This document shows, piece by piece, positions 1 through 64,000 of a DNA stretch of 64,000 nucleotides (the stretch's first letter is position 1; the number at the start of each line of letters is the position of its first letter). A program made the position numbers and the translations under genes. The notes beneath the pieces were generated by a model. It did not search any database. It saw only the letters and a list, made by a program, of their open reading frames with translations, and was not told where the DNA came from. The DNA comes from Candidatus Binatia bacterium (lineage in GTDB: Bacteria > Desulfobacterota > Binatia > UBA12015): NCBI GenBank assembly GCA_029243485.1, contig JAQWRY010000010.1, positions 1 to 64,000 of the forward strand, given 5' to 3'.

Positions 1-512
1 GGTCCTACGACTTCGTGCACGACCGGACGCACGACGGACGTCCGATCCGCATGCTGACGATGATCGACGAATTCACACGCGAGAGTCTTGCTATTCGGGT
101 CGGGCGACGGATGTGCTCCGAGGACGTGCTCGATGTCCTGACCGAGCTCTTCGTGGAGCGCGGCACGCCGCAGTACTTGCGCTCGGACAACGGCCCGGAG
201 ATGACGGCCACCGCGGTGCTCGACCGGCTCGACCGGGTCGGGGTGAAAACTCTCTTCATCGAGCCGGGTAGTCCGTGGGAGAATGGCTACATCGAGAGCT
301 TCAACGGCAGACTCCGCGACGAGCTTCTCAACGGCGAGATCTTCTACACGGTGCAGGAGGCAAAGATACTGACCGGGCGGTGGCGGCTCGAGTACAACCA
401 CGTGCGACCGCACAGCGCGCTCGGGTATAGAGCCCCTGCTCCCGAGGCCATCGAACCGCTGCCGTTCCGGCGCGGGATCTTTACACCCATGCAGAGCGCT
501 GCTCTAACGTAG
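1..512 (+). CDS. IS3-family transposase (OrfB integrase core), 5' end outside window
   Basis: This is the DDE integrase-fold part of an IS3-type transposase, which cuts and joins IS ends. The reading frame is open from base 3, so the gene starts before the window. All three catalytic acids are visible: D in SYDFVHD, D in RSDNGPE and E in [13 protein letters not shown]. The tail motif [12 protein letters not shown] is typical of the family. The stop TAG lies at 510-512. The DNA after it reads, in the same frame, as the tail of an unrelated oxidoreductase, so the element appears to have landed inside a gene. I could not identify the right terminal inverted repeat with confidence. Confidence 0.9.
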
Positions 513-551
513 CCGCTGGTACGACAACCGGGGGCGGGTCAGGTCCGCGAA

Positions 552-776
552 CGGCGTCGGGAGGAAGCCACGGCCGCGCTTCCCCGGGAAGCAGTTGAGG
601 CGCACTGGTACGCGGGCTCTGCCGACGCCTGTCGAAAGCGAGTGCGAGCCTACGCGGCTGCCGGTGTAGACACGCTCATCGTGTCGCTCCTAGAGCAAGT
701 GACGGACCCGTTTCGGGCGCTCGAAGAGCTCTCGTCGCTTCGGGTCTTCGGAAGGGAGGTCCAGACCGCCGCATAG
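552..776 (+). pseudogene. C-terminal remnant of a luciferase-like (LLM) flavin-dependent oxidoreductase
   Basis: About 70 codons remain open after the transposase stop and end at TAG 774-776. The translation contains YAGSADACRKRVRAYAAAGV followed by DTLIVS. This matches the C-terminal helix-strand of F420- or FMN-dependent luciferase-like monooxygenases (usual form: GTPEECRERL.AYAAAGVD). The first three quarters of the gene are absent, and the transposase sits directly upstream on the same strand. I infer truncation by IS insertion. The family assignment rests on this one motif region. Confidence 0.6.
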
Positions 777-1040
777 GAGACCGCTCGCTACCCGATAGTC
801 GCAAAAGGTGGCCGGCTGAGTCCTAGTTCCTGCTGTTTGGCAACGCGAAGGCTTTGCCTTCGTTGGAAGAAATCGAATGCTTCGACGAGAGCCTAGGTGT
901 CTTCTGCGAACAGTGTCGCCTCTGCACTTCGATGAAGCCGATCTTGGTCTATGCGGCCCTTGAGGAAGATTTAGAAGAATCGCAGAAAAGTGAAGAACGA
1001 GCGCTGCTCCCGGGCCCAATCTGGGTTATTTCTGCAGACC
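777..1040. other. Intergenic stretch, no gene recognised
   Basis: No convincing coding sequence. A small hairpin (CGAAGGC-ttt-GCCTTCG, about 846-862) could be a weak terminator or a relic structure. Confidence 0.4.
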
Positions 1041-2718
1041 ATGTCGGCCGATCATCTTGGGGCGGCGGGCGTTGTGGCGGATGCCCGATCGGGGTGGGGG
1101 AAGAGGGGCCGGTGCGGAGCCCACGCGCTGGTGTCTTTCCTGGTCTGCGCAGGCCTCCTGGGACCGGGTCCGGTCGCGGGCGAGACCCTTGCGCGCCGCA
1201 ACATCGTTCTCATCGTCGCGGACAACCAGTCGGCGATCGCGCTTGGCACCTATGGCAACGCGGATGTCGCCACCCCGCACATCGACGCTCTCCCGAGAAG
1301 GCGTCCGCTTCGATCGCGCCTATGCGGCGAGCGGGATGTGCTCGCCGACCCGGGCCACGTTGCTCACGGGCTTGATGCCCAGCCAGCACGGCCTGCACAA
1401 CGCGCTCTCAGACCCCTGGGTCGACCAGCAGGGTCCCGGTTGGAGTGGGGTTGGCGAGTTCCGGACCCTCTCTCTGACGTTGGCGAATCGCGGTTATCAG
1501 ATGGCGATGATCGGGAAGTGGCACCTCGGCGATCCGCGGCGCCCAGACCTCGGCTTCGGCCACTGGGTCGCAATTCCCTACGGGCACACCATCGACTTCT
1601 GGCACAACGAACTCGTGGAAAACGGGGATCGGCGCCGGATCGACGAGCGCCACATCGTCGACGCACTCGCGGAGGAGGCGGTGGAGTACCTGGAAGAGGT
1701 CGATCCTTCGAGGCCCTTCTACCTGCAGCTCAACCTCGACGGGCCCTACGCCCTTCCACCTGCGGTGCATGGCCCGGCCCGGAATCGACACTACGCGCGA
1801 CACGAAGGCCGCCGATTCGAGTCGATGCCGCTGGAGCCCGTCAGCGATCACATCCTCACTCGGCTGCAAGGCCCGTATATCCGGGATCAGGAGCTCTTCA
1901 AGCTGCGCGACATCGATCTCATCTGGGACCATCTGCTGCACCGCACGATTCGCATGCAGGGGGATCCGGCTTCGTATGCGAACTTTCTTTCCCAGAACGA
2001 GGTGGTCGACGACGCGGTGGGCCGAGTGCGCGAGGTTCTGGAGGCTCGGGGGCTGATGGAGAATACGGTCCTCGTCTATACCGCCGATCAGGGTAACGGC
2101 TTTGGACAGCACGGCCACTGGGGCCACACGATCTGGCGTTCCCCCGCACACCTCTTCGACGAGGCGATGCGCATCCCGCTGATCATCGTAGACCCGGGCG
2201 GATTCTCGGGGGTGAGTGAGACGCTCGTGGGACAATACGACATGGCTTCGACGCTGCTCGAACTGGCAGGAGTGAAGGACGTCCAGTTCGAGGGATCTCC
2301 GGGGCGGAGCTTTGCCGCCGAAGTTCGTGGTGAACTGGAGGGGGCGCGGGGGAGAGCGGGGGTCTTCTTCGAGCAGGAGGAGTCCCGTGGCATCCGCACC
2401 GAGCGTCATGCCTACTGGAAGCGTCTCGAGGGGTTCGGGGAGCCGGAGCTTTACGACATGCAGGCCGACCCGGAGCAACGCGTGGACCTCTACCCTGCGA
2501 TGAAAGGCAGCCCTCTGGTGGAGGAGCTGGATTCCCGCCTAGAGGAGTTCTTCGACCGGCATAGCGCGCCCCAGTATGACCTCTGGCGCGAGGGCGTCTC
2601 GAAGGGGATTCCACCGAAGCCGTTCGAGTGGGTTTTGCGCAATCCCTGGCCGTGGCTCGAGAAGTATTGGCGAGATTTCGTCTGGCGTGATTCCTTGCCC
2701 GCCCGCTTCCAAGAGTGA
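1041..2718 (+). pseudogene. Sulfatase, frameshifted near base 1293
   Basis: This is a type I sulfatase or arylsulfatase-like hydrolase. The N-terminal part is in frame 3: a signal peptide, then RRNIVLIVADNQSAIALGTY and TPHIDAL. The rest is in frame 1, from SREGVRFDRAYAAS onward to 2718. The formylglycine signature CSPTRATLLTG lies just after the shift, near 1339, and GKWHLGD follows. Neither frame alone gives a full protein, so one extra or two missing bases near 1293 break the gene, unless this is a sequencing error. The first metal-binding pair reads ADN where most sulfatases have ADD. I chose ATG 1041 because it precedes a plausible export signal. ATG 990 is in the same frame. Confidence 0.8.
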
Positions 2719-2821
2719 TCCCTGGCTGCGGCCTGGCGGACGTGGAAGTACGATCCGCCGGTAACGTCCCGAAGGAGGCCGCGCGGGAGGAGAGCGCAGG
2801 TGTCGCCGACCCGAGGAGTCC

Positions 2822-3424
2822 CTATCCGATCGAGTTGCCCGTTGGTCGTGTGATTGCGGTCAAGATCAGACCGCGGTCGGCCATCCATCGCCCTTCGAAC
2901 TCGGCCAAGCTTTGCGCGCCAAAGGAGGGTGCGGGAAGGTTCAACGTCGCCGAGAACGTGCCAGCCACGGGATCGATGTCAATCGAAACGTCCTCGAATC
3001 CGAGCCACTGCATGGTCAGCGGGAACCAGGCCTTGTAGACCGATTCCTTGGCGCAGAAGAGTAGGCGGTCCCAACACACCTGGCGATTCAGCGCTCCGTA
3101 GCCGGCGGATGCCCGGCGCTCTTCGTCGTCGGCGATGTCGGCAAAGACCCCGTCCGGTAGCGGGCGGTTCGGCTCCGCATCGATTCCAACGATGCCGGTG
3201 GGCCAGCGCGGCTCCCGGCGGGGTCCAGGAACGATGGGTGACGGCGGCAGGCCGAGCTGCTTCAGCGCCCGGCGCGCACACATGCGGGCGGTCGTGAATT
3301 CTCGTCGACGCTTTTCGACGGCCTGCCCAAGCGCTCTCTCTTCCTCTGGAAACAGCGCCACGTCCTTCGAGTCGTCGAATGCTTCGGCCGAAGACGCAGC
3401 GGGGGGTAGGAGTTTCTCGATCAA
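2822..3424 (-). CDS. 4'-phosphopantetheinyl transferase (EntD/Sfp type) with internal deletion
   Basis: EntD-like enzymes move phosphopantetheine from CoA to carrier-protein serines. Visible motifs are RRREFTTARMCARRAL, PRWPTGIVG, GIDAEPN and FCAKESVYKAW, which carry the Mg and CoA ligands (D of IDAE, E and K of AKESVYK). In the family, a stretch of about 24 residues with the conserved GSxTHC motif separates IVG from GIDAE. Here they are joined directly (junction near 3184), which gives 200 aa rather than about 225. The reading frame is kept. Loss of that strand and its conserved histidine probably inactivates the enzyme. The same word GTYGGA/ATCG on both sides would explain a slippage deletion. 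Confidence 0.75.
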   Translation of the reverse strand: MIEKLLPPAASSAEAFDDSKDVALFPEEERALGQAVEKRRREFTTARMCARRALKQLGLPPSPIVPGPRREPRWPTGIVGIDAEPNRPLPDGVFADIADDEERRASAGYGALNRQVCWDRLLFCAKESVYKAWFPLTMQWLGFEDVSIDIDPVAGTFSATLNLPAPSFGAQSLAEFEGRWMADRGLILTAITRPTGNSIG

Positions 3425-4239
3425 TAGGGACGCCTCGTCGATCGGGCTGGGGTGTCTCAGCCCCCTCGCGCCGGGCCCAACGACGCATCATTGGGGGAAG
3501 ACTCCTCGGCAACCACCGCATAACAGATTGCTAGGAAACGAGTCCATCACGATTCGGCCGACCACGATGCCTGGCGCATCGCGCCCCCCGCCACTCCGCG
3601 TCCGCGCGACCGACGCGCGGTTCGCCACACGGGCGTGCGCAAGAGAGAGTTCCGGGACCGGCGGCAGACCTTCACTGCGGTACGGGTCACAGCCTCCGAT
3701 GGCGGAGTGATCGTCGTCTTGTTGGGGATTGCGCTCGTCGCGCGCACGGGTGAAGCCGTCGAGCCGTGGATGGGTGGCATGTCGTCGCCGTCGGCGCGTC
3801 AGACGGCGTCAGCGACCTTAGTGACGCCGCGCCGGTCCCTAACCCGGTGATCGAGGCGGTATGCGATCACGGCGAGGAGATCGCGTCCGAGCCTCTTCGC
3901 CGCGTGCTCGAGGGCCGTCGCGATGGAGTGCGTCGCATCGTCGGGCCGAAGACGACACCGGTTTCCGCGGCGCTGTATCGGTAGGAGATCGCCGTCGGCC
4001 CGGCGGTGCCCCGCTGCTCCCTAGCTCTCCGGATCGCGCCATGGGTACCGCGAATACAGTTTGGGAAGAGATTGACACTCGGCCAGCCGGTATCGGAAGC
4101 TGCCCAACACGCGGAAAGCAATTTGCCTTCGTATTCGCGACGAAACAGCACCATAGCGATGTCACTTTTGTGAAGCCCGTAGCTCTAAATCCGAATCGTC
4201 CCACCTCGAAATTTACGGTCAGCTGCGAAAGGTACTCGA
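3425..4239. other. 815-bp stretch without a recognised gene
   Basis: Only short overlapping ORFs are present. On the plus strand two partial frames (about 3635-3790 and 3766-3984) look weakly protein-like, which would fit a decayed gene. I cannot name a family. Confidence 0.4.
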
Positions 4240-4266
4240 ATGAAAGCAACCCAACGGGAGGATCTC

Positions 4267-5244
4267 ATGAAACAACTTGGCGGCAAGAGCCCCGTCATTC
4301 GCAGACTGCGGTACGAGATCGATGCGATTGCGCCAACCGAATCCTCGGTGTTGATCACCGGGGAAACGGGAACCGGAAAAGGGCTTGTCGCACGGCTGAT
4401 TCACGACGCTTCGCGAAGAAGCGAAGGCCGCTTTGTGCACGTGGACTGCGCCTCTCTCGCCGAGAGCGTCATCGAGAGCGAGCTCTTCGGACACGAGCGT
4501 GGGGCCTTCACGGGCGCTATTGAGCGTCGACAAGGCCGCTTCGAACTCGCCGAGCGGGGGACTCTGTTTCTCGATGAGATCGGCGAGTTGGAGCCGCGGC
4601 TCCAAGCAAAGCTGCTCCGGGTGCTTCAAGATCGCGAGTACGAGCGCATTGGCGGAACACGCACACTCCAAATGACAGCGCGCGTCATCGCCGCGACCAA
4701 CCAAGATCTACCTCAGGCCATTGCGGCCAAGAGGTTTCGGGCCGATCTCTACTATCGGCTCAAGGTCGTGTCCCTCTCGACACCCCCACTTCGGGAGCGT
4801 CCGGAGGACATCCCGCTTCTCCTCGATCGTTGCATCGAAGAGCTCGCCGAACGGCTGGGGGTCGAGGTGCCCTACCTGGACGAATCTTTTCTGGCGAGTC
4901 TTGCGCGACACAGCTGGCCCGGGAACGTACGAGAGCTCCTGAACGTGGTGGAGCGCGCGATGATCTTCGGACGCGAAGGGCGGCTTCGGGCGGACGAGAT
5001 CGACCTGGGCGGACTTCATGACGAGGGCCCCCGTGGATTCGTCGCGGCCCAGGCGCCGCCTGCCGCGAGCGACCAGTTCAGCGAGGAGGTGCCCGCGCAA
5101 GGCGCGCGAGAGCGCCTAGTGGCCGCCCTGACTCAGACCGGCGGCAACGTCGCTCGTGCGGCCCGCCGCCTGGAAATGCCGCGAAGCACGCTTCGCTATC
5201 AGATCCAGGTCCACAGCCTGCAGGCCCTGATCCCGGGCGACTAA
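4267..5244 (+). CDS. Sigma-54-dependent transcriptional activator without sensor domain
   Basis: A bacterial enhancer-binding protein that uses ATP to open RNA polymerase-sigma54 promoters. Counting from ATG 4267: Walker A GETGTGKG (32-39), the sigma54-contacting loop GAFTGA (79-84), Walker B LFLDEIG (100-106), and an arginine-finger region [10 protein letters not shown] Fis-type helix-turn-helix lies near the C-terminus ([20 protein letters not shown]). There is no receiver, GAF or PAS domain; the AAA+ domain begins at once, as in PspF. ATG 4267 has a strong GGGAGG site 5 bases upstream; ATG 4240, with GAAAGG, is the alternative. Control must come from a partner protein or from expression level. 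No target is evident nearby. Confidence 0.9.
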
Positions 5245-5430
5245 TCGACGATTCCGCTCACAACGATCCACCCATCGGCCTGGAGGACGAAGCGCTTCCC
5301 CGAGCGCTTCGTCGACCAGATCCTCTACCCCTTCTGCCACCTTCGTCGAAAAAAGGCGGTTGGGGGCGGGGATAGCACAGTGAGCACAGCGGCAAGTGTA
5401 CGTCGTCAAAGACGTCGGGATCAGTGGGCC

Positions 5431-6075
5431 TGATTTATAAGAGACACTTCCGGCGCGTTTGCCCGCCTACGCTGCGCGTAGATTCTGCCGCTTGCGACGG
5501 GCCATTGTCTTCTTCTTGATCTGTTCTCGGCGCGAGAGGATCGTGTCGCGCCGCCCATGATATGCATCAGCTGGAGTCACGTTGTCCAGTGACTCGTGGT
5601 AGCGCCGGTGGTTGTAGTGCTCGACGAAACAGCCAATCGCACGCTCGAGCTCCCACGGGCTATAGTAGTTGTCGAGCTTCACGACGTTCTTCATCGACAG
5701 GTGGTAGCGATCGATCTTGCCCTGCGTCTGCGGGTGGTGCGGCGCTCCTCGCGTGTGTTCCATCCCGTGGCGACCGAGGTAGGTCGCCAGATCGCCCGAG
5801 AGGTAGCAGGGGCCGTTGTCGCTCAGCAGTCGAGGTCGGTGCACGACCTGCACTTCATCGACTCCTGCCTTCGCTCGCGCCAGGTTCAGAGTCTCGATCA
5901 CGTCCGACGCCTTCATCGTCGTACCGAGCGTCCACGCCAGGATGTAGCGCGAGTAATCGTCGAGCACGGTCGACAGGTAGTACCAGCCCCAGCTCACGAC
6001 GCGCAGGTATCTGAAGTCCGTCTGCCAAAGCTCATTCGGTCGCTTCGTTGGATGCTGGAAACAATCGGCGGCGCG
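5431..6075 (-). mobile_element. 5'-truncated IS3-type element
   Basis: The integrase core of an IS3-type element on the minus strand, with one probable terminal end at about 5431-5447 (reading TGTCTCTTATAAATC on the minus strand). On the other side the homology stops near 6075. There the plus strand becomes the tail of an acyl-CoA carboxylase gene, so the upstream part of the element is missing. The exact boundaries are inferred. Confidence 0.55.
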
Positions 6076-6270
6076 GAGCCGCAATGCTCTCTTCGCCGCC
6101 CAGATCGCGCGCGCCGTGGTGAACTTCGAAGGCCCGATCGTGTTTCTCGTCGTGTCGAGGTACCATGGTGGCGGGTACGTCGTGTTTTCGCGAGAGCTGA
6201 ACCCCTCCGTCCGAGCCGCAGCCCTCCACGGGTCGTACGCGTCGGTCATCGGTGGCAACGCCGCGGCCAC
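5467..6270 (-). pseudogene. IS3-family transposase, truncated, catalytic E changed to D
   Basis: The conserved integrase core starts at about residue 66 (ADCFQHPTKRPNELWQTDF) and runs to the end (GRRDTILSRREQIKKKTMAR). Visible acids are D in WQTDF and D in LLSDNGPC. The third position reads GKIDRYH where relatives read GKIERYH, so DDE has become DDD. The 65 residues before the core are not transposase-like; they are the antisense of a carboxylase remnant. The element has lost its N-terminal helix-turn-helix part and is probably dead. Confidence 0.75.
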
Positions 6271-6539
6271 GGTCGTGTTCGCGCGCGAGGCACAGCGCTC
6301 GGGCCGACCCTGATGTCATGCGGCTTTCGCAAGCCCTCGGCGCCTGCGGAAGTCGAGTGGATCTCGACCGCGCCGAACGGGAGATTGCGGCGGAGTTCGA
6401 CGCCGCACACACGATCGAGCGTGCGCAGGAGGTCGGCTCGATCGGCGACCTCGTTCTTCCGACCGCGATGCGTCTGTACTTGACGAAAATGTTGAAGGCC
6501 GCGTTGTCAGAAGAGCCGGGGCCCGGCGGATACGTCTGA
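6083..6539 (+). pseudogene. C-terminal remnant of acyl-CoA carboxylase carboxyltransferase (beta) subunit, frameshifted
   Basis: Frame 2 from about 6083 reads FAAQIARAVVNFEGPIVF, then SRYHGGGYVVFS and GSYASVIGGNAAATVVFA. These are hallmark C-terminal motifs of biotin-dependent carboxyltransferases such as acetyl- or propionyl-CoA carboxylase beta. Near 6297 the frame shifts, and frame 3 continues RADPDVMRLSQALG to AAHTIERAQEVGSIGDLV and a stop at 6537-6539. The 5' end is cut by the truncated IS. Only about 150 residues of a protein of about 500 remain. Confidence 0.7.
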
Positions 6540-6550
6540 TTATTTTAAAA

Positions 6551-6580
6551 TTGACTATATTCGTGCCCGGGCGATATGCT
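6551..6580 (+). promoter_or_regulatory. Candidate sigma-70 promoter
   Basis: TTGACT (6551-6556), an 18-base spacer and TATGCT (6575-6580), preceded by an AT-rich run (TATTTTAAAA) in otherwise GC-rich DNA. It lies 94 bases upstream of the FG-GAP exoprotein start. Confidence 0.45.
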
Positions 6581-6673
6581 TGGTCCCTTGGTCAGGCGGA
6601 CAGGGTATTTGAGAAACCGCGTGTTTTGTGAGGTCGGAGTCCGGCCCGGCTGCAACGGTATGAGGAGGCTCGC

Positions 6674-9600
6674 ATGAAGGCTCGAACCCGGATCGTCACC
6701 CATTTTCTGCTGGTCGCCGCATTCATTGTCGCAAGCGCAGGCGGGGCACTGTCCTCGGGCCGTTCCGTCCCGGAGGCGGCCCAGGAGGCGGGCGTGGGGG
6801 CGGCCGATTGGGAGGGGATCGTCGCGGCCCGGGAGATGCAGCGCCATGCGCTGCGGCGTGAGGCTGGGGGGTACGTGGCGGCGAACCCCGGGCAGCAGTT
6901 GGAGGCGCGCTTCGACGGGCGGGGCTTCGAGGTCACGCCGCAAGAGGGCGAGTGGAGCTGGGGACTCGATCTGGTGGCCTTTGGTTTTGCTGGGCAGGAG
7001 CGTGCGGTGGGCGCCCCGGATGCGGTTCGGACCCAGGGGCAGCGGGCAACCTACGCGTGGGGCAGTGACCTGGAGGAGTGGTACTAGAACGACGAGCGCG
7101 GCCTGGAGCACGGGTACACCGTGGCGCGGCGCCCGGCGCGCGAGGACGGTGCGGGCGAAGAGCTTGCGGTGACGCTGTCGGTGCGGGGTGAATTACGCCC
7201 GGCGCTGCGCGACGGCGGGCGCGACGTGGTCTTCGTGGACGCGTCGGGCCGTCAGGTCGTGAACTACGCGGGCCTCAAGGTATTCGACGCGGACGGCCGC
7301 GACCTTCCGGCCCGCTTCGAGACCCGGGGTGCCGACCTGCGCGTTCTCGTCGACGAGCGCGAGGCGCGCTACCCGGTGACGATCGATCCACTCGTCCAGC
7401 AGGCGGCCTATCTCAAGGCCTCGAACACCGAGAGCCCTGATTCCTTCGGCGCGAGCGTAGCGATCTCGGGCGACACCATCGTCGTCGGGGCCAAGTTTGA
7501 GGACAGCGCCGCGACAGGCGTGAACGGGGACCAGTCCGACAACAGCGAGTCTAGCAGTGGCGCGGCCTACGTATTCGAGCGCAGCGGCGGGGGCTGGTTG
7601 CAGCAGGCCTATCTCAAGGCCTCGAACACCGAGCGCTATGATTCCTTCGGCGCGAGCGTAGCGATCTCGGGCGACACCATCGTCGTCGGGGCCAGGAGTG
7701 AGGACAGTGCGGCGACAGGCGTGAACGGGGACCAGTCCGACAACAGCGCGTACGCCAGTGGCGCGGCCTACGTTTTCGAGCGCAGCGGCGTGACCTGGTC
7801 GCAGCAGGCCTATCTCAAGGCCTCGAATACCGAGGCCGAGGATCATTTTGGCTCAAACGTAGCGATCTCGGGCGACACCATCGTCGTTGGGGCCTGGGGT
7901 GAGGACAGTGCGGCGACAGGCGTGAACGGGGACCAGTCCGACAACAGCGCGGCTTACACTGCCGCGGCCTACGTATTCGAGCGCAGCGGCGTGACCTGGT
8001 CGCAGCAGGCCTATCTCAAGGCCTCGAACACCGAGGGCTATGATTACTTCGGCCGGAGCGTAACGATCTCGGGCGACACCATCGTCGTCGGGGCCCCTGG
8101 AGAGGCCAGCGCCGCGACGGGCGTGAATGGGAACCATTCCGACAACAGCGAGTCTAGCAGTGGCGCGGCCTACGTTTTCGATAGCTACCTCATCGGCGAC
8201 TTTATCTGCCCCTACTACGTCGATACCTGCCCGGAACCGAACTTCATCGACCCCGTGAGCAAGGCGCGCCTGGCGATCTTTCCGTGGACGGAGTCGGAGG
8301 TCTACGACAATGGTCCCGGCGACGTGGCCCCCGCCTGCGGCGTCATCGAGGTTGTGGACGTGGCCGTACCGGGCGACGCGTCGGCGACGTTCAGCGGCAC
8401 GGTCTCTTTCGCCGGTGCCAGCAACCCCGCACCGGCGCAGCTCGTCGTGGCGGAAGCTACGATCACGCACGCCGAGACTTCAGGGACGGGGCCGATGATG
8501 GACGTGCAGGATCTGTTCTTCGCGTGCGCGGAATTCTCCACCTACGAGGAGGCGACTGCGGGCACGATTCGGGTGGACGTCGCCGGTCAGCTTTCGACGG
8601 CGTCCGGGTCCAACACGGTGGGCGATGAAGAACTACGCATCACCGCCTTTGGGACGTCGTTTACCGACGTCACGGGGGCACCACCTCCGGGCAGCGCGGA
8701 GGCACTCTGGACGAGCGGCGGCTCGGTGGCCTCGCCGCAGAACATGTCGGCCACGGCGCTGGCCTCGGGGACGTTTGCGGCCGGCGCGGGCGTGATCGCT
8801 CTGTACGCCGACATCATGCTCGGCGAAGGCGAGACCATGACCTTCCCGTCGAGCATCCACGCGACCGTGGATCAGCCCAGTGGACTGGACGACGACGACG
8901 GCGACGGCGTGCCGAACCCCGAGGACGCGTTTCCCGGTGATGGCTTGGAGACGACCGACAGTGACGGCGACGGCCTGGGCGACAATCGCGAGACGAATAC
9001 CGGTGGCTATACGAGCGAGACGGATACGGGTACCGACCCCAACGATTCCGACAGCGACGACGACGGTTTGAGCGACGGCTCGGAGACGGCGACGGGCACC
9101 TACGTCGACTCGAGCGACACGGGCAGCGACCCCAACGATGCGGACTCGGACGACGATGGCCGCAGTGACGGCGAGGAGTACCGGATCGGTGCGGACCTTT
9201 TCGATCCGAGCGACCCGCCGGCGGGCTGCGCAGAGGAGCCGCGCGACGATTGTGAGGGGCCGTGGGCCAAGGTGAGCCTTTTGGTGAACGAGAAGAAGGC
9301 CGGCAAGGAGAAGATCATCGCCAAGCTCATTGGCGGGCCCGAGATCCTCGGCATGGACTGGGGCGATCCCATCACGACGGGCGGCGGCGCCTACGGGATT
9401 TGTCTATATGCGGACGGAGAACGGTTGCTGCCGTTGGAGGCTCCGTTGGTGGCGGAACTCGTGGTGGACCGAGCGGGCGAGGAGTGCGGGACCCGGGCGT
9501 GCTGGAAGCCCGCGGGCGGGTTTGGGTTTCTGTATAAGGACAAGGCGGCGGAAGAGGACGGAGTGAGTGGGGCGAAGTTCCTGGGGGGCCCGGCGGGCAA

Positions 9601-9793
9601 GTCGAAGATCCTCCTGAAGGCGGGGAACAACGCCTCCAAGGGGATCGAGAGTCTGCCGACCGGCATCGCCGGACGCCTGGTGGGAGCGCAGGAAGTGACA
9701 GTGCAGATCCAGCGCCACGCGACCCGCACCTGCTACTCGGCCGACCTCACCGACGTAAAGACCGCGACCCCGACCCTGTTCAAAGCGAAGTGA
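6674..9793 (+). pseudogene. Secreted FG-GAP repeat protein with one in-frame TAG
   Basis: A large exported beta-propeller-type protein. It begins with a signal peptide (RIVTHFLLVAAFIVASAGGA). Residue 138 is a TAG at 7085-7087; the same frame then stays open for another 900 codons to 9793, so this is one gene with a single nonsense codon. After a PVTIDPL motif come four 67-residue FG-GAP units, each with FGASVAISGDTIVVGA followed by ATGVNGDQSDNS. Then come an Ig-like section, calcium-binding thrombospondin type-3 style DxDxDG repeats (about 8890-9180) and a C-terminal domain ending in TLFKAK. If TAG is not read through, the downstream part could only be made from an internal start such as GTG 7121. 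The role is likely cell-surface adhesion; the ligand is unknown. Confidence 0.75.
7406..8180 (+). repeat. Four tandem 201-bp repeats encoding FG-GAP units
   Basis: Units begin at 7406, 7607, 7808 and 8009, each with GCCTATCTCAAGGCCTCGAA, so the period is exactly 201 bp (67 codons). Copies are nearly identical at DNA level, which suggests recent duplication or gene conversion. Confidence 0.9.
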
Positions 9794-9960
9794 GGCGCGG
9801 CGGGGCGGGGCGGCCGCTGTCTCGGCGCTCGAGGCCATGACGACAAGCCGCGCCACCATTCCGACGTTCCAGAGGAGGAGTTTCATGGGGGCGGGGCAGT
9901 TGGGGCCTCCATGGCCCAGAGGCCACGCCCGCGTCCCTTCCCGTCCAGGAGCAGGGTGTC

Positions 9961-10126
9961 GCCGTGGACGACCCGGACGACGGTGCGGGGGGTGGGGTCG
10001 TGGAGTGGATCCGCCGTTCTACGCTGCCCACAATACCCACGCGCTTCGATCTCTACCCGCTCGCAGAGGAAGGGCGTCGCCAGCTCCTCGTCGAGACCGA
10101 TTATGTCCGCGAGGAGGCGGCCGGGC
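9961..10126 (+). pseudogene. Possible fragment of an ABC1/UbiB-type kinase
   Basis: A short open stretch reads RFDLYPLAEEGRRQLLVETD, then YVREEAA. This resembles the segment of ABC1/AarF proteins just before the conserved E(L/T)DY-REA motif. It runs into the end of the converging acyltransferase gene, and neither a start nor an upstream kinase domain is visible. The match is short and could be chance. Confidence 0.3.
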
Positions 10127-11525
10127 GTCGCACCAAGCCCACGATCTCGCCGAATCCCGCTTCCATGCAGTCGATGAGTTGTTCCGGGTCCGAGACGGCG
10201 GATGAGTCGATCGTAAAGGCAACGCTCGCCTCGTCGAGGTAGCTCATGAGGGTGACGTTCAATGCGGCGCCCGCTGTCGGTCCGAAACCGAAGAGTGACT
10301 CGACCCGGCTACCGGCGAGGTAGAGCGGAGCCGGAGGTCCGGTTACTGCGGTCGCGACCACGTCGCTCTTCAGCATCTCTTCGAGAATGAGCGGCAGGAT
10401 CAGGTCGGTCGGTGAGAAGTTGACGAGTGTCGCGAGGGCCTCGAACGCGGCCAGAGAGGCGGGCTCGCGTTGTTCTTGCACGGTCCGGTGAATCGCGGCC
10501 ATGCGTTCGCGGGCGCTCCTCTCGCCGCAGGGGAGAGTGAATCGCCCGATCGCCAGGCGGTTACCCATGGTGAGGGCGCCCGAAGCATCGCGTACGCTAA
10601 TTGGGATCGCTGCGCGAAGTCCGTCAGCCGGTGCGCCTTTGCGAACGTGATACCGGTTGAGCCCAGAGGCTAGAGCGGCCAGGAGGGCATCGTTGAGGGT
10701 CGAGTCGCAGGCGGCTGCGGCGGCTTTTAGCTGCGCGGTCGGGAGCGTGAGGGCGGCGAAGGTGGAGCGACTCGAGCGCCCTCGCATGATCGGACTTAGG
10801 GGGCCAGGGCCACTGCGCATGATCTCGCTGACGGCCCGCACCTGATCGATAGCGTACGTTGCGTTCTCGATGGGTTTCTGGACCGCTTGGAGGCCAGAAC
10901 GTACGGCGGCCAGGAGCGTGGCGGGTGCGCTCGCCAGATCTTCGCGTAGGATTTCGGCGGCAAGTGCGAGAGCGCCACCCTCGGGCCCGTATGGCTCCGG
11001 CGCCTCGAGGGGAACGTGCTCACGCATTCGGGTTGGAGCGTGCCGGGTCAGCTGATAAATTTCCGACATCAGCGCGACGCCGGCCGCGCCGTCTCCGACA
11101 GAGTGGTGGAGCTTCTGCACGAGGGCCGCTTGGCCCCCTTTGAGCTGCTCGACCACCGCGAACTCCCAGAGTGGACGACTTCGGTCGAAGGCCTTCGCTG
11201 CCATGGCGGCGGCAAGATCCAAGACGAACGACCAGGCACCGCCGTCGGGTGCCGTCTCGAAGCGCAAATGGTCTTCGAGAGCGAAGTCCGGGTCGTCGTG
11301 CCAGACGGGAGCGGAGAGACCCCCGGGGACCTCGATGACACGCTGTCGGAGGCGAGGAATGCGCTGGGTGGCCCGGTGCAGAATCTCGCGCAGGCCTTCG
11401 CGGTCGGGCGCCTGATCGAAGATCGAGATGGCGATTGCCGTGGTGCGCAGACGACGGTCCTTCTCGAGCGACCAGAACATCGCGTCGATGGGGCCCATGC
11501 GTTTCGGGAAGTACACTTCCGGCAT
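10101..11525 (-). CDS. Wax ester synthase / diacylglycerol acyltransferase (WS/DGAT)
   Basis: A bifunctional acyltransferase that makes wax esters or triacylglycerol storage lipid from acyl-CoA. At 474 aa it has the family length. The catalytic HHxxxDG motif is present as LHHSVGDGAAG, with SRPLWEF just before it and the conserved ND in STLNDALLAAL. The start MPEVYFPKRMGPIDAMFW is a normal family N-terminus. It lies on the same strand as an SDR gene upstream and among other lipid genes. These enzymes usually associate with the inner face of the membrane. Confidence 0.92.
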   Translation of the reverse strand: MPEVYFPKRMGPIDAMFWSLEKDRRLRTTAIAISIFDQAPDREGLREILHRATQRIPRLRQRVIEVPGGLSAPVWHDDPDFALEDHLRFETAPDGGAWSFVLDLAAAMAAKAFDRSRPLWEFAVVEQLKGGQAALVQKLHHSVGDGAAGVALMSEIYQLTRHAPTRMREHVPLEAPEPYGPEGGALALAAEILREDLASAPATLLAAVRSGLQAVQKPIENATYAIDQVRAVSEIMRSGPGPLSPIMRGRSSRSTFAALTLPTAQLKAAAAACDSTLNDALLAALASGLNRYHVRKGAPADGLRAAIPISVRDASGALTMGNRLAIGRFTLPCGERSARERMAAIHRTVQEQREPASLAAFEALATLVNFSPTDLILPLILEEMLKSDVVATAVTGPPAPLYLAGSRVESLFGFGPTAGAALNVTLMSYLDEASVAFTIDSSAVSDPEQLIDCMEAGFGEIVGLVRRPAASSRT

Positions 11526-11540
11526 GCGTTCGCAGGTTAG

Positions 11541-11756
11541 TCACTTTCGCCGATCGGCGTAAGGCTTCGTTACGAGGATGGGTGAGCCGAGGGGGCGAGG
11601 CGGATCGAGGATTTCGCAAGCGGCTGGGCCGAAGAGGTCCCACTTCCAACGAGACCCCTCGAGACGCAGCCGAACGGCCTTCGCCAGCGGAGCCAGACGG
11701 GATCGTCCGAAGAGCCTCGCGTGGACGCGCACATGGGTCCGTGTGAAGCGCGTCAC
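11541..11756 (-). CDS. Small hypothetical protein, 71 aa, coupled to the SDR
   Basis: The ORF starts with GTG at 11756-11754, which overlaps the TGA stop of the upstream SDR (GTGA overlap), suggesting coupled translation. The product is basic (RFTRTHVRVHARLFGRSRLA) and ends ILVTKPYADRRK. I see no known domain, signal peptide or membrane segment. It could instead be the tail of a gene fused by deletion. Confidence 0.4.
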   Translation of the reverse strand: MTRFTRTHVRVHARLFGRSRLAPLAKAVRLRLEGSRWKWDLFGPAACEILDPPRPLGSPILVTKPYADRRK

Positions 11757-12499
11757 CACGGGATTGCCGAGCCGTCCCACGCAAGGAAACTCCCGGACTG
11801 CTCCGGCTCGAGACTGGCGAGAACGTTGAGAATCTGTGCCGCGGCTCGATCGGTGTCGAAGAGCTTCTCTGCCGGAATGCCCCGCTGAAACGGGCGGGAC
11901 ATCTCCGTGTCGACGGTTCCCGGATGAATGGCGACCACGATCGCGTTGGGCGCACGTCGGGCAAGTTCGATCACGGCGGTTCGCGTGAACATGTTCAATG
12001 CTGCCTTCGAGCCGCGGTACCCGTACCATCCGCCGAGTCGGTTGTCGGTGATGCTCCCGACGCGCGCCGAGACGTTCGCAAGAACGGCGCGGCCGTCGTG
12101 CCGGAGCAGCTGGTGGAAGTGCTTCATTACGAGGAGTGGGCCGAAGGCATTTACGGCGAACACCTTCTGAAGAGCATCCCCCGAGATTGCGTCGAGTCGC
12201 TTCTCGGGAGCCACGCCGCTCTCGTCGTGCAGAATGCCCGCGACGTTCACAATTCGATCCAGGCGACCGTTGCCGGCTCGGACCGCAGCCGCTGCCGCCT
12301 CGATCGTCGACTCGCGGGTGACGTCGAGCGGAAGGACTACCAGACGCGGGTCATCCGACAGAGCACAAAGCGCCCCGGCGTTTTCCGGGTCACGGCAGGT
12401 CGCATAAACCGTCCCGACCTCTGCTTTCGCCAAGAGGGTTCGGACGAGCGCATGGCCGATGCCGCGGCTGGCTCCCTGAATCAGAGAGCATTCAGCCAT
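11753..12499 (-). CDS. Short-chain dehydrogenase of the C-factor-like group
   Basis: An NAD(P)-dependent Rossmann oxidoreductase of 248 aa. The cofactor loop is QGASRGIG (residues 8-15), NVAG replaces the usual NNAG, and the catalytic pair is in YRGSKAAL (YxxxK). The PGTVDTEMS motif after it is typical of the C-factor/CsgA-like subgroup, members of which often occur in light-induced gene sets of Gram-negative bacteria. The substrate is unknown. A small ORF is coupled downstream and the wax-ester synthase follows on the same strand. Confidence 0.85.
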   Translation of the reverse strand: MAECSLIQGASRGIGHALVRTLLAKAEVGTVYATCRDPENAGALCALSDDPRLVVLPLDVTRESTIEAAAAAVRAGNGRLDRIVNVAGILHDESGVAPEKRLDAISGDALQKVFAVNAFGPLLVMKHFHQLLRHDGRAVLANVSARVGSITDNRLGGWYGYRGSKAALNMFTRTAVIELARRAPNAIVVAIHPGTVDTEMSRPFQRGIPAEKLFDTDRAAAQILNVLASLEPEQSGSFLAWDGSAIPW

Positions 12500-12556
12500 A
12501 TCGTCGTTTCGCCAACTGGTGGCTCTCGCGTCTTCGATCGTTTGGCGCGCAGAGCT

Positions 12557-12817
12557 TCATGACGCAGGAGGAACACCCTGCCCCCTTATGCCCCATGTCA
12601 CGTTTAGGATCTGCAAAATGTGACCCGGCTTCATGTCGAGCTCGTAGGCGAGCGAATGCGCGAAATAGTGGAGCGGTGCGCGAGGGAACTGAGCGCGTAT
12701 GCGCGTTGCACGAAGGAGAACCTCGGGGCGATTCGGCTCGTAATCAGAATCGTTCACCTCTTCAGGGTACGCGCGCATTGAGTCATGCCAAGCGAAAATC
12801 GGCATGGTTTCGAACAT
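12557..12817 (-). CDS. Hypothetical protein, possibly a fragment
   Basis: 86 residues (MFETMPIFAWHDSMRAYPEE to WGIRGQGVPPAS). It has the texture of a real protein core (FPRAPLHYFAHSLAYELDM), but I cannot name the family. The reading frame is open some way upstream of ATG 12817, and its neighbour is a broken CFA synthase, so this may be another remnant. Confidence 0.35.
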   Translation of the reverse strand: MFETMPIFAWHDSMRAYPEEVNDSDYEPNRPEVLLRATRIRAQFPRAPLHYFAHSLAYELDMKPGHILQILNVTWGIRGQGVPPAS

Positions 12818-12904
12818 GTGGAGTCGCCTGCCGATCCAGCGCGGCTTCGATAAACCGTTGCCCCTCGGCGTTTGGGTAAGCTCTGGGGAGAGCTCGCGTC
12901 GAGC

Positions 12905-13330
12905 TCAGGACAGAGGTGGAAGAATCGAAGTGCTCCGGTTCTCCGGCTTCGCCATCAGAAGCTGAACGTCACCGATAGAGCGTTCCTCGAAGCCGGTCTC
13001 ACAGTGGCAGAGGTAGAACTCCCATATGCGGATGAACTCCTCGGAGAAACCGAGCTGGCGTACGCGGCCCAAGTTGTCGAGAAGCCCGATCGCCATCGGC
13101 GCAGTGTTTCGGCGTAGTGCGGTGTTTAGGTCCTCCAGGTGTACGAGCTTTATCAAGCTGGCCCGCACCGCGGATGGCAACAACGCGGCGACCGAGGGGA
13201 TGCAACTGCCGGGAAATATGTACCGCTTGATGAAGTCGACGGTGTTCTTCGCACGACCGAAGGTCTCTTCGGGCGAGCGGTAGTCGTGGCAGCGGAACGG
13301 CATTGGGCCTGAGAGCCCGTGCTCCTGCAC
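12905..13330 (-). pseudogene. Cyclopropane fatty-acid synthase remnant (C-terminal third, frame-disrupted)
   Basis: The family C-terminus is clear: NTVDFIKRYIFPGSCIPSVA, then IRIWEFYLCHCETGFEERSI and GDVQLLMAK. In between, after HLED, the expected HYAETLRRWR segment is found only in another frame (about 13095-13125), so two compensating indels scramble that stretch. The first two thirds, including the SAM-binding motif, are missing. Upstream DNA is instead a fragment of an HdeD gene on the other strand. CFA synthases convert membrane olefins to cyclopropanes and often belong to light or singlet-oxygen regulons. Confidence 0.75.
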
Positions 13331-13423
13331 TTTGCGGAATGTCCCGTCTCGGGCCTGTGGGACATCGGCTTGTTCATTGGAATCGAGATGTTCATCAACG
13401 GCTGGTCCCGGATCACGCTCTCA
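13319..13423 (+). pseudogene. Fragment of an HdeD/DUF308 membrane protein
   Basis: About 34 residues read HFAECPVSGLWDIGLFIGIE, then MFINGWSRITLS. This matches the C-terminal transmembrane helices of the intact HdeD-like protein at 44845-45525 (AEWPVSGLWVIGLFVGIEML). It sits wedged between the CFA synthase remnant and the TIGR02450 gene, with no start and no other domain. Confidence 0.65.
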
Positions 13424-13451
13424 AGGGCCGCGCGGAGGGGCTCCTCCGGGT

Positions 13452-13664
13452 TCATACCCAACCCATCTGCCAGCTGTCGGAGCCGGAGAGCTCGCGCCAA
13501 GGGATCTCATAGGTGCGACCGGAGTGGATGGCTTCGAGGACGACCCGATCGGCGCGGTGACCCTCGTAGAGAATCCGTTTGACCACGAAGTGCTTTTCGT
13601 CATCGCGAGGGCGGCGCGCGCTCCACTTGCTGTCGAGCAGTTTCCGAGGGTGGATGCGGTTCAT
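13452..13664 (-). CDS. TIGR02450-family small Trp-rich protein
   Basis: 70 aa and complete: MNRIHPRKLLDSKWSARRPR at the start and YEIPWRELSGSDSWQMGW at the end, the signature of this small conserved family. Function is unknown. Relatives occur beside photolyase/cryptochrome genes and LitR/CarH-type regulators. The adjacent CFA synthase remnant and the photolyase 9 kb away fit that setting. Confidence 0.85.
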   Translation of the reverse strand: MNRIHPRKLLDSKWSARRPRDDEKHFVVKRILYEGHRADRVVLEAIHSGRTYEIPWRELSGSDSWQMGWV

Positions 13665-13803
13665 GGCGGAGGCGGATGACGTCCGCGCGCAGCGGGCGCG
13701 AAGGTTTGCAAAGATTGTCTATTGCCGGTCCCGAGAATGCACGTAGCGTTCGTGCCAGTGGAGGTAGCAAGGCCTTCACGAAACAAACAAGGAGACAAGA
13801 AAC

Positions 13804-14334
13804 GTGAAGAGCATCAAAATACTGCAAAGCTGTGCCGCGGTGTCCGTCACGACGATGGCACTATTATTGGTTGGTTGCGGCGACGGCGCGAGCCAGGCTG
13901 GTCAGGGTTCCGACGGCGCTCCGACTCTCGACATCATTGAGACCGCGGATGACGCCGGGTCGTTTCAAACTCTTTTGGCAGCGGTAGAAGCCGCGGGCCT
14001 GACGAGCACGTTGCGCGGCGACGGTCCTTTCACGGTATTCGCGCCCACCGATGATGCGTTTGCGGCGCTACCCGCAGGCACGGTCGAAGACCTCCTCCTG
14101 CCCCAGAACATCGAGACGCTGACCGCGATCTTGACCTACCACGTCCTCGGCGCAGAGGTGAGGGCGGCGGATGCGATCGCGGCCGGATCAGCCGAGACCC
14201 TGAACGGACAGCGAGTCATCATTGAGGAGTCGGGTGGGGCCGTGCGGGTGAACGACGCGAACGTCGTGGCGGCCGATGTCCTCGCGTCCAACGGCGTCAT
14301 TCATGTGATCGACGCCGTACTTCTTCCCGAGTAG
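13804..14334 (+). CDS. Fasciclin-domain lipoprotein
   Basis: 176 aa starting at GTG 13804, with AAGGAG 9 bases upstream. A lipoprotein signal ends LLLVGC, so the mature protein is lipidated at Cys. A single fasciclin (FAS1) domain follows: FQTLLAAVEAAG, GPFTVFAPTDDAFAALP, YHVLGAEVRA and the C-terminal NGVIHVIDAVLLP. FAS1 lipoproteins act in adhesion or envelope stress and are recurrent members of light/ECF-sigma regulons in other bacteria. Confidence 0.9.
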   Translation: MKSIKILQSCAAVSVTTMALLLVGCGDGASQAGQGSDGAPTLDIIETADDAGSFQTLLAAVEAAGLTSTLRGDGPFTVFAPTDDAFAALPAGTVEDLLLPQNIETLTAILTYHVLGAEVRAADAIAAGSAETLNGQRVIIEESGGAVRVNDANVVAADVLASNGVIHVIDAVLLPE

Positions 14335-14470
14335 CCTCGGCAGAAGCATTTCTGAGCTCTCCGGTTTGCCGATTCTAGTTGCTACGGATGGCGCCCCCTG
14401 CCGGGGGAGCGGGGGATGCATCCTGCTCCGTTCGAACTCGAGGGGGCGCTGTTCTGGATCGGCGCGGTCC

Positions 14471-15331
14471 CTATCCTTCACCGCCGACGACGCGCACAGC
14501 GTTGCCCGAGGCTAGGTGCCTCCCCGACGGGTCGTCGATCGTGAGGGATTGCAGTTCACGCCGCCACGGCGGACTGCGGCGAAACGTCTCCTCGACGAGA
14601 GAACCCAGGACCTTCGGCGGATGCCGCGGGGAGTGACTGCTGAGCAAGACAAAGCCGCGGTCTTCCTTCACGAGGCGTGCACAGTCTATGAGCAGGGGCG
14701 GCAAGTCTTCATCGATCTTCCAACGCTCCCCCTTCGGGCCATGGCCGTAGCTGGGTGGATCGAGAATGACTCCGTCGTACCGGTTGCCACGGCGCACTTC
14801 ACGAGCGACGAACTTCGCCGCGTCTTCCGCGATCCAACGAAGGGGGGCGTCGGACAGCCCTGAGGCCTCGGCATTGCGACGAGCCCACGCGTTTACGTTC
14901 TTCGCCGAGTCGATGTGAACGACGCTTGCGCCCGCGGCGGCCGCCGCCAACGTACTCCCGCCGGTGTAGGCGAAGAGATTCAGCACCGTGCAGGAGCCCG
15001 TGAACCGGCGGCATTGCTGCGCCAGCCACGTCCAGTTTTCTGCTTGCTCCGCGAACAGGCCGACGTGCCCGAACGGCGTGGGTCGAACTTCGAACCGAAG
15101 GCCGTGATGGCGTACATCCCAGCGTTCCGGCAGCGCCTTCGCGGCTACCCAACGTCCGCTCTCTCCGGCCGCGCGTTCGTACCGCGCGTCGGCGGTGCTC
15201 CACGCTTCTTCATCGAGCACGGTCGCAGTCTCGGCCGCCGGACACGGTCGATCGAGGACCACATCACCGAATCGCTCCAGCTTTCGACCGGAGCCGAAAT
15301 CCAGCAACGCGTATTGGTCTGACGAAAACAA
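14471..15331 (-). CDS. Class I SAM-dependent methyltransferase, RlmI/RlmK-like
   Basis: 286 aa with the SAM-binding strand TVLNLFAYTGGSTLAAAAAG and the acidic loop VVHIDSAKNVNAWARRNA. The catalytic-region motif DPPSYGHGPKGERW is typical of the 23S rRNA m5C/m2G methyltransferases related to RlmI and RlmK. There is no PUA domain at the N-terminus. It likely modifies rRNA or tRNA, though the exact target cannot be read from sequence. Confidence 0.8.
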   Translation of the reverse strand: MFSSDQYALLDFGSGRKLERFGDVVLDRPCPAAETATVLDEEAWSTADARYERAAGESGRWVAAKALPERWDVRHHGLRFEVRPTPFGHVGLFAEQAENWTWLAQQCRRFTGSCTVLNLFAYTGGSTLAAAAAGASVVHIDSAKNVNAWARRNAEASGLSDAPLRWIAEDAAKFVAREVRRGNRYDGVILDPPSYGHGPKGERWKIDEDLPPLLIDCARLVKEDRGFVLLSSHSPRHPPKVLGSLVEETFRRSPPWRRELQSLTIDDPSGRHLASGNAVRVVGGEG

Positions 15332-15832
15332 TTTGGAGGGCTCTCCCGGGCGCCCTGCTCGAGGCTAGGCGATGACGTCGCGGATCGCACGGAGGCTGGA
15401 CTTGGCTCGCCCGAAGGCGGTCGACAGCAGCGCCCACGAGGTGGCGACCACGAACGTCGTCAACAGGAACTGATCGAGCACCACCAACTCGACCAGGGTG
15501 GCTGCGCAGATCAACCCGTCCGCGACCTTGAGTGGTGTCGGCAGTATCCTTCCTCGTGCGGGGCGCGGTCGTACCTTCGTGATTGGGACGGTTTCGGTCG
15601 TCCGTATCGTGAATTAGACGCTGCTCTCCCGTTTTATGGCGTCGATGCGCAGTTAGCTTGAGATTAGGTGGCTCGGGACACGCACCCGTTGCCATCCGTC
15701 TCCATCTGAGACCGAACAATGAGCTAGAGAGACAGGAGCACCGCGTCGAGCAGACCCGACCGCACGAGGCCGCCGAGTGCACCGGAGACCTTCGCGCGTG
15801 CACGGCCGTCGTGAACATCTCATGGTCCGTTG
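15332..15832 (-). other. 501-bp stretch with a probable membrane-protein remnant
   Basis: On the minus strand from about 15580 to a stop at 15365, a frame without a good start codon reads PTPLKVADGLICAATLVELV, then two hydrophobic helices and RAKSSLRAIRDVIA. It looks like the C-terminus of a membrane protein. A long ORF spanning the region in another frame is antisense noise. I cannot name a family. Confidence 0.35.
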
Positions 15833-17287
15833 TCACACGCCGCCTGATCCGGAACCCGCCGTACGGGCGATCCCGCGGAGCATACCGCGAAACACTGCTT
15901 GGTGAAGGATGTAGATCCCATACCAATAGGCTAGCCCGGAGAGTCCGATCGGATCGAACACCGCCGTCTGTCGAATTGTCGACGCCTCGCCGTTGTCTGT
16001 GACCTCGAACTCGAGCCAAGCTCGTCCGGGGAGCTTCATCTCGGCGGAGAGAAGGAGTCGATGTCCGGGTTCGAACTCCTCTACGCGCCAGCAGTCCAGA
16101 GCGTCGCCGACGTGCGTCGTGTCTACGTGCGGCCGGCCCCGCCGCATGCCCACGCCGCCGACGATCAGATCGAGTGCCCCTCGGACCGCCCAGAGCCAAT
16201 CGCCGTAGTACCATCCGGTCCGGCCCCCGATCCGTTGGATGGGGGCGAACGCCGCCGCGCAGGAAAGCGGCACGTCGATGGTCCGGGAGTCGACCAAGCG
16301 GTTCCCGAAGCGTACCCCGCCCCAGTTCGTCTCCGCACCGGCCGACGAGAGGGCATCGGACCAGCGCGTCTGAACGAGCTCTTGATCCTCGTCGCGAAGC
16401 GCACGTTCCATCGCTTCGGTGATTCCACCCGGGCGTACGTCGAAGACCGATGTCGCCCGACCGTCGCGCACGATAGTCGGGTGCTGAATGCTCTCGATGA
16501 GTTTGCTCCCCACCCGCGCAAAGAGAGGCGTCACGAGGCCAAGCCAGAGGCTGGAGAGCCGCGGTGTCAAGACGGGTACCGGCAGCATCCATCGGTTCAG
16601 TCCCCGCAAACGCGCATACTCGCGCATCAACTCGCCGTACGTGACGACGTCATCGCCACCGATCTCGAACACGCCGTCGCCGGGATCCTCCACCTCGATC
16701 GAAAGAATCAGGAAGCGAAGAAGGTCATCGACAGCGATCGGCTGTGCGGGGATCGAAACCCACTTGGGCGTAATCATGACGGGGAGCCGCTCGACAAGGG
16801 CTCGGATCATCTCGAACGATAGGCTCCCGGCGCCGATCACGATGGAGGCCCGCAGCTCGATCACCGGCACGCCCGATTCTCGCAGGAGCCTACCGACTTC
16901 GTGCCGACTCCTTAGGTGGGCCGAGAGGGGGAGGTGGCTGTCGCCCAGGGCGCCGACGTATACGATGCGCTGCACTCCGGCCGCGCGTGCAGCGCGGGCG
17001 AAGTTCTGAGCTCCGTCTCGATCGACCTCTTCGAACGAGTCTTCGGAACCCATCGAGTGGACGAGGTAGAAGGCTACGGTCACGCCCTGGAGCGCTAGCC
17101 GCAGGCTCTCCTCGTCGAGAACGTCGCCGCGCACGACCTCGGTGTTCGGTCCAACGCGCCCTCGCAGCGCCTCGGGTCGTCGGGCGAGGCAGCGAACACG
17201 ATAGCCCGACCGATCGAGCGTCGGATGGAGTCGTCCCCCAATGTAGCCGGTCGCACCGGTGACGAGAATGGTATCACCGTCTCTCAT
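15833..17287 (-). CDS. Extended SDR with C-terminal DUF2867 domain
   Basis: 484 aa. The N-terminal Rossmann domain has the cofactor loop TGATGYIG (residues 10-17), YLVHSMGS and VYVGALGD. The C-terminal half, from about residue 310, is the DUF2867 lipid/START-like region (GGRTGWYYGDWLWAVRGALD), ending in a hydrophobic segment near LAYWYGIYILHQAVF. Function is unknown; such fusions probably act on a lipid or quinone. ATG 17287 overlaps the stop of the upstream TIGR01777 gene by 4 bases, so the two are in one operon. Confidence 0.88.
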   Translation of the reverse strand: MRDGDTILVTGATGYIGGRLHPTLDRSGYRVRCLARRPEALRGRVGPNTEVVRGDVLDEESLRLALQGVTVAFYLVHSMGSEDSFEEVDRDGAQNFARAARAAGVQRIVYVGALGDSHLPLSAHLRSRHEVGRLLRESGVPVIELRASIVIGAGSLSFEMIRALVERLPVMITPKWVSIPAQPIAVDDLLRFLILSIEVEDPGDGVFEIGGDDVVTYGELMREYARLRGLNRWMLPVPVLTPRLSSLWLGLVTPLFARVGSKLIESIQHPTIVRDGRATSVFDVRPGGITEAMERALRDEDQELVQTRWSDALSSAGAETNWGGVRFGNRLVDSRTIDVPLSCAAAFAPIQRIGGRTGWYYGDWLWAVRGALDLIVGGVGMRRGRPHVDTTHVGDALDCWRVEEFEPGHRLLLSAEMKLPGRAWLEFEVTDNGEASTIRQTAVFDPIGLSGLAYWYGIYILHQAVFRGMLRGIARTAGSGSGGV

Positions 17288-18660
17288 GTCGCGGCCTCCG
17301 TGGACAGGAGCTGCACGATCTGATCGCGGCGATAGCGGAAGATGGTCTCGAGCTCCTTGGCGACCCGCGAACCGGCAACCAGATCACCCAACGCGCCGCA
17401 CGGTAGACGGTAACGGATGCGGTCGCGGACGATGGTCGCTCCGTCATGGCCCTCTAACTCGTGGCGATGATGCCAGAGCGAGTACGGTCCCTTCTCCTGG
17501 ATGTCGACGAAGTTGTGAGGTGGCTGCCACGCGTCGATGCGCGTACGCCAGCGTATCGGGATCCCGTGCAGTCGAAGCCGGTAATTGATGAGGCTGCCTG
17601 CGCGCATGTCACTCTCTGGTGGAGAGGAGATTGAGAAGTGTAGGAACGGCGGAGTGATCTTCTCGAGGTTTTTGGCATCGGCGAAGAAAGCGAATGCCCG
17701 CTCGAGGGGGAGTTCGACTCTTTGTTCGAAGACCAGTTCGTGTGCGTCACGGGAGCAGATCTCCCCCAGTGCTTCGGATAACGTGGGGTAGCGGAACTCG
17801 AAACCGGATTGCTCGGCGACTCTGGGGATCAGGCGCTGGCTGGCGGTCATGATCGAGGACATTTGGCCAAACGCGGCGCGCAGTGCGAAGGCGGGTAGGG
17901 GCAAGAATGCGGGGCGTCCGACGCACGCGGCGAGGGCGGCGGTGAAGTCGGAATTGCGAACCGGGTTTGGCGTGGCGGCGTTGACCGGTCCTCGGACATC
18001 TTCGTTATCGAGAGCGTGAACGAATAGCTGTACGACGTCGTCCAGGTGGATCCAGCTCATCCACTGCTTTCCGCCGGCGATCCGCCCGCCGAGTCCAGCT
18101 CGGAAGATCGGCAACACCGGTCCGAGCATGCCGCCTTCGTCGTCTAGGACGATGCCGATTCGCAAAACGGCGGATCGCACGCCGAGCTCTTCGGCTCTAC
18201 GAATCGGTGCTTCCCAGGCGGTGCAGAGGGACGGCATGAAGCCGGTACCCGGGGTGGAACCCTCGTCGAGAACATCGTCGCCCCGGTCGCCGTAGTAGCC
18301 GATCGCAGATGCGGACAGGAGGCACTTCGGTCGGTTGTCCCGGGGGAGCGAAGCGATGGCATCGAAGATCGCGGTCGCGGTGTCGATACGCGAGGCCTCG
18401 AGTGCTCGTTTCCGTGACGGAGTCCAACGACCGCCGGCTACGTTCTCGCCGGCTAGATGGATCACCGCGTCGGCGTCCATCAGAGTATCCATTGGCAGGT
18501 CTCCGGGGGACCATGGAACGACATTGCAGCGCGCCGGGAGAGAGGAGACCGCCGCCTCGGGGGATCGGGTCCAGGCGACCACGTCGTGTCCGTTGGCCAA
18601 TAGCTCTTGGGTCAGACTCCGGCCGATCAAGCCTGTTGCCCCCGTGACAACGACGTTCAT
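17284..18660 (-). CDS. TIGR01777 epimerase-like protein fused to an SRPBCC domain
   Basis: 458 aa. Residues 1-300 form a YfcH/TIGR01777 NAD(P)-binding domain (VTGATGLIGRSL, IHLAGENVAGGRW, SASAIGYYGDRG, SWIHLDDVVQLF). Residues of about 305-458 form an SRPBCC ligand-binding domain (ELVFEQRVELPLERAFAFFA). This fusion is widespread and is often light-induced along with photolyase. It overlaps its neighbours by 4 bases on both sides, within the DUF378 / TIGR01777 / SDR-DUF2867 operon. Confidence 0.92.
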   Translation of the reverse strand: MNVVVTGATGLIGRSLTQELLANGHDVVAWTRSPEAAVSSLPARCNVVPWSPGDLPMDTLMDADAVIHLAGENVAGGRWTPSRKRALEASRIDTATAIFDAIASLPRDNRPKCLLSASAIGYYGDRGDDVLDEGSTPGTGFMPSLCTAWEAPIRRAEELGVRSAVLRIGIVLDDEGGMLGPVLPIFRAGLGGRIAGGKQWMSWIHLDDVVQLFVHALDNEDVRGPVNAATPNPVRNSDFTAALAACVGRPAFLPLPAFALRAAFGQMSSIMTASQRLIPRVAEQSGFEFRYPTLSEALGEICSRDAHELVFEQRVELPLERAFAFFADAKNLEKITPPFLHFSISSPPESDMRAGSLINYRLRLHGIPIRWRTRIDAWQPPHNFVDIQEKGPYSLWHHRHELEGHDGATIVRDRIRYRLPCGALGDLVAGSRVAKELETIFRYRRDQIVQLLSTEAAT

Positions 18661-18965
18661 GCCTTTCCCTCTCTTTGTTCGAGCCGGCTAGGTAGAGGCC
18701 AGCTCTGCAGGGTTGTCGCGGCGGGCTCGCCGACGATTCCCCAACGCTTCCAAAGGCTCGGGAGGGTTAGGACCTGATAGAGCGCGCCGAGTCCGACGGC
18801 GCCGTAGATTAGGCGGTTCTGTTCTCCCAATTGGCCGAAGTCGAGACCCGACAAATAGGATGTGAGGTCCACTCCGGAGATCGCTATGAATCCCCAATTC
18901 AGTCCTCCTGCGACGGCAAGTGCGGCGGCGAGGATGTCCAGGGTTCTCAGGCTGATGCTCTTCAT
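18657..18965 (-). CDS. DUF378 small membrane protein
   Basis: 102 aa from ATG 18965, which has GAAGGA 7 bases upstream; a longer frame upstream lacks such a site. A DUF378 motif is visible: LDILAAALAVAGGLNWGFIA and IYGAVGLGALYQV form two membrane helices. Function is unknown. Its last codons overlap the TIGR01777 start by 4 bases. Confidence 0.85.
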   Translation of the reverse strand: MKSISLRTLDILAAALAVAGGLNWGFIAISGVDLTSYLSGLDFGQLGEQNRLIYGAVGLGALYQVLTLPSLWKRWGIVGEPAATTLQSWPLPSRLEQREGKA

Positions 18966-18984
18966 TGTCGATTCCTTCGTCTGG

Positions 18985-19377
18985 CTACGCTGCTTGCGCT
19001 GCGGCAAGCGGGCTTCGTGGACGGGTCTCGGCGCGTACGAGGCGACGGATCCATTCGGGTTCCAGTTTGAAGCGCTGGCAGAGAGGTACGAACGACAGGA
19101 AGTAGGATTCGTCCTCGGCCTCGATCCAGCGCATGGCGGACCTCGCGGCAGCGCGCTGAGCGCTCGATGGGGATCTGGCGTGTCGGATGGCGCACTGTAC
19201 GGCGTCGAAGAGAATCGCTCGGTGAAGGCTCAGCTCCGGCGAATCGGGACTCGATGGCTGGTTCATCGAGACCTGGGCCGGATCGACGGCGCTTGCCATC
19301 ACGAGCCGCTCGACTATCCCGTCGACTTCTCCGGGGTTGAGTCTTTGGATGGGCTTCTTCCGTGAATGTGAATTCAT
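18985..19377 (-). CDS. Hypothetical protein, 130 aa, first gene of the DUF378/TIGR01777 operon
   Basis: A soluble helical protein. Its C-terminal half (ARSAMRWIEAEDESYFLSFV, then LCQRFKLEPEWIRRLV) resembles a short conserved domain seen in many Deltaproteobacteria-like genomes, where a WI-x-FSF-x-C-LG-x-P-x-R pattern recurs. Function is unknown. It ends 20 bases before the DUF378 start and lies directly behind the tandem CGTTCA operator, so it is likely the promoter-proximal gene. Confidence 0.65.
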   Translation of the reverse strand: MNSHSRKKPIQRLNPGEVDGIVERLVMASAVDPAQVSMNQPSSPDSPELSLHRAILFDAVQCAIRHARSPSSAQRAAARSAMRWIEAEDESYFLSFVPLCQRFKLEPEWIRRLVRAETRPRSPLAAAQAA

Positions 19378-19406
19378 TGTCTAGTCCTCCGCCTCGTTCT
19401 GAATAA

Positions 19407-19506
19407 CGTTCAAAACGTTCAATACATGTCCAAATTGAAGAGGTCAAGTCCATATTATCAGGAAAAACTAGCAAATTGGGCTTTCTAAATCGTTCAAAAC
19501 GGTCAA
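19407..19506. promoter_or_regulatory. Two tandem CGTTCA operator sites between divergent genes
   Basis: CGTTCAAAACGTTCAA (19407-19422) and CGTTCAAAACGGTCAA (19491-19506) share 15 of 16 bases. Their starts are 84 bp apart, eight helical turns at 10.5 bp. The first lies 30 bases upstream of the minus-strand operon start; the second ends 12 bases before the MerR ATG. On the minus strand TTGACC and TATTGA with 17-base spacing flank site 1. Each site holds two direct half-sites 10 bp apart, as expected for a dimer or tetramer of a MerR-type repressor. Binding by the adjacent regulator is inferred. Confidence 0.55.
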
Positions 19507-19518
19507 GATAGAACAACA

Positions 19519-20424
19519 ATGGCTAAATCGACCCGAAACGATGTGAGTCCTCGCGATCTCGCTGCAGCGGTGGATGTCAGTGAGTCTTCCTTGAAGCGCT
19601 GGGCGGATGACGGGCTTCTCGAGGTGCGGCGGACGGCTGGAGGCCACCGCCGCATTCCCATCAGCGAGGCGATCCGGTTCGTTCGCGATGCGCAGCTCCG
19701 ATTGGTGAACCCAGCTCTTCTGGGGCTTCCCGATCTGGGAGAGATCAATCCGGAGGTAGGCCCGCCCGAGGGTGGTCAGCTCGAGGCGCTCTTTGTTGAG
19801 CACCGCGGTCGCGACGCGGCTCGAGTCGTGCTCGCCGCTTACCTTGGGGGCAGCAGCATCGCCGAGCTGTGCGACGGTCCGATCCGTCAGGCGCTGGCTG
19901 CGGTTGGCGAGCTCTACTTGAGTGGCGAAGAGGGCGTCGCGATCGAGCACGGAGCAGTCGACGCGTGTCTTGAGGGACTGAATGCAATCCGGCAGCTCGT
20001 CGTGCCGCCCTTGGACGCGCCCGTCGCGATCGGCGGTGCCATCCAAGGCGATCCGTACATTCTGCCCAGCTTGTCTGTCGCGATGGTCCTGGAAGAGATC
20101 GGATTCCGCGCGATCAACACGGGGCCAAACACTCCTGCGTCGGCGATCCTAGCGACCGCGCGGAGTGAACGACCCGCTCTGCTTTGGCGGTCAATCAGCA
20201 GCGTCCCCCGTGGAGAAGATTGGCTGAGCGAGGTCACATCGGTTCGGGGTTACGCCGAAGAATTCGGATGCGATTTCGTTCTAGGCGGCCGCGCCTGTCG
20301 TTCGGCGCGCGGGCTCTTGGCTGGGACTCAGGCCTTCGAGTCTCTGCAGGAGCTCTCGGGGTTCGGCCGAGCGTTGCTTGCCGCGAAAGGGGCGTCTTCA
20401 GGCGAGCAGAGCCAACGGGATTGA
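19519..20424 (+). CDS. MerR-family regulator with degenerate cobalamin-binding domain (CarH/LitR-like)
   Basis: 301 aa. The N-terminal MerR helix-turn-helix (about 10-50) reads VSESSLKRWADDGLLEVRRT and GGHRRI. The C-terminal part (about 85-250) has the CarH/LitR fold. The adenosyl-side motif WxxGx6EH appears as Y133-L-S-G-x6-E143-H144, so Trp has become Tyr. The cobalt-ligand motif G-E-x-H-x-x-G appears as G177-D-P-Y180-I-L-P, so the axial His has become Tyr. Known relatives need both for light sensing through adenosylcobalamin. It is divergent from the DUF378/TIGR01777 operon with paired operators between them. No clear Shine-Dalgarno precedes ATG 19519. Confidence 0.8.
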   Translation: MAKSTRNDVSPRDLAAAVDVSESSLKRWADDGLLEVRRTAGGHRRIPISEAIRFVRDAQLRLVNPALLGLPDLGEINPEVGPPEGGQLEALFVEHRGRDAARVVLAAYLGGSSIAELCDGPIRQALAAVGELYLSGEEGVAIEHGAVDACLEGLNAIRQLVVPPLDAPVAIGGAIQGDPYILPSLSVAMVLEEIGFRAINTGPNTPASAILATARSERPALLWRSISSVPRGEDWLSEVTSVRGYAEEFGCDFVLGGRACRSARGLLAGTQAFESLQELSGFGRALLAAKGASSGEQSQRD

Positions 20425-20456
20425 AGGCGGTTGCTCGACTTGGCGAGCGGCAGGCC

Positions 20457-21572
20457 TCAGGGTTTTGCTTCGTCGGCCAGCAGAGCGCCGAGCCGAGCGA
20501 GGTGGACCGAAGCACCACCCATCGCGTACTCGGTCTGCTTGGCCCACAGGAAGAACCGATGGATCGGGTACTCGATGTCGGCTCCGATTCCGCCGTGGAG
20601 GTGCTGCACGGAGTGTGCGACGCGGTGGCCGGCGCGGCATGCCCACCACTTTGCGACCTCGACTGCGCGGTCGGCATCGCGTTCTTCGTTCACCGCCCAG
20701 ATCGCTTGGTAGAGGGTGGATCGGATCGCCTCCACGTCGATGAAAGCATCGGCCGAACGCATCGCGAATGCCTGGAAGCTACCGATCGGCTTCTCGAACT
20801 GCTTACGCTCCCCGCCGTACCTCGCCGTTCGCTCGAGAGCTGCGTCGGAGATACCGAGCTGCAGTGCGCTCAGCGCGATAGTGGCGCGGCGCTCGATCCA
20901 GCGGACGATGGCGGCGCCGCGCGCCGGGTCGCCGAGGGCCTCGGCCCTCGCACCTGATAGCGTCATTGTGAACTGAGGCTCGCCGTTCGTCGTGATCTCG
21001 CGTTCCAACGAGACGCCGGCTGAGCTGGGCTCGACTAGGAAGATGCCAATCGCCTCGCCGTTCGTGCGCGCGGGAACCAGAACGAATCTGGCCCGATCTG
21101 CATCAGCGACGCATACTTTCACGCCGTCGATTGCCCATCGGTCGCCGTCGACCTTGGCGGTCGTTGCCGGCCGCGCTGGGTCGACGTGCCCCAGTTCTGC
21201 GAGGCCGGCGGTCAGGAGCGCCTGGCCGGCAGCCACGTCCGTGAGGATCCTCTTTTGATAGGTCGATCCGAACTCCTGGATTGGCAAGGCGCCGAGCACC
21301 AGCGTCGATACTACCGGCAGCGGTGCGACGCAGCGGCCGGCCTCCTCGCACAGTGCGGCCAGCTCGGCCATCCCGAAGCCTGCTCCGCCGAATTCCTCGC
21401 GAAGCGCGACGCCGAGAAGACTCGCGGTCGCGAGTTCTCTCCATAGCTCGGAGTCGTACCACCCTGGGTCTTCCGAAAGCTGCTTTACGCGGTCGTCGGT
21501 CGCCCAATCGTTGATGATGCGACGCGCAAGCGCCTGTACGGCTTTGTGATCTTCGGTGAGTGCGAAATCCAT
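20457..21572 (-). CDS. Acyl-CoA dehydrogenase, second subunit of a pair
   Basis: 371 aa from ATG 21572 (MDFALTEDHKAVQAL), preceded by AAGGACGGGGA. A 35-residue upstream extension is unlikely because it would overlap the previous gene. Family motifs: REEFGGAGFGMAELA, then KQFEKPIGSFQAFAMRSAD (FAD/helix G region) and HLHGGIGADIEYPIHRFF. It is 17 bases downstream of another acyl-CoA dehydrogenase. Paired genes like these often form alpha2beta2 enzymes (as in the FadE26/27 or FadE28/29 type) acting on steroid or branched acyl-CoAs. Which subunit is catalytic cannot be settled from sequence alone. Confidence 0.85.
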   Translation of the reverse strand: MDFALTEDHKAVQALARRIINDWATDDRVKQLSEDPGWYDSELWRELATASLLGVALREEFGGAGFGMAELAALCEEAGRCVAPLPVVSTLVLGALPIQEFGSTYQKRILTDVAAGQALLTAGLAELGHVDPARPATTAKVDGDRWAIDGVKVCVADADRARFVLVPARTNGEAIGIFLVEPSSAGVSLEREITTNGEPQFTMTLSGARAEALGDPARGAAIVRWIERRATIALSALQLGISDAALERTARYGGERKQFEKPIGSFQAFAMRSADAFIDVEAIRSTLYQAIWAVNEERDADRAVEVAKWWACRAGHRVAHSVQHLHGGIGADIEYPIHRFFLWAKQTEYAMGGASVHLARLGALLADEAKP

Positions 21573-21589
21573 GATGTCCCCGTCCTTCG

Positions 21590-22765
21590 TCAGGAGCGCG
21601 GCAGGCCGAGGCCCATCCATGCCACGATCTGTCGCTGAATCTCGTTTACCCCGCCACCGAACGTGTTGATCTGACACGCACGGTATTGCATCTCGATTTC
21701 GCCGCGCAGGACGGCGCCCGGCGAGCCCGACTTGAGCAGGCCGGGTGCTCCGAGGACGTCGAGGAGAAGCCGATAGATCTCAATCAGTTCTTCGGTGCCG
21801 AAGACTTTTACCGAAGATGCGCGAGCAGGTTCGAGCTTGCCGCTCTCGAGTTCCCACGCCATCCGCCAGTTCATGACTTTGGCCGCATCGGTGCGGGCGT
21901 AGGCTTCGGCGAGCGTGGTCTGAACCCAACCTTGTGCGAGAAGGGGTCTGCCGTCGTCGGTCGTGGTCGACCGCGCGAAGTCGATCGTGTCGTCGACCAG
22001 GCGCTGGGCGATACAGCCCCAGACCCCGAGACCGATGCGCTCGTAGTTGAGCTGCGTCGTAATCAGCTTCCAGCCGGCGTTCTCGTCGCCGACGAGATTG
22101 GTGACCGGCACGCGTACGTCGTCGTAGTACGTCATGTTGGTGCGCCCGTCGCCGACCGTGAAGATGGGCGCAATCTTCAGTCCCGGCTGATCGGTCGGCG
22201 TGATCAGTATCGAAATCCCCCTGTGCTTCGCTGCGTTGGTATCGGTGCGCGCTGCGAGCCAGATGTAGTCGGCATCGTTCGCGCCGCTCGTGAACATCTT
22301 CGTGCCGTTCACGACGTATTCGTCGCCGTTGCGTTTGGCGCTGGTTGTGAGAGAGGCGAGATCCGTGCCGGCACCGGGCTCTGAGTAGCCGATCGCGAAG
22401 TGGACTTCGCCGCCGAGAATGAGGGGTAGGAACTGGCTCTTCTGTTCTTCCGTACCGTGACGCATGATTGAGGGACCGACCGTATTGAGCGTGACGAACG
22501 GGAGGGGCGCTCCTGCTCGGCGCGCCTCGTCGAGAAAGATCAGTTGCTCGATCCCCGTGAACCCCTGGCCTCCCCACTCCTGCGGCCAGCCGACTCCCAG
22601 CCATCCATCCTTTCCGATCTGCCGGATGATTTCCTTGTAGAAGGGGCCGCCTACACTCTGGCTCAGACGCTCTCGCGTACTGTCGGTCATGAGGCCGGCG
22701 AAGTACTCTCGGATTCTTCCGCGCAGCTCCTTTTGGTCGGGCGTGAAATCAACGTACATCTGCAC
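21590..22765 (-). CDS. Acyl-CoA dehydrogenase, first subunit of a pair
   Basis: 391 aa. Motifs: WPQEWGGQGFTGIEQLIF, the substrate/FAD loop IGYSEPGAGTDLASL, FTSGANDADYIWLAART, and a C-terminus NTFGGGVNEIQRQIVAWMGL like the FadE26/28 group. It oxidises acyl-CoA to the 2-enoyl-CoA and passes electrons to ETF. It is immediately upstream of the second acyl-CoA dehydrogenase and they are surely co-transcribed. A catabolic role in side-chain or branched-chain degradation is inferred. Confidence 0.88.
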   Translation of the reverse strand: MQMYVDFTPDQKELRGRIREYFAGLMTDSTRERLSQSVGGPFYKEIIRQIGKDGWLGVGWPQEWGGQGFTGIEQLIFLDEARRAGAPLPFVTLNTVGPSIMRHGTEEQKSQFLPLILGGEVHFAIGYSEPGAGTDLASLTTSAKRNGDEYVVNGTKMFTSGANDADYIWLAARTDTNAAKHRGISILITPTDQPGLKIAPIFTVGDGRTNMTYYDDVRVPVTNLVGDENAGWKLITTQLNYERIGLGVWGCIAQRLVDDTIDFARSTTTDDGRPLLAQGWVQTTLAEAYARTDAAKVMNWRMAWELESGKLEPARASSVKVFGTEELIEIYRLLLDVLGAPGLLKSGSPGAVLRGEIEMQYRACQINTFGGGVNEIQRQIVAWMGLGLPRS

Positions 22766-22852
22766 TCCAGGGCGCTTGAGCGAACGCGAAGGAGGCGCTC
22801 ACTGAGAACTCTCGTGGGAAATCCTAGATGCTCTTGCGAGCCTGACAAGACT

Positions 22853-24328
22853 CTATTTTGCGATATTGGTCCGGGACACGCCCCGAAGGAGGTCGAGGGC
22901 CGCGGCCCTCCGCTTTTGGTAATCGACGCACGGGGGTGGGTAGCCCGTTCGGGCGAGGGTCGACGGGTCGCGAGCCGGCTCGTGAATCAGCGGAGCCTCG
23001 ACATCCGCCAACTCGGGCACCCAGCGGCGGATGTACTTCCCCTCGGGATCGAACTTCTTCGACTGGAGCAATGGGTTGAAGATCCGGAAGTAGGGTGTCG
23101 CGTCGGTCCCTGTGGATGCTGACCACTGCCAGCCCCCGTTGTTGGCGGCTGGGTCGCCATCGACCAGGCGCTGCATGAAGGCCCTCTCTCCGATTCTCCA
23201 GTCCACCAAAAGGATCTTGCTGAGAAACGAGGCGGTGATCATCCGCAGCCGGTTGTGCATCCAGCCGGTTTCATTCAGCTGTCGCATCCCCGCGTCGACG
23301 ATCGGAAAGCCGGTACGCCCCTCGGTCCAGGCTTCGATGATCTCGGGCCGCTTCTCCGGCCAGATCATGTGCTCGTATTGTCTGCGGAAGGGGCCTCGGA
23401 GAACGCGTGGGAAGTGAAAGAGCACGGAGTGGTAGAAGTCACGCCAGCAGAGTTCGGTCACGAATGCGCCGGCTTCCTGGAGCCGATGCTTCTCCTCTCG
23501 GTTCATTCCAAGGTGGGAGCGGGAGGGGTCGAGGTCGACATGCTCCTCTCCCACGAAGCGCGCGACGGTGGCGTAGATCTGTCGAGAGGACAACGTTCCA
23601 TACTTCAGGTCCGCGGAGATCCCCGACGTTCCGGTGAGGCTCGGCGTGTTGCGGTCCGACCGATAGCGAGCAAGTCGGCTCGATACGAATCGGCGGAGGC
23701 GCCGCGCGGCTTGGGGCTCGCCCCCGGCGATGATCCTGGCGTGGAGGGAGAACCCGAGGCTGGACAGCGTGGGAAGAGAGCTTGCGACTGAACGGAATTG
23801 GCGGGGCAGTGTGGTCGGCTTCATGCTCGGTCGTCGCAGCGGAGGGGACTTGGCGACCTGGCGCCACCGTCGAGCGTACGGGGTGAAGACGGTGTAAGGG
23901 CTCCCATCGTCCTTGACGCACTCCCACGGTTCGACCAGCACGAGGTCCGCGAAGTCACGCCACCCGATCCCAAGCTCTCCGAGCGCCGCCTGGACCCCAG
24001 CGTCGCGCCTTCTTCCGTAGGGACTGTAGTCTCGATTGGTGAACACCGCGTCTGCCTCGAGGTCGTTCGCGATCGCCGGCACGACGCTTCGTGGCTCGCC
24101 GTGGAGTATGAGCAAGGGCAGGCCGCGCTCCTCCAGGCTTCTCCGCAGACTCGCTAGCGCGTCGAGTAAAAACGCGACGCGTGGAGCTCCGATGTCGGTG
24201 GATTCGAGGAGTTTGGGATCGAGGACGAAGATCGGAAAGACGGTGTCTCCGTCGCGACACGACGCGCTGAGCGCGGTGTTGTCGCAGAGGCGAAGGTCCC
24301 GCCGGAACCAATGAAGGATCCGCTTCAT
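22853..24328 (-). CDS. phrB: Deoxyribodipyrimidine photolyase (class I cryptochrome/photolyase)
   Basis: 491 aa. The N-terminal antenna-binding alpha/beta domain starts ILHWFRRDLRLCDNTAL. The FAD domain carries ELCWRDFYHSVLFHFPR, FPIVDAGMRQLNETGWMHNR, SKILLVDWRIGERAF and ANNGGWQWSASTGTDATPYF, with the tryptophans that stack the lesion and relay electrons. It repairs UV cyclobutane dimers with blue light. It lies in the same neighbourhood as TIGR01777, DUF378 and a CarH-like regulator, the usual light-induced company. No CGTTCA operator is seen upstream of this gene. Confidence 0.95.
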   Translation of the reverse strand: MKRILHWFRRDLRLCDNTALSASCRDGDTVFPIFVLDPKLLESTDIGAPRVAFLLDALASLRRSLEERGLPLLILHGEPRSVVPAIANDLEADAVFTNRDYSPYGRRRDAGVQAALGELGIGWRDFADLVLVEPWECVKDDGSPYTVFTPYARRWRQVAKSPPLRRPSMKPTTLPRQFRSVASSLPTLSSLGFSLHARIIAGGEPQAARRLRRFVSSRLARYRSDRNTPSLTGTSGISADLKYGTLSSRQIYATVARFVGEEHVDLDPSRSHLGMNREEKHRLQEAGAFVTELCWRDFYHSVLFHFPRVLRGPFRRQYEHMIWPEKRPEIIEAWTEGRTGFPIVDAGMRQLNETGWMHNRLRMITASFLSKILLVDWRIGERAFMQRLVDGDPAANNGGWQWSASTGTDATPYFRIFNPLLQSKKFDPEGKYIRRWVPELADVEAPLIHEPARDPSTLARTGYPPPCVDYQKRRAAALDLLRGVSRTNIAK

Positions 24329-24403
24329 GGTGTGGCCGCACGCACGGTTCTGGCTTCTCGGTCCAGAAGGTTCCCCACGGACCTCACTTCGCGATCGGAC
24401 TGC

Positions 24404-25507
24404 TCAGCCATCTTGGGAGGTGCGTGGTGGGGTGCGAACGCCCAGGAGATCGTGGGAGTGGAAACTCTCGACCGGCACGGGGCCGCATGGCGTCAGAGTG
24501 TCGGGCATTGTGCCGGGATCGCGGTGGGCTGGTCGGTGGCTGTGTCGGGAGAGGAAGCTCCAAACTTCCTCGACGGCTTCGAACCCCGCCATCGCATCGT
24601 CGCTCGGAAGGTCTCGTGTGTACTTGCCGCCGGGCCAGGCGTGTGGCCACTCGGCAACACGGTACAGCACGACTTCGGATGCGGGCTCGGCGCCCTGCCA
24701 TTGTGAACGCGTAATCCGCTGCCTCCGCAGTGAGTCCGTTCTGGGTTCGGCGAATGTTCCATTGGCGCTCCGCCAGAAGTCCACGGACTCCGCTACCGAA
24801 AGGAACGTTCGACCTTTCGATCCTATGGGGTCGATCCCGCCGTCCCAGGGGACCACCTGGTCGGCGTCCCCGTGCATGAGTAACATTGGCACGGGCCGCG
24901 AGGGGGAGGTGATGCGCCAGACTTGCTCGCCCTCTGCCGGACTCCCACCGACCGTGCCTGATATGGCAGCGGCGGCTGCGACGACATCCGACATCTCCGA
25001 GGCGACCCGATGCACCATCATGGCACCGTTGGACATTCCTACGATGTAGACGCGCGACCAATCGACGGGCGCGCGCCGGTCTACCGCAGCCATCACACGA
25101 TGAGTGAATGCAACGTCGTCGACGTCTCCTTCGTTGGCGGGCCCACAGCAGTGGCCGCTGTTCCAGTGCTGTAGTAGCCCCAGGAACCCCGAGCCGCGCG
25201 GGTAGACGACAATCAGTCCTTCGCGGTCGGCCAACGCGTCGAGACTGCTCTCCTCTGCCATTTCCTCGGGCGAACTGAATGCTCCGTGAAAAGCGAGGAT
25301 GAGTGGACGTGGGTCGCCGGCGGCACAGTTTGGAGGCAGGTGGAGACGATACTCGTCGGGGTCGGCGGGCGCGCTTCCGTCGGGGTCCGGGAGGAAGGTT
25401 TGAAGGCTCAACGGCCCACGCATTAGCGGGGGGGAGCACGCGACGCCAACCAGCGCGAAGACGGCGACTGTTGCGGCCGGAACGGTTCTTTTGTCGAAGG
25501 ATGTCAT
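24404..25507 (-). CDS. Secreted esterase of the LpqC / polyhydroxybutyrate depolymerase family
   Basis: 367 aa lipoprotein: the signal ends FALVGVAC. The alpha/beta hydrolase core shows LILAFHGAFSSPEEMAEES, the family landmark HWNSGHCCGPANEGDVDDVA, the nucleophile elbow GMSNGAM, the acid loop LLMHGDADQVVPWDGG and a late WPHAWPGG with the catalytic His. Relatives cleave short polyesters or feruloyl esters outside the cell. The last 50 residues after the hydrolase fold look unstructured. Confidence 0.85.
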   Translation of the reverse strand: MTSFDKRTVPAATVAVFALVGVACSPPLMRGPLSLQTFLPDPDGSAPADPDEYRLHLPPNCAAGDPRPLILAFHGAFSSPEEMAEESSLDALADREGLIVVYPRGSGFLGLLQHWNSGHCCGPANEGDVDDVAFTHRVMAAVDRRAPVDWSRVYIVGMSNGAMMVHRVASEMSDVVAAAAAISGTVGGSPAEGEQVWRITSPSRPVPMLLMHGDADQVVPWDGGIDPIGSKGRTFLSVAESVDFWRSANGTFAEPRTDSLRRQRITRSQWQGAEPASEVVLYRVAEWPHAWPGGKYTRDLPSDDAMAGFEAVEEVWSFLSRHSHRPAHRDPGTMPDTLTPCGPVPVESFHSHDLLGVRTPPRTSQDG

Positions 25508-25742
25508 CTGGCGACCGCTCCTTCCGTCGCGGGAGTCTTCATTGCCCGCGCTGTGAGGCTGGCGAACATATAGTATTTTCCCTGCGCGGCAATAGGGATG
25601 GTCGCCGGTGAATCCCGAATTAGGTCTTCGATTGGTTGTTGAATCTGGTGTGGGCGTGAGTAGACCCTAGCCGGACTTTACGGCCGGTCAAGAAGTACGA
25701 TCGTGTAGCGGTCGGCGGTTCTCGAAACGGCTCTGCCGGCTG

Positions 25743-26780
25743 TCAGCGCTGCGCTGACCGAGGATGGCTTCGTCTTCGTAGACGCGCGGCGATCCAGAGA
25801 TCCATCTCTTCCCATCGGTTGAAGAGCCATTCGGACTTCGCCTCACGGCTGCTTGGGATTGCGATGGCCGGCACGCGCCAGAAGGCCGCCTTCACGCGAC
25901 TCCCGACGAGACTCCCCGAGAGGAGATCGGTGAGGCGCATGGTGCCCTCGAGTCCCTCGTGCGCGCAGAAGACGACATCGGTTTCGGGGCATTCCTCGAG
26001 CAGGGCGAGAGAGCCGCCGAGTCGGGGCGGGAGAAGGTTCTCCAGTGCGCGGGCGCGCGCGAGAAGAACCGTGTCGCCGCGCGCTTCGATCCGTGCAAGC
26101 ACCGCCTTGCGGCGTTCTGGTGTGAAGCGTGTTCCTTCCGGATAGATGAGCACGCCGTCGCTTGGTCCGAGGTCCTGCGCGAGTCCGCGAATCCTCTGAA
26201 TCTCCGGCTCGCTGATATTCGCCTCACGCTCGATGAAGCAGTTGGGGAGTCGGTGCCCCACGATGTCGAGACAAGGGTCCCATAGGAGTTCGCGCTTGAG
26301 GACGTAGCGAAGACGATGACCATGCGCGGCCGAGAGATAGTGGGCTGCCAGCACTGTGTCGACGACGCTGACGTGACGAACGAAAAGAAGAAAGGGTCCA
26401 TCGCCGCGAGGGACTACCTCGCTCCCTTCTACGTCGACGCAGAACCCGAGCAGGACGCGGCCCCCGGTGAGGAGGGTGGAGGCCCACCAGGATTGCAGGC
26501 GAAAATGAGCATCGACCCAAGCCGGACCCGCTCTTCCCGTCGTGAGGCCGAAACGTAGCCACAACCACCCGCTCCCGAGGATGCCGAAGGTTTCGCATCC
26601 GAAGTAGTGGACGAGGAATACAACTCCTCGCGTCATCGCGAAGCGGCTTCCCCGGACGATGTCTGCGGCGGCGCACAGCGGGAGGAGGAGTGGAAGAGAA
26701 ACGAGGCCCAGGAGGAAGGAAAGGATGAACAGGGGCACCGTCACGAACCGGCGCATGGCTCGTGTTACGCGATCCGACAT
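25743..26780 (-). CDS. 1-acyl-glycerol-3-phosphate acyltransferase-like (PlsC family) membrane protein
   Basis: 345 aa. The HX4D catalytic motif is RHVSVVDT and the phosphate-binding motif is IYPEGTRFTPERR. Two or three N-terminal membrane helices (FILSFLLGLVSLPLLLPLCA and the next) anchor it. It is the last gene of a minus-strand operon with a membrane protein and a chalcone-isomerase-like protein; it starts at the base after its neighbour ends. It probably acylates a glycerolipid; the substrate is not clear. Confidence 0.85.
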   Translation of the reverse strand: MSDRVTRAMRRFVTVPLFILSFLLGLVSLPLLLPLCAAADIVRGSRFAMTRGVVFLVHYFGCETFGILGSGWLWLRFGLTTGRAGPAWVDAHFRLQSWWASTLLTGGRVLLGFCVDVEGSEVVPRGDGPFLLFVRHVSVVDTVLAAHYLSAAHGHRLRYVLKRELLWDPCLDIVGHRLPNCFIEREANISEPEIQRIRGLAQDLGPSDGVLIYPEGTRFTPERRKAVLARIEARGDTVLLARARALENLLPPRLGGSLALLEECPETDVVFCAHEGLEGTMRLTDLLSGSLVGSRVKAAFWRVPAIAIPSSREAKSEWLFNRWEEMDLWIAARLRRRSHPRSAQR

Positions 26781-27374
26781 TCAGCCGCCCGCAACGACAG
26801 GGAAAAAAGCTGGCCAGACCAGCGCGTCGAGCACTGCGGTTTGGAAGGAGAAGAGTAGGGCTCCAAGGATGGCAAGCGCCCGCGCCCCACGCGCGCCGGA
26901 CGGCGCGGCCGTGGCGATCGACGCGATCAATGCGAGGGAGGCTACTCCGACCACGGTGAGCACGATTCGAATCGAAAGCCACAAAGCCGAGTTGGGTGTT
27001 TCGATCATCTGGAAAGTGAGAGGCATCCACAGCGCGGAGGGAATGAGAATCGCCGCGTAGATGGCACTGAACGCTCGGAATCCGAATCGGCCAAAGATCC
27101 GCACGTTCGAAGTATCGAGTGAGAACAGGATGTAACCCGTGAAGAGAAAGTACCCCACGGCCGCGAGCAGCATTGAGATCGTGTAGAGCGGCTGGAGGCC
27201 CTCCGGCACCCCGCCCCATACCGCTCCCGAACTCTCGGGGTGTGTTGCGATGCCGACGACGTAGCTTGCGAGCACTGCGACCCCGCCGATGATGTTCAGG
27301 GCAATGAACATCCTTTGGTGCGTCGCGCTCGAGAGCGCTTGGGATCCTTGCAGAGGTTTGGTCGCTGCACTCAT
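26781..27374 (-). CDS. Hypothetical integral membrane protein
   Basis: 197 aa with about six hydrophobic segments (for example MFIALNIIGGVAVLASYVVG and SMLLAAVGYFLFTGYILFSL). It overlaps the chalcone-isomerase-like gene by 4 bases and is adjacent to the PlsC-like gene, so it is translated with them. I recognise no named family. Confidence 0.7.
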   Translation of the reverse strand: MSAATKPLQGSQALSSATHQRMFIALNIIGGVAVLASYVVGIATHPESSGAVWGGVPEGLQPLYTISMLLAAVGYFLFTGYILFSLDTSNVRIFGRFGFRAFSAIYAAILIPSALWMPLTFQMIETPNSALWLSIRIVLTVVGVASLALIASIATAAPSGARGARALAILGALLFSFQTAVLDALVWPAFFPVVAGG

Positions 27375-27775
27375 GATACCCCCAGGAGTTCGTTTTTCAG
27401 AGGCGCGTCGAGCGGATCCTCGCCGAGCCAGATGTCGAAGAGGGATGATGCGAAATCCTCTCCCTGGATAACGCCTAGGCGCTCGCCGTTGAGAGATAGC
27501 TCGGTTCCCACGTCCGGCATGTAGGTGATGGCGTATCGGTCGCCGGGTTCCACGTCGCGGTAGAGTTCGTTCGAGCGCTCGATACGGACCTCGAGTTCGA
27601 GGTACGTGGCTTCGTCCACGTTTCTGGTGATGCCTTTGCGTGTTGCGTCTGCAAATCCCGCCGCGGGTATGGACCAGAAGTACTCGAGCTCCAGCCGGCG
27701 GCCGGCGGTCTCATCGATCGCCGCGGCGACGGCGCCGCGAAGAGAACCCCGATCTATCGATTTCTTGCAGTGCAT
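27371..27775 (-). CDS. Chalcone-isomerase-like protein, short N-terminus
   Basis: 134 aa. The CHI-like fold is clear at the C-terminus: EPGDRYAITYMPDVGTELSL, GEDFASSLFDIWLGEDP and LKNELLG. Bacterial members are usually about 180 aa with an export signal; here about 45 N-terminal residues are missing and translation would begin at MHCKKSIDRG. The sequence upstream is a promoter-like palindrome, so the gene may have been shortened by deletion. Bacterial CHI-like proteins are thought to bind fatty acids and appear in light-regulated sets. Confidence 0.7.
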   Translation of the reverse strand: MHCKKSIDRGSLRGAVAAAIDETAGRRLELEYFWSIPAAGFADATRKGITRNVDEATYLELEVRIERSNELYRDVEPGDRYAITYMPDVGTELSLNGERLGVIQGEDFASSLFDIWLGEDPLDAPLKNELLGVS

Positions 27776-27799
27776 GCCCCAACCCTACGGCTGGCCAAA

Positions 27800-27828
27800 C
27801 TTCTGTCGAGCAATTATCTAGACAGAAG
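27800..27828. promoter_or_regulatory. Inverted repeat upstream of the chalcone-isomerase-like operon
   Basis: CTTCTGTC (27800-27807) and GACAGAAG (27821-27828) are perfect 8-bp arms around a 13-base AT-rich spacer, 24 bases upstream of the operon start. A second half-site (AGACAG) follows at 27831-27836. It could be an operator; the protein that binds is unknown. Confidence 0.4.
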
Positions 27829-27852
27829 CCAGACAGCAATAATAGCCTATGA

Positions 27853-28008
27853 CGGAAGGCACAACTTATTCCCAATTCTGTTGAGCCGACCTACCCGGTT
27901 CGGGTCGTGGTCGAAGCGACGGGGATCTCGGAACACGTGCTCCGCGCCTGGGAGCGGCGGCATTCGATAGTGCGACCGCGAAGAGGCCGATGCCCCACCA
28001 GAGGGTGA
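27853..28008 (+). pseudogene. N-terminal helix-turn-helix fragment of a second MerR (LitR/CarH-type) regulator
   Basis: The frame reads EPTYPVRVVVEATGISEHVL, then RAWERRHSIVRPRR (about 27883-27975). This is the hallmark first 35 residues of LitR/CarH-type regulators (consensus YPIRVVARRTGLSPHVLRAWERRYG). There is no usable start in frame: TGA precedes it, and ATG 27849 is in another frame. After PRR the DNA runs straight into a DUF1295 remnant on the other strand. The sensory domain is gone. Confidence 0.65.
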
Positions 28009-28480
28009 AGTCGCCGGGGTAGTTGGGGTGACGGGTCCACGCCCGGAGGCCTCGATCCATCCGAGGTGCAGTGCCCGAGTCGGTCATCACGGCTTGCAGG
28101 GGGAAGGATACGACCCACATCAGCACTCCCTGGGGTCCAAAGACGGTCACGAGACCTCGGAGTGAAAACCCATCCGGGTCGCGCTTGCGCATTGCCTGAT
28201 ACCGCTCGTCTTCGCCGTGACCGGCATTGCGCCACAAAAGCTACGCGCCCAACCGCGCTCCCCCCCCCCAGGCCGTCGTGCAGGCGGGCGAGATCGTCGC
28301 GCGGGTATGGTCGTCCCCGCCCAGAGGGAAGGTGACCCACCCTATGAGGACGAAGCCAGGCTCTCAGAAGATGTCGGCGATGCTTGCGTCCTTCAGGCGC
28401 AGGCTGGCCAGCGACAGGAAGAACAACGCGGTGAGGGCCGCGGCTAGTCCGGAAAGAGAAGTCGCGATCGCGCTACTCAT
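27970..28480 (-). pseudogene. DUF1295 (steroid-5-alpha-reductase-like) membrane protein, multiply broken
   Basis: From ATG 28480 the frame reads a membrane helix (SGLAAALTALFFLSLASLRL) and KDASIADIF. A TGA then stands where relatives have Trp, and EPGFVLIGWVTF follows. A frameshift leads into WRNAGHGEDERYQAMR, VFGPQGVLMWVVSFPLQAVM and DRGLRAWTRHPNYPGDFTLW. Between PLQAVMTDSG and MDRGL about 35 family residues are missing. The C-terminus is lost at the junction with a MerR fragment. DUF1295 genes are frequent partners of CFA synthase in photo-oxidative stress clusters. Confidence 0.7.
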
Positions 28481-28645
28481 AGGAGATCATACTAGTCCGG
28501 GATCGTCCGAGCGCGATCGATTTACTGTTGTCTCGACGAGATGTGCCTGTAACTTTGGAGTGTGGGACAATGGTCGAGTTCGACGCGCATCATGAAGAGG
28601 GCTGGCGAACCCGTTTCGGGGAACCGCGACGGGCAGGGATGGTTC

Positions 28646-30193
28646 GTGTTGCGACGAGCTAGCTTGCTCCTGGTCGTTCTGGCATTGCTTGCGTCGGGCC
28701 GAGTCGGCTGGGCGGACGGCGAAGCCGCCGATTGGAGAACGGCAATTTCGCAGGCGGACGCTGCCTACGATCGCCGCGGAAGCGACGTCGACTCGGATCG
28801 GCGCGCGGCGCCCGGACCCATCGCGAGGGCAATCGGCCTTTACGAACGGGTTTTGACTGAACGTCCTCTCGACTTGGAGGTTCGTTGGCGGCTTCTCCGC
28901 GCTCTGTACTTCGCGGGCGATCACTCGAGCGAGTCCAGAGAGGAACGAAAAGATCGGCTCGAGCATGCGCGGGAGGTCGGGCGCATCGGGATGGATCAGC
29001 TTGCTGCCGAACTTGGGGATGGCACGCACCTCGAAGACCTCGAGCCCGACGAGATCGAGGCGAGTGTCCCTGCGGGGCGGCGGCAACAGGTCGCGGCCAT
29101 CTACTACTGGACAGCCGTTTCCTGGGGGGCGCTCTCGCAGCTGACCGGCACGCTGAGCGCGATCGGCGATGGCGTGGCGAATCGCCTGTACGATTTTACC
29201 AAGGTCGTGATCACGCTCGATCCCGGCTACGAGCTAGGCGGCGCACACCGCCTCCGGTCGTATCTTCACGCCACGGTCCCGAGCATTCCCTTCATTTCGG
29301 GCTGGATCGAAACGGATCTGGCGGTCTCTGAGTCCGAGAAGGCGCTCGCGTTCGATGCTGAGGATCGAGGCAACCGTGTCATCTACGGAGTGGCTCTTCT
29401 GGAGACGCGTGACGAGGCTCGCGAAGAGGCACTGAGCATTCTCCGCGACATCGCTGCTCTCGAACCCCGCGAGGAGACGCGGTCGGAAGACCTGTCGATC
29501 CGCGCGCTCGCGCTGGAGAAGGTAGGCGAGGATCCGTCGTCGCCCTATGGCGCCCGGTCGCCAGATGTCGATGGTACGGGTCGCGTGTACATGGGCCGTG
29601 AAGTGTCGCTCGTGATGGGGCACGGAGCGGCGGGATGGTTGGAGAGACCCGAACGTTCGGACGAAGAGATGCCGGACCGGCTCGTGCGGGAGCTGCAGCT
29701 CGCCCCGGACGCGGTTGTCGCCGACATTGGTGCGGGCACCGGGTACTTCAGCTTCCGTCTGGCCGACGTGGTGCCCGAGGGGGAGGTTCTCGCCGTCGAC
29801 ATCCAGCCGCAGATGCTCGAGATCATCGATCGGCGGATGCGGGTCCTAGGTGTGGAGAACGTTCGAACGATCCTGGGGTCGTCCGTCGACCCAAAGCTTC
29901 CCGAAGCCGGTGTGGATGCCGTGCTGTTGGTGGATGCGTACCACGAGTTCTCTCACCCGCAGGAGATGGGCCAGAAGATCGCGGAGGCGCTCGCTCCGGG
30001 TGGCCGACTCTATCTCGTCGAGTATCGCGGCGAGGACGACACGATCCCCATCAAGCCGCTCCACAAGATGACGGTGGCTCAGGCCCGAACCGAGTTGGAG
30101 GCGGCGGGACTTCGGTGGGTCGGGGTTCGGGATTTTCTCCCAGATCAGCACCTCCTAGTCTTCGAAAAGCCGGTGACAGCGAAGGCGCGGTAG
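28646..30193 (+). CDS. Exported helical-repeat domain fused to a SAM-dependent methyltransferase
   Basis: 515 aa from GTG 28646, which has GCAGGGA upstream and begins a classic signal peptide (RRASLLLVVLALLASGRVGWA); ATG 28592 is an in-frame alternative. Residues of about 25-310 are helical repeats resembling TatT/TPR periplasmic proteins (ARAIGLYERVLTERPLDLEV, VVITLDPGYELGGAHR). Residues of about 325-510 are a class I methyltransferase: VVADIGAGTGYFSFRLADVV (SAM loop), AVDIQPQMLEII and YLVEYRGEDDTIP. Both halves are intact. A SAM enzyme behind an export signal is hard to reconcile with cytoplasmic SAM; the signal may act as a membrane anchor. Confidence 0.8.
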   Translation: MLRRASLLLVVLALLASGRVGWADGEAADWRTAISQADAAYDRRGSDVDSDRRAAPGPIARAIGLYERVLTERPLDLEVRWRLLRALYFAGDHSSESREERKDRLEHAREVGRIGMDQLAAELGDGTHLEDLEPDEIEASVPAGRRQQVAAIYYWTAVSWGALSQLTGTLSAIGDGVANRLYDFTKVVITLDPGYELGGAHRLRSYLHATVPSIPFISGWIETDLAVSESEKALAFDAEDRGNRVIYGVALLETRDEAREEALSILRDIAALEPREETRSEDLSIRALALEKVGEDPSSPYGARSPDVDGTGRVYMGREVSLVMGHGAAGWLERPERSDEEMPDRLVRELQLAPDAVVADIGAGTGYFSFRLADVVPEGEVLAVDIQPQMLEIIDRRMRVLGVENVRTILGSSVDPKLPEAGVDAVLLVDAYHEFSHPQEMGQKIAEALAPGGRLYLVEYRGEDDTIPIKPLHKMTVAQARTELEAAGLRWVGVRDFLPDQHLLVFEKPVTAKAR

Positions 30194-30205
30194 CGCTCGT
30201 CCACT

Positions 30206-31288
30206 CTAGAACTGCCAGGAGACGAAGGCCCCGAGATACGGAATCGAGCTCGTGCCCGACGATCGGAGTTCGTTTCCGTTCGCGTCGGAGAGACGAAGCC
30301 GGTTGGCGACGGAGTATCCGCCGAGCACATCCGCTCGCAGATGCTCGCCGAGTCGCCACGTCAGGCGAAGCCACAACGGAACACCCTCGTCCTCGCCGAC
30401 GCCGCCCTGTCGAATAAACGGCCCGCCGTCGTCGAGGCGGAAACGGCGGAACTCCCATCGCCCGCCGAATGCGAGAGCCCAATCCTCGGTAGGACGCCAT
30501 GCTAACTCGATTCCGGGCCCCCGGGGGTAGGCGCTGGGCGCGATAGTGTTCGAGAGCACGAACTGCGGGGTGATCTCCCAGTAGACGAAGGGGATGGGCA
30601 CGATGAGTGGCGACTCCTCGAGTCGGGCGGCGATCAGCAGACCACCACCGAGTCGAAGCCCTGGAGAGAAGGTGTACTGCGCGCCGACGAGGCCGCCCGG
30701 GTTGAAGCTCTCGCCGATCGATGCCCCGACTTCGAACGAGAACCGTGCCGTGAACGCCCCGTTCAGCCACCATTTTCCGACTTTTCGTCCAAGGCTCACC
30801 GAGCCTGCGAGGCTGTGTACGTCGCCCCACGGCTTTGCATCCGGTGGTGTCGCAACGGGGTTCTCTCCATCGAATGAGTACCAGTCGCCTTGCCACGCGA
30901 GCTGCGTCCCGAGGATCAGGCCGGCACCAACCGGAAAACCGAGGCGACCGGCCATGAAGGCCGTATCGGTGGAGAAACGGCCTCCCTCGTCGATCGACGC
31001 ATCGAACGCGTGGAGGTAGCCGGCCGCCAGAAGAGGGCCGCGGGCCGATCGCGGTGCTGGTTTGTCGTCCCCAGCCGGGCCGGCTGCTGTTTCCGCCGGC
31101 GGCACGGCATCGTTCTTCGTCGACGACGGATCGAGGTCGGCACCTCGCACCGAGGTGCTCGCGGCCGGCAGGAGGAGTCCGGCGACGACAGTTGCGCGAA
31201 GCAAGAGCCGGATGGAGGACGGCCGGCGGACGGCACGCGCGCTGGGAAACCGCCGGTGCAGGGAGGGGTTTCCGAGATCAGGTCTCAT
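30206..31288 (-). CDS. Outer-membrane beta-barrel protein, DUF6268-like
   Basis: 360 aa with an N-terminal export signal (LLLRATVVAGLLLPAAS) and alternating beta strands (AGSVSLGRKVGKWWLNGAFT, RFSFEVGASIGESFN). It ends in an aromatic residue (YLGAFVSWQF), the usual barrel-assembly signal. The function is likely an envelope porin-like or structural protein. Its start lies inside the last codons of the CbiX gene (11-base overlap). Confidence 0.75.
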   Translation of the reverse strand: MRPDLGNPSLHRRFPSARAVRRPSSIRLLLRATVVAGLLLPAASTSVRGADLDPSSTKNDAVPPAETAAGPAGDDKPAPRSARGPLLAAGYLHAFDASIDEGGRFSTDTAFMAGRLGFPVGAGLILGTQLAWQGDWYSFDGENPVATPPDAKPWGDVHSLAGSVSLGRKVGKWWLNGAFTARFSFEVGASIGESFNPGGLVGAQYTFSPGLRLGGGLLIAARLEESPLIVPIPFVYWEITPQFVLSNTIAPSAYPRGPGIELAWRPTEDWALAFGGRWEFRRFRLDDGGPFIRQGGVGEDEGVPLWLRLTWRLGEHLRADVLGGYSVANRLRLSDANGNELRSSGTSSIPYLGAFVSWQF

Positions 31289-31667
31289 CGGCTGCCTTTG
31301 CGGCCTGATCGATTCGGTCGAGCACGATCTGCACCAGTTTGGGATCGAGGCCCAGAGTCTCGGTCACGTGGATGCTCAGGCCCGGATGGCGCTCTCGTGC
31401 TTCCTCGGCGAGCCGCGGAAGGTCGTCTCGGGTGTGGCGTCCGGGAAGGAGAAAGAAGGGGTGCAGAAAGATCCGACACGCACCTTCACGGACGCAGCCG
31501 TCGATGACCTCGGGGACGCACGGTTCTGACAGTTCCAGGTGGGCGCTGCAAACCAGCCATCCAGGCCGCTGCTCGATCAGCAGAGAGGCCAGCTTGTCGA
31601 TGTGCCCATTCGCCTCCGGGCGACGGCTGCCGTGGTCCACCAGGACTATCGCATCTCCATCATTCAT
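31278..31667 (-). CDS. cbiX: CbiX/SirB-type sirohydrochlorin chelatase, single domain
   Basis: 129 aa: AIVLVDHGSRRPEANGHIDK at the start and FLHPFFLLPGRHTRDDLPRL in the middle carry the two metal-handling histidines of the CbiX/SirB family. These enzymes insert Co or Fe into sirohydrochlorin for cobalamin or siroheme. A single domain of this length would work as a homodimer. ATG 31667 is chosen because homology starts there; the frame is open much further upstream. No other tetrapyrrole genes are nearby. Confidence 0.88.
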   Translation of the reverse strand: MNDGDAIVLVDHGSRRPEANGHIDKLASLLIEQRPGWLVCSAHLELSEPCVPEVIDGCVREGACRIFLHPFFLLPGRHTRDDLPRLAEEARERHPGLSIHVTETLGLDPKLVQIVLDRIDQAAKAADET

Positions 31668-31760
31668 ACGAAGACGATAGAGGATCCCGGAGGGCACGAA
31701 AGCGCCAATTTCACGATCTCTCATCTTGCACGATGTCGCGAACGGCCTAGAGCTCGAAGG

Positions 31761-32333
31761 ATGGGTTCTTCGACACGAGTGAACTTTCGGCATGTTCGCG
31801 CCTTGCTCACCCTCGGTCTTCTCGGTGCAATCGGATGCACCGGGATCCCCGAGGGTCTCGAGCCCGTCGGGGGGTTCCGAACGGAGCGCTACCTCGGGAC
31901 GTGGTACGAGATCGCCCGACTCGACCACTCGTTCGAGCGCGGACTGCAGGACGTGTCTGCCACATACTCCGCGCGATCCGGCGGCGGCATTCGAGTGGTC
32001 AACCGTGGTTACGACCCTACGGCGTCGGAGTGGCGCGAAGCCGTCGGCCTCGCCTATCCGCTCGGAGATCCCGGGATCGGAAGTCTGAAGGTGAGCTTCT
32101 TCGGCCCGTTCTACGGGGGGTATCACGTGATCGCCCTGGATGAGGACTACGGCTGGGCCGTGGTGGTGGGACCGGACCGATCTTATCTCTGGTTCCTCGC
32201 TCGGGATCGGTCGTTGACGGCCGAGCGGCGGGAAGCCCTTCTCTCGGTTGCGCGCGACGGGGGCTTCGACGTCGCGGCGCTCGTTTGGGTGGAGCAGGAC
32301 CGCGACGACCCGGCCCTGGAACAGGACGAGTGA
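31761..32333 (+). CDS. blc: Blc-type outer-membrane lipocalin
   Basis: 190 aa. The lipoprotein signal (RALLTLGLLGAIGC) is followed by the lipocalin motif YLGTWYEIARLDHSFERGL, SLKVSFFGPFYGGYHVIALD and YLWFLARDRSL. Blc lipocalins bind lysophospholipids at the outer membrane and are stress-induced. ATG 31761 follows GAAGG closely. The open frame upstream is not lipocalin. Confidence 0.9.
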   Translation: MGSSTRVNFRHVRALLTLGLLGAIGCTGIPEGLEPVGGFRTERYLGTWYEIARLDHSFERGLQDVSATYSARSGGGIRVVNRGYDPTASEWREAVGLAYPLGDPGIGSLKVSFFGPFYGGYHVIALDEDYGWAVVVGPDRSYLWFLARDRSLTAERREALLSVARDGGFDVAALVWVEQDRDDPALEQDE

Positions 32334-32464
32334 GCGCGACGTTCGGAGCTGTGCGCTAGCCTCGAGAGCCTTGTCGCCGGCAAAATGGCGAGCGACAATG
32401 GCGACTGCGCAACTCCCGCGACCTAGCTCGCGAAGGGAAGTGCGCGAGCTGGTCCACCGAACCA

Positions 32465-32710
32465 ATGGAGTCCTGCCGACACACCACCTTAGTGCTCGCC
32501 AAAGTCGAGGTGAAGCGGCGGTGCTGCAAGTGCCACCTCTCCCTCTCCACCGAGGAGCTCGGAGATTCGTTCTGCCCGGAATGCTTCGAGTCGAGCGGCC
32601 GGCGCAACTACGACTTCGAGGACATCGAAGACGCTTCGGTCGGCGAGCCTCGCTATTTCTGCGAGGACTGCGGAGCTGCCGTCGGCGGTGCCTCCGATGG
32701 TTCGTCTTGA
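32465..32710 (+). CDS. Small zinc-ribbon protein
   Basis: 81 aa with three cysteine clusters (RCCKCH, FCPEC, YFCEDCG) able to form one or two zinc ribbons, joined by an acidic stretch (NYDFEDIEDASVGEPRY). The homologous part probably starts at VEVKRRC, so GTG at about 32492 may be the real start. The function is unknown, perhaps nucleic-acid or protein binding. Confidence 0.6.
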   Translation: MESCRHTTLVLAKVEVKRRCCKCHLSLSTEELGDSFCPECFESSGRRNYDFEDIEDASVGEPRYFCEDCGAAVGGASDGSS

Positions 32711-32724
32711 TCTGCGGCCCGGGC

Positions 32725-33300
32725 TCAGCTCGTAGGCGCCGCGACCGGATGAAGACACGTGAACGGCGTCCGCACCCGCCGGTCTGGCGTCGCATAGCGC
32801 AGGCCCATCGCCACGCGCGTCGTGTCGCTCGGGTTCTGGCTGCCGTGCCAGAGCTTGCCTTTGAAGAGGAGGAACTCGCCGTCATGCACGGCGGGTTGCA
32901 CGATCCGCGGTTCGAGGTCCGGCATTTCGCGACGGAGAAGCGACAGTACCTGCTCATCGCAGGCGAAGTCCGCCATGCTCATGCCGCCTGAGCTCTGGAA
33001 GTCCTCCGGTGTTCGCGGAAATCGGTCGGAGCACGGCATCAGCTTCAGGGCACTGTCGGGTGTCACGTTCTGCACGCCGAGCCACACGCTCACCCCGCTC
33101 CAGTAGTCGTACTCCGTGTCCGTGTGCCAGTGCAGGTGGCTCTGGGGGGCTTGCTCGAACCGGATCTCGCCCCACTGCAGAATGTCCTCGCCGAGCAGGT
33201 GCGACACGCGGTCGACGAGCTCCGGGCGGATAGAAGTACACGCTGCCCGGACGGCTGATCAGGCGATGGCGCGCGACGATCCCGGCATTCCGTCTGCGCT
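32725..33300 (-). pseudogene. Phytanoyl-CoA dioxygenase-like gene, N-terminally truncated and frameshifted
   Basis: The 2-oxoglutarate/Fe(II) oxygenase core is readable: HLHWHTDTEYDYWSGVSVWL (HxD), LLFKGKLWHGSQNPSDTTRV (distal His and Arg) and MGLRYATPDRR. Upstream of VSHLLGEDILQWG the homology jumps to another frame (GIVARHRLISRPGSVYFYP, about 33225-33290), so an indel lies near 33224. The first part of the family is missing, cut where the aldehyde dehydrogenase gene ends. An intact but distant PhyH relative lies at 41429. Confidence 0.65.
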
Positions 33301-33305
33301 CTCAG

Positions 33306-34709
33306 TCAGGCCAACTGCGTCCGCAGATGGAACGACTTGGGTCGGGTCAGCACTTCATAGCCAAGCGACGAAAGCGTGACCCCTCGTCCGGAATCTTTGA
33401 CGCCGGTCCACGCGAGGCCGGGGTCGAGGTAGTCGCACCGATTGAGGAAAAACGTGCCGGTCTCGATCCGCTGGCCGATCGCGACGGCTGCGTCGCGGTC
33501 GTCGGTAAAGACGGCTGCCGTGAGCCCGAAGTCGCTGTCGTTCATGAGGTGCACCGCCTCGTCGTCATCGCGCACCGACATCACTCCGAGGACCGGGCCG
33601 AAGCTCTCCTCCCGCATCACGCGCATGTCGTGATTTACGTCGATCAACAGCTGCGGCGAGCAGTATGCGGTGCCCGGGGCCGCCGCGGCGAAGGCGGCGG
33701 GGTCGATCAGGGCCTGCGCACCGGCGCTTACTGCTTCTTCCGCTTGTCCGCGGACGAAGTCCGCCGCGGCGGGGCGCACCATGGGCCCCAGAGTCGTCGT
33801 CCCCTCGCGCGGGTCTCCGAGCACGTAGCCTTGAATCAAGGAGCGCGCCGACTCCACGTATTCGTCGAACCGAGATGCGTGCACGTACACGCGTTCAATC
33901 CCGCAGCAAGACTGTCCGGAGTTGAAGAATGCGCCGTCGACCGTCGTCTCGACGGCGTGCGCCAGGTCGGCGTCCTGCCGCACGTAGGCCGGGTCCTTGC
34001 CTCCAAGTTCGAGTCCGATGCCGATGAAGCGTTCGCTGGCCGCGCGTTGCACGGCGCGCCCTCCCGGTACCGAGCCAGTGAACGCAACGAAGTCGACCCG
34101 AGCGTCTCCGACGGCGGCGAGTGCGGCGTCATGACTCAAGTGCAGATGCGCTAGCAGGCCGGTAGGGAGTCCCGCGGCTTCGAAGGCGGTGCTGAGCCGC
34201 TCGGCGCACAGCGGCGTTTGGGAGGAGTGCTTGAGCACCACCGCGTTCCCGGCGGCAAGTGCGGGGACGATGGCGTTCACGGCAGTCAGGTAAGGGAAGT
34301 TCCACGGAGCGAGCACCAGCACGACACCCAGCGGGTCACGTTGGATGAAACGCTCGAACCCAGGCTTCGGTTCGAGCACGACCGGAGCCAGTGCCTGCGG
34401 CGCGAGTCGCAGCATCTCTCGAGCGCGCTCCTCGAACCCACCGACCTCGAGGGGGGTGTAGGCGACCGGACGCCCCATCTGGAGTGTCAGCTCTAGAGAG
34501 ATCTCGTCGCGCTGGGCAACGAACGCATCGACCGCTTTCCCGAGGCGTGCGCAGCGTTCGTCCAGGGGGGTTGCTCGCCATTCCCGTTGCGCGACGCGAG
34601 CACGGTCGAGGGTCCGGTCGATGGTTTTCGAGTCTGCAAGCGACCGCTCGACGAAGAGCTGACCATCAATGGGAGAGAAACAGCGAAGCGATCCTGATTG
34701 GGAAGCCAT
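33306..34709 (-). CDS. Aldehyde dehydrogenase family protein
   Basis: 467 aa from ATG 34709 (MASQSGSLRCFSPIDGQLFV); the frame is open for another 83 residues, but these do not look like the family. Motifs: LVLAPWNFPYLTAVNAIVPA, FTGSVPGGRAVQ (NAD loop), GLELGGKDPAYV (general base Glu), FFNSGQSCCGIERVYVH (nucleophile Cys) and EESFGPVLGVM. It oxidises an aldehyde to the acid with NAD(P)+. The gene stands alone between two unrelated regions. Confidence 0.92.
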   Translation of the reverse strand: MASQSGSLRCFSPIDGQLFVERSLADSKTIDRTLDRARVAQREWRATPLDERCARLGKAVDAFVAQRDEISLELTLQMGRPVAYTPLEVGGFEERAREMLRLAPQALAPVVLEPKPGFERFIQRDPLGVVLVLAPWNFPYLTAVNAIVPALAAGNAVVLKHSSQTPLCAERLSTAFEAAGLPTGLLAHLHLSHDAALAAVGDARVDFVAFTGSVPGGRAVQRAASERFIGIGLELGGKDPAYVRQDADLAHAVETTVDGAFFNSGQSCCGIERVYVHASRFDEYVESARSLIQGYVLGDPREGTTTLGPMVRPAAADFVRGQAEEAVSAGAQALIDPAAFAAAAPGTAYCSPQLLIDVNHDMRVMREESFGPVLGVMSVRDDDEAVHLMNDSDFGLTAAVFTDDRDAAVAIGQRIETGTFFLNRCDYLDPGLAWTGVKDSGRGVTLSSLGYEVLTRPKSFHLRTQLA

Positions 34710-35137
34710 GTCGCCGAAGAATCGCTCGGAAACGGTGCTGCGTAAAGTCGGAACGGTTCGCGGCTCGGGTGTCGCCTCGCCTGGGTGTGAGCCTACGTAC
34801 GCGATCGCCGCGGCCCAGTGCACTGGGCCGTGGACGATGCGGGGCAACGAGTTTCTGGACGGGAAGTACGCGACCAGCATCCAGCCGGATGCAGGAGGCT
34901 TCTTCTGTCGGGATTGAGATAGCCAGCGCGTTCCCATTCGCGAGAACTTGGTCCGCAATGACTACGAACCCTGGCAGTACGGTTACGTCCAGCGAACCCC
35001 TCGTCGAACCTGGCCCAAGCCCTGCTCGGCCAGAATGTCCGTTGACACGCGTAGCCCGTCCTCACTACCTTAACTCCCTCTGGAACCCGCCTGGGCCGGA
35101 GGTGCCCCCAGCTACTTCAAGGTAGGATCTCACCCGT
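34710..35137. other. 428-bp intergenic region
   Basis: I see no recognisable gene. Frames on both strands are open in parts but lack motifs. The right end holds a candidate promoter for the cytochrome gene. Confidence 0.4.
35042..35071 (+). promoter_or_regulatory. Candidate promoter of the multiheme cytochrome gene
   Basis: A perfect TTGACA (35042-35047), an 18-base spacer and TACCTT (35066-35071), 67 bases before the ATG. The -10 match is weak. Confidence 0.35.
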
Positions 35138-37501
35138 ATGACGCGATTCGCTCTTCTCTCTTCCGTCGTCGTTGCCCTCGTATGCTTGCACCCCGTGGCC
35201 GCCGCCGCCATCTCTCCTGCGACGACCAATAACGACTTCCTTCTCCCGGGCACGCAGCCGCTCACGGTCGTCGACGACTTCTCGACTTCCGCAGAGTGCG
35301 CGGGGTGTCACTCCGGCTTCGGCGATCCCGGCGCCGAGCCCATGCGTGCGTGGGAGGGTTCCATGCTCGCGCAGGCCGGACGCGATCCTCTCCTGTGGGC
35401 CGCGCTGGCGATCGCCAACCAGGACGTGCCGGCGTCGGGCGAGACCTGCCTGCGATGCCACTTGCCCAAGGGGTGGCTCGAGGGGCGCTCGGCGAACCCG
35501 GATGGTTCTTCCATGACGGCTGACGATCGCGAAGGTGTGCAGTGCGCGGTCTGTCACCGAATGGTCGATCCCTTCGCCGATCCGGCGAACCCCGCAGAGG
35601 ACGCTGCGATCCTGGCCGGCCTCGCTGCACCGGTACCTGCTTTCGAGAGCGGTATGATGGTGGTCGATTCGTTCGACCGACTGCGCGGCCCGTTGGACCT
35701 CATCGGAGATCTGGGAGGAGACCCACACCCGGCGGGGGTCTCAACGCTCGTCTCCCCATTCCATGAGAGCTCGGAGCTCTGCGGCACGTGTCACAACGTG
35801 CGCAATCCCGCTTTCACCAAGAACGACGTGACGGGAGAGTGGGAGTTGAATGCGGTCGACACGGCGAGCGCCGAGCCGACCAAGGGTTTCCCGGAGCAGT
35901 CGACGTATGACGAATGGGCGAACAGCGAGTATGCGTCTACCGGCGTCTTCGCGCCGGAGTTCGGCGGCAACAAGCAGGTCGTATCGACTTGTCAGGACTG
36001 CCACATGGTCGACGTGTCGGGACGCGCTGCGGCGGGTGGCATCGAGCGTGACGACGTGCCGGCCCACGGCTTCGCGGGTGCGAACACGTTCATCCCGTAC
36101 GTCCTGCCCTTCCATCCCCAGTTCGGGAGCGAGGTCGACGCCGGCCTCTTGCTCGAGGGCGCCGCACGCAACGTCGACATGCTGCGCAAGGCAGCCTCGT
36201 TGGAAGCAGGGATCGTTGCCGGCGACCTCGTGGTGCGCGTCACGAACGAGTCCGGCCACAAGCTTCCGACCGGCTACCCCGAAGGCCGCCGGATGTGGCT
36301 GCACGTCCAGGCCTTCGATGCCCAGAACAATGTGGTGTTCGAATCCGGAAGCTACACCGACGCGACCGCAACGCTCGAGAGTGACCCGAATATTCACGTG
36401 TGGGAATCCGAGATGGGCCTCAGCGCCGCAGTGGCGGCAGTGAACGGGCAGCCGGTCGGCAAGAGCTTCCATCTCGCGCTGAACAACGTTCGGCTGAAGG
36501 ACAACCGCATTCCGCCGCGAGGTTTCACGAACGCGGCCTTCGAGTTGGTCGACGCAGAGCCCGTCTCCGCTACCTACGCCGACTTCCAATACTGGGACGA
36601 GGTCACCTATCCCGTCGGTCCGAGTGCCGTCCAGGCGGGGGTGACGCTCTACTACCAAACGGCATCACGCGAATACGTCGAGTTTCTGGACGCCGAGAAC
36701 ACGACGAACGCAGCCGGTACGATTCTCTACGACCTCTGGGATCAGCACCATCCGTCTTCGCCGGTTGCGATGGCGCAGGCCTTCGTCGGCGTGGGTCCGA
36801 AGGCGGTCGCATCCTGCCGGAAGTCGGTGGAGACGGCTCAAGCGAAGTACCGCAAGCGACACTACCGGGCATGGTCACGTTGTTACGAGCGTGAGGTCAG
36901 CGGTCTTCCTTGCGATCTCGTCGACACGCTGGTGCGCGTTGATCGCGCGGGCGAGACGCTACGCGAACGGCTCGGTGGTGTGAAGGACGCGAAGTGCGCG
37001 GGATCGAGCCTCACGCCGTTGAGCCTCGGGCATGGAACCGTCTGTCCCATGCCGTGTCAGCACATCGTTCTTTTCGACATGGCCGATCTCGCCTCCTGCG
37101 CGATCTGTCAGGCCGACGCACTGAACGGCGAAGCACTCGAGGCGGCCTACGGCTCTCAGCCGCAGACGCTGCCGAACGTCCTGCTCCCGACGGAGCGTGC
37201 GTGCCAGGCGTCGCTCGACAAGGCGGCGAGCATCCACAGCCACAAGTGGATGCGTGTCGTCGCCCGCTGCGAGCGAGACAATGCTTCCGGGAAGAACGCG
37301 CCCGCCCTGGACTGCTCTGTCGAGCCCGCCGGCAAACTCCAGGCGGTCAAGGGCAAGGCCGCGAACCGCGTCGCGAAGTGTGACGACTTGGGCAGCATCC
37401 CGGGCTGCGCAACCGCTGGGAGCTTGGTGGCGGTTGAGGCGTGCCTCGAGACGGCGATCGGCCCGGCGATCGCGGACTACACGAACGTCGCGTACCCCTG
37501 A
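35138..37501 (+). CDS. Periplasmic pentaheme cytochrome c with C-terminal cysteine-rich module
   Basis: 787 aa with a signal peptide (LLSSVVVALVCLHPVAAAA). Five heme-binding CxxCH motifs: CAGCH 54-58, CLRCH 104-108, CAVCH 136-140, CGTCH 215-219 and CQDCH 285-289. The middle domain (about 300-560) is beta-rich and contains NESGHKLPTGYPEGRRMWLH, as in cytochrome c554-like or tetrathionate/hydroxylamine-type multiheme proteins. The last 220 residues lack hemes and hold two copies of a helical Cys module (CRKSVETAQAKYRKRHYRAW and CQASLDKAASIHSHKWMRVV). It likely moves electrons in the periplasm; the partner is unknown and the gene stands alone. Confidence 0.85.
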   Translation: MTRFALLSSVVVALVCLHPVAAAAISPATTNNDFLLPGTQPLTVVDDFSTSAECAGCHSGFGDPGAEPMRAWEGSMLAQAGRDPLLWAALAIANQDVPASGETCLRCHLPKGWLEGRSANPDGSSMTADDREGVQCAVCHRMVDPFADPANPAEDAAILAGLAAPVPAFESGMMVVDSFDRLRGPLDLIGDLGGDPHPAGVSTLVSPFHESSELCGTCHNVRNPAFTKNDVTGEWELNAVDTASAEPTKGFPEQSTYDEWANSEYASTGVFAPEFGGNKQVVSTCQDCHMVDVSGRAAAGGIERDDVPAHGFAGANTFIPYVLPFHPQFGSEVDAGLLLEGAARNVDMLRKAASLEAGIVAGDLVVRVTNESGHKLPTGYPEGRRMWLHVQAFDAQNNVVFESGSYTDATATLESDPNIHVWESEMGLSAAVAAVNGQPVGKSFHLALNNVRLKDNRIPPRGFTNAAFELVDAEPVSATYADFQYWDEVTYPVGPSAVQAGVTLYYQTASREYVEFLDAENTTNAAGTILYDLWDQHHPSSPVAMAQAFVGVGPKAVASCRKSVETAQAKYRKRHYRAWSRCYEREVSGLPCDLVDTLVRVDRAGETLRERLGGVKDAKCAGSSLTPLSLGHGTVCPMPCQHIVLFDMADLASCAICQADALNGEALEAAYGSQPQTLPNVLLPTERACQASLDKAASIHSHKWMRVVARCERDNASGKNAPALDCSVEPAGKLQAVKGKAANRVAKCDDLGSIPGCATAGSLVAVEACLETAIGPAIADYTNVAYP

Positions 37502-37704
37502 CGGTTGGCCGGGAGGCTGAGGATGCGCCTCTGGGTCCGACGAGAGCGAGCGTCACTCCGATGCCGCGCCCCGTTCTCGGTCATTGGCGCGTGAGGTGAA
37601 CTGCTAGCTGCCGCTTCAAGCCCTCCGGCGCGATGTGGGTCTCGAGAAAGAGGTGGACTTCGTGGGGTCCGTTGCGTTCGAGGGCGTGGTTGAGAGATAG
37701 CGCA

Positions 37705-37976
37705 CCGCGTATTTCTTCGTCCTTTCCGCCGTGGCATCACGCCCAATTGCGTCATCGAGGCGATGGCCATGGAGCTGCCGGTCGTGAGCAGTCGCTCGGG
37801 CGCCATTCCCGAACTGGTCGAGGACGACGTGAACGGGATTCTCGTACTGCCGGGCGACGGTCACGGCGGCGATCCTGCGGTTGGCGGGCGACCCCGCGCT
37901 ACGACGTCGCTTCGGCGAGGCGGGTCGCCGAAGGGCGGAGGAGCGTTTCGACCTGAGCTGGAACGTGCGGGCGTAA
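37705..37976 (+). pseudogene. C-terminal remnant of a GT4 glycosyltransferase, frameshifted
   Basis: The frame reads TPNCVIEAMAMELPVVSSRS, GAIPELVEDDVNGILVLPGD, which is the nucleotide-sugar binding EX7E region of family 4 glycosyltransferases. Near 37858 the frame shifts and continues LRLAGDPALRRRFGEAGRRR, then AEERFDLSWNVRA and a stop at 37976. The rest of the gene is absent. Confidence 0.65.
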
Positions 37977-38151
37977 GTGGAAGTTTTTCGATCCTGAAAG
38001 ATTCTGACGTGGTGCGGCAGCTCAGGCGTGGCCCTCGGTCCTGAGATCCCGACAGAGCGCGAGGAGTACGTCGATCTACGCGAGTGCCCGCGGCCCGGCA
38101 TCGGGATATCGCGCGAGGATCTCATCCGCACGCCGACATGACACCGAGTGT

Positions 38152-39696
38152 CTACGCCCCGGCGCTCGCGCTCGTCACACGAACCGGAACACTCTGCCCC
38201 TTGTCCAGCATCGCCGCCGGAAGATCATTCGTATGCGTGAGCGTCCTCCTGCGGAACGGGCTCGCAAGCAACTCGAGGATGTCCGACGTCTTCATGTACC
38301 GGGAGAAGTTTCGCAGAAGCTTGAACGTCTTCCGTGGCCGCAGAAAGATCCTCTTTGCGAACAGAATCGCGTAGCCCTTCTGTCGCGCCCGATTAATGAC
38401 CTCACCGGGGAGCACACGGGAGTCGATGTCCGAGCACTTGAACCACTTATACCAGTCGCGCTTGTCGTCGATGATCCCGAGGTCGAGGTACTCGCGCCAG
38501 AGTGGCGTGCCCCGGTAGGCGCAAAGACGGTTGAAGCCGAACGTGTCGAGTTCGAGCTTGGCCGCGAACCGGAAGCTCTCGACGATGTCCTCCTCGGTCT
38601 CGTCGGGTGAGCCGAGGAGGAAGAAGCCGTGGCACGTTTCGATCCCGTTGCGCTTCGCTTCGCGGACGGCGTTCTCGCACTGCTCGAGAGTCTGGCTCTT
38701 CTTGAGACGATCGAGGACTTTCTGCGTGCCCGCTTCGATTCCGAACGCGAGGAAGCCGCAGTTTGCGCGTCCCATGATCGGAAACTGATCGACGGCGACG
38801 GAGTCCACGCGTCCTTCGCAGCCCCAGCGGATCTCCAGCTTGCGATCGATGATGCCCTGGCAGATCTCGTTGATGCGTTTGCGCTTCAGAAGGAAGTGAT
38901 CGTCCGTCAGGTAGACCGAGCGGTAGCCCTGATCGTTCAGTTGCTGCAGTTCGCCGAGCACGTGCTCGGCCGAGCGGCAGCGCCACTTTCCATCCGCCAG
39001 CGCCGGGATGTCGCAGTACACGCAGGGGTAAGGGCAACCGCGGGAGCTCTGCATCGTGCAGAACTTGTCGAGCGAGAGCACGGTGGGGACGTCCAGCGGC
39101 ATCGACTCGATGTAGTCGATGGGGAGCGACATGCGGTCGGGGTAGGGGAAGCGGTCGAGATCTTTCAGGATCGGTCGGGGCGGATTCTCGACGATGTCGT
39201 CCCCGTTGCGCCAGACCAGTCCGTTGACGAGTCCGAGATTCCCCAGGTTGGCGAGGTAGTCGGGCAACAACTCTTCACCTTCGCCGCGTCCGACGGCATC
39301 GGCATTCTCGCAGTCGATCAGGCACTGTCGGGTATTCATCGACGCGAAGACGCCGCCGAGAATGATCGGCGTATCCGGCGCGGCGCGCTTCAGGCGCGCG
39401 GCCATTTGCTTCGTCGTCGGGTACGAAGTCGTCGACAAGAACGAGAGCGCGATGACGTCGGGATTCTCTTCGACGACGGCCTCGGCAATGTTCTCTTCCT
39501 TCATCTCCGGATGACAGGTGTCGAACATGCGGACTTCGTGTCCGGCTTCGCGCAGGACGGGCGCGAGGGTTTCGATTCCGAGAGGCGGGAAGGCCATGAC
39601 CTTGACGCGCCCCTCCTCAGATTCCCCGCCGCCGAGCTCTGCCGGCAACATGCGATAGAAATCCTCGTCGCGGACGTAAATCAGGAAGACCTTCAT
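38152..39696 (-). CDS. B12-binding-domain radical SAM protein
   Basis: 514 aa. The N-terminal cobalamin-type Rossmann domain spans about residues 1-160 (PPLGIETLAPVLREAGHEVR, VIALSFLSTTSYPTTKQM), with no DxHxxG motif. The radical SAM core follows, with the cluster motif SSRGCPYPCVYCDIPALADG (CxxxCxxC), then GFLAFGIEAGTQKVLDRLKK. This group includes hopanoid and Mg-porphyrin-type methylases and cyclases; the substrate here is unknown. The gene is monocistronic. Confidence 0.85.
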   Translation of the reverse strand: MKVFLIYVRDEDFYRMLPAELGGGESEEGRVKVMAFPPLGIETLAPVLREAGHEVRMFDTCHPEMKEENIAEAVVEENPDVIALSFLSTTSYPTTKQMAARLKRAAPDTPIILGGVFASMNTRQCLIDCENADAVGRGEGEELLPDYLANLGNLGLVNGLVWRNGDDIVENPPRPILKDLDRFPYPDRMSLPIDYIESMPLDVPTVLSLDKFCTMQSSRGCPYPCVYCDIPALADGKWRCRSAEHVLGELQQLNDQGYRSVYLTDDHFLLKRKRINEICQGIIDRKLEIRWGCEGRVDSVAVDQFPIMGRANCGFLAFGIEAGTQKVLDRLKKSQTLEQCENAVREAKRNGIETCHGFFLLGSPDETEEDIVESFRFAAKLELDTFGFNRLCAYRGTPLWREYLDLGIIDDKRDWYKWFKCSDIDSRVLPGEVINRARQKGYAILFAKRIFLRPRKTFKLLRNFSRYMKTSDILELLASPFRRRTLTHTNDLPAAMLDKGQSVPVRVTSASAGA

Positions 39697-40194
39697 GTTT
39701 GATCCCTACAGGGTTCTGACCCAAGCACCACTGCCCAACTATCGAATTCTCGCTCGGGTTGAGACATTCTTCCTCCTAAAAGGACCCTCATAGAGGCCCC
39801 GAAAGGCAGGATTCTCTCTGGCCCGGCAACGAAATCATCGCGAAACGAGCCGCTCGGAGCGGGTCGAAGGCCGGTCCGCCCTACTGCTGCAACGCCCAGC
39901 GAGGAGCCCCGCGCATACACACGCTCCTCGAGAGGGGAAGGCAGCATCGCTCATTGCTTCGGAGCCGGAGCGCGAAGAAATATTCCCGAAAAAAAGAAAT
40001 CGACGGGGACTCGACAGTCTTTTGCGCCGCGAAGCGGCTCCGAGCCGAGCCGAACCCGTCACGCCCGCGCCGCGCCACCCTCTCATCTCGATCCTTTGTA
40101 TTGCAGGCGGACCGGTCCTATCCCCTCGCCAGGACCGAAGCGGAGTACGACAATGCCGGCCGCGAAGCCGGACCCGGCCTGGTAGTCTGCGCGC
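39697..40194. other. 498-bp intergenic region, no gene recognised
   Basis: Divergent promoters for the radical SAM and SGNH genes must lie here. There is a purine-rich run at about 39985-40000. No coding sequence or clear promoter stands out. Confidence 0.4.
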
Positions 40195-41262
40195 ATGCGC
40201 TCTGGACTCCGGGGACGGTTCTTACTGTTCGTCGCCTCGACCGCCCTCACGCTGCTGTCCCTCGAAGTCGTTTTTCGTGTGGTCGCGTGGCGCGAGGACC
40301 GACGCGCCCTGGAGTTCGCTCTTGCGAATCCGGCTCCCCTTCCGACCGACCGATCTGCCTGGTTGCGGGAGATTCTGCAGATCAGTGCCGATGATCGCAT
40401 CGTCTACGAGCTTCGTCCGGCCATCGAGGATGTCTCCTTCGTTGGCGCTTCCCTCTCTACCAACGAGCGCGGCTTTCGTGGACCCGAGGTCACGACGCCG
40501 AAGCCCAGGGGCTGGAAACGGATCGTCGGGATCGGGGATTCCACGCAGTTCGGTTGGGGGGTCGAGCGAGAGGAAGCCTATCTCGAGCTCCTCGCACGCG
40601 GCCTCAGTTCGCAAGGGGGCCAACACTGGGACGCCGTCAATACGGGTGTCCCCGGCTACAATACGGTCATGGAGGTTCGGACGCTGCGTGAGAAGGCGCT
40701 CGATCTCGAGCCCGATCTCGTCGTGCTTGGCTTGGTCGCGAATGATCTGCAGCTGCCGAATTTCATCCGTGCCCGGTCGGATGTCTTCGCGCTGAATGAG
40801 TCGTTCCTGCTCAGGGTCGCGCGCGAGGGTCTCGATGCGGGAACTGCCGCGGCTCCGAAGGGCCTCGTCGACTCGCCGCGCGAAGGCGATGGCGGCTTCG
40901 GGTTCGAGAGCGATCCGCACCGGGTGCCACCGCAGTACGAAGACATGGTGGGTTGGGCGCCCTTTGAGGCCGCGCTCGACGAGCTCGCGGAGATGCGTGA
41001 CGCGCATGGCTTCGACGTGGTGGCGGTGAGCCTTTGGAAGGTGGCGCCTCTGGATCGGATGCTCGCGGCATGCGAAGCCCGCGGCTTTACGACCGTGCTC
41101 GCGGAGCCGGCCATCGGCGGGTACATCCGCGCTAACGACCTCGAGCACTACCAGGAGTCCGAGATGACGGTGTCGCTGACGGATCCGCACCCTTCCGCCA
41201 TCACTCACGGTCTGATCGCCGAAGTCCTTCTGGACCGAATCGCGACGGCGCGAGGCCACTAG
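40195..41262 (+). CDS. Membrane-anchored SGNH/GDSL hydrolase
   Basis: 355 aa with an N-terminal membrane helix (FLLFVASTALTLLSLEVVFR). SGNH blocks: IVGIGDSTQFGWGVEREEAY (Ser), VNTGVPGYNTVMEVR (Gly/Asn), LVVLGLVANDLQLPN (Asn) and LTDPHPSAITHGLIAEVLLD (Asp-His). It probably deacylates a surface or periplasmic glycan or lipid. It is similar in type to the SGNH-like protein beside the MBOAT gene at the right end. Confidence 0.85.
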   Translation: MRSGLRGRFLLFVASTALTLLSLEVVFRVVAWREDRRALEFALANPAPLPTDRSAWLREILQISADDRIVYELRPAIEDVSFVGASLSTNERGFRGPEVTTPKPRGWKRIVGIGDSTQFGWGVEREEAYLELLARGLSSQGGQHWDAVNTGVPGYNTVMEVRTLREKALDLEPDLVVLGLVANDLQLPNFIRARSDVFALNESFLLRVAREGLDAGTAAAPKGLVDSPREGDGGFGFESDPHRVPPQYEDMVGWAPFEAALDELAEMRDAHGFDVVAVSLWKVAPLDRMLAACEARGFTTVLAEPAIGGYIRANDLEHYQESEMTVSLTDPHPSAITHGLIAEVLLDRIATARGH

Positions 41263-41428
41263 CAGCGGCGGCGGTGGAGCGGAAGGCCCGTTGGCGTTTC
41301 GACGGCGTCGGGTGGTCGATTGAGCTCCTCCACAACCGTTCCCCCGCTTCGATTGGTCCGCATGGCAGGCGAGCGCTAGGATAACGAGTGCCGTTCGCGA
41401 AACGCCGTAGCGTTTAGGAGACCGTCCC

Positions 41429-42274
41429 GTGGGAAGCCTCTCGACACACCAAATCGATCACTATTGGGAGCACGGCTACGTCGTGGTGCCCGGCGTTCTC
41501 GAACCGGACCAGATCGAGCGTTACCTCTCGCGTGCCAAAGAGATCGCACGCGGTGATTTCCCAGACGGCGCTGCGAACCGTCTCGTGAAGGACATCCAGT
41601 TCGCGAAGGGCGAGCTGCCGATGCCCGACGATCCCGAGCACGCGCTCTGGAAGATCATCAACCCCGATCGCTTCGATACGACGATGGCCGAGTGCCTGCG
41701 CTTCCCACGTGTCCTCGAGGCCGTTTCCAGCCTGATCGGCGAGGACCTTCTCGCCTTTCTCTTGATGTTCATCTACAAGCCGCCCGGCGTCGCGCAGTCC
41801 GTGCATCCGTTCCACCAGGACGCTGCGTACTTCCCGTTCCGTCCGCAGAAGCAGTGCGTCGGGGTGTGGATCCCTCTCGACCCGGTCTCCGAGGCGAACG
41901 GTGGACTCACGATCGTTCCCGGCTCGCACCGGCTTCCCATTCAGCAGCACGAGATCAAGGAAGGCATCAATTTCGGAGCGCTCGCGGCGGCCGGGATCGA
42001 AGGAAACGACGCGTATCACGCCGAGGCGATCACACTGGAGCTTCGGCCTGGTGACTGTGTTCTCTTCAGTACCAAGATGCTCCACCGAACCGGCGGCAAC
42101 CGAACCACCGAACATCGGCGCGTGGTGACGCTGCACATGGCGAGCGCGAAGTGCGTGCCGCTCGGACCGCAGCTGAGTGAGTACGGGTTTACTTCGGTGC
42201 AGGGCGAGACGTTCGAGGGATGTCTGCAGCCAGTGGGAGATCCGGCGCTGGCGCTCCTGAACTCGCGCGTCTGA
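41429..42274 (+). CDS. Phytanoyl-CoA dioxygenase (PhyH) family protein
   Basis: 281 aa starting at GTG 41429, with AGGAG 8 bases upstream. Iron ligands: H129 and D131 in HPFHQDAAYFPF, and H219 in LHRTGG, with Arg for 2-oxoglutarate just after. The N-terminus YWEHGYVVVPGVLEPDQIER is typical of the family. It hydroxylates an alkyl or acyl substrate with Fe(II), O2 and 2-oxoglutarate; the substrate is unknown. It converges with a thioesterase gene 8 bases away. Confidence 0.9.
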   Translation: MGSLSTHQIDHYWEHGYVVVPGVLEPDQIERYLSRAKEIARGDFPDGAANRLVKDIQFAKGELPMPDDPEHALWKIINPDRFDTTMAECLRFPRVLEAVSSLIGEDLLAFLLMFIYKPPGVAQSVHPFHQDAAYFPFRPQKQCVGVWIPLDPVSEANGGLTIVPGSHRLPIQQHEIKEGINFGALAAAGIEGNDAYHAEAITLELRPGDCVLFSTKMLHRTGGNRTTEHRRVVTLHMASAKCVPLGPQLSEYGFTSVQGETFEGCLQPVGDPALALLNSRV

Positions 42275-42281
42275 GTGCCGC

Positions 42282-42953
42282 TCAGTCCTCGTCCCAGCCG
42301 GGTGCATCCCCGAGCGGTCGCGCGGGGACGATGAAAATCCCGTCGGCCTCGGCGCACAGTGCTTTGCCCGCCCAGATCTCGGCTTTCGACGCGATCTTCC
42401 GGCCCACGCGTTCGTCGGTACGGACCTCGAATCGCAGGTTCGTGCAGAGCGGCGTCGGTTGTCGGTACCGGATCGTGAGAGTCCCGGTCATTCCGGGAAT
42501 GCCGACGTTCAGGTTGTGTTGGCCCATGATGCAGTCGAGGAGATGGGCGACGTAGCCACCGTGCACGCAGCCGGGCGGACCTTCCCACGCGATGTCCAGA
42601 TTCACGCGACCGGTGGTGATACCCTCGGACGTCGCCAGGTCGATTGGCATCGTCATCGGATGGTGCGGGCCGCCGAGAACGCCGGACACGTAGAACGGTC
42701 TCCCGGCCGGTGGATCTGCCGGACGGCCCAGGTTGAGGCCCACAAGTCGCGCGTGGGGCGCAAGTCGCGCGCGGATCGCGTCGATCTGCTCGGCTGCCCA
42801 CGCGACGTCGGTTTCGAAGTCTTTCGCCCCGTCCACCGTCCGAAGGATTTGCTCGATCAGCGCGTGCGTTTCGGTGGCGAGCGGTGAAAGCGCCCCGGGT
42901 GCGGTTCGCATGACCTCCGATACTCGCGCGGCGGCGCGCTCGTCACTGTCCAT
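42282..42953 (-). CDS. PaaI-like hotdog thioesterase
   Basis: 223 aa. The hotdog motif GPPGCVHGGYVAHLLDCIMG is in the second half, followed by GMTGTLTIRYRQPTPL and VGRKIASKAEIWAGK. It hydrolyses acyl-CoA thioesters in the cytoplasm. The N-terminal 80 residues are helical and without motif. Confidence 0.82.
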   Translation of the reverse strand: MDSDERAAARVSEVMRTAPGALSPLATETHALIEQILRTVDGAKDFETDVAWAAEQIDAIRARLAPHARLVGLNLGRPADPPAGRPFYVSGVLGGPHHPMTMPIDLATSEGITTGRVNLDIAWEGPPGCVHGGYVAHLLDCIMGQHNLNVGIPGMTGTLTIRYRQPTPLCTNLRFEVRTDERVGRKIASKAEIWAGKALCAEADGIFIVPARPLGDAPGWDED

Positions 42954-43691
42954 GAAGCAGACTCGTACGGAGCGGCGTGCGGCCGGTCAACGGGGCTCTG
43001 GTTCCCTCGATCTCCGAGACTCCCTGTCGAGGCGCTTTGGGCCGTGACCTCGAGGTGCGCAGGCCGGGCTCGTTCGAGATCGTAGACCTCGACACCGCCG
43101 TGCTCGTAAACCAGGGCCGCGCGATTGATCTGCCAGTTCAGTGCTTCCTCGACGCGCGCTCGCTGCCGGAGGTCCGCCGCCCGCGTCACCAACAGCCCTG
43201 GAGCCCGATCGACGGCCTGCTCGCGAACCCAGGGGTCTTCTACCCAATCCGAGACGATGGCCCTGCGGTCTGCGATCTCGGGCCAGTGCATCGCGAGATA
43301 CGACGCGGTCCACCCCATGTCGGTCAGAAGAACGAAGTCATCTTTGAACTCGCTCGACGAGATCCACGACGCGACGTCTCGCATCTCCAAGTGCGGATTA
43401 CCCGTGATCCACACTCGCGTGTCGTACCGCTCGGTAGGTTCGAAGGAGCCGAGCATGCCGATGAGCAACGTCGCTGCGGCGATTGACCCGATCCCCGGAC
43501 GAAGGGTCTGAAGCGGAAGCCACATCATCGGGAAGCAGGAGCACGATGCCGAGCACGAGGTACCGCGAGCACATGCTCTCCCCGCGGATCCCGGCGAAGT
43601 AGAGGCTCGCGGACCAGAATACGATCACCACTGCCAAGTACAGGACCCATGTGGGCGGAACTCGACGTGCGGGTTGGGCGGCGACCATCAC
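42857..43691 (-). pseudogene. Membrane glycosyltransferase-like gene (ArnT/GT39 type), truncated and frameshifted
   Basis: From 43691 the frame reads two hydrophobic helices and SLYFAGIRGESMCSRYLVLG, a loop typical of the C-terminal membrane part of dolichyl-phosphate-mannose-type transferases. At about 43527 the frame shifts by one base (LLLP to MMWLPLQTL). The second frame then gives IAAATLLIGMLGSFEPTERY, the periplasmic tail VWITGNPHLEMRDVASWISS and VYEHGGVEVYDLER. The first 10 or so membrane helices are missing. The end overlaps the thioesterase start, so the tail after about 42960 is not original. Confidence 0.55.
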
Positions 43692-43848
43692 ACCGCGCTC
43701 CTCTCGCGCAGGCTGAGAAAACGAACAGCCGACCCACGATCCGGTCGACGTCCCGCGATCCGCGCCCGCCCGGGAATCAGTAGAAGCCCCCGGAATGACC
43801 GGAGGCCAAGGCGAAACACCGAAGGCTCGCCCGACCAGTTGCGGCGAG

Positions 43849-43894
43849 AGTAACGATTAACGAAAGCGCTGAGATTAACGAACGTCCCTACTTC
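43849..43894 (-). repeat. Interspersed repeat, half copy 1
   Basis: A 46-bp unit, minus orientation, starting GAAGTAGGGACGTTCGTTAA. It is identical at 38 of 46 positions to the copy at 59552-59597. It has TTAATC twice, 18 bp apart. Confidence 0.8.
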
Positions 43895-44000
43895 GGAGAC
43901 CGGAGCGACGTCGGGCGAGCTCTGTTGGGCGAAGGGCAGACGCGCGGCGTTTCGTGAGGGGCCTGAGCGATGACAGCCCCCCAAGGACGAGCGGGTCCTC

Positions 44001-44372
44001 CTAGAACGGGGGTTCTTCCCCCTCGTCGGAGAACCCGGAATCCTCCTTCGCACCGCCACCGCCACCGCCACCGCCCGCGCTCCCATTCAGCTTCTGCACG
44101 GTCCAGACGTCGAGCGAGTTGAAGTACTTCACCTCGTTCGTCGGGCTCGTCCACTCGCGGCCACGCAGGCTGAACTCCACGCGGACCTCGTCGCCCTGCT
44201 GGAATTCATCGAGCGTCGCGCAGCGGTCGCCCGTCAGCTGGAAGAGCACGTACTGCGGGTATTCGGGGTTGCCTTCCGTCATCTGCACCACGAACTCACG
44301 CTTTTTGAAGCGCTCGGTGATCTGCTTGGCGTCGAAGAGTTTGAAGATGGTCCCTGTCGCTTCCAATCCCAT
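44001..44372 (-). CDS. DUF3127 single-stranded DNA-binding-like protein
   Basis: 123 aa. The DUF3127 OB-like domain: TGTIFKLFDAKQITERFKKR, PEYPQYVLFQLTGDRCATLD and VRVEFSLRGREW. A poly-Gly linker (about 8 Gly) leads to an acidic tail ending SDEGEEPPF. This layout copies SSB proteins, whose acidic tail ending in P-F recruits repair proteins. A role in DNA metabolism is inferred. It starts with ATG 44372. Confidence 0.85.
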   Translation of the reverse strand: MGLEATGTIFKLFDAKQITERFKKREFVVQMTEGNPEYPQYVLFQLTGDRCATLDEFQQGDEVRVEFSLRGREWTSPTNEVKYFNSLDVWTVQKLNGSAGGGGGGGGAKEDSGFSDEGEEPPF

Positions 44373-44428
44373 CTACGGACCATAAGCATTCCGCACCCGG
44401 AATGGCAGTAGGCACTGCGCGCAAAATC

Positions 44429-44751
44429 TCAATCGCCGAGCTTTACGACGTTCTCCTTGCTCAGTGAGCGCGGCATCAGGCGTCCCGGGCGCGCCTCGTA
44501 CGTCTGGACCACCATTGCGTCGGGCTCCGGGGCCCAGCTCAGGTGCAACGGCCGCGCGGCGTCGTAGAGGTAGATTCGGTCGTAGGGCAGATTCTTGGTG
44601 GCCACGCGACGCCGCCGAACTCATTCTCCAGCGGGCCAGGCAGCTCTTCGTCGAGCGGCGCCATCGCAGCCCAGGTCTCTGGCGGCTCGGGGCGGTTCGC
44701 GATGACCTCGTCCTTCGTCGCGAGCACCTGCCAGGTTTCGCAGCAGTGCAC
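44429..44751 (-). pseudogene. Frameshifted small gene of unknown function
   Basis: Frame A from 44751 reads MHCCETWQVLATKDEVIANR and ends with LENEFGGVA. Near 44610 the sense continues in another frame as TKNLPYDRIYLYDAARPLHL, MVVQTYEARPGRLMPRS and KENVVKLGD, with a stop at 44429. Both parts have good coding texture. No family is recognised, and the N-terminus may be missing. Confidence 0.45.
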
Positions 44752-44844
44752 AGAGGGGGCGGGTGGAGGTCAGGAGGTTCTCCGGGGTGGGCCGGGTTTT
44801 CGTCACGTCGAACCCTAGGACGACTTTAAACGAAAGAGCGAGCG

Positions 44845-45525
44845 ATGGGGCTGCGGTCTCGTTGCATGAACGATCGAATGGCGTATTTTGCGCCTGTGAC
44901 AGAAAACCAGAACGGACCTTCGCCAGCAGCAGTTGAAGCCGGAGTCGACCTCTTCCGCGTCGGTCTCGCCAACCTCAAGAAGAACTGGGGGTGGTACCTC
45001 GCGCTCGGGATCGTCCTGATCGTGCTCGGTACGATCGCGATCAGTTCCTCGCTGCTCATGACGATCGCGTCGATCGTTTTGCTCGGTTGGCTCATGGTCT
45101 TCGGCGGCCTGGCCGAGGCGATCCATGCGTTCTGGCGGAAGGACTGGGGTGGCTTCTTTCTCGATCTCCTCGGAGGCGTTCTCTACTTCGTCGTCGGCGG
45201 GATGCTCCTCGCGAATCCGGCGGCGAGTGCGGTGGCTCTGACGCTGATCATCGCGATGTTCCTGATCATCGGCGGCATCTTCCGCATCGTGGCAGCGCTC
45301 GCCGGCAAACCCCCGCACTGGGGTTGGGTCCTGCTGAGCGGCGGGATGAGCCTCGCCCTCGGGCTCATGATTTGGGCAGAGTGGCCCGTGTCGGGCCTCT
45401 GGGTCATCGGGCTCTTTGTCGGCATCGAGATGCTCTTCAACGGATGGTCCCTCGTGATGTTGTCCCTATCCGCGAAGAACCTCCCGGACGTCGACGATTC
45501 CGCGGCCGCACCGACCGCCGGCTGA
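44845..45525 (+). CDS. HdeD/DUF308 family membrane protein
   Basis: 226 aa with six membrane helices in pairs (WGWYLALGIVLIVLGTIAIS, LTLIIAMFLIIGGIFRIVAA, VSGLWVIGLFVGIEMLFNGW). HdeD proteins are linked to acid resistance; the mechanism is unknown. ATG 44866 or GTG 44897 are alternative starts. A fragment of a close paralogue lies at 13319-13423. Confidence 0.85.
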   Translation: MGLRSRCMNDRMAYFAPVTENQNGPSPAAVEAGVDLFRVGLANLKKNWGWYLALGIVLIVLGTIAISSSLLMTIASIVLLGWLMVFGGLAEAIHAFWRKDWGGFFLDLLGGVLYFVVGGMLLANPAASAVALTLIIAMFLIIGGIFRIVAALAGKPPHWGWVLLSGGMSLALGLMIWAEWPVSGLWVIGLFVGIEMLFNGWSLVMLSLSAKNLPDVDDSAAAPTAG

Positions 45526-45542
45526 CGGAGGTCCGCAGTCGC

Positions 45543-45929
45543 TCATTCCACCTCCAACACCATCTCGATCTCTACACTGATGTCGAATGGCAACTCCGCC
45601 ATCCCCGCCGCCGACCGCGTATGCGGCCCGGCCTCGCCGAAGATCTTCACGAGCACGTCCGAAGCCCCTTCGATCACCGCAGGCGTTTGATTGAACCCGG
45701 GCGACGTGTTCACCATCCCGAACACTTTCACAACCCGCTTCACACGGTCGAGTGATGTTTCGCCGCCGACCTTTCCCGTGATGATCTCGCCTTTCGACGT
45801 CGGGCCGTGTCCGCCCACGTACAAGAGATTCCCCACCTGTTTGCAGCCGAGGTAGTTCCCGACGGGGAGGAAAACCTCCAGTAGCTCGATCCCGACCTCC
45901 GTCAATTGCGCTTCTGTTCCAGCGGGCAT
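45543..45929 (-). CDS. RidA-family protein with internal deletion
   Basis: 128 aa from ATG 45929, with AGGAGG 8 bases upstream. Relatives in this clade have about 154 aa. Matching segments: VGNLLYVGGHGPTSKGEIIT and GKVGGETSL, then DRVKRVVKVFGMVNTSPGFN and GMAELPFDISVEIEMVLEV. Between ETSL and DRVK relatives carry about 26 residues (EEGYEAAR...LGSL); here they are absent, with the frame kept (junction near 45750). That segment forms the helix packing on the trimer. Function as an imine deaminase is doubtful. Confidence 0.75.
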   Translation of the reverse strand: MPAGTEAQLTEVGIELLEVFLPVGNYLGCKQVGNLLYVGGHGPTSKGEIITGKVGGETSLDRVKRVVKVFGMVNTSPGFNQTPAVIEGASDVLVKIFGEAGPHTRSAAGMAELPFDISVEIEMVLEVE

Positions 45930-45957
45930 TCTGCGTCCTCCTGTCGATCCGGGAAGC

Positions 45958-46484
45958 GGGCGCGGCGAGCACGTCGTGATCGCCCGCGGTGGGATCGTCG
46001 GTCGCACGGCGGCCTACGAGCTGCTCTCGAAGAAGAGCGACCATCGCGTCACGATCCCCGAAGCCAATGATCGGCTCGGTGGTCGCAATCATACCGAACG
46101 GAACGGCGACACGGTCGTCGAAGAGACGAAGGAGCGCGGCACGATCGTGCAGACGTGCACCTTTCAGCCCGAGAAGAACGAGCCGTACCTGAATACCGGA
46201 CCGGGGCGAGTTCTTGCCGTAGGAGCGACTTGATTCGGCTCGGCAGGGAGCTCGGGAGATGGCCGGAGACGAGTTCGCCGACGGTCTCGGTCACGGCATC
46301 ACCATCGCATGGCAGAACGTGCCGCACATCGGCGGCGTCTGGGCGCAGTGGGGGAACGTCGCGGCGGACGTGACGACCGGCCAGTTCCTGGACGTCCACA
46401 ACACCCTTGCGGCCGGGAATCGCGCGTCGACCTCGCAGCTGCCCAGGCATCTGAGTGGTCTCGGCGAGGGTCAAAGATCGAAGT
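45958..46484 (+). pseudogene. FAD-dependent amine-oxidase-like gene with a very large internal deletion
   Basis: The N-terminus reads VVIARGGIVGRTAAYELLSK (FAD-binding GxGxxG region, the first Gly changed to Arg), EANDRLGGRNHT and FQPEKNEPYLNTGPGR. About 10 bases later homology resumes near the C-terminus in another frame: ITIAWQNVPHIGGVWAQWGN. Some 300 central residues are gone. The last residues again do not look native. Confidence 0.65.
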
Positions 46485-46527
46485 AGACACGCCCGACAGG
46501 CCACGTACTCTGTCGGGAGGTGTCTAG

Positions 46528-47412
46528 ATGAATCGTCAAAGCCAGTTCGCCCTCTCCCTTGTCGTCGTCGCCTCGCTGGCGGTCGGCGCGCTCACGTTTT
46601 TTTCCGAAGATCCGGCTGAGACCGGTGGGGTTGCCGAGCCGGGCACTCCCGCGGCCCGCGAGGCTTCCGCGAGGTCTCCGGCAGGCACGGTCGAAGACTA
46701 CGCAGCGCGAATCCGGGAACTCGCCGACGCTGTCGAGCGCGAGAAGGAAGAGCGCTTGAGCCTCGCGGCTGAAGTCGCGTCTCTCAAGAACGAGCTTGCT
46801 CGAGTTCAGGCGAGCGGCGGCACCCGGCAGGTCGCGCATGCCTCCGCGTCGCACGCCGCGGCCGCTCGGGATAAAGTCGACGGGGCCCGCGCGCGCCGGC
46901 GGGGCCTCGATGTCGACGCGCTCGTCGTCGCTGGCTTCGATGAAGCGACCGTTCGGGAGTTCAAGGAGGACGCCGATCAGCGCGAGCTCGACCGACTCTA
47001 CCTCCGCGACATCGCGTCGCGAGAAGGTTGGCTCAACTCGCAGCGATTTCGTGAGGAGACCGAAGCTCTCCGCGTCGACGGTCCGTCGACGCGCGACGAG
47101 TACGGCGACGAGTTCTACGACTGGATGCTCTATACGACCGGTCACCAGAATCGGGTCGAGGTCGCCGACGTGATGGGTGGCTCGGCGGCCGCGGACGTCG
47201 GTGTGCAGCCGGGCGATTACGTGATCAGCTATGACGGGCAGAGGATTTTCAGCCCGTCGGATCTGCGCGATGCGACGGTCGGCGGAGAGGTCGGTGAGCT
47301 GACGCCGGTCGAGATCATCCGGAACGGTCGGCGCACGCGGCTCATGATTCCGCGAGGACCGCTCGGAGTTCGCGTCGACCTGGCTGCTGCGGAGCCGCAG
47401 CGGCCCGGGTGA
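46528..47412 (+). CDS. Membrane-anchored coiled-coil PDZ-domain protein
   Basis: 294 aa. An N-terminal membrane helix (FALSLVVVASLAVGALTFF), a coiled coil (about 53-100: YAARIRELADAVEREKEERL) and a C-terminal PDZ domain (about 205-285: VADVMGGSAAADVGVQPGDY, VISYDGQRIFSPSDLR). No protease domain is present. It is probably a periplasmic scaffold or protease adaptor. Confidence 0.8.
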   Translation: MNRQSQFALSLVVVASLAVGALTFFSEDPAETGGVAEPGTPAAREASARSPAGTVEDYAARIRELADAVEREKEERLSLAAEVASLKNELARVQASGGTRQVAHASASHAAAARDKVDGARARRRGLDVDALVVAGFDEATVREFKEDADQRELDRLYLRDIASREGWLNSQRFREETEALRVDGPSTRDEYGDEFYDWMLYTTGHQNRVEVADVMGGSAAADVGVQPGDYVISYDGQRIFSPSDLRDATVGGEVGELTPVEIIRNGRRTRLMIPRGPLGVRVDLAAAEPQRPG

Positions 47413-47464
47413 CGGCTTCGGCTCGGGCATTGATGTTCGCCGTCCGATCCCTACAGTCCCATCC

Positions 47465-48223
47465 ATGACCACCCACGACTTCAGCGGCAAGGTAGCGATC
47501 GTAACGGGTTCCGGCGGCGGCATCGGCGAGGGCTACGCGCGTGCCTTGGCATCGGCAGGCGCGAGCGTCGTGATCGCCGAACTCGAGACGGAGAAGGGCG
47601 AGGCGGTGGCGGCCGCGATTCGCGCCTCGGGGGCGAAGGCGGTTTTCGTCCAGACGGACGTCGGCTCCGAGGAGTCCACGCTCGCGATGGCGAAGGCGGC
47701 GGAAGAGGCGTTCGGCGGGATTGATTATCTCGTCAACAATGCCGCGATCTTCGGCAACATGAAGCAGGGTTCACTGCTCGACGTCGAGTGGGGCTACTAC
47801 AAGACGTTCATGAACGTGAATCTCGACGGCGCTTTGTTGTGCATCCGTGCCTGCGCTCCGTCGATGGCGAGTCGGGGCGGCGGCGCGATCGTGAACCAGT
47901 CGTCGACCGCCGCGTGGATGGGCGTCAACCACTACGGCCTCGCGAAGATGGCTGTGAACGGCCTCACCCACTCGATGTCCCGGACCCTCGGCCCGCAGAA
48001 CATCCGGGTGAACGCGATTGCGCCTGGACCGACGGACACCGACGCGCTCGGCAAGCAGGTCCCCGCGGAGTATCGAGAAGGCCTCGTCGCGTCGATCCCG
48101 CTTTCCCGCCTCGGCACGCCGCAGGACATGGCCGAAGCGTGCCTGTTCCTGCTGTCGGACGCCGCGTCGTGGGTGACGGGCCAGATCCTCGCGGTCGACG
48201 GCGGGCAGATCATCCGGGCGTAA
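47465..48223 (+). CDS. SDR family oxidoreductase
   Basis: 252 aa classical SDR: TGSGGGIG (14-21), NNAAIF, catalytic Ser in NQSSTAAWMG and YGLAKMAVNG (YxxxK), and PGPTDTDAL. The C-terminus VTGQILAVDGGQIIRA is typical. It likely acts on a hydroxyacyl or sterol-type substrate of the nearby catabolic cluster. A strong hairpin follows the stop. Confidence 0.9.
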   Translation: MTTHDFSGKVAIVTGSGGGIGEGYARALASAGASVVIAELETEKGEAVAAAIRASGAKAVFVQTDVGSEESTLAMAKAAEEAFGGIDYLVNNAAIFGNMKQGSLLDVEWGYYKTFMNVNLDGALLCIRACAPSMASRGGGAIVNQSSTAAWMGVNHYGLAKMAVNGLTHSMSRTLGPQNIRVNAIAPGPTDTDALGKQVPAEYREGLVASIPLSRLGTPQDMAEACLFLLSDAASWVTGQILAVDGGQIIRA

Positions 48224-48230
48224 ACGCACT

Positions 48231-48259
48231 GCGGCTCCGGGGCGGGCCCCCGGAGCCGC
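48231..48259. terminator. Bidirectional terminator hairpin between convergent genes
   Basis: A perfect 12-bp GC-rich stem, GCGGCTCCGGGG (48231-48242) with CCCCGGAGCCGC (48248-48259), and a 5-base loop. It is followed by a weaker hairpin AGTCGAC/GTCGACT (48274-48292). It sits between the converging SDR and acyl-CoA dehydrogenase genes. No long U-tract. Confidence 0.6.
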
Positions 48260-48309
48260 GATGCTGCTCTTCTAGTCGACGAAGAGTCGACTGCATATGC
48301 CCGGCGGTC

Positions 48310-49650
48310 TCACGGACCGGTGAACGCCTTCCCCGCGGACCGGTTCTCGTACATCTCCTTCGGGTTGTACGCATCGATCTCCTCCTGAGACCAGCGCGAC
48401 AACTCGGAGCGCCCGACCACGAACCAATGGACCTCGTCCGGGCCGTCTGCGAGGCGCAGCGTGCGCTGGCCCGCGTACAGGGCGGCAAGCGGAGTCCACT
48501 GCGACACGCCGGTCGCGCCGTGGATCTGGATCGCCTCGTCGATGATCTTGCAGACGCGCTCGGGGACCATCGCCTTCACCGCGCTCACCCACACGCGGGC
48601 CTCGGAGTTGCCCAGAACGTCCATGGCCTTCGCGGCCTTAAGGACCATCATGCGCATCGCTTCGATCTCGATACGGGCCTTTGCGATGACTTCCACGTTC
48701 TTTCCGAGACGAGCGAGCTTCTTGCCGAAGGCGTCGCGGGACAGGCCGCGCTTTGCCATGAGCTCGATCGCGCGCTCGGCGGCACCGATCGACCGCATGC
48801 AATGGTGGATGCGGCCGGGCCCGAGGCGGACCTGCGAGATCTCGAAGCCGCGGCCCTCGCCGAGGAGGATATTTTCCTTCGGGACCCGGCAGTTGTTGAA
48901 GCGAAGGTGCATGTGGCCGTGGGGCGCGTCGTCCTGTCCGAACACCTGCATGCCGCCGAGGATCTCGACGCCGGGAGTGTCCTTGGGAACGAGGATCTGC
49001 GATTGGCGCAGATGCGGTGCGGCGTCCGGGTTGGTCTGGACCATCACGATCATGATCTTGCAGCGCGGGTCGCCGGCGCCGGAGATGTAGAACTTCTCGC
49101 CGTTGATCACCCAGTCGTCACCGACGAGTTCGGCGCGGCACGAGATGTTCTTTGCGTCTGACGACGCGAGATCGGGTTCGGTCATTGCGAAGGCGGAGCG
49201 GATCTCGCCGGCGAGCAGAGGCTTAAGCCACTTCTCTTTCTGCGCTTCCGTTCCGCAGCGCTCGAGTACTTCCATGTTGCCGGTGTCCGGCGCGGAGCAG
49301 TTGAGTGACTCGGACGCGAGAGGCGTGCGCCCGAGCTCGGCGGCGATGTACGCGTAGTCGAGATTTTTCAGACCCTCGCCGGTGTCGGCGTCGGGGAGGA
49401 AGAAGTTCCACAGGCCCTGCGCCTTGGCTTTGTCCTTGACGCTCTGGAGGAGCTCCAGCTGTCCGGGGGCCCAGGACCAGCGATCCGCGCGGCCTTCGCC
49501 GAGCTGAAAGAACTCCATCGCAACCGGCTCGACTTCCTCACGGATGAAGGTCTTCACCTTTTCGTAGAGCGGCTTGGCGGCTTCCGACATCCGCAGGTCG
49601 AACATTTCGTCGGTATTCTCGAGACCGGGCACGGTATTCTCCTCTTTCAA
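48310..49650 (-). CDS. Acyl-CoA dehydrogenase, ACAD11-like
   Basis: 446 aa. The N-terminus KTFIREEVEPVAMEFF, then FAMTEPDLASSDAKNISCRA (substrate/FAD loop), RLGPGRIHHCMRSIGAAERA, KKLARLGKNVEVIAKARI and QIHGATGVSQWTPLAALYAG are typical of the longer ACAD10/11-like group. It oxidises acyl-CoA to enoyl-CoA. It lies upstream of two acyl-CoA synthetases that are transcribed toward it, likely one catabolic operon read from 55989 leftward. Confidence 0.88.
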   Translation of the reverse strand: MKEENTVPGLENTDEMFDLRMSEAAKPLYEKVKTFIREEVEPVAMEFFQLGEGRADRWSWAPGQLELLQSVKDKAKAQGLWNFFLPDADTGEGLKNLDYAYIAAELGRTPLASESLNCSAPDTGNMEVLERCGTEAQKEKWLKPLLAGEIRSAFAMTEPDLASSDAKNISCRAELVGDDWVINGEKFYISGAGDPRCKIMIVMVQTNPDAAPHLRQSQILVPKDTPGVEILGGMQVFGQDDAPHGHMHLRFNNCRVPKENILLGEGRGFEISQVRLGPGRIHHCMRSIGAAERAIELMAKRGLSRDAFGKKLARLGKNVEVIAKARIEIEAMRMMVLKAAKAMDVLGNSEARVWVSAVKAMVPERVCKIIDEAIQIHGATGVSQWTPLAALYAGQRTLRLADGPDEVHWFVVGRSELSRWSQEEIDAYNPKEMYENRSAGKAFTGP

Positions 49651-49728
49651 TGGCGCGCCTGCCGGGCGGCGGGCGATGCTGGGTGGATTCCGTTGCTGCT
49701 TCTTCCTACCAAGCGCGGCGGAAACTGC

Positions 49729-51408
49729 TCACTTGTTAGAGAGGGCGGCCACGGCTTCGTCGCGGACTTGGCGCTTCAGGATCTTGCCGGACGCCGTCCG
49801 CGGGAGAGGGCTATCCGAAAACCGTAGATGGCGGGGAATCGCAAAACGGGCGAGGCGGGGCTGCAGGAATTCTGTCAGCGTTTCATTGCTGAGTGCGGCG
49901 AGCGCGTAGATGGTCGCGCCGACTTCTTCTCCGAGCCGCTCATCGGGCACGCCGTAGACGCTGACTTCCACGACGTCGGGATGCTCGAGCAGGGCTGCCT
50001 CGACGGCACCACAGCCGATGTTCTCGCCGCCTCGGATCACGAGATCCTTGATGCGGTCTACGATGTAGAGGAATCCGTCTTCATCCATGTAGGCGACGTC
50101 GCCGGTTCGCATCCAACCGTCGCCGATGAAGGTTTCGGCGTTGGCGTCGTCCCGATTCCAGTAGCCGCGGAAGACCGTCGTGCCGCGGATCTGAACCTCG
50201 CCGCGTTCTCCCGTCGGGAGCGCGTTGCCGGTGTCGTCGACGATCCGGATGTCGAGCACGGCAGAGCAGCGACCGGAGCTCTCGGGGTGCTCGAGGTAGT
50301 CGCGCCCAGCGATCCCGGTGCCGATCGCGTTCGTCTCGGTCATGCCCCAGCCGGTGTTCGGCTTCGCTTTCTTGAAGGCCTTGTCGATGTTGCGGACTTG
50401 GGCGGGCGCGCGCGGTGCTCCGCCGCCGCCGACGAAGTCGAGCGAGCTGAGATCGTGGTTCGTCCGCTCGGCCGCTGTGACGAGATCGCCGGTCATCGCG
50501 GCGGGCGCGACGACCGAAGCGATGCGCTCGCGCTCGATCAGGGCCGCGGCCGTGTCGACGTCCCACTTGTACATCGAGACGATTCGACGCTGTGCGCGGT
50601 AGCAGGACAGGTACACGGCGTGGGAACCGGTCACGTGGAAGAGCGGTACGGCGAGGAGCGTCGAGGGCTGTTCCTGTGGGACGGGCATCTCGCGCCCGAG
50701 CATCTTCGCCATGGCGTGCGCATCGAGTTCCCAGGACATCAGGGCGGTGATGATGTTGCGCTGGCACGACACGACGCCCTTGGGGTGCCCGGTCGAGCCC
50801 GAAGTGTAGAAGATCGTCGCGTCGTCGTTCGGGTGGATGTCCGCGACGGGCATCTCGGTCGCCGGGGTCTTTGCGAGGAGGTCCTCGAGGAGATCCGCCT
50901 TCACGCCGTGCGTGTCGTGCGTTCGAACGCCGACGACTTTCAAGTCCGGTGACGTCTCGTTCTGGCGGGAGAGGCGCTCGAGCCGCTCGGCATCGGCGAA
51001 GAGGACCTTCGCGCCGCAGTCGTTCAGCCCGTAGGCCATCTCGTCGGGCTGCCAGAGCGAGTTCATCGCCACGGCAATCGCGCCGATCGACGTCGCGGCT
51101 GTGAAGGCGGTGATCCACTCCGGATAGTTTCGCATCGAGATCGCGACCCGGTCGCCCTTGTCGACGCCGTACTCATCCTTGAGGAGACGCGCGATGCGCG
51201 CCGCGTGCCCCCACGTATCCTCGAAGGTGAGGCGTTCGGCCTCGTACACGATAAACGTGAGATCGCTCCGCCCCTTGTCGAACAAGTCGCGCAGCGTCGG
51301 TGGTGCATTCCGAAACGCCCGACAGGCCCGACCCAACACATCAACCTCTTCGAGTTCATAAACCTCGCCCGGCGCAGTAAGGGCAGCAAGAGCCTCTCGT
51401 CGATCCAT
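49729..51408 (-). CDS. Acyl-CoA synthetase (AMP-dependent)
   Basis: 559 aa ANL-family enzyme. The P-loop is ATIFYTSGSTGHPKGVVSCQ, adenine motif NTGWGMTETNAIGTG, hinge region WMRTGDVAYMDEDGFLYIVD and RIKDLVIRGGENIGC, and the C-terminal catalytic Lys in ASGKILKRQVR. It activates a carboxylic acid to its CoA thioester at the cost of ATP. It ends 79 bases before the acyl-CoA dehydrogenase start. A palindromic element separates it from the next synthetase. Confidence 0.9.
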   Translation of the reverse strand: MDRREALAALTAPGEVYELEEVDVLGRACRAFRNAPPTLRDLFDKGRSDLTFIVYEAERLTFEDTWGHAARIARLLKDEYGVDKGDRVAISMRNYPEWITAFTAATSIGAIAVAMNSLWQPDEMAYGLNDCGAKVLFADAERLERLSRQNETSPDLKVVGVRTHDTHGVKADLLEDLLAKTPATEMPVADIHPNDDATIFYTSGSTGHPKGVVSCQRNIITALMSWELDAHAMAKMLGREMPVPQEQPSTLLAVPLFHVTGSHAVYLSCYRAQRRIVSMYKWDVDTAAALIERERIASVVAPAAMTGDLVTAAERTNHDLSSLDFVGGGGAPRAPAQVRNIDKAFKKAKPNTGWGMTETNAIGTGIAGRDYLEHPESSGRCSAVLDIRIVDDTGNALPTGERGEVQIRGTTVFRGYWNRDDANAETFIGDGWMRTGDVAYMDEDGFLYIVDRIKDLVIRGGENIGCGAVEAALLEHPDVVEVSVYGVPDERLGEEVGATIYALAALSNETLTEFLQPRLARFAIPRHLRFSDSPLPRTASGKILKRQVRDEAVAALSNK

Positions 51409-51447
51409 GCCTGAAAACCTATCGCAGCGCCGCTGGGAACGCTCGTG

Positions 51448-51606
51448 GGAGGGGACGTTGGTTAGTCATGGCTAAAATGTTTAGTCGTCGAACGTCAGCG
51501 GTGGATCCCGATCTCCCGAAACTACGTGACGCTCCATGTTCAAAGGGAACGAGGTCACAATCTCGACGACTAAACATTTTAGCCATGACTAACCAACGTC
51601 CCCTCC
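51448..51606. repeat. Palindromic element with perfect 44-bp inverted repeats
   Basis: The left arm 51448-51491 (GGAGGGGACGTTGGTTAGTC...) and right arm 51563-51606 are perfect reverse complements over 44 bp, around a 71-bp unique core without a gene. Each arm contains TTAGTC twice, 19 bp apart. The arms match half copies at 43849, 56060, 56181, 56275 and 59552. The whole unit resembles a MITE or REP-doublet. I see no clear target-site duplication. The right arm supplies the stop codon of the acyl-CoA synthetase to its right. Confidence 0.9.
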
Positions 51607-53217
51607 AATCATCTCCCTCAGGCGGTACTTTTGGATCTTGGTGGCGGACATGGGCCATTCGGTGACGAAGCGGATGTGGCGGGGGATCTTGAAGGAGGCG
51701 ATCTTGCCTTTGCAGTAGGTCAGGATGTCGTCTTCGGTGCAGGCGGCGCCAGGGTGGAGTTGGAGGAAGGCGGCGACGACTTCGAGGAGTTTTGCGTCGG
51801 GGACGCCGACGACCTGGACGAGTTGGACGGCGGGGTGGCCGGTGAGGAAGGACTCGACTTCCAGGGCCGCGACGTTCTCGCCGCCGACCTTCAGCATGTC
51901 CTTGATGCGGCCGTGGTAGGAGACGAAGCCGTTCGCGTCGACGGAGCACAAGTCGCCCGTGTGGAACCAGCCGCCGTCGTCGAATACCTCCGCCGTCTTC
52001 TCCGGTGACTTGTAGTAGCCCTCGAACAGCGAGAAGCCCTTGAGCGTCATCTCGCCGGTGGTGCCCGTGGCCGCTTCCGCGCTCGTTTCAGGATCCACGA
52101 TGCGAACGGAGACACCGTCGAACGGTCGGCCCGAGGTCGTTGCGCGGGTCTCGTCGTCTTCGTGACGGCTGCCGAAGCAGCAGATGCCCGAAGCTTCCGT
52201 CAGGCCGTAGGCGCTGATGTGTGTGGCCTGCGGGATCAGCTGCATGTTCTCTCTTAGCTGCGCGGGCGGCGCGACGTTGTTGATGAGTCGGACCTGGGGC
52301 AGCGCATCGGCGCGGAAGCGCGGGTGACTCGTGAGCGCACCCATGATCGTCGGGAACGCGGTGAAGAGGATCGTCGGCTTCTCGGCTTCGATGGCATCGA
52401 ACGCGGCGTCGGGCTCGAAGTGCGTGTCCGTCACGAACGAACCGCCCGTCCGCATCTGTGCGAGCAGCGGCATGTACGCGCTCATGTGGAACATCGGGAG
52501 CGGGTTCCATTGTCGATCGACTTCGGTCATCTCGAACCGGTCGGCGACGGCACCGGCGTTTCGCGTGATCGCGTCGTGGCTGAGACGACACCCCTTGGGG
52601 TTCGCCGTCGTGCCCGAAGTGTACATCATCACGCACGGGTCTTCGGGAGAGACGTCGGCTGCTCGTCGCCGGACGGCCTCGTCCGTGGCGCTGTCGGCGA
52701 GGGTATCGAACTGGCCGAGGCCGATCAGGCCGGAGCGATCGAGGTCTTCGAGCAACACGATCGTGCGGAGCAGCGGCGCGTCGGAGAGGGTGAGTGTGAG
52801 AGGATCGGTGGCGTCGAGCAGCTCGGGTAGTGCTCCCTGCAGCAACTCCACGAAGTCGACGTAGTCGGCGATGCGCGTCGTGGTGAACAGCACTTTCAGG
52901 TCGGCGTTTTCGATGACGTACGCGAGCTCGCGCGTCTTGTACCGTGCATTGATGGGGACGGCGACGGCGCCGCAGAGTGCGATCCCGAACAGCAGCTCCA
53001 CGACCTCCACGAGATTCGGCGCCAGAATCCCGACGTGATCCCCGGGGCCGATGCCGAGTGAGGCTAGGGATCGAGCGCGGGTATTCGAACGGCGCAGGAG
53101 TTCTGCGTAGGTCACGCGCTGGTCGGGGAAGACCAGAACTTCTCGGTCGCCCCAGCGGTCGGCTGCGCGGAGAATCAGATCTCCGAGCGTTCGCGCCTCG
53201 ATGCCTCGTTCCGTCAC
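51589..53217 (-). CDS. Acyl-CoA synthetase (AMP-dependent), 3' end formed by a repeat
   Basis: 542 aa ANL enzyme: P-loop CVMMYTSGTTANPKGCRLSH, adenine motif SAYGLTEASGICCFG, WFHTGDLCSVDANGFVSYHG and RIKDMLKVGGENVAALEVE, and C-terminal Lys in MSATKIQKYRLREM. The last residues GGDVG and the TAG stop are encoded by the right arm of the palindromic element, so the original tail was replaced, but no catalytic residue is lost. Its upstream neighbour is an acyl-CoA dehydrogenase, 24 bases away. Substrate unknown. Confidence 0.9.
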   Translation of the reverse strand: MTERGIEARTLGDLILRAADRWGDREVLVFPDQRVTYAELLRRSNTRARSLASLGIGPGDHVGILAPNLVEVVELLFGIALCGAVAVPINARYKTRELAYVIENADLKVLFTTTRIADYVDFVELLQGALPELLDATDPLTLTLSDAPLLRTIVLLEDLDRSGLIGLGQFDTLADSATDEAVRRRAADVSPEDPCVMMYTSGTTANPKGCRLSHDAITRNAGAVADRFEMTEVDRQWNPLPMFHMSAYMPLLAQMRTGGSFVTDTHFEPDAAFDAIEAEKPTILFTAFPTIMGALTSHPRFRADALPQVRLINNVAPPAQLRENMQLIPQATHISAYGLTEASGICCFGSRHEDDETRATTSGRPFDGVSVRIVDPETSAEAATGTTGEMTLKGFSLFEGYYKSPEKTAEVFDDGGWFHTGDLCSVDANGFVSYHGRIKDMLKVGGENVAALEVESFLTGHPAVQLVQVVGVPDAKLLEVVAAFLQLHPGAACTEDDILTYCKGKIASFKIPRHIRFVTEWPMSATKIQKYRLREMIGGDVG

Positions 53218-53241
53218 GCTCGTACCGTCCGTCCTGATTCC

Positions 53242-54405
53242 CTAGAACGACCGGGGCAGTCCAAAGCCCTGAGCGATCATGTTGCGCGCCATCTCGTTGC
53301 TGATGGGTCCGATTGAGAGAAGGCGTGAGTCGCGCCAGTAGCGCTGCATGTCGGTTTCCGCGGAGTAGCCCATCCCGCCGAGGATCGAGATGCCCCGGTC
53401 GGCTGCCTTGGAGACCGCTTCGGATGCGACTGTCTTTGCCATGGTCGACTCGACGCCGCAGGGCTTTCCTTCGGCCTGCAACCAGGCGGTGTTGTAGAGC
53501 AGCAGCTCGACCTGCTTCTGCGACATCGCGATGTCCGCAATGTAGTGCTGCAAAACCTGGAAGTGACCGATCGTCTTGCCGAACGCGGTACGCGTCTTCA
53601 TGTGCTCGAGCGCGTCTTCCAGAACGCCGTCGAGCATACCGAGGCACATCGCCGTGTTGAGGATCCGCTCGTTGTTGAGGGTCTTCGTCGTCTCGTACCA
53701 GGCCTTGCCCGCTTCCCCGAGGACGAAATTGTCGGCAACGAACGCGTCTTCGAAGTGGACGGCGCAGGAGCTGAGCGCGCGCATGCCAAGCTTCGGAAGT
53801 GGAGTCACGGTGACGCCGGGGGTCTCGCGCGGAACGAAGAACACCGTAATGCCATCGGTGCGCCGCGCCGGGTTCTTCTCGCTGCGCGCCATGAGGAGAA
53901 GATAGTCGGCGCTGTCTGCAGTCGTGCTCCAGATCTTCTCGCCGTTCACGCGCCAGCCATCACCGTCGCGGCGCGCCTCGGTTTTCATCCCGCCGAGGAG
54001 GTCGGTGCCGCCGCTCGGCTCGCTGAACGCCATCGCTGCACGGAGTTCGCCGGCTGCCATCTTGGGAAGAAACTCTTGCTTCTGCGCCTCGTTGCCGTGG
54101 ACCCGGATTGAGTGTGCGCCCGAGAACGAGGTGATGCCCCAGATCCAGGCGAGCCCGCCGGCGTGCCGCGCGAACTCGCGCGCGAACAGAGCTTGCGTGA
54201 TGATGTCGCCGCCGAGGCCGCCGTACTCTTCGGGGACGCCCACGCCGTGGAAGCCCGCACGCGTGAGGCGGTCCCACAACTCTTGCGGGTACTGGTGCTC
54301 TTGGCGTTCGAGGTCGCGGCACCAGTCTTTCGGGCACTCGTTCACGACCCACTTCCGCACGGATTCGCGAAAGAGGTGCTGTTCCTCGGTCAGGTCGAAA
54401 TTCAT
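53242..54405 (-). CDS. Acyl-CoA dehydrogenase
   Basis: 387 aa from ATG 54405 (MNFDLTEEQHLFRESVRKWV); 21 further upstream codons are open but not family-like. Motifs: VPEEYGGLGGDIITQALF, MAFSEPSGGTDLLGGMKTEA, TRTAFGKTIGHFQVLQHYIA and ILGGMGYSAETDMQRYWRDS with the usual C-terminal region. It lies 22 bases downstream of an SDR and directly upstream of an acyl-CoA synthetase, within the catabolic operon. Confidence 0.9.
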   Translation of the reverse strand: MNFDLTEEQHLFRESVRKWVVNECPKDWCRDLERQEHQYPQELWDRLTRAGFHGVGVPEEYGGLGGDIITQALFAREFARHAGGLAWIWGITSFSGAHSIRVHGNEAQKQEFLPKMAAGELRAAMAFSEPSGGTDLLGGMKTEARRDGDGWRVNGEKIWSTTADSADYLLLMARSEKNPARRTDGITVFFVPRETPGVTVTPLPKLGMRALSSCAVHFEDAFVADNFVLGEAGKAWYETTKTLNNERILNTAMCLGMLDGVLEDALEHMKTRTAFGKTIGHFQVLQHYIADIAMSQKQVELLLYNTAWLQAEGKPCGVESTMAKTVASEAVSKAADRGISILGGMGYSAETDMQRYWRDSRLLSIGPISNEMARNMIAQGFGLPRSF

Positions 54406-54427
54406 CGTGGGTTCTCGCTTTGCGGCG

Positions 54428-55228
54428 TTAGAGGGCGGTGTAGCCGCCGTCGGCGGCGAAGACGCCACCGGTGATCCAGCCCGTCTCGTCGGAGAGAAGG
54501 AACTGCGCGAACGAGGCGATGTCTTCGGGGGTGCCGAGGCGTCCGATTGGGTAGCGCTTCACTGCATTCTTGAGGCCTTCCTCGGCACTCATCGATCCCG
54601 TCGCGGTGGGAATGTTCTGCGCCGCGCGTTCGGCGTATGTCGCCGTGACGAGCGGGGTGGGGACGGTGCCGGGGCAGAGCGCGTTGACGCGCACGTGTCG
54701 GTTGCCGAACTCGACTGCGATCTGACGCGTGAGGCCGATCACTCCGGCCTTGGCCGCTGCGTACGGTGCGATGCCCGGGATGCCAACGAGGCCGCCGATA
54801 CTCGCCTGGTTCACGATCGACCCGCCACCGTTCTCGACCATGAACGGCAGCACGACCTTGTTCGAGAGCCACACGCCCGTGAGGTTGATGGCGATGACGC
54901 GGTCCCAGGTTTGGAGGTCCATCGACATCGCATCGCCGACGCCGGTGATGCCGGCGTTCGCGAAGAGGCCGTCGATGGAGCCCAAGGCGCTCGCCGCTTC
55001 CTGCGCCATGCGCTCCATGTCGGGAAGAGAAGACACGTCCGCGGTGATCGCGATGCTCGTACCGCCGGCCGTCGCGATCTTGCTCGCGGTTTCCGCCGCG
55101 GCCTCCGCACTGCGGTCCACCGCGGCGACCGAAGCGCCTTCCGACGCGAACAGCGCCGCCGATGCCGCGCCGATCCCGGAGCCGGCACCGGTCACGATGA
55201 TTCGCTTTCCTTCGAGCTTGCCCGACAC
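54428..55228 (-). CDS. SDR family oxidoreductase
   Basis: 266 aa starting with GTG 55228, a few bases after the previous gene's TAA; an earlier ATG would overlap that gene. Motifs: VTGAGSGIG, NAGITG, NQASIGGLVGIPGIAPYAAA with the YxxxK pair, and a C-terminus WITGGVFAADGGYTAL. A dehydrogenase for a hydroxyacyl or cyclic alcohol substrate is inferred from the neighbours. Confidence 0.9.
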   Translation of the reverse strand: MSGKLEGKRIIVTGAGSGIGAASAALFASEGASVAAVDRSAEAAAETASKIATAGGTSIAITADVSSLPDMERMAQEAASALGSIDGLFANAGITGVGDAMSMDLQTWDRVIAINLTGVWLSNKVVLPFMVENGGGSIVNQASIGGLVGIPGIAPYAAAKAGVIGLTRQIAVEFGNRHVRVNALCPGTVPTPLVTATYAERAAQNIPTATGSMSAEEGLKNAVKRYPIGRLGTPEDIASFAQFLLSDETGWITGGVFAADGGYTAL

Positions 55229-55233
55229 GATCC

Positions 55234-55989
55234 TTAGAACGTTCCCTTGTGCTGCACGCCGTCGATCGCAATGCACTCGCCGGAGATCCAGCTAGCCCGG
55301 TTTGACGCGAGGTAGACGACGGCGTCGGAGACTTCTTCGGGTCGGCCGAGTCGACCGAACGGGATGCTGGCCAGGGTGGCTTCGTAGTGGGCCGGTACGC
55401 CTTGCTTCACTTGGTCCCAGATTCCGCCGGGGAACTCGATCGAGCCGGGGGCGACGCAATTTACGCGAATTCCTTTTGATGCGAGTGCGACCGCGGCGTT
55501 CTTCGCGTGACTGATCATCGCGGCCTTCGCCGCGGAGTAGGCGGGGGGCATGCCGCCCTCGAGCGCGGCGATCGATGAAATGTGCACGATGCTGCCGCCG
55601 CCCGCCGCTTCCATCCAGGGCGCGACCGTCCACGTCGCACGAACCGCGGGCATCAGGTCGCCGGTCCATCCGGCGAGCCAACTCTCCTCGTCGTCGGTGC
55701 CGCCGAAGCCCGAGGCGTTGTTGATTAAGATGTCGACGCCGCCGAGCGCCGCGCGACTCCCCTCGAGGAAGCTTGCGAGCGACGCTCCATCCCGGGCGTC
55801 ACACGCCTCTGCGTTCACGCGAACGCCGCGTTCTCGGATCTCGTTGGCGGTCTCTTCGAGCGCCTCCGTCCCGCGCGCGCACAGCGAGATGTTCGCCCCC
55901 TCGTCCGCAAATCCCAGCGCGATCGACTTGCCGATCCCACGACTCGCGCCGGTCACGACGACCGCCTTCCCTCGAAGCCCCAAATCCAT
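55234..55989 (-). CDS. SDR family oxidoreductase, first gene of the catabolic operon
   Basis: 251 aa from ATG 55989, with AAAGG 9 bases upstream. Motifs: VTGASRGIG, NNASGFGG, HISSIAALEGGMPPAYSAAK (Ser, Tyr, Lys) and ASWISGECIAIDGVQHKGTF. It is followed at short distance by SDR, acyl-CoA dehydrogenase and acyl-CoA synthetase genes on the same strand. Just upstream lies a cluster of palindromic repeats that probably also holds the promoter. Confidence 0.9.
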   Translation of the reverse strand: MDLGLRGKAVVVTGASRGIGKSIALGFADEGANISLCARGTEALEETANEIRERGVRVNAEACDARDGASLASFLEGSRAALGGVDILINNASGFGGTDDEESWLAGWTGDLMPAVRATWTVAPWMEAAGGGSIVHISSIAALEGGMPPAYSAAKAAMISHAKNAAVALASKGIRVNCVAPGSIEFPGGIWDQVKQGVPAHYEATLASIPFGRLGRPEEVSDAVVYLASNRASWISGECIAIDGVQHKGTF

Positions 55990-56059
55990 GCCGAATGCCT
56001 TTCGTTGCCCCCGCCCACTGCGGAAGTGAGTTTTCACTACCCTGGACGGACCCGTGAGG

Positions 56060-56225
56060 GAAAGCAGGTACGTTCTTTAATCTCGGCCAAGTGCTTAAGC
56101 GTCGCGGCTGTCCAGGTGCCGTCCGCGTCGGACCGGCGACGGTCCCAGGGCTCTGGGGTGCACGCCCAGCCGGTCAGATTCTGACGATTAAAGGTTCGGT
56201 CGAGATTAAAAGACGTCCCCGCTTT
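56060..56225. repeat. Degenerate palindromic element, same family
   Basis: The left arm (56060-56106, plus) and right arm (56181-56225, minus) agree at most positions (AAAGC..GG.ACGT..TTTAATCTCG.CC). The arm-spacer-arm layout spans 166 bp, close to the 159 bp of the perfect element at 51448. It lies between divergent genes. Confidence 0.75.
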
Positions 56226-56274
56226 GGCAGGTGCTTTGGCGGTGGGTCCCGGAGACGCAGTAAAGTCGACCGGT

Positions 56275-56315
56275 TGGCTACTAAACGTTTTTGGGCGACT
56301 AACCAACGTTCCTAG
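56275..56315 (-). repeat. Interspersed repeat, half copy
   Basis: On the minus strand it reads GGAACGTTGGTTAGTCGCCC and then TTTAGTAGCC. The outer end is 20 bases before the start codon of the pectin-acetylesterase-like gene. Confidence 0.75.
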
Positions 56316-56335
56316 CCGTGCTAGGGTTCGCGGCT

Positions 56336-58189
56336 ATGCAGATTGGAATTCGGCGACTCGTGCTCGTGGCTGCCCTCGTTTTGAGCTTTGGGGTGGTGGG
56401 CTGTTCTGACTCGGACGAGGGCTCGGGGGATTCGGGGGGCGAGAGACCGGAGATGCCGATGCCGACGCCGGAGCCCGCGCCGGAGTTGTCGTGTGCCGAG
56501 GTGGCGTCGGAGGCGTTGCGGAGCTGCTTGGGATCGTACGGGGCGGCCGTCGCGAGTTGTTACAGCGATGATGGCGCACCGTGTGCCGGGAACGACGCTG
56601 CGGTAAACGCGGCGACGTCGGACCTGGAGACCGCGGTGCGCGATAACTGCGCAGATGGGGACTTCCTGTCGCTCTCCGCCGACGCGCTCGTCGGTCGTCT
56701 GAAGAATTCGTGTTCGTCCGAAGCGTCGTCGCTGGCTTGGCGTACGTACGGCGGTCCCCAGGGTGCCGTCTACCCGAGTGTCGATGGCACCGGGCAGTCG
56801 TGTCTCACCGCCGCGCACGTTGCTGCATCGAGCATGGTCGACCAGGCGCTCGCCGGGATCAACGCGTGTCTCGCGAGTGGCGACTGCGGCTCGGTCGAAC
56901 AGGATCGAAGTGCACTGGCCGCAACGATGCAGTCCGACGTCGAGGCCGCGTGCGACGATCTCAGTAGCCTGATCGCGGTCACGCCCGAAACGTACGTCGC
57001 GCGCTCGGCGCATCAGATCGACTGCATCACGGCTACCGGTCAGCCGGATACGACCGGCGTAAACCTGAACTGTGGTCCGTCCAACACGGACTTCGATGCG
57101 CCGCGCGGCGAGTACAAGCAGATCATCGTCGACGGCGACAAGTGGGGTTCGCTGTGCGGCGACGGTTCCGACTTTGCCTTTCAGGTCCGCCTCGCGCCCG
57201 AGGGCGAGCCTCTCGATCGCATCCTGATCGGCCTGCAGGGCGGCGGCGTTTGTCTCTTCGGCAACGACTGCAGCGCGCGCTTCAATGGCAATCCGGGACT
57301 CTTCACGGCGATGGATGACGAGCCGTTTAGCATCGGCATCGCGTCGACGGATCCCGAGATCAGCCCGTTCGCCAATTGGACCAAGATCTACCTCCCCTAC
57401 TGCAACCAGGACGTCTTCGCCGGCGGCGGGGTCGTCGAAGAGTTCGACGAGATCTCGATTCCCCGATACGGCGGCGTGAACCTGCGGGCCGCAGTGCAGA
57501 TGACGCGCGATGTCGTCTGGAAGCTCATGGACGAGGAAGGCGACGCCGGCTTCCGTCCGGATGAGATCGTCGCGCTATTCGGCGGTTGGTCGGCCGGTGG
57601 GTACGGCACGCTGTACAACTACCACTGGCTTCTCGATGACCTGCAGTGGCCGCGGACCGCGGCCTTCCCCGATGCGGGGCTTGCACTGGACAACGGATCC
57701 GTCCTCGGCGTGAGCGGGCTCGGCGACGTGAAGATCCCCGCCTGGGGCACCCTCCAGAACCTGCCGTCGTACTGCTTCGACGGTCAATGCGCCGTCGGCC
57801 CGACGCTCTACAACGCGATCTCGCCGCGATTGAAGCAGGTTCCCGAGCAGCAGATGCTGATCCTCAGCAACCCGAAGGACAACACGCAGCAGAACGACGC
57901 CTTCTTCGATGACGAGGCGTTCTGGATCAACACGCTCCGGCAGTCGTACTGCGACACGAAGGACCTGAACGGCATCCAGTACTACTTCACGAGCGTGTCC
58001 GACGAGAGCGTTCATGTCGTTTCGCTGGGCGGCAATCTCTGGCTCGGTGAAGTCGACGGTGAAGTCATGGCCGATTGGTTCTGGCGCGCAATCACGGATC
58101 CCGACACGGTCGAGGACCGCGCCGAAGAGGGTGACTTCGTGACCGCGATCCCGGGCGTCGAGCCGTATCCGTGTGAGGTCGCGCCGTGA
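56336..58189 (+). CDS. Pectin-acetylesterase-like lipoprotein with N-terminal cysteine module
   Basis: 617 aa from ATG 56336. The lipoprotein signal ends VLSFGVVGC, followed by a Pro/Glu-rich linker. Residues of about 45-235 form a cysteine-rich helical module (about 13 Cys, for example CAEVASEALRSCLGSYGAAV). Residues of about 255-615 are the PAE/Notum-like hydrolase: LIGLQGGGVCLFGNDCSARF, IYLPYCNQDVFAGG and the nucleophile GGWSAGGYGTLYNYHWL, with a late ESVHVV near the expected His. It removes acyl or acetyl groups from a surface or environmental polymer. A repeat copy ends 20 bases before the start. Confidence 0.85.
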   Translation: MQIGIRRLVLVAALVLSFGVVGCSDSDEGSGDSGGERPEMPMPTPEPAPELSCAEVASEALRSCLGSYGAAVASCYSDDGAPCAGNDAAVNAATSDLETAVRDNCADGDFLSLSADALVGRLKNSCSSEASSLAWRTYGGPQGAVYPSVDGTGQSCLTAAHVAASSMVDQALAGINACLASGDCGSVEQDRSALAATMQSDVEAACDDLSSLIAVTPETYVARSAHQIDCITATGQPDTTGVNLNCGPSNTDFDAPRGEYKQIIVDGDKWGSLCGDGSDFAFQVRLAPEGEPLDRILIGLQGGGVCLFGNDCSARFNGNPGLFTAMDDEPFSIGIASTDPEISPFANWTKIYLPYCNQDVFAGGGVVEEFDEISIPRYGGVNLRAAVQMTRDVVWKLMDEEGDAGFRPDEIVALFGGWSAGGYGTLYNYHWLLDDLQWPRTAAFPDAGLALDNGSVLGVSGLGDVKIPAWGTLQNLPSYCFDGQCAVGPTLYNAISPRLKQVPEQQMLILSNPKDNTQQNDAFFDDEAFWINTLRQSYCDTKDLNGIQYYFTSVSDESVHVVSLGGNLWLGEVDGEVMADWFWRAITDPDTVEDRAEEGDFVTAIPGVEPYPCEVAP

Positions 58190-58209
58190 GCCGGACGCAG
58201 GATTGGCCG

Positions 58210-58686
58210 ATGCGGTCCGTTCTTCTGGCGATGATCGGGAGTCTCCTCGCCGGCGCGTCTTCCGCGCCGGCGCAGGAGTCGTCCGTGCAGTAAAGCCGAT
58301 ACGGCGCCGCGACCCTCATCCAGAAGGACTTTGGTCCGGAGCGGTGGTCGATCCATCACCGGATCCAAGAGGGGTTCGTGTCGGGCAACGTCTTCTACAC
58401 GGACGGCCGCCCACCGATCGTCCTGTCCTGCGATCGCATCGTGCTCGTATCCGACGAAGCAACCTATCGGGGCTTCGACGCCCCGGATTGCCGTCTCGAC
58501 GACGGGGTGGCTTGTAGGTGCCTGCTTGTCGGGGAAGTCGTCTTGCCGACATCCTTCCTCGTGCCTACCGCCGATCGGGGGCTCCTACGCGCCACCCGAA
58601 TCGGCAGCGTCGATCACGTCGAGTTGGATTCCGCTCACGCCGAGCCTCCGGCTTCAGCCCACAAAGATAACCCCTTGCGGTGGTAG
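58210..58686 (+). pseudogene. Secreted protein gene with an in-frame TAA
   Basis: ATG 58210 opens a signal peptide (RSVLLAMIGSLLAGASSAPA) and stops at TAA 58291-58293 after QESSVQ. The same frame then continues without interruption to 58686: SRYGAATLIQKDFGPERWSI, FYTDGRPPIVLSCDRIVLVS. So a protein of about 158 aa is cut by one nonsense codon. The start is 20 bases after the esterase stop, so they form an operon. No family is recognised. Confidence 0.55.
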
Positions 58687-58733
58687 TTTAGGCGATCGCG
58701 GCGGCGATCGGCGCCTGCTGCTAGGAAATCGGC

Positions 58734-59507
58734 ATGACGCAGATCTTCGAGCCCACGACCGACTTCCTCGAGACGGACCTCCGAGACGGGATCCTGACTA
58801 TACGCCTGAACCGTCCCGACGCGCTCAATGCCTTCCGGCCCGAGATGCTGATCGGGATTGCCGAGTTCGCGGAGGCTGCGACGACCTCTGAGGATGTCGC
58901 CGTACTCGTTCTGGAGGGCGCTGGCAGGGCGTTCTCCGCCGGAGTGGATCTGAAGGTTCTGCAGAACGAGACCCCGCAAGCCGGCAAGATCGGCAACGTC
59001 TTCGACGACTCGGCCCGGCGCGCTTACCTAGCCCTGCGGAGGTGCTCCCGCCCGGTGATCGCTAAGGTTCACGGTGCCTGCTTCACGGGCGCGCTCGAGA
59101 TGGCGTTACACTGCGATTTCATCCTGACGACGGCTGCGACCAAGTTCGGGGACACCCATGCGAAGTTCGGGCTTCGGCCGACGTGGGGGATGTCGCAGAC
59201 GTTGGCGCAGGCCGTGGGCCTGCGTCGCGCGAAGGAGCTGTCGTTCACGGCGCGCACCTTCCTGGGGGAGGAAGCGGTCACGCTCGGCGTTGCGAATGCG
59301 GCCGTCGCAGACAAGGACGCGCTCGACGCGCTCGTTCTCGAGCGGGCGAACGCCATCACGAAGAACTCCCGTGCCGCCGTCGCCGCGATGAAGGACCTCT
59401 ACGCCGTCGCCCAATCCGGTTGCGACATCGAAGACGGCCTCGTCGAAGAAGCGGCCCGTTTGTATCCGGAAATCCGCGATACGGCCGAGCGCCTCTCCGG
59501 GTTCTGA
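58734..59507 (+). CDS. Enoyl-CoA hydratase/isomerase family protein
   Basis: 257 aa crotonase fold: LTIRLNRPDALNAFRPEML, oxyanion-hole AGRAFSAGVDLKVL and KVHGACFTGALEMALHCDFI. The usual first catalytic Glu region reads FTGALEMAL, and THAKFGLRPTWGMSQTLAQA follows. It hydrates or isomerises enoyl-CoA in beta-oxidation, fitting the nearby acyl-CoA dehydrogenases. Confidence 0.9.
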   Translation: MTQIFEPTTDFLETDLRDGILTIRLNRPDALNAFRPEMLIGIAEFAEAATTSEDVAVLVLEGAGRAFSAGVDLKVLQNETPQAGKIGNVFDDSARRAYLALRRCSRPVIAKVHGACFTGALEMALHCDFILTTAATKFGDTHAKFGLRPTWGMSQTLAQAVGLRRAKELSFTARTFLGEEAVTLGVANAAVADKDALDALVLERANAITKNSRAAVAAMKDLYAVAQSGCDIEDGLVEEAARLYPEIRDTAERLSGF

Positions 59508-59551
59508 GCCGGGGGAAATCCCCACCACCCTGCAAGTCTCAGGCAGTGTCT

Positions 59552-59597
59552 GAAGTAGGGACGTTCGTTAGTCTCGGCCGTTTGTTTAGTCGTCACT
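59552..59597 (+). repeat. Interspersed repeat, half copy
   Basis: 46 bp starting GAAGTAGGGACGTTCGTTAG, with TTAGTC twice 18 bp apart. No partner arm is found within 200 bp. It lies 45 bases after the enoyl-CoA hydratase stop; the rest of the gap to the P450 gene has no recognised feature. Confidence 0.8.
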
Positions 59598-59810
59598 TCT
59601 GTCGCGCCCCGATCGTGCACATCAGACCGCTTCTCGGCGTCGGGGAGGTCGCGCGTTTGAGCACGGCGACGGGGATGGTGCGGACGTCCGTCGTGCGTTC
59701 CTCGCTGCCGAGCACGCGCCCGCAAAACGCCGATGGATCCAAGGGTGTATCCTGAAGAGGAACTCCGTGGCGGGATTGCGGCTCGCCGCGGGCATCGGAC
59801 TCAGCTCCGT

Positions 59811-61028
59811 TTATTGCAACGCGACGGGCATGCTTTTGATGCCGTTGATGAAGTTCGAGCGAAGGCGCTTGACCGGGCCGTTGAGATGGATGTTCGGGAA
59901 GCGGCGTAGAAGCTCTTCGAGGGCGACGCGCATCTCGAGCCGCGCCATGTGACTCCCCGCACAAAAGTGCGTGCCGGTGCCGAACGCGAGGTGGGGATCG
60001 GTCTTGCGGCTGATGTCGAACACTTCCGGGCTCTCGAAGACGTCGGGGTCGCGGTTCGCGGCGCCGTAGTAGACGACGACCTTGTCTCCCTCCCGGATCT
60101 TCTGTCCTCGAATCTCGGTGTCGCGCATGGCGGTCCGGCGGAACTGCATCACCGGCGTCGCGAAGCGCAGCATCTCGTCGATGGCCTGCGGGAGAAGGCT
60201 CGGGTCGCGCCGAAGCAGCTCGAATTGCTCGGGATTGTCCGACAACGCCTGCACGCCGCCGCTGAGTGCATTCCGGGTGGTTTCGTTCCCGGCGATGATC
60301 AGCAGGAAGAAGTTCATGCCGAGCTTCAGTCGGTCGATGGGGACGCCGCTCACGCTGCCGTTTGCGAGGCTCGAGAAGATGTCGCCCGTGGGATGTTTGC
60401 GCCGTTTGCGTGCGAGTAAGGCCGCGTAGATGAAGATCTCGATCACGGCGAGGCGGCCGCGAAACGCGCTGCTCACCCCGGGATCAGTAGAGCCGATCAG
60501 CTTGTTGGTCCACTTGTAGAACTTCTTAGAGTCCTTGTCGGGCACGCCGAGGAAGTGGCATAGGGCGCGAAGGGAGACCGGCGCGGAGATGTCCTCGACG
60601 AAGTCGCATTCGGCCCGACCTTCGAGCGCGTCGAGCGTCTGGCAGACGATCTCCCGCGTGTCCTCTTCGGTCGACTTCACGGTGCGGGGTTTGAAGTGCG
60701 GTGTCATCACCTTGCGCAGCTCGGTGTGCTTGGGCGGATCCATGTTGATGAGCTGCTCGCGCATGTTCTCGAGATCTCTCTGGTGGAGGTCGGTCATGAC
60801 GCTGCTGCCGCGCTCAGACGAGAAGAGCTCAGAGTTCTTCGAGACGAATGCCACATCCTCGTACCGCGTGAGTGCCCAATAGCCGGCGCCCTGGGGCGCA
60901 CCGGGGATCTTGCACTCGGGTTGCCAATGGACCGGCGAACTCTCCCGCAGCATGCGGAAGTAGTCGTGCGGGACCCCGGCGACGTAGGTCTGCGGATCAG
61001 AAAGGTCGAGTCCTGTGGACATGGGCAT
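59811..61028 (-). CDS. Cytochrome P450, CYP124/125/142-like
   Basis: 405 aa soluble bacterial P450. The I-helix is LIIAGNETTRNALSGG, K-helix EMLRFATPVMQFRR (ExxR), and the heme loop FGTGTHFCAGSHMARLEMRV with the Cys ligand. The C-terminus LRSNFINGIKSMPV and the DPPKHTELRKVMTPHF motif resemble the CYP124/125/142 group, which hydroxylates the end of sterol or methyl-branched chains. The flanking genes (acyl-CoA synthetases, dehydrogenases, hydratase) would take the product onward by beta-oxidation. Electron partners are not in the window. Confidence 0.9.
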   Translation of the reverse strand: MPMSTGLDLSDPQTYVAGVPHDYFRMLRESSPVHWQPECKIPGAPQGAGYWALTRYEDVAFVSKNSELFSSERGSSVMTDLHQRDLENMREQLINMDPPKHTELRKVMTPHFKPRTVKSTEEDTREIVCQTLDALEGRAECDFVEDISAPVSLRALCHFLGVPDKDSKKFYKWTNKLIGSTDPGVSSAFRGRLAVIEIFIYAALLARKRRKHPTGDIFSSLANGSVSGVPIDRLKLGMNFFLLIIAGNETTRNALSGGVQALSDNPEQFELLRRDPSLLPQAIDEMLRFATPVMQFRRTAMRDTEIRGQKIREGDKVVVYYGAANRDPDVFESPEVFDISRKTDPHLAFGTGTHFCAGSHMARLEMRVALEELLRRFPNIHLNGPVKRLRSNFINGIKSMPVALQ

Positions 61029-61038
61029 TGAAGGGCTC

Positions 61039-61343
61039 TTAGCGCTTGGCTGCGGCGGCGCTCAAGGCCTCGCCACCGATGAGGGAGGCTACACCGATCA
61101 GGTCGACGACGACCACCCGCTGGAACTCGGCATTGTAGCCACCGACGCCGACGCCGATCACGAGATAGGAGACCATGCTGACGAGCCCGACTCCGGTCGC
61201 GAGCGGGCGCAGCGGGGGATGGAATGCCGCGATCAGGGGGATCCCTTACCGCGCATGCAGGCGGTCGGCCGAGAGAACGCCGGTCACCGGGCCAAATTGA
61301 TGATCGCGGCCACGAGGAAGAGCGCGGTCAAGAGGAGCTGCAT
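61039..61343 (-). pseudogene. Small membrane protein remnant (four-helix family often annotated as PPAT-like)
   Basis: From ATG 61343: MQLLLTALFLVAAIINLA, then in a second frame VTGVLSAD, and in a third PLRPLATGVGLVSMVSYLVI, GVGVGGYNAEFQRVVVVDLI, with a stop at 61039. Family members have about 30 extra residues (including MRHRAVLFG) in the middle that are missing here. At least two frame changes and one deletion are present. Confidence 0.5.
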
Positions 61344-61480
61344 GTCGCCCAGGATAGCCACGGTCGACCTGCGGGAACAGTGGCCGTCAGGTGGTCGGGA
61401 GGAGCCTACGGGCCTTCGGGTGCCCCGATTGCTCCCGCGGGCTGGGCAGAGTACGCCTTGGGAGCGAAGGGAGGACCACC

Positions 61481-61894
61481 ATGGGTGAAATTCGAGTCGA
61501 AGAGGAGGTCGACGCCAAGCCGGAGACAGTTTGGGCGCTCGTCCGCGAGTTCGGCGGCGTCAAGGAGTGGAACGACGGGATCGACAGCTGTGAGGTCGAC
61601 GGTTCGGGCATCGGTGCGGTCCGCACGCTCAAGATGGGCGGCATCGAGATCCAGGAACGTCTGGAGCACATCGACGACACCGGCCGCACGTTTTCCTACT
61701 CGATCATCTCCGGTCCGGTGCCCGTGGAGAACTACCTCGCGTCAATGACGATCCACGACGCGGCCGAGGGCAAGGCGCGCGTCACGTGGCAGGGCAGCTT
61801 CGATCCGAAGGGCGTTGCGGAAGAAGACTGTGCGAAGCTCTTTACCGGCGTTTATCAGGGCGGCATCGCGGCGATCCGAAAAGCCGTCACCTGA
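61481..61894 (+). CDS. SRPBCC (START-like) family protein
   Basis: 137 aa from ATG 61481, with GGGAGG 6 bases upstream. The sequence IRVEEEVDAKPETVWALVRE, then FGGVKEWNDGIDSCEV and a C-terminal helix CAKLFTGVYQGGIAAIRKAV match polyketide-cyclase/PYR-like lipid-binding folds. It binds a hydrophobic ligand in the cytoplasm; given the neighbours, this could be a sterol-like or acyl substrate. Confidence 0.85.
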   Translation: MGEIRVEEEVDAKPETVWALVREFGGVKEWNDGIDSCEVDGSGIGAVRTLKMGGIEIQERLEHIDDTGRTFSYSIISGPVPVENYLASMTIHDAAEGKARVTWQGSFDPKGVAEEDCAKLFTGVYQGGIAAIRKAVT

Positions 61895-61966
61895 TCGATC
61901 TCGCATCCTTGGCCGTGGAAACGGTCGGGGTGCATCCGTCGCGGGGATTCTGATGGGCCGATCGCC

Positions 61967-62191
61967 ATGACGGTTCCCGGAAGTTGTCTCTGCGGAAAGG
62001 TCTGGTGCGAAGTTTCGTCGCCGTTCCTCGACATCTCTCAGTGCCACTGCAGCAAGTGCCGAAAGCTGTCGGGCTCGGCCGCGGGAGCTCGAGTACGGGA
62101 TGAAGGCGCTCGAGACCGGCGAGCTTCGCTCCGGGTTGGATGGCTACGCGTCGGGCGGGTGACGCGACAGCGATCTGAGCTAGGAGCCTGA
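61967..62191 (+). pseudogene. GFA-family (glutathione-dependent formaldehyde-activating-like) gene, internally deleted
   Basis: The N-terminus GSCLCGKVWCEVSSPFLDIS, QCHCSKCRKLSGSA has the first zinc-binding cysteines of the GFA/Mss4-like fold. After GSA the expected beta core and CGS motif are missing. A different frame then reads EYGMKALETGELRSGLDGYA like a family C-terminus. The product as read would be a 74-aa fragment. Confidence 0.6.
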
Positions 62192-62277
62192 CCCGAGATG
62201 GGTCGGCATCGTCGATGAAGAAAAGCGAGGCCTATGCGGGTCTTCTCCTCGCCTGATGTGCGCTTTGATGGGGCAGT

Positions 62278-63498
62278 TCAGCCGACGTCTGGTGGGCAGT
62301 CGGCTCTGAGGTCCGCCGTTGCTCGAAAAGTTCTCCGGACGAGCTTCGCATCGCCTATGTGACTGCGAGCCCACTGAATTCTCTCTGCCCGTTGCCGGCG
62401 CGCGTGCGCATCGAACGTTGCAGGATCGATGCGAACGCCGAACGTATCACTTTTCTCGGGCTCTTCGAGCACGCGCTGTAGCACCAGCGATCCGAGCTCC
62501 GGGCGGAAGTGCGCGGACTCGAAGTACCAGTCGGACGGTCGGTGTTTCCAGATGGGCTCTGTCGTAAACGGACCGTAGCCCGAGAAGTCCCAGAGCTGCA
62601 CACGGCTTCGCTCGTTCTCCGGCAGACCCGCCGCGATGCGCGCGACGACGTCGACGACGTCACGTCGCCATTGTTGGTAGGCCGGGAAGAGACCCGCCGC
62701 ACGGATCGCTTCGATTTGCGTCGCGTGGACTGGCGGAAAGAAGAGGATCATCTCGACGCCGGCCGCGACGGCGCGCTGGAGAACGGCACCGAGTCGTTCG
62801 GTATGGGCGGGGTCGTACGCGAAGCAGACGTAGTGCTTTGCTGCGTACGACAACAGGCTCGTCGCGAAGCGATTCCAGGCGGGTCCGCTCGACTGCTCGA
62901 AGAACTCCGCTGCCTCGGAGACCGCGGGCCCTTGCCCGGTTCGGCTCGCTCGTACGGTACGGATCGAGTCCTGAAGCGTCAGCCCGGAGGCGAGCCGACC
63001 CAGCTGGACGGCCCAGGGGGAGCGGCCGGCGAACAGCGAGTCGTCGAAATCACCGCCCGCCTCGCGACCGCCGCGGAAGGCGACGAAATCGAGCCCGATG
63101 AGGGCGATCTCGAGGTCCTGCTGCTCCTGCGCGAAGTCGAGGACGGTCGCGATTTCGTCGAGGTTCGTTCCGGCGAGCGCGGCGTTCTTGATGCCGCGTT
63201 CGGTGAGGAGCGGATCTTTCGGGGCGAAGCCGAACCGCTCCCGGGACGTGCCGAGGATCACGCCCCGGTAGTCCTGATGCCCGAGTTGGAGCGAGAGCGC
63301 CGCGCGGCCGCCGTAAGGCGCATCCGGGATCTTCCGGTCCGTCCAGCCGTCGATCTCGGCCCAGCCGACCGTATCGTGGGGATCGACCAGGGCGTTCACG
63401 AGGACGACGACGAGCAGCGCGGCGAGGCAGGACGAGGCCGCAATCGTGAAGAACCGCCGGCCGCTCAGCCGCGGCGTTCGGGTGTCGTCGGGGCGCAC
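62278..63498 (-). CDS. Membrane-anchored SGNH-like protein paired with an MBOAT acyltransferase
   Basis: 406 aa from GTG 63498; the frame is open to 63594, but this start directly precedes the membrane helix (FFTIAASSCLAALLVVVLVN). GVILGTSRERFGF looks like a GDSL-type Ser block, and SDWYFESAHFRPELGSLVLQ like the C-terminal Asp/His-type block. Proteins of this kind (AlgJ/AlgX/DltD-like) finish the transfer of acyl groups to a polymer in the periplasm. It is divergent from an MBOAT gene 94 bases away. Confidence 0.75.
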   Translation of the reverse strand: MRPDDTRTPRLSGRRFFTIAASSCLAALLVVVLVNALVDPHDTVGWAEIDGWTDRKIPDAPYGGRAALSLQLGHQDYRGVILGTSRERFGFAPKDPLLTERGIKNAALAGTNLDEIATVLDFAQEQQDLEIALIGLDFVAFRGGREAGGDFDDSLFAGRSPWAVQLGRLASGLTLQDSIRTVRASRTGQGPAVSEAAEFFEQSSGPAWNRFATSLLSYAAKHYVCFAYDPAHTERLGAVLQRAVAAGVEMILFFPPVHATQIEAIRAAGLFPAYQQWRRDVVDVVARIAAGLPENERSRVQLWDFSGYGPFTTEPIWKHRPSDWYFESAHFRPELGSLVLQRVLEEPEKSDTFGVRIDPATFDAHARRQRAERIQWARSHIGDAKLVRRTFRATADLRADCPPDVG

Positions 63499-63592
63499 CG
63501 GGCTCGTATACCCCGATTGGCAAACGCGGCCCAGAGGGAAACGTCTCGGCGGGTCCGTGGTATAGAGACGGGCCCAGCGGCACCCGAAACCC

Positions 63593-64000
63593 ATGGTCTT
63601 CAGCTCCTACGAGTTCCTGTTCGTCTTCCTCCCGATCAGCTTCGCGGGTTTTCTCGCGTTGGAGCACTACGGGTGGGGTCGCGCGGCACTCGCGTGGGTC
63701 GTCCTCGCGTCGCTGGTCTTCTACAGCTGGTGGAACCCGGTCTATCTGCCGCTTCTCGTCGGTTCGATGGCGATGAACTTCGCGCTGGCGCGTCTGCTCG
63801 CCCGGCTCAATCCGCGGACGGAGGGAGGGCGCCGGAAGCTGGTGGCCACGGCCGGCGTCGCCGCGAACCTGCTCGCGCTCGGGTACTTCAAGTATACGGG
63901 CTTGTTGGTCTCGTCGATCGAGAACATGAGCGGAGCGGAGTTCGGCTTCGCGCAAATCGAACTGCCCCTCGCCATCTCGTTCTTCACGTTCCAGCAGGTC
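63593..64000 (+). CDS. MBOAT (AlgI-type) membrane O-acyltransferase, 3' end outside window
   Basis: 136 codons from ATG 63593 to the window end, no stop yet. The N-terminus VFSSYEFLFVFLPISFAGFL and LASLVFYSWWNPVYLPLLVG, then NLLALGYFKYTGLL and LPLAISFFTFQQV, are the conserved opening of AlgI-type O-acyltransferases. These carry acyl groups across the membrane to polysaccharides. The catalytic His lies beyond the window. Confidence 0.92.
   Translation, partial: MVFSSYEFLFVFLPISFAGFLALEHYGWGRAALAWVVLASLVFYSWWNPVYLPLLVGSMAMNFALARLLARLNPRTEGGRRKLVATAGVAANLLALGYFKYTGLLVSSIENMSGAEFGFAQIELPLAISFFTFQQV

Follow-up and report, generated by a model that had tools for sequence, protein, structure and literature searches.

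Organization of the locus

The window, by which we mean the whole 64,000-nucleotide stretch of Candidatus Binatia bacterium DNA analyzed here, carries an open reading frame on its forward strand at 19519–20424, with an ATG start and the stop codon inside the end coordinate. Its 301-aa product is a regulator consisting of a BldC-like helix-turn-helix head, a four-helix bundle, and a B12-type Rossmann domain. Facing away from it on the minus strand is F1 (18985–19377), the conserved divergent partner of the regulator, which encodes a helical protein of 130 aa belonging to no known family. A DUF378 gene (18657–18965, minus strand) comes second in this presumed divergent operon. It overlaps by 4 bp with the gene for a YfcH-type SDR containing DUF1731 and an SRPBCC-type domain (17284–18660, minus strand), which in turn shares 4 bp with the gene for a DUF2867 NAD-binding SDR (15833–17287, minus strand). 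Two recurrent neighbors of the family lie farther out: a gene for a fasciclin-domain protein (13804–14334, plus strand) and, about 2.4 kb downstream of the regulator on the opposite strand, a DNA photolyase gene (22853–24328, minus strand).

The window copy of F1 scored over the cut-off of no Pfam family and had no NCBIfam match, and its predicted fold, a weak model (pLDDT 74, pTM 0.56), matched no PDB entry at E 0.001. F1 belongs to a multi-copy family, with eight matches in its own genome and a match at E 1e-8 in 150 of 186 related genomes. The highest-scoring members mostly adjoin regulators, and the close subfamily pairs with the regulator; when the genes of 84 family loci were clustered, F1 was found only beside members of the window's own, Binatia-type class. 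Two strong relatives (G008:C2 and G012:C136) have neighbors judged oxidase-like by eye, and the stretch examined around them contains no regulator.

Elsewhere in the window, the frame at 38152–39696 (minus strand) has a PF02310 B12-binding match at 39259–39591 and appears by eye to encode a B12-binding radical SAM protein. The frame at 26781–27311 (minus strand) encodes a small membrane-like protein with no Pfam match at E 1e-5, whose cluster recurs in 5 of the 84 loci, and that at 31779–32333 (plus strand) encodes what by eye is a lipocalin-like protein.

Domains and predicted fold of the regulator

The DNA-binding head spans residues 11–57 (19549–19689, plus strand; SESSLKRWADDG...GGHRRI) and has no RxWERRY recognition helix. 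The Pfam MerR family matches it at residues 11–45 with 29.0 bits, above the cut-off of 28.2. Among NCBIfam models, the best for the head is HTH_BldC (E 7.6e-8; 32.1 bits, below the cut-off of 77). Against the NCBIfam CarH model, the window protein scores 24.3 bits and a CarH-like gene at another family locus (L023) 121.6, both short of the cut-off of 400.

Both B12 families of Pfam score below threshold on the window protein (B12-binding_2 18.3, cut-off 23; B12-binding 16.6, cut-off 32.1). Despite these scores, the B12 fold is clear in the AlphaFold2 model, which was built from 76 aligned relatives and has a mean pLDDT of 95.1 and a pTM of 0.91. Compared with solved structures, the modeled sensor domain resembles that of CtMerR (Z 21.9–22.5), the photocobilins (21.6–22.1), TtCarH (up to 18.9), and the SCHIC domain of AppA (17.8). 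By sequence, the solved structure that matches best is 8jbs, from CtMerR (phmmer, E 3.2e-16).

A multi-phylum clade of regulators

A scan of genome contigs with the single protein returned no relatives; an alignment scan did find them. Run on named genomes with head peptides rather than the Tyr motif as search patterns, and keeping the best 80 of 248 (those most similar to the window protein), it gave 79 loci, of which 54 are from Planctomycetota and the others from Myxococcota, Opitutia, Rhodothermia, and further groups. Because the profiles were built from Tyr or Phe members and the best 80 of 248 were retained, this sample may favor Tyr rows. One of the alignments, A3, holds 76 of 80 rows (L049, L074, L079, and L086 were omitted as irregular). 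The set of 84 loci and an alignment of 155 rows omit L030, L031, L033, L036, L050, and L054, whose contigs were already represented; the 84 loci are also without the second copy of L019 and without L027, L028, and L029.

Ten of the 193 genomes searched as relatives, the window's own included, have a match at E 1e-10, and the own genome has one paralogue, 45% identical to the window protein. Among 294 Planctomycetota genomes, 102 gave a match at E 1e-15; family members account for the strong full-length matches, and the weaker ones include His-type CarH-like proteins as well as parts of other B12 proteins.

In a tree of 128 rows computed with the trait columns excluded, a single clade of 105 rows (SH-aLRT 97) stands beside CtMerR, and canonical CarH-like proteins fall outside it. 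The rows were those left after thinning at 62%, with eight retained by choice and TtCarH left out. The exact place of CtMerR, which enters as a fragment on a long branch, is less sure because of the long branches and because the tree was made by a ‘quick’ method with no bootstrap. Of the 155-row alignment, 131 rows belong to the clade; since these include near-copies (10 rows are more than 98% alike to another), we give thinned counts as well. The family is a variant within the B12-fold MerR regulators, and we found no earlier description of it in the open-licence literature searched.

We also looked at how the family co-occurs with cobalamin proteins. One CarH query found nothing at E 1e-10 in 31 of 34 family-bearing genomes; G001, G003, and G541 have both the family and CarH, and G580 has one clade row and one His-type row. 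Genomes free of B12, which could have served as proof of B12-independence, did not emerge: a search at E 1e-8 found B12-binding_2 in 35 of 39 family-bearing genomes. A PF02310 match was present in all five genomes checked, G543 having only one, in a 565-aa frame. In several family-bearing genomes the B12-binding_2 matches lie in frames of about 230–390 aa, some of which may be His-type photoreceptors missed by the single CarH query. The window's own genome has a MetH-like frame of 1269 aa with both B12 domains, so B12 is probably used there. In two genomes of the genus to which the window belongs, the Tyr-type regulator has, at most about 8 kb away, a His-type CarH-like gene (L023, 10878–11876; L018, 12131–13033), and these His-type genes sit among similar photoprotection genes.

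The cobalt site and its surroundings

The B12 photoreceptors have been assigned a light-response signature of four elements, GxxW, EH, GxxH, and GxxxP, which the SignatureFinder work described in PMC11796333 applied as a filter to 128,000 sequences. The window protein has Y133, G136, E143-H144, and G177-D-P-Y180-I-L-P183, and of the four elements it keeps only EH and GxxxP. The upper-face signature G130xxY133...E143-H144 (19906–19950, plus strand) has Tyr for Trp in the window's subclade. In the B12 motif GDPYILP (residues 177–183; 20047–20067, plus strand), the alignments place Tyr180 where the cobalt His would be: it stands opposite the B12-motif His of 8jbs in a phmmer alignment, and the family alignments agree. 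A replacement His at the cobalt is ruled out on alignment grounds, since the protein has His only at positions 43, 95, and 144.

Among the 131 clade rows, position 180 is Tyr in 112, His in 8, Phe and Ser in 3 each, and Cys, Gly, Thr, Asn, and Asp in one each. When these rows are thinned at 95% identity (n = 124), the counts become Tyr 105, His 8, Phe 3, and other residues 8. The 14 aligned members of the window's class have Tyr (12) or Phe (2). All 23 His-type relatives have His180. By tree and alignment, then, the family is a multi-phylum clade in which Tyr at the cobalt position is clade-wide and old. A recent loss of the ligand in a single gene is ruled out, Tyr being found throughout the clade.

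The upper face has changed far less. In the 124 thinned rows, W133 is present in 113, E143 in 121, H144 in 106 (with Arg in 16), G202 in 124, and P206 in 122, so that most members keep GxxW, EH, and GxxxP, and GxxH is the changed element. Tyr133 is local, being confined to the window protein and three relatives of its class that form a supported group (SH-aLRT 95). While the upper-face residues probably reflect a ligand, they might be kept for subunit contacts instead. Because the clade alters the cobalt contact and keeps three of the four signature elements, a filter that requires GxxH would miss it. A precedent for the altered contact is the HaAI-2E domain, which has Arg at the place of the cobalt His and is reported to have bound neither AdoCbl nor MeCbl (PMC11796333).

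A second marker of the clade is Trp223 (20185–20187, plus strand), found in 129 of the 131 rows, or in 122 of 124 after thinning, vs 0 of the 23 His-type relatives. Two residues after it comes Ser225, which agrees with the Ser of SxT/V in D/ExHx2G/Px41SxT/V, the form of the B12 motif quoted in PMC9304148. Because it shares the strand register of Ser225, two residues on, the side chain of Trp223 should face the tail pocket, and it probably fills the space taken elsewhere by the dimethylbenzimidazole tail.

Several variants stand out within the clade. His180 occurs together with Trp223 in eight scattered members (L044, L070, L075, L076, L080, L096, L160, and L186); cobalt binding may persist in these rows, which counts against our main reading. 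A Planctomycetota subgroup (L183, L187–L194, L196–L198, L200–L202, and L204) has Glu-Arg, as in YQERRA, for the Glu-His of the upper-face motif. The own-genome paralogue (locus L020; G000:C62:3504–4346, minus strand) has GDPYILP, Trp133, and Lys for His144, and it adjoins an F1 gene.

The initial annotation had proposed that the cobalt ligands of this protein are changed, and the residues it named (Tyr133, Tyr180, E143-H144, and GDPYILP) are all borne out with the right numbering. The alignment likewise places no other His at the cobalt, and the two checks it had suggested, a structure prediction and a family alignment, returned the confident B12 fold and the pairing of Tyr180 with the B12-motif His given above. 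Its description of the protein as a CarH/LitR-like regulator that has lost its ligands does not hold: the protein belongs to a distinct clade, CtMerR is the B12-binding protein closest to it in the tree, Tyr180 is clade-wide, and only the change of Trp133 to Tyr is local. The rest of the domain, which it took to be intact, includes the overlooked Trp223. The MerR head, also called intact, is BldC-like rather than of the RxWERRY type of CarH, which had gone unremarked.

Tandem repeats in the divergent promoter

The region between F1 and the regulator (19378–19518) contains two putative operators made of tandem 9-bp repeats. The candidate operator 1 (19403–19421, plus strand; core CGTTCAAAACGTTCA at 19407–19421) lies about 25 bp from the start of the divergent gene, where the promoter reads CGTTCAAAACGTTCAA at 19407–19422. 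The candidate operator 2 (19487–19505, plus strand) ends 13 bp before the regulator start; its core, CGTTCAAAACGGTCA at 19491–19505, has one mismatch, and the promoter reads CGTTCAAAACGGTCAA at 19491–19506. In the window by itself, the two sites are at chance level (2 found vs 1.95 expected at two mismatches), so the evidence for operators is comparative. A sigma-70 consensus scan of 19300–19600 found no promoter.

Across the family, CRTTCA-N3-CRTTCA occurs with at most one mismatch in 65 of 102 regions upstream of family genes, vs a mean of 1.0 in shuffled sequence; the pattern was settled after some 27 of the regions had been inspected visually. With the repeats spaced at eight other periods, between 1 and 6 of the 102 regions matched, and period 11 of the same half-site gave 1. 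The motif is also common after thinning by protein identity (61 of 97 regions at 90%, 56 of 89 at 70%) and outside the window's class (58 of 91). The A/T flanks, which were free in the search pattern, are conserved in the aligned sites, yielding AAAWCGTTC twice, and 63 of the 65 sites share one orientation. The 37 regions of 102 that have no motif at one mismatch count against our main reading. For comparison, BldC protomers are described as binding head-to-tail on 9-bp direct repeats, AATTXXXX(C) (PMC5859096), and CarH operators as 11-bp repeats with TnnACA (PMC9304148).

Genome-wide evidence for a regulon beyond the locus is weak, which counts against our main reading. At one mismatch, the own genome has 67 sites vs 13 for the reversed pattern; four exact sites lie away from the window, and the three examined are all inside predicted genes. 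A longer pattern gave 2, 1, 11, and 1 sites in four other genomes. The 11 sites are those of G598, where the reversed pattern gave 7, and the exact sites of G534 and G547 coincide with the site upstream of their own regulator. In G528, the exact site is not at the regulator and lies upstream of a gene with relatives in the L035 and L037 loci; the promoter of its regulator (L034) is absent from the listed regions within one mismatch. Two exact operator matches occur in 676 kb of control sequence, and one of them is in L303, the sole control segment with a core photoprotection gene, about 1.1 kb from its DUF2867 gene, which is suggestive only.

Gene neighborhood

In the 84 loci, the commonest gene clusters are photolyase (17), GTP cyclohydrolase I (FolE, 17), fasciclin (16), DUF2867 SDR (14), and DUF378 (12), mostly divergent from the regulator. 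Rarer types are cyclopropane synthase, DUF1295, DUF1365, a desaturase, a photolyase-related protein, phytoene synthase, and a CrtI-like oxidase. By tblastn with own-locus proteins excluded, 53 of the 84 loci had at least one of 14 photoprotection-type genes, compared with 1 of 40 random segments. The p-value of this contrast is descriptive only, since the loci themselves supplied the gene types and the control draws on fewer taxa. The control segments, 16.9 kb each, came from ten planctomycete genomes and the own genome. Thinning at 60% identity left 46 of 71 loci with such a neighbor, and a separate count by gene clusters put a core gene in 47 of 84. The neighborhood thus points to photo-oxidative stress. 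Counting against our main reading, 31 of the 84 loci are without such a neighbor, including 13 of the 41 with full flanks. Pfam found no PAS/LOV match among eight window proteins or among 30 neighbor proteins, and no BLUF match among the 30.

What the family may sense

The clade, the residue swap, the recurring promoter motif, and the gene neighborhood are computed results. The reading of them that we prefer, with a probability of roughly 55%, is that the window protein would be an autoregulated regulator of photo-oxidative stress that no longer holds cobalamin in the His-on mode, takes a ligand at its upper face, and acts on tandem-repeat operators. With the cobalt-gripping residue swapped, the family probably senses something else or holds its cofactor in a new way. 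Another ligand, or action with none, was the initial annotation's suggestion and is our leading idea. In the mechanism that we envisage, BldC-like heads would bind head-to-tail on the AAAWCGTTC repeats of the divergent promoter, and the regulator would control its own gene together with the F1-DUF378-YfcH-DUF2867 operon, presumably repressing both in the unstressed state. The sensor domain, with Tyr at the place of the cobalt His and Trp223 probably in the tail pocket, would be without base-off/His-on cobalamin, and its upper face (GxxW or GxxY, EH, and GxxxP) probably takes a different ligand. Binding of that ligand would change the oligomer state and hence DNA binding, with light or singlet oxygen as the likely input.

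It is conceivable, if unlikely, that the sensor domain is instead a ligand-free oligomerization or docking module to which F1, a LOV protein, or a CarS-like antirepressor brings the signal, as in class II LitR or CarA. Such arrangements are on record: PmlR2 is inhibited by an illuminated LOV protein and PplR controls photolyase, FolE, and other genes without B12, according to PMC9758184, and PMC9304148 describes CarA as B12-independent and countered by CarS. F1 is indeed encoded divergently beside the regulator in the window's group. Yet a docking module of this kind sits poorly with upper-face residues that are kept across phyla, and F1 accompanies only the window's class in the 84 loci, with the G008:C2 and G012:C136 relatives standing apart from any regulator in the stretch read; the 30 neighbor proteins, moreover, brought no PAS/LOV or BLUF match. 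That the family still binds AdoCbl or a different corrinoid, either with Tyr180 below the cobalt or with no lower ligand (His-off), and works as a green-light sensor strikes us as improbable. Most of the clade does keep three of the four published light-response elements and changes GxxH alone, light in CarH is described as acting on the bond above the cobalt (PMC11796333), and the MetH-like frame makes B12 use in the own genome probable. Position 180, however, varies (Y, F, S, C, T, N, G, D, H) in a way that a fixed metal ligand would not, Trp223 would block the nucleotide tail, the upper-face Trp is also lost in the window protein, and the HaAI-2E domain with Arg at the cobalt place failed to bind.

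We consider it very doubtful that heme or another tetrapyrrole has replaced cobalamin, even though Tyr is a known heme ligand in some other proteins. The analogy here is the SCHIC domain of AppA, which has a similar fold (Z 17.8) and for which heme binding is reported (PMC9144470). In that domain, however, the ligand is described as a shifted His284 and the Trp cap as lost (PMC9144470); most of our clade keeps the cap, the window protein has no His near 180, and Tyr180 is not invariant.

Returning to our preferred reading, it is tempting to speculate, although here our confidence is tentative, that these multi-phylum photo-oxidative-stress regulators represent a cobalamin photoreceptor scaffold with a new cofactor or a His-less corrinoid, missed by searches that require GxxH. 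If so, the B12 photoreceptor fold would have been widely re-used for control of light and oxidative-stress responses without the known cobalt chemistry, and in phyla where such control has been little studied. A chromophore other than His-on cobalamin could also be useful for optogenetics. The predicted operator and target operon would then make photo-oxidative-stress sensing in these bacteria directly testable.

Comparison with known systems

BldC resembles the window protein in its probable head type, the model score being below cut-off, and in its 9-bp direct repeats with an AT-rich tetramer and C at position 9, here a sequence pattern only; it differs in having 68 residues and no sensor domain (PMC5859096). 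The SCHIC domain shares the B12 fold and is reported to take heme, but it is part of a BLUF protein, with the shifted His ligand and lost Trp cap noted above (PMC9144470).

Class II LitR (PplR and PmlR of Pseudomonas) is similar to our family in its link to photolyase, FolE, and similar genes and needs no B12; B12-free PplR of P. putida is described as involved in the expression of PhrB, UfaM, FolE, and CryB, and the LOV protein inhibiting PmlR2 as a short one (PMC9758184). Unlike our family, class II LitR has only its helical bundle domain recognizable, and the site suggested for it is TGTACA-N12-GGTATA (PMC9758184). CarA of Myxococcus xanthus has the B12 fold and EH, as does the window protein, and it functions without B12. 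The initial annotation had likened the window protein to CarA-type regulators, a comparison that turns out to be inverted: CarA retains the His motif and EH without the Trp (PMC9304148), whereas the clade mostly keeps Trp and EH without the His.

With CarH and class I LitR, the window protein shares the MerR type, the four-helix bundle, the Rossmann B12 fold, and the link to photoprotection genes. These have an RxWERRY head, 11-bp TnnACA repeats, and His-on AdoCbl (PMC9304148); the motif recurring in our family has period 9, and the window protein is without RxWERRY and the cobalt His of D/ExHx2G/P, and of Wx9EH it keeps EH, with Tyr133 for the Trp. CtMerR of Chloracidobacterium thermophilum (PDB 8JBS/8JBT) matches the window protein in domain order, the SESS-KRW head (by sequence), the sensor fold, EH, and GxxxP. 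CtMerR, however, has the cobalt His, Trp at 133, and Cys at 223, and it is described as an AdoCbl-bound tetramer that becomes a monomer in the light (PMC11796333).
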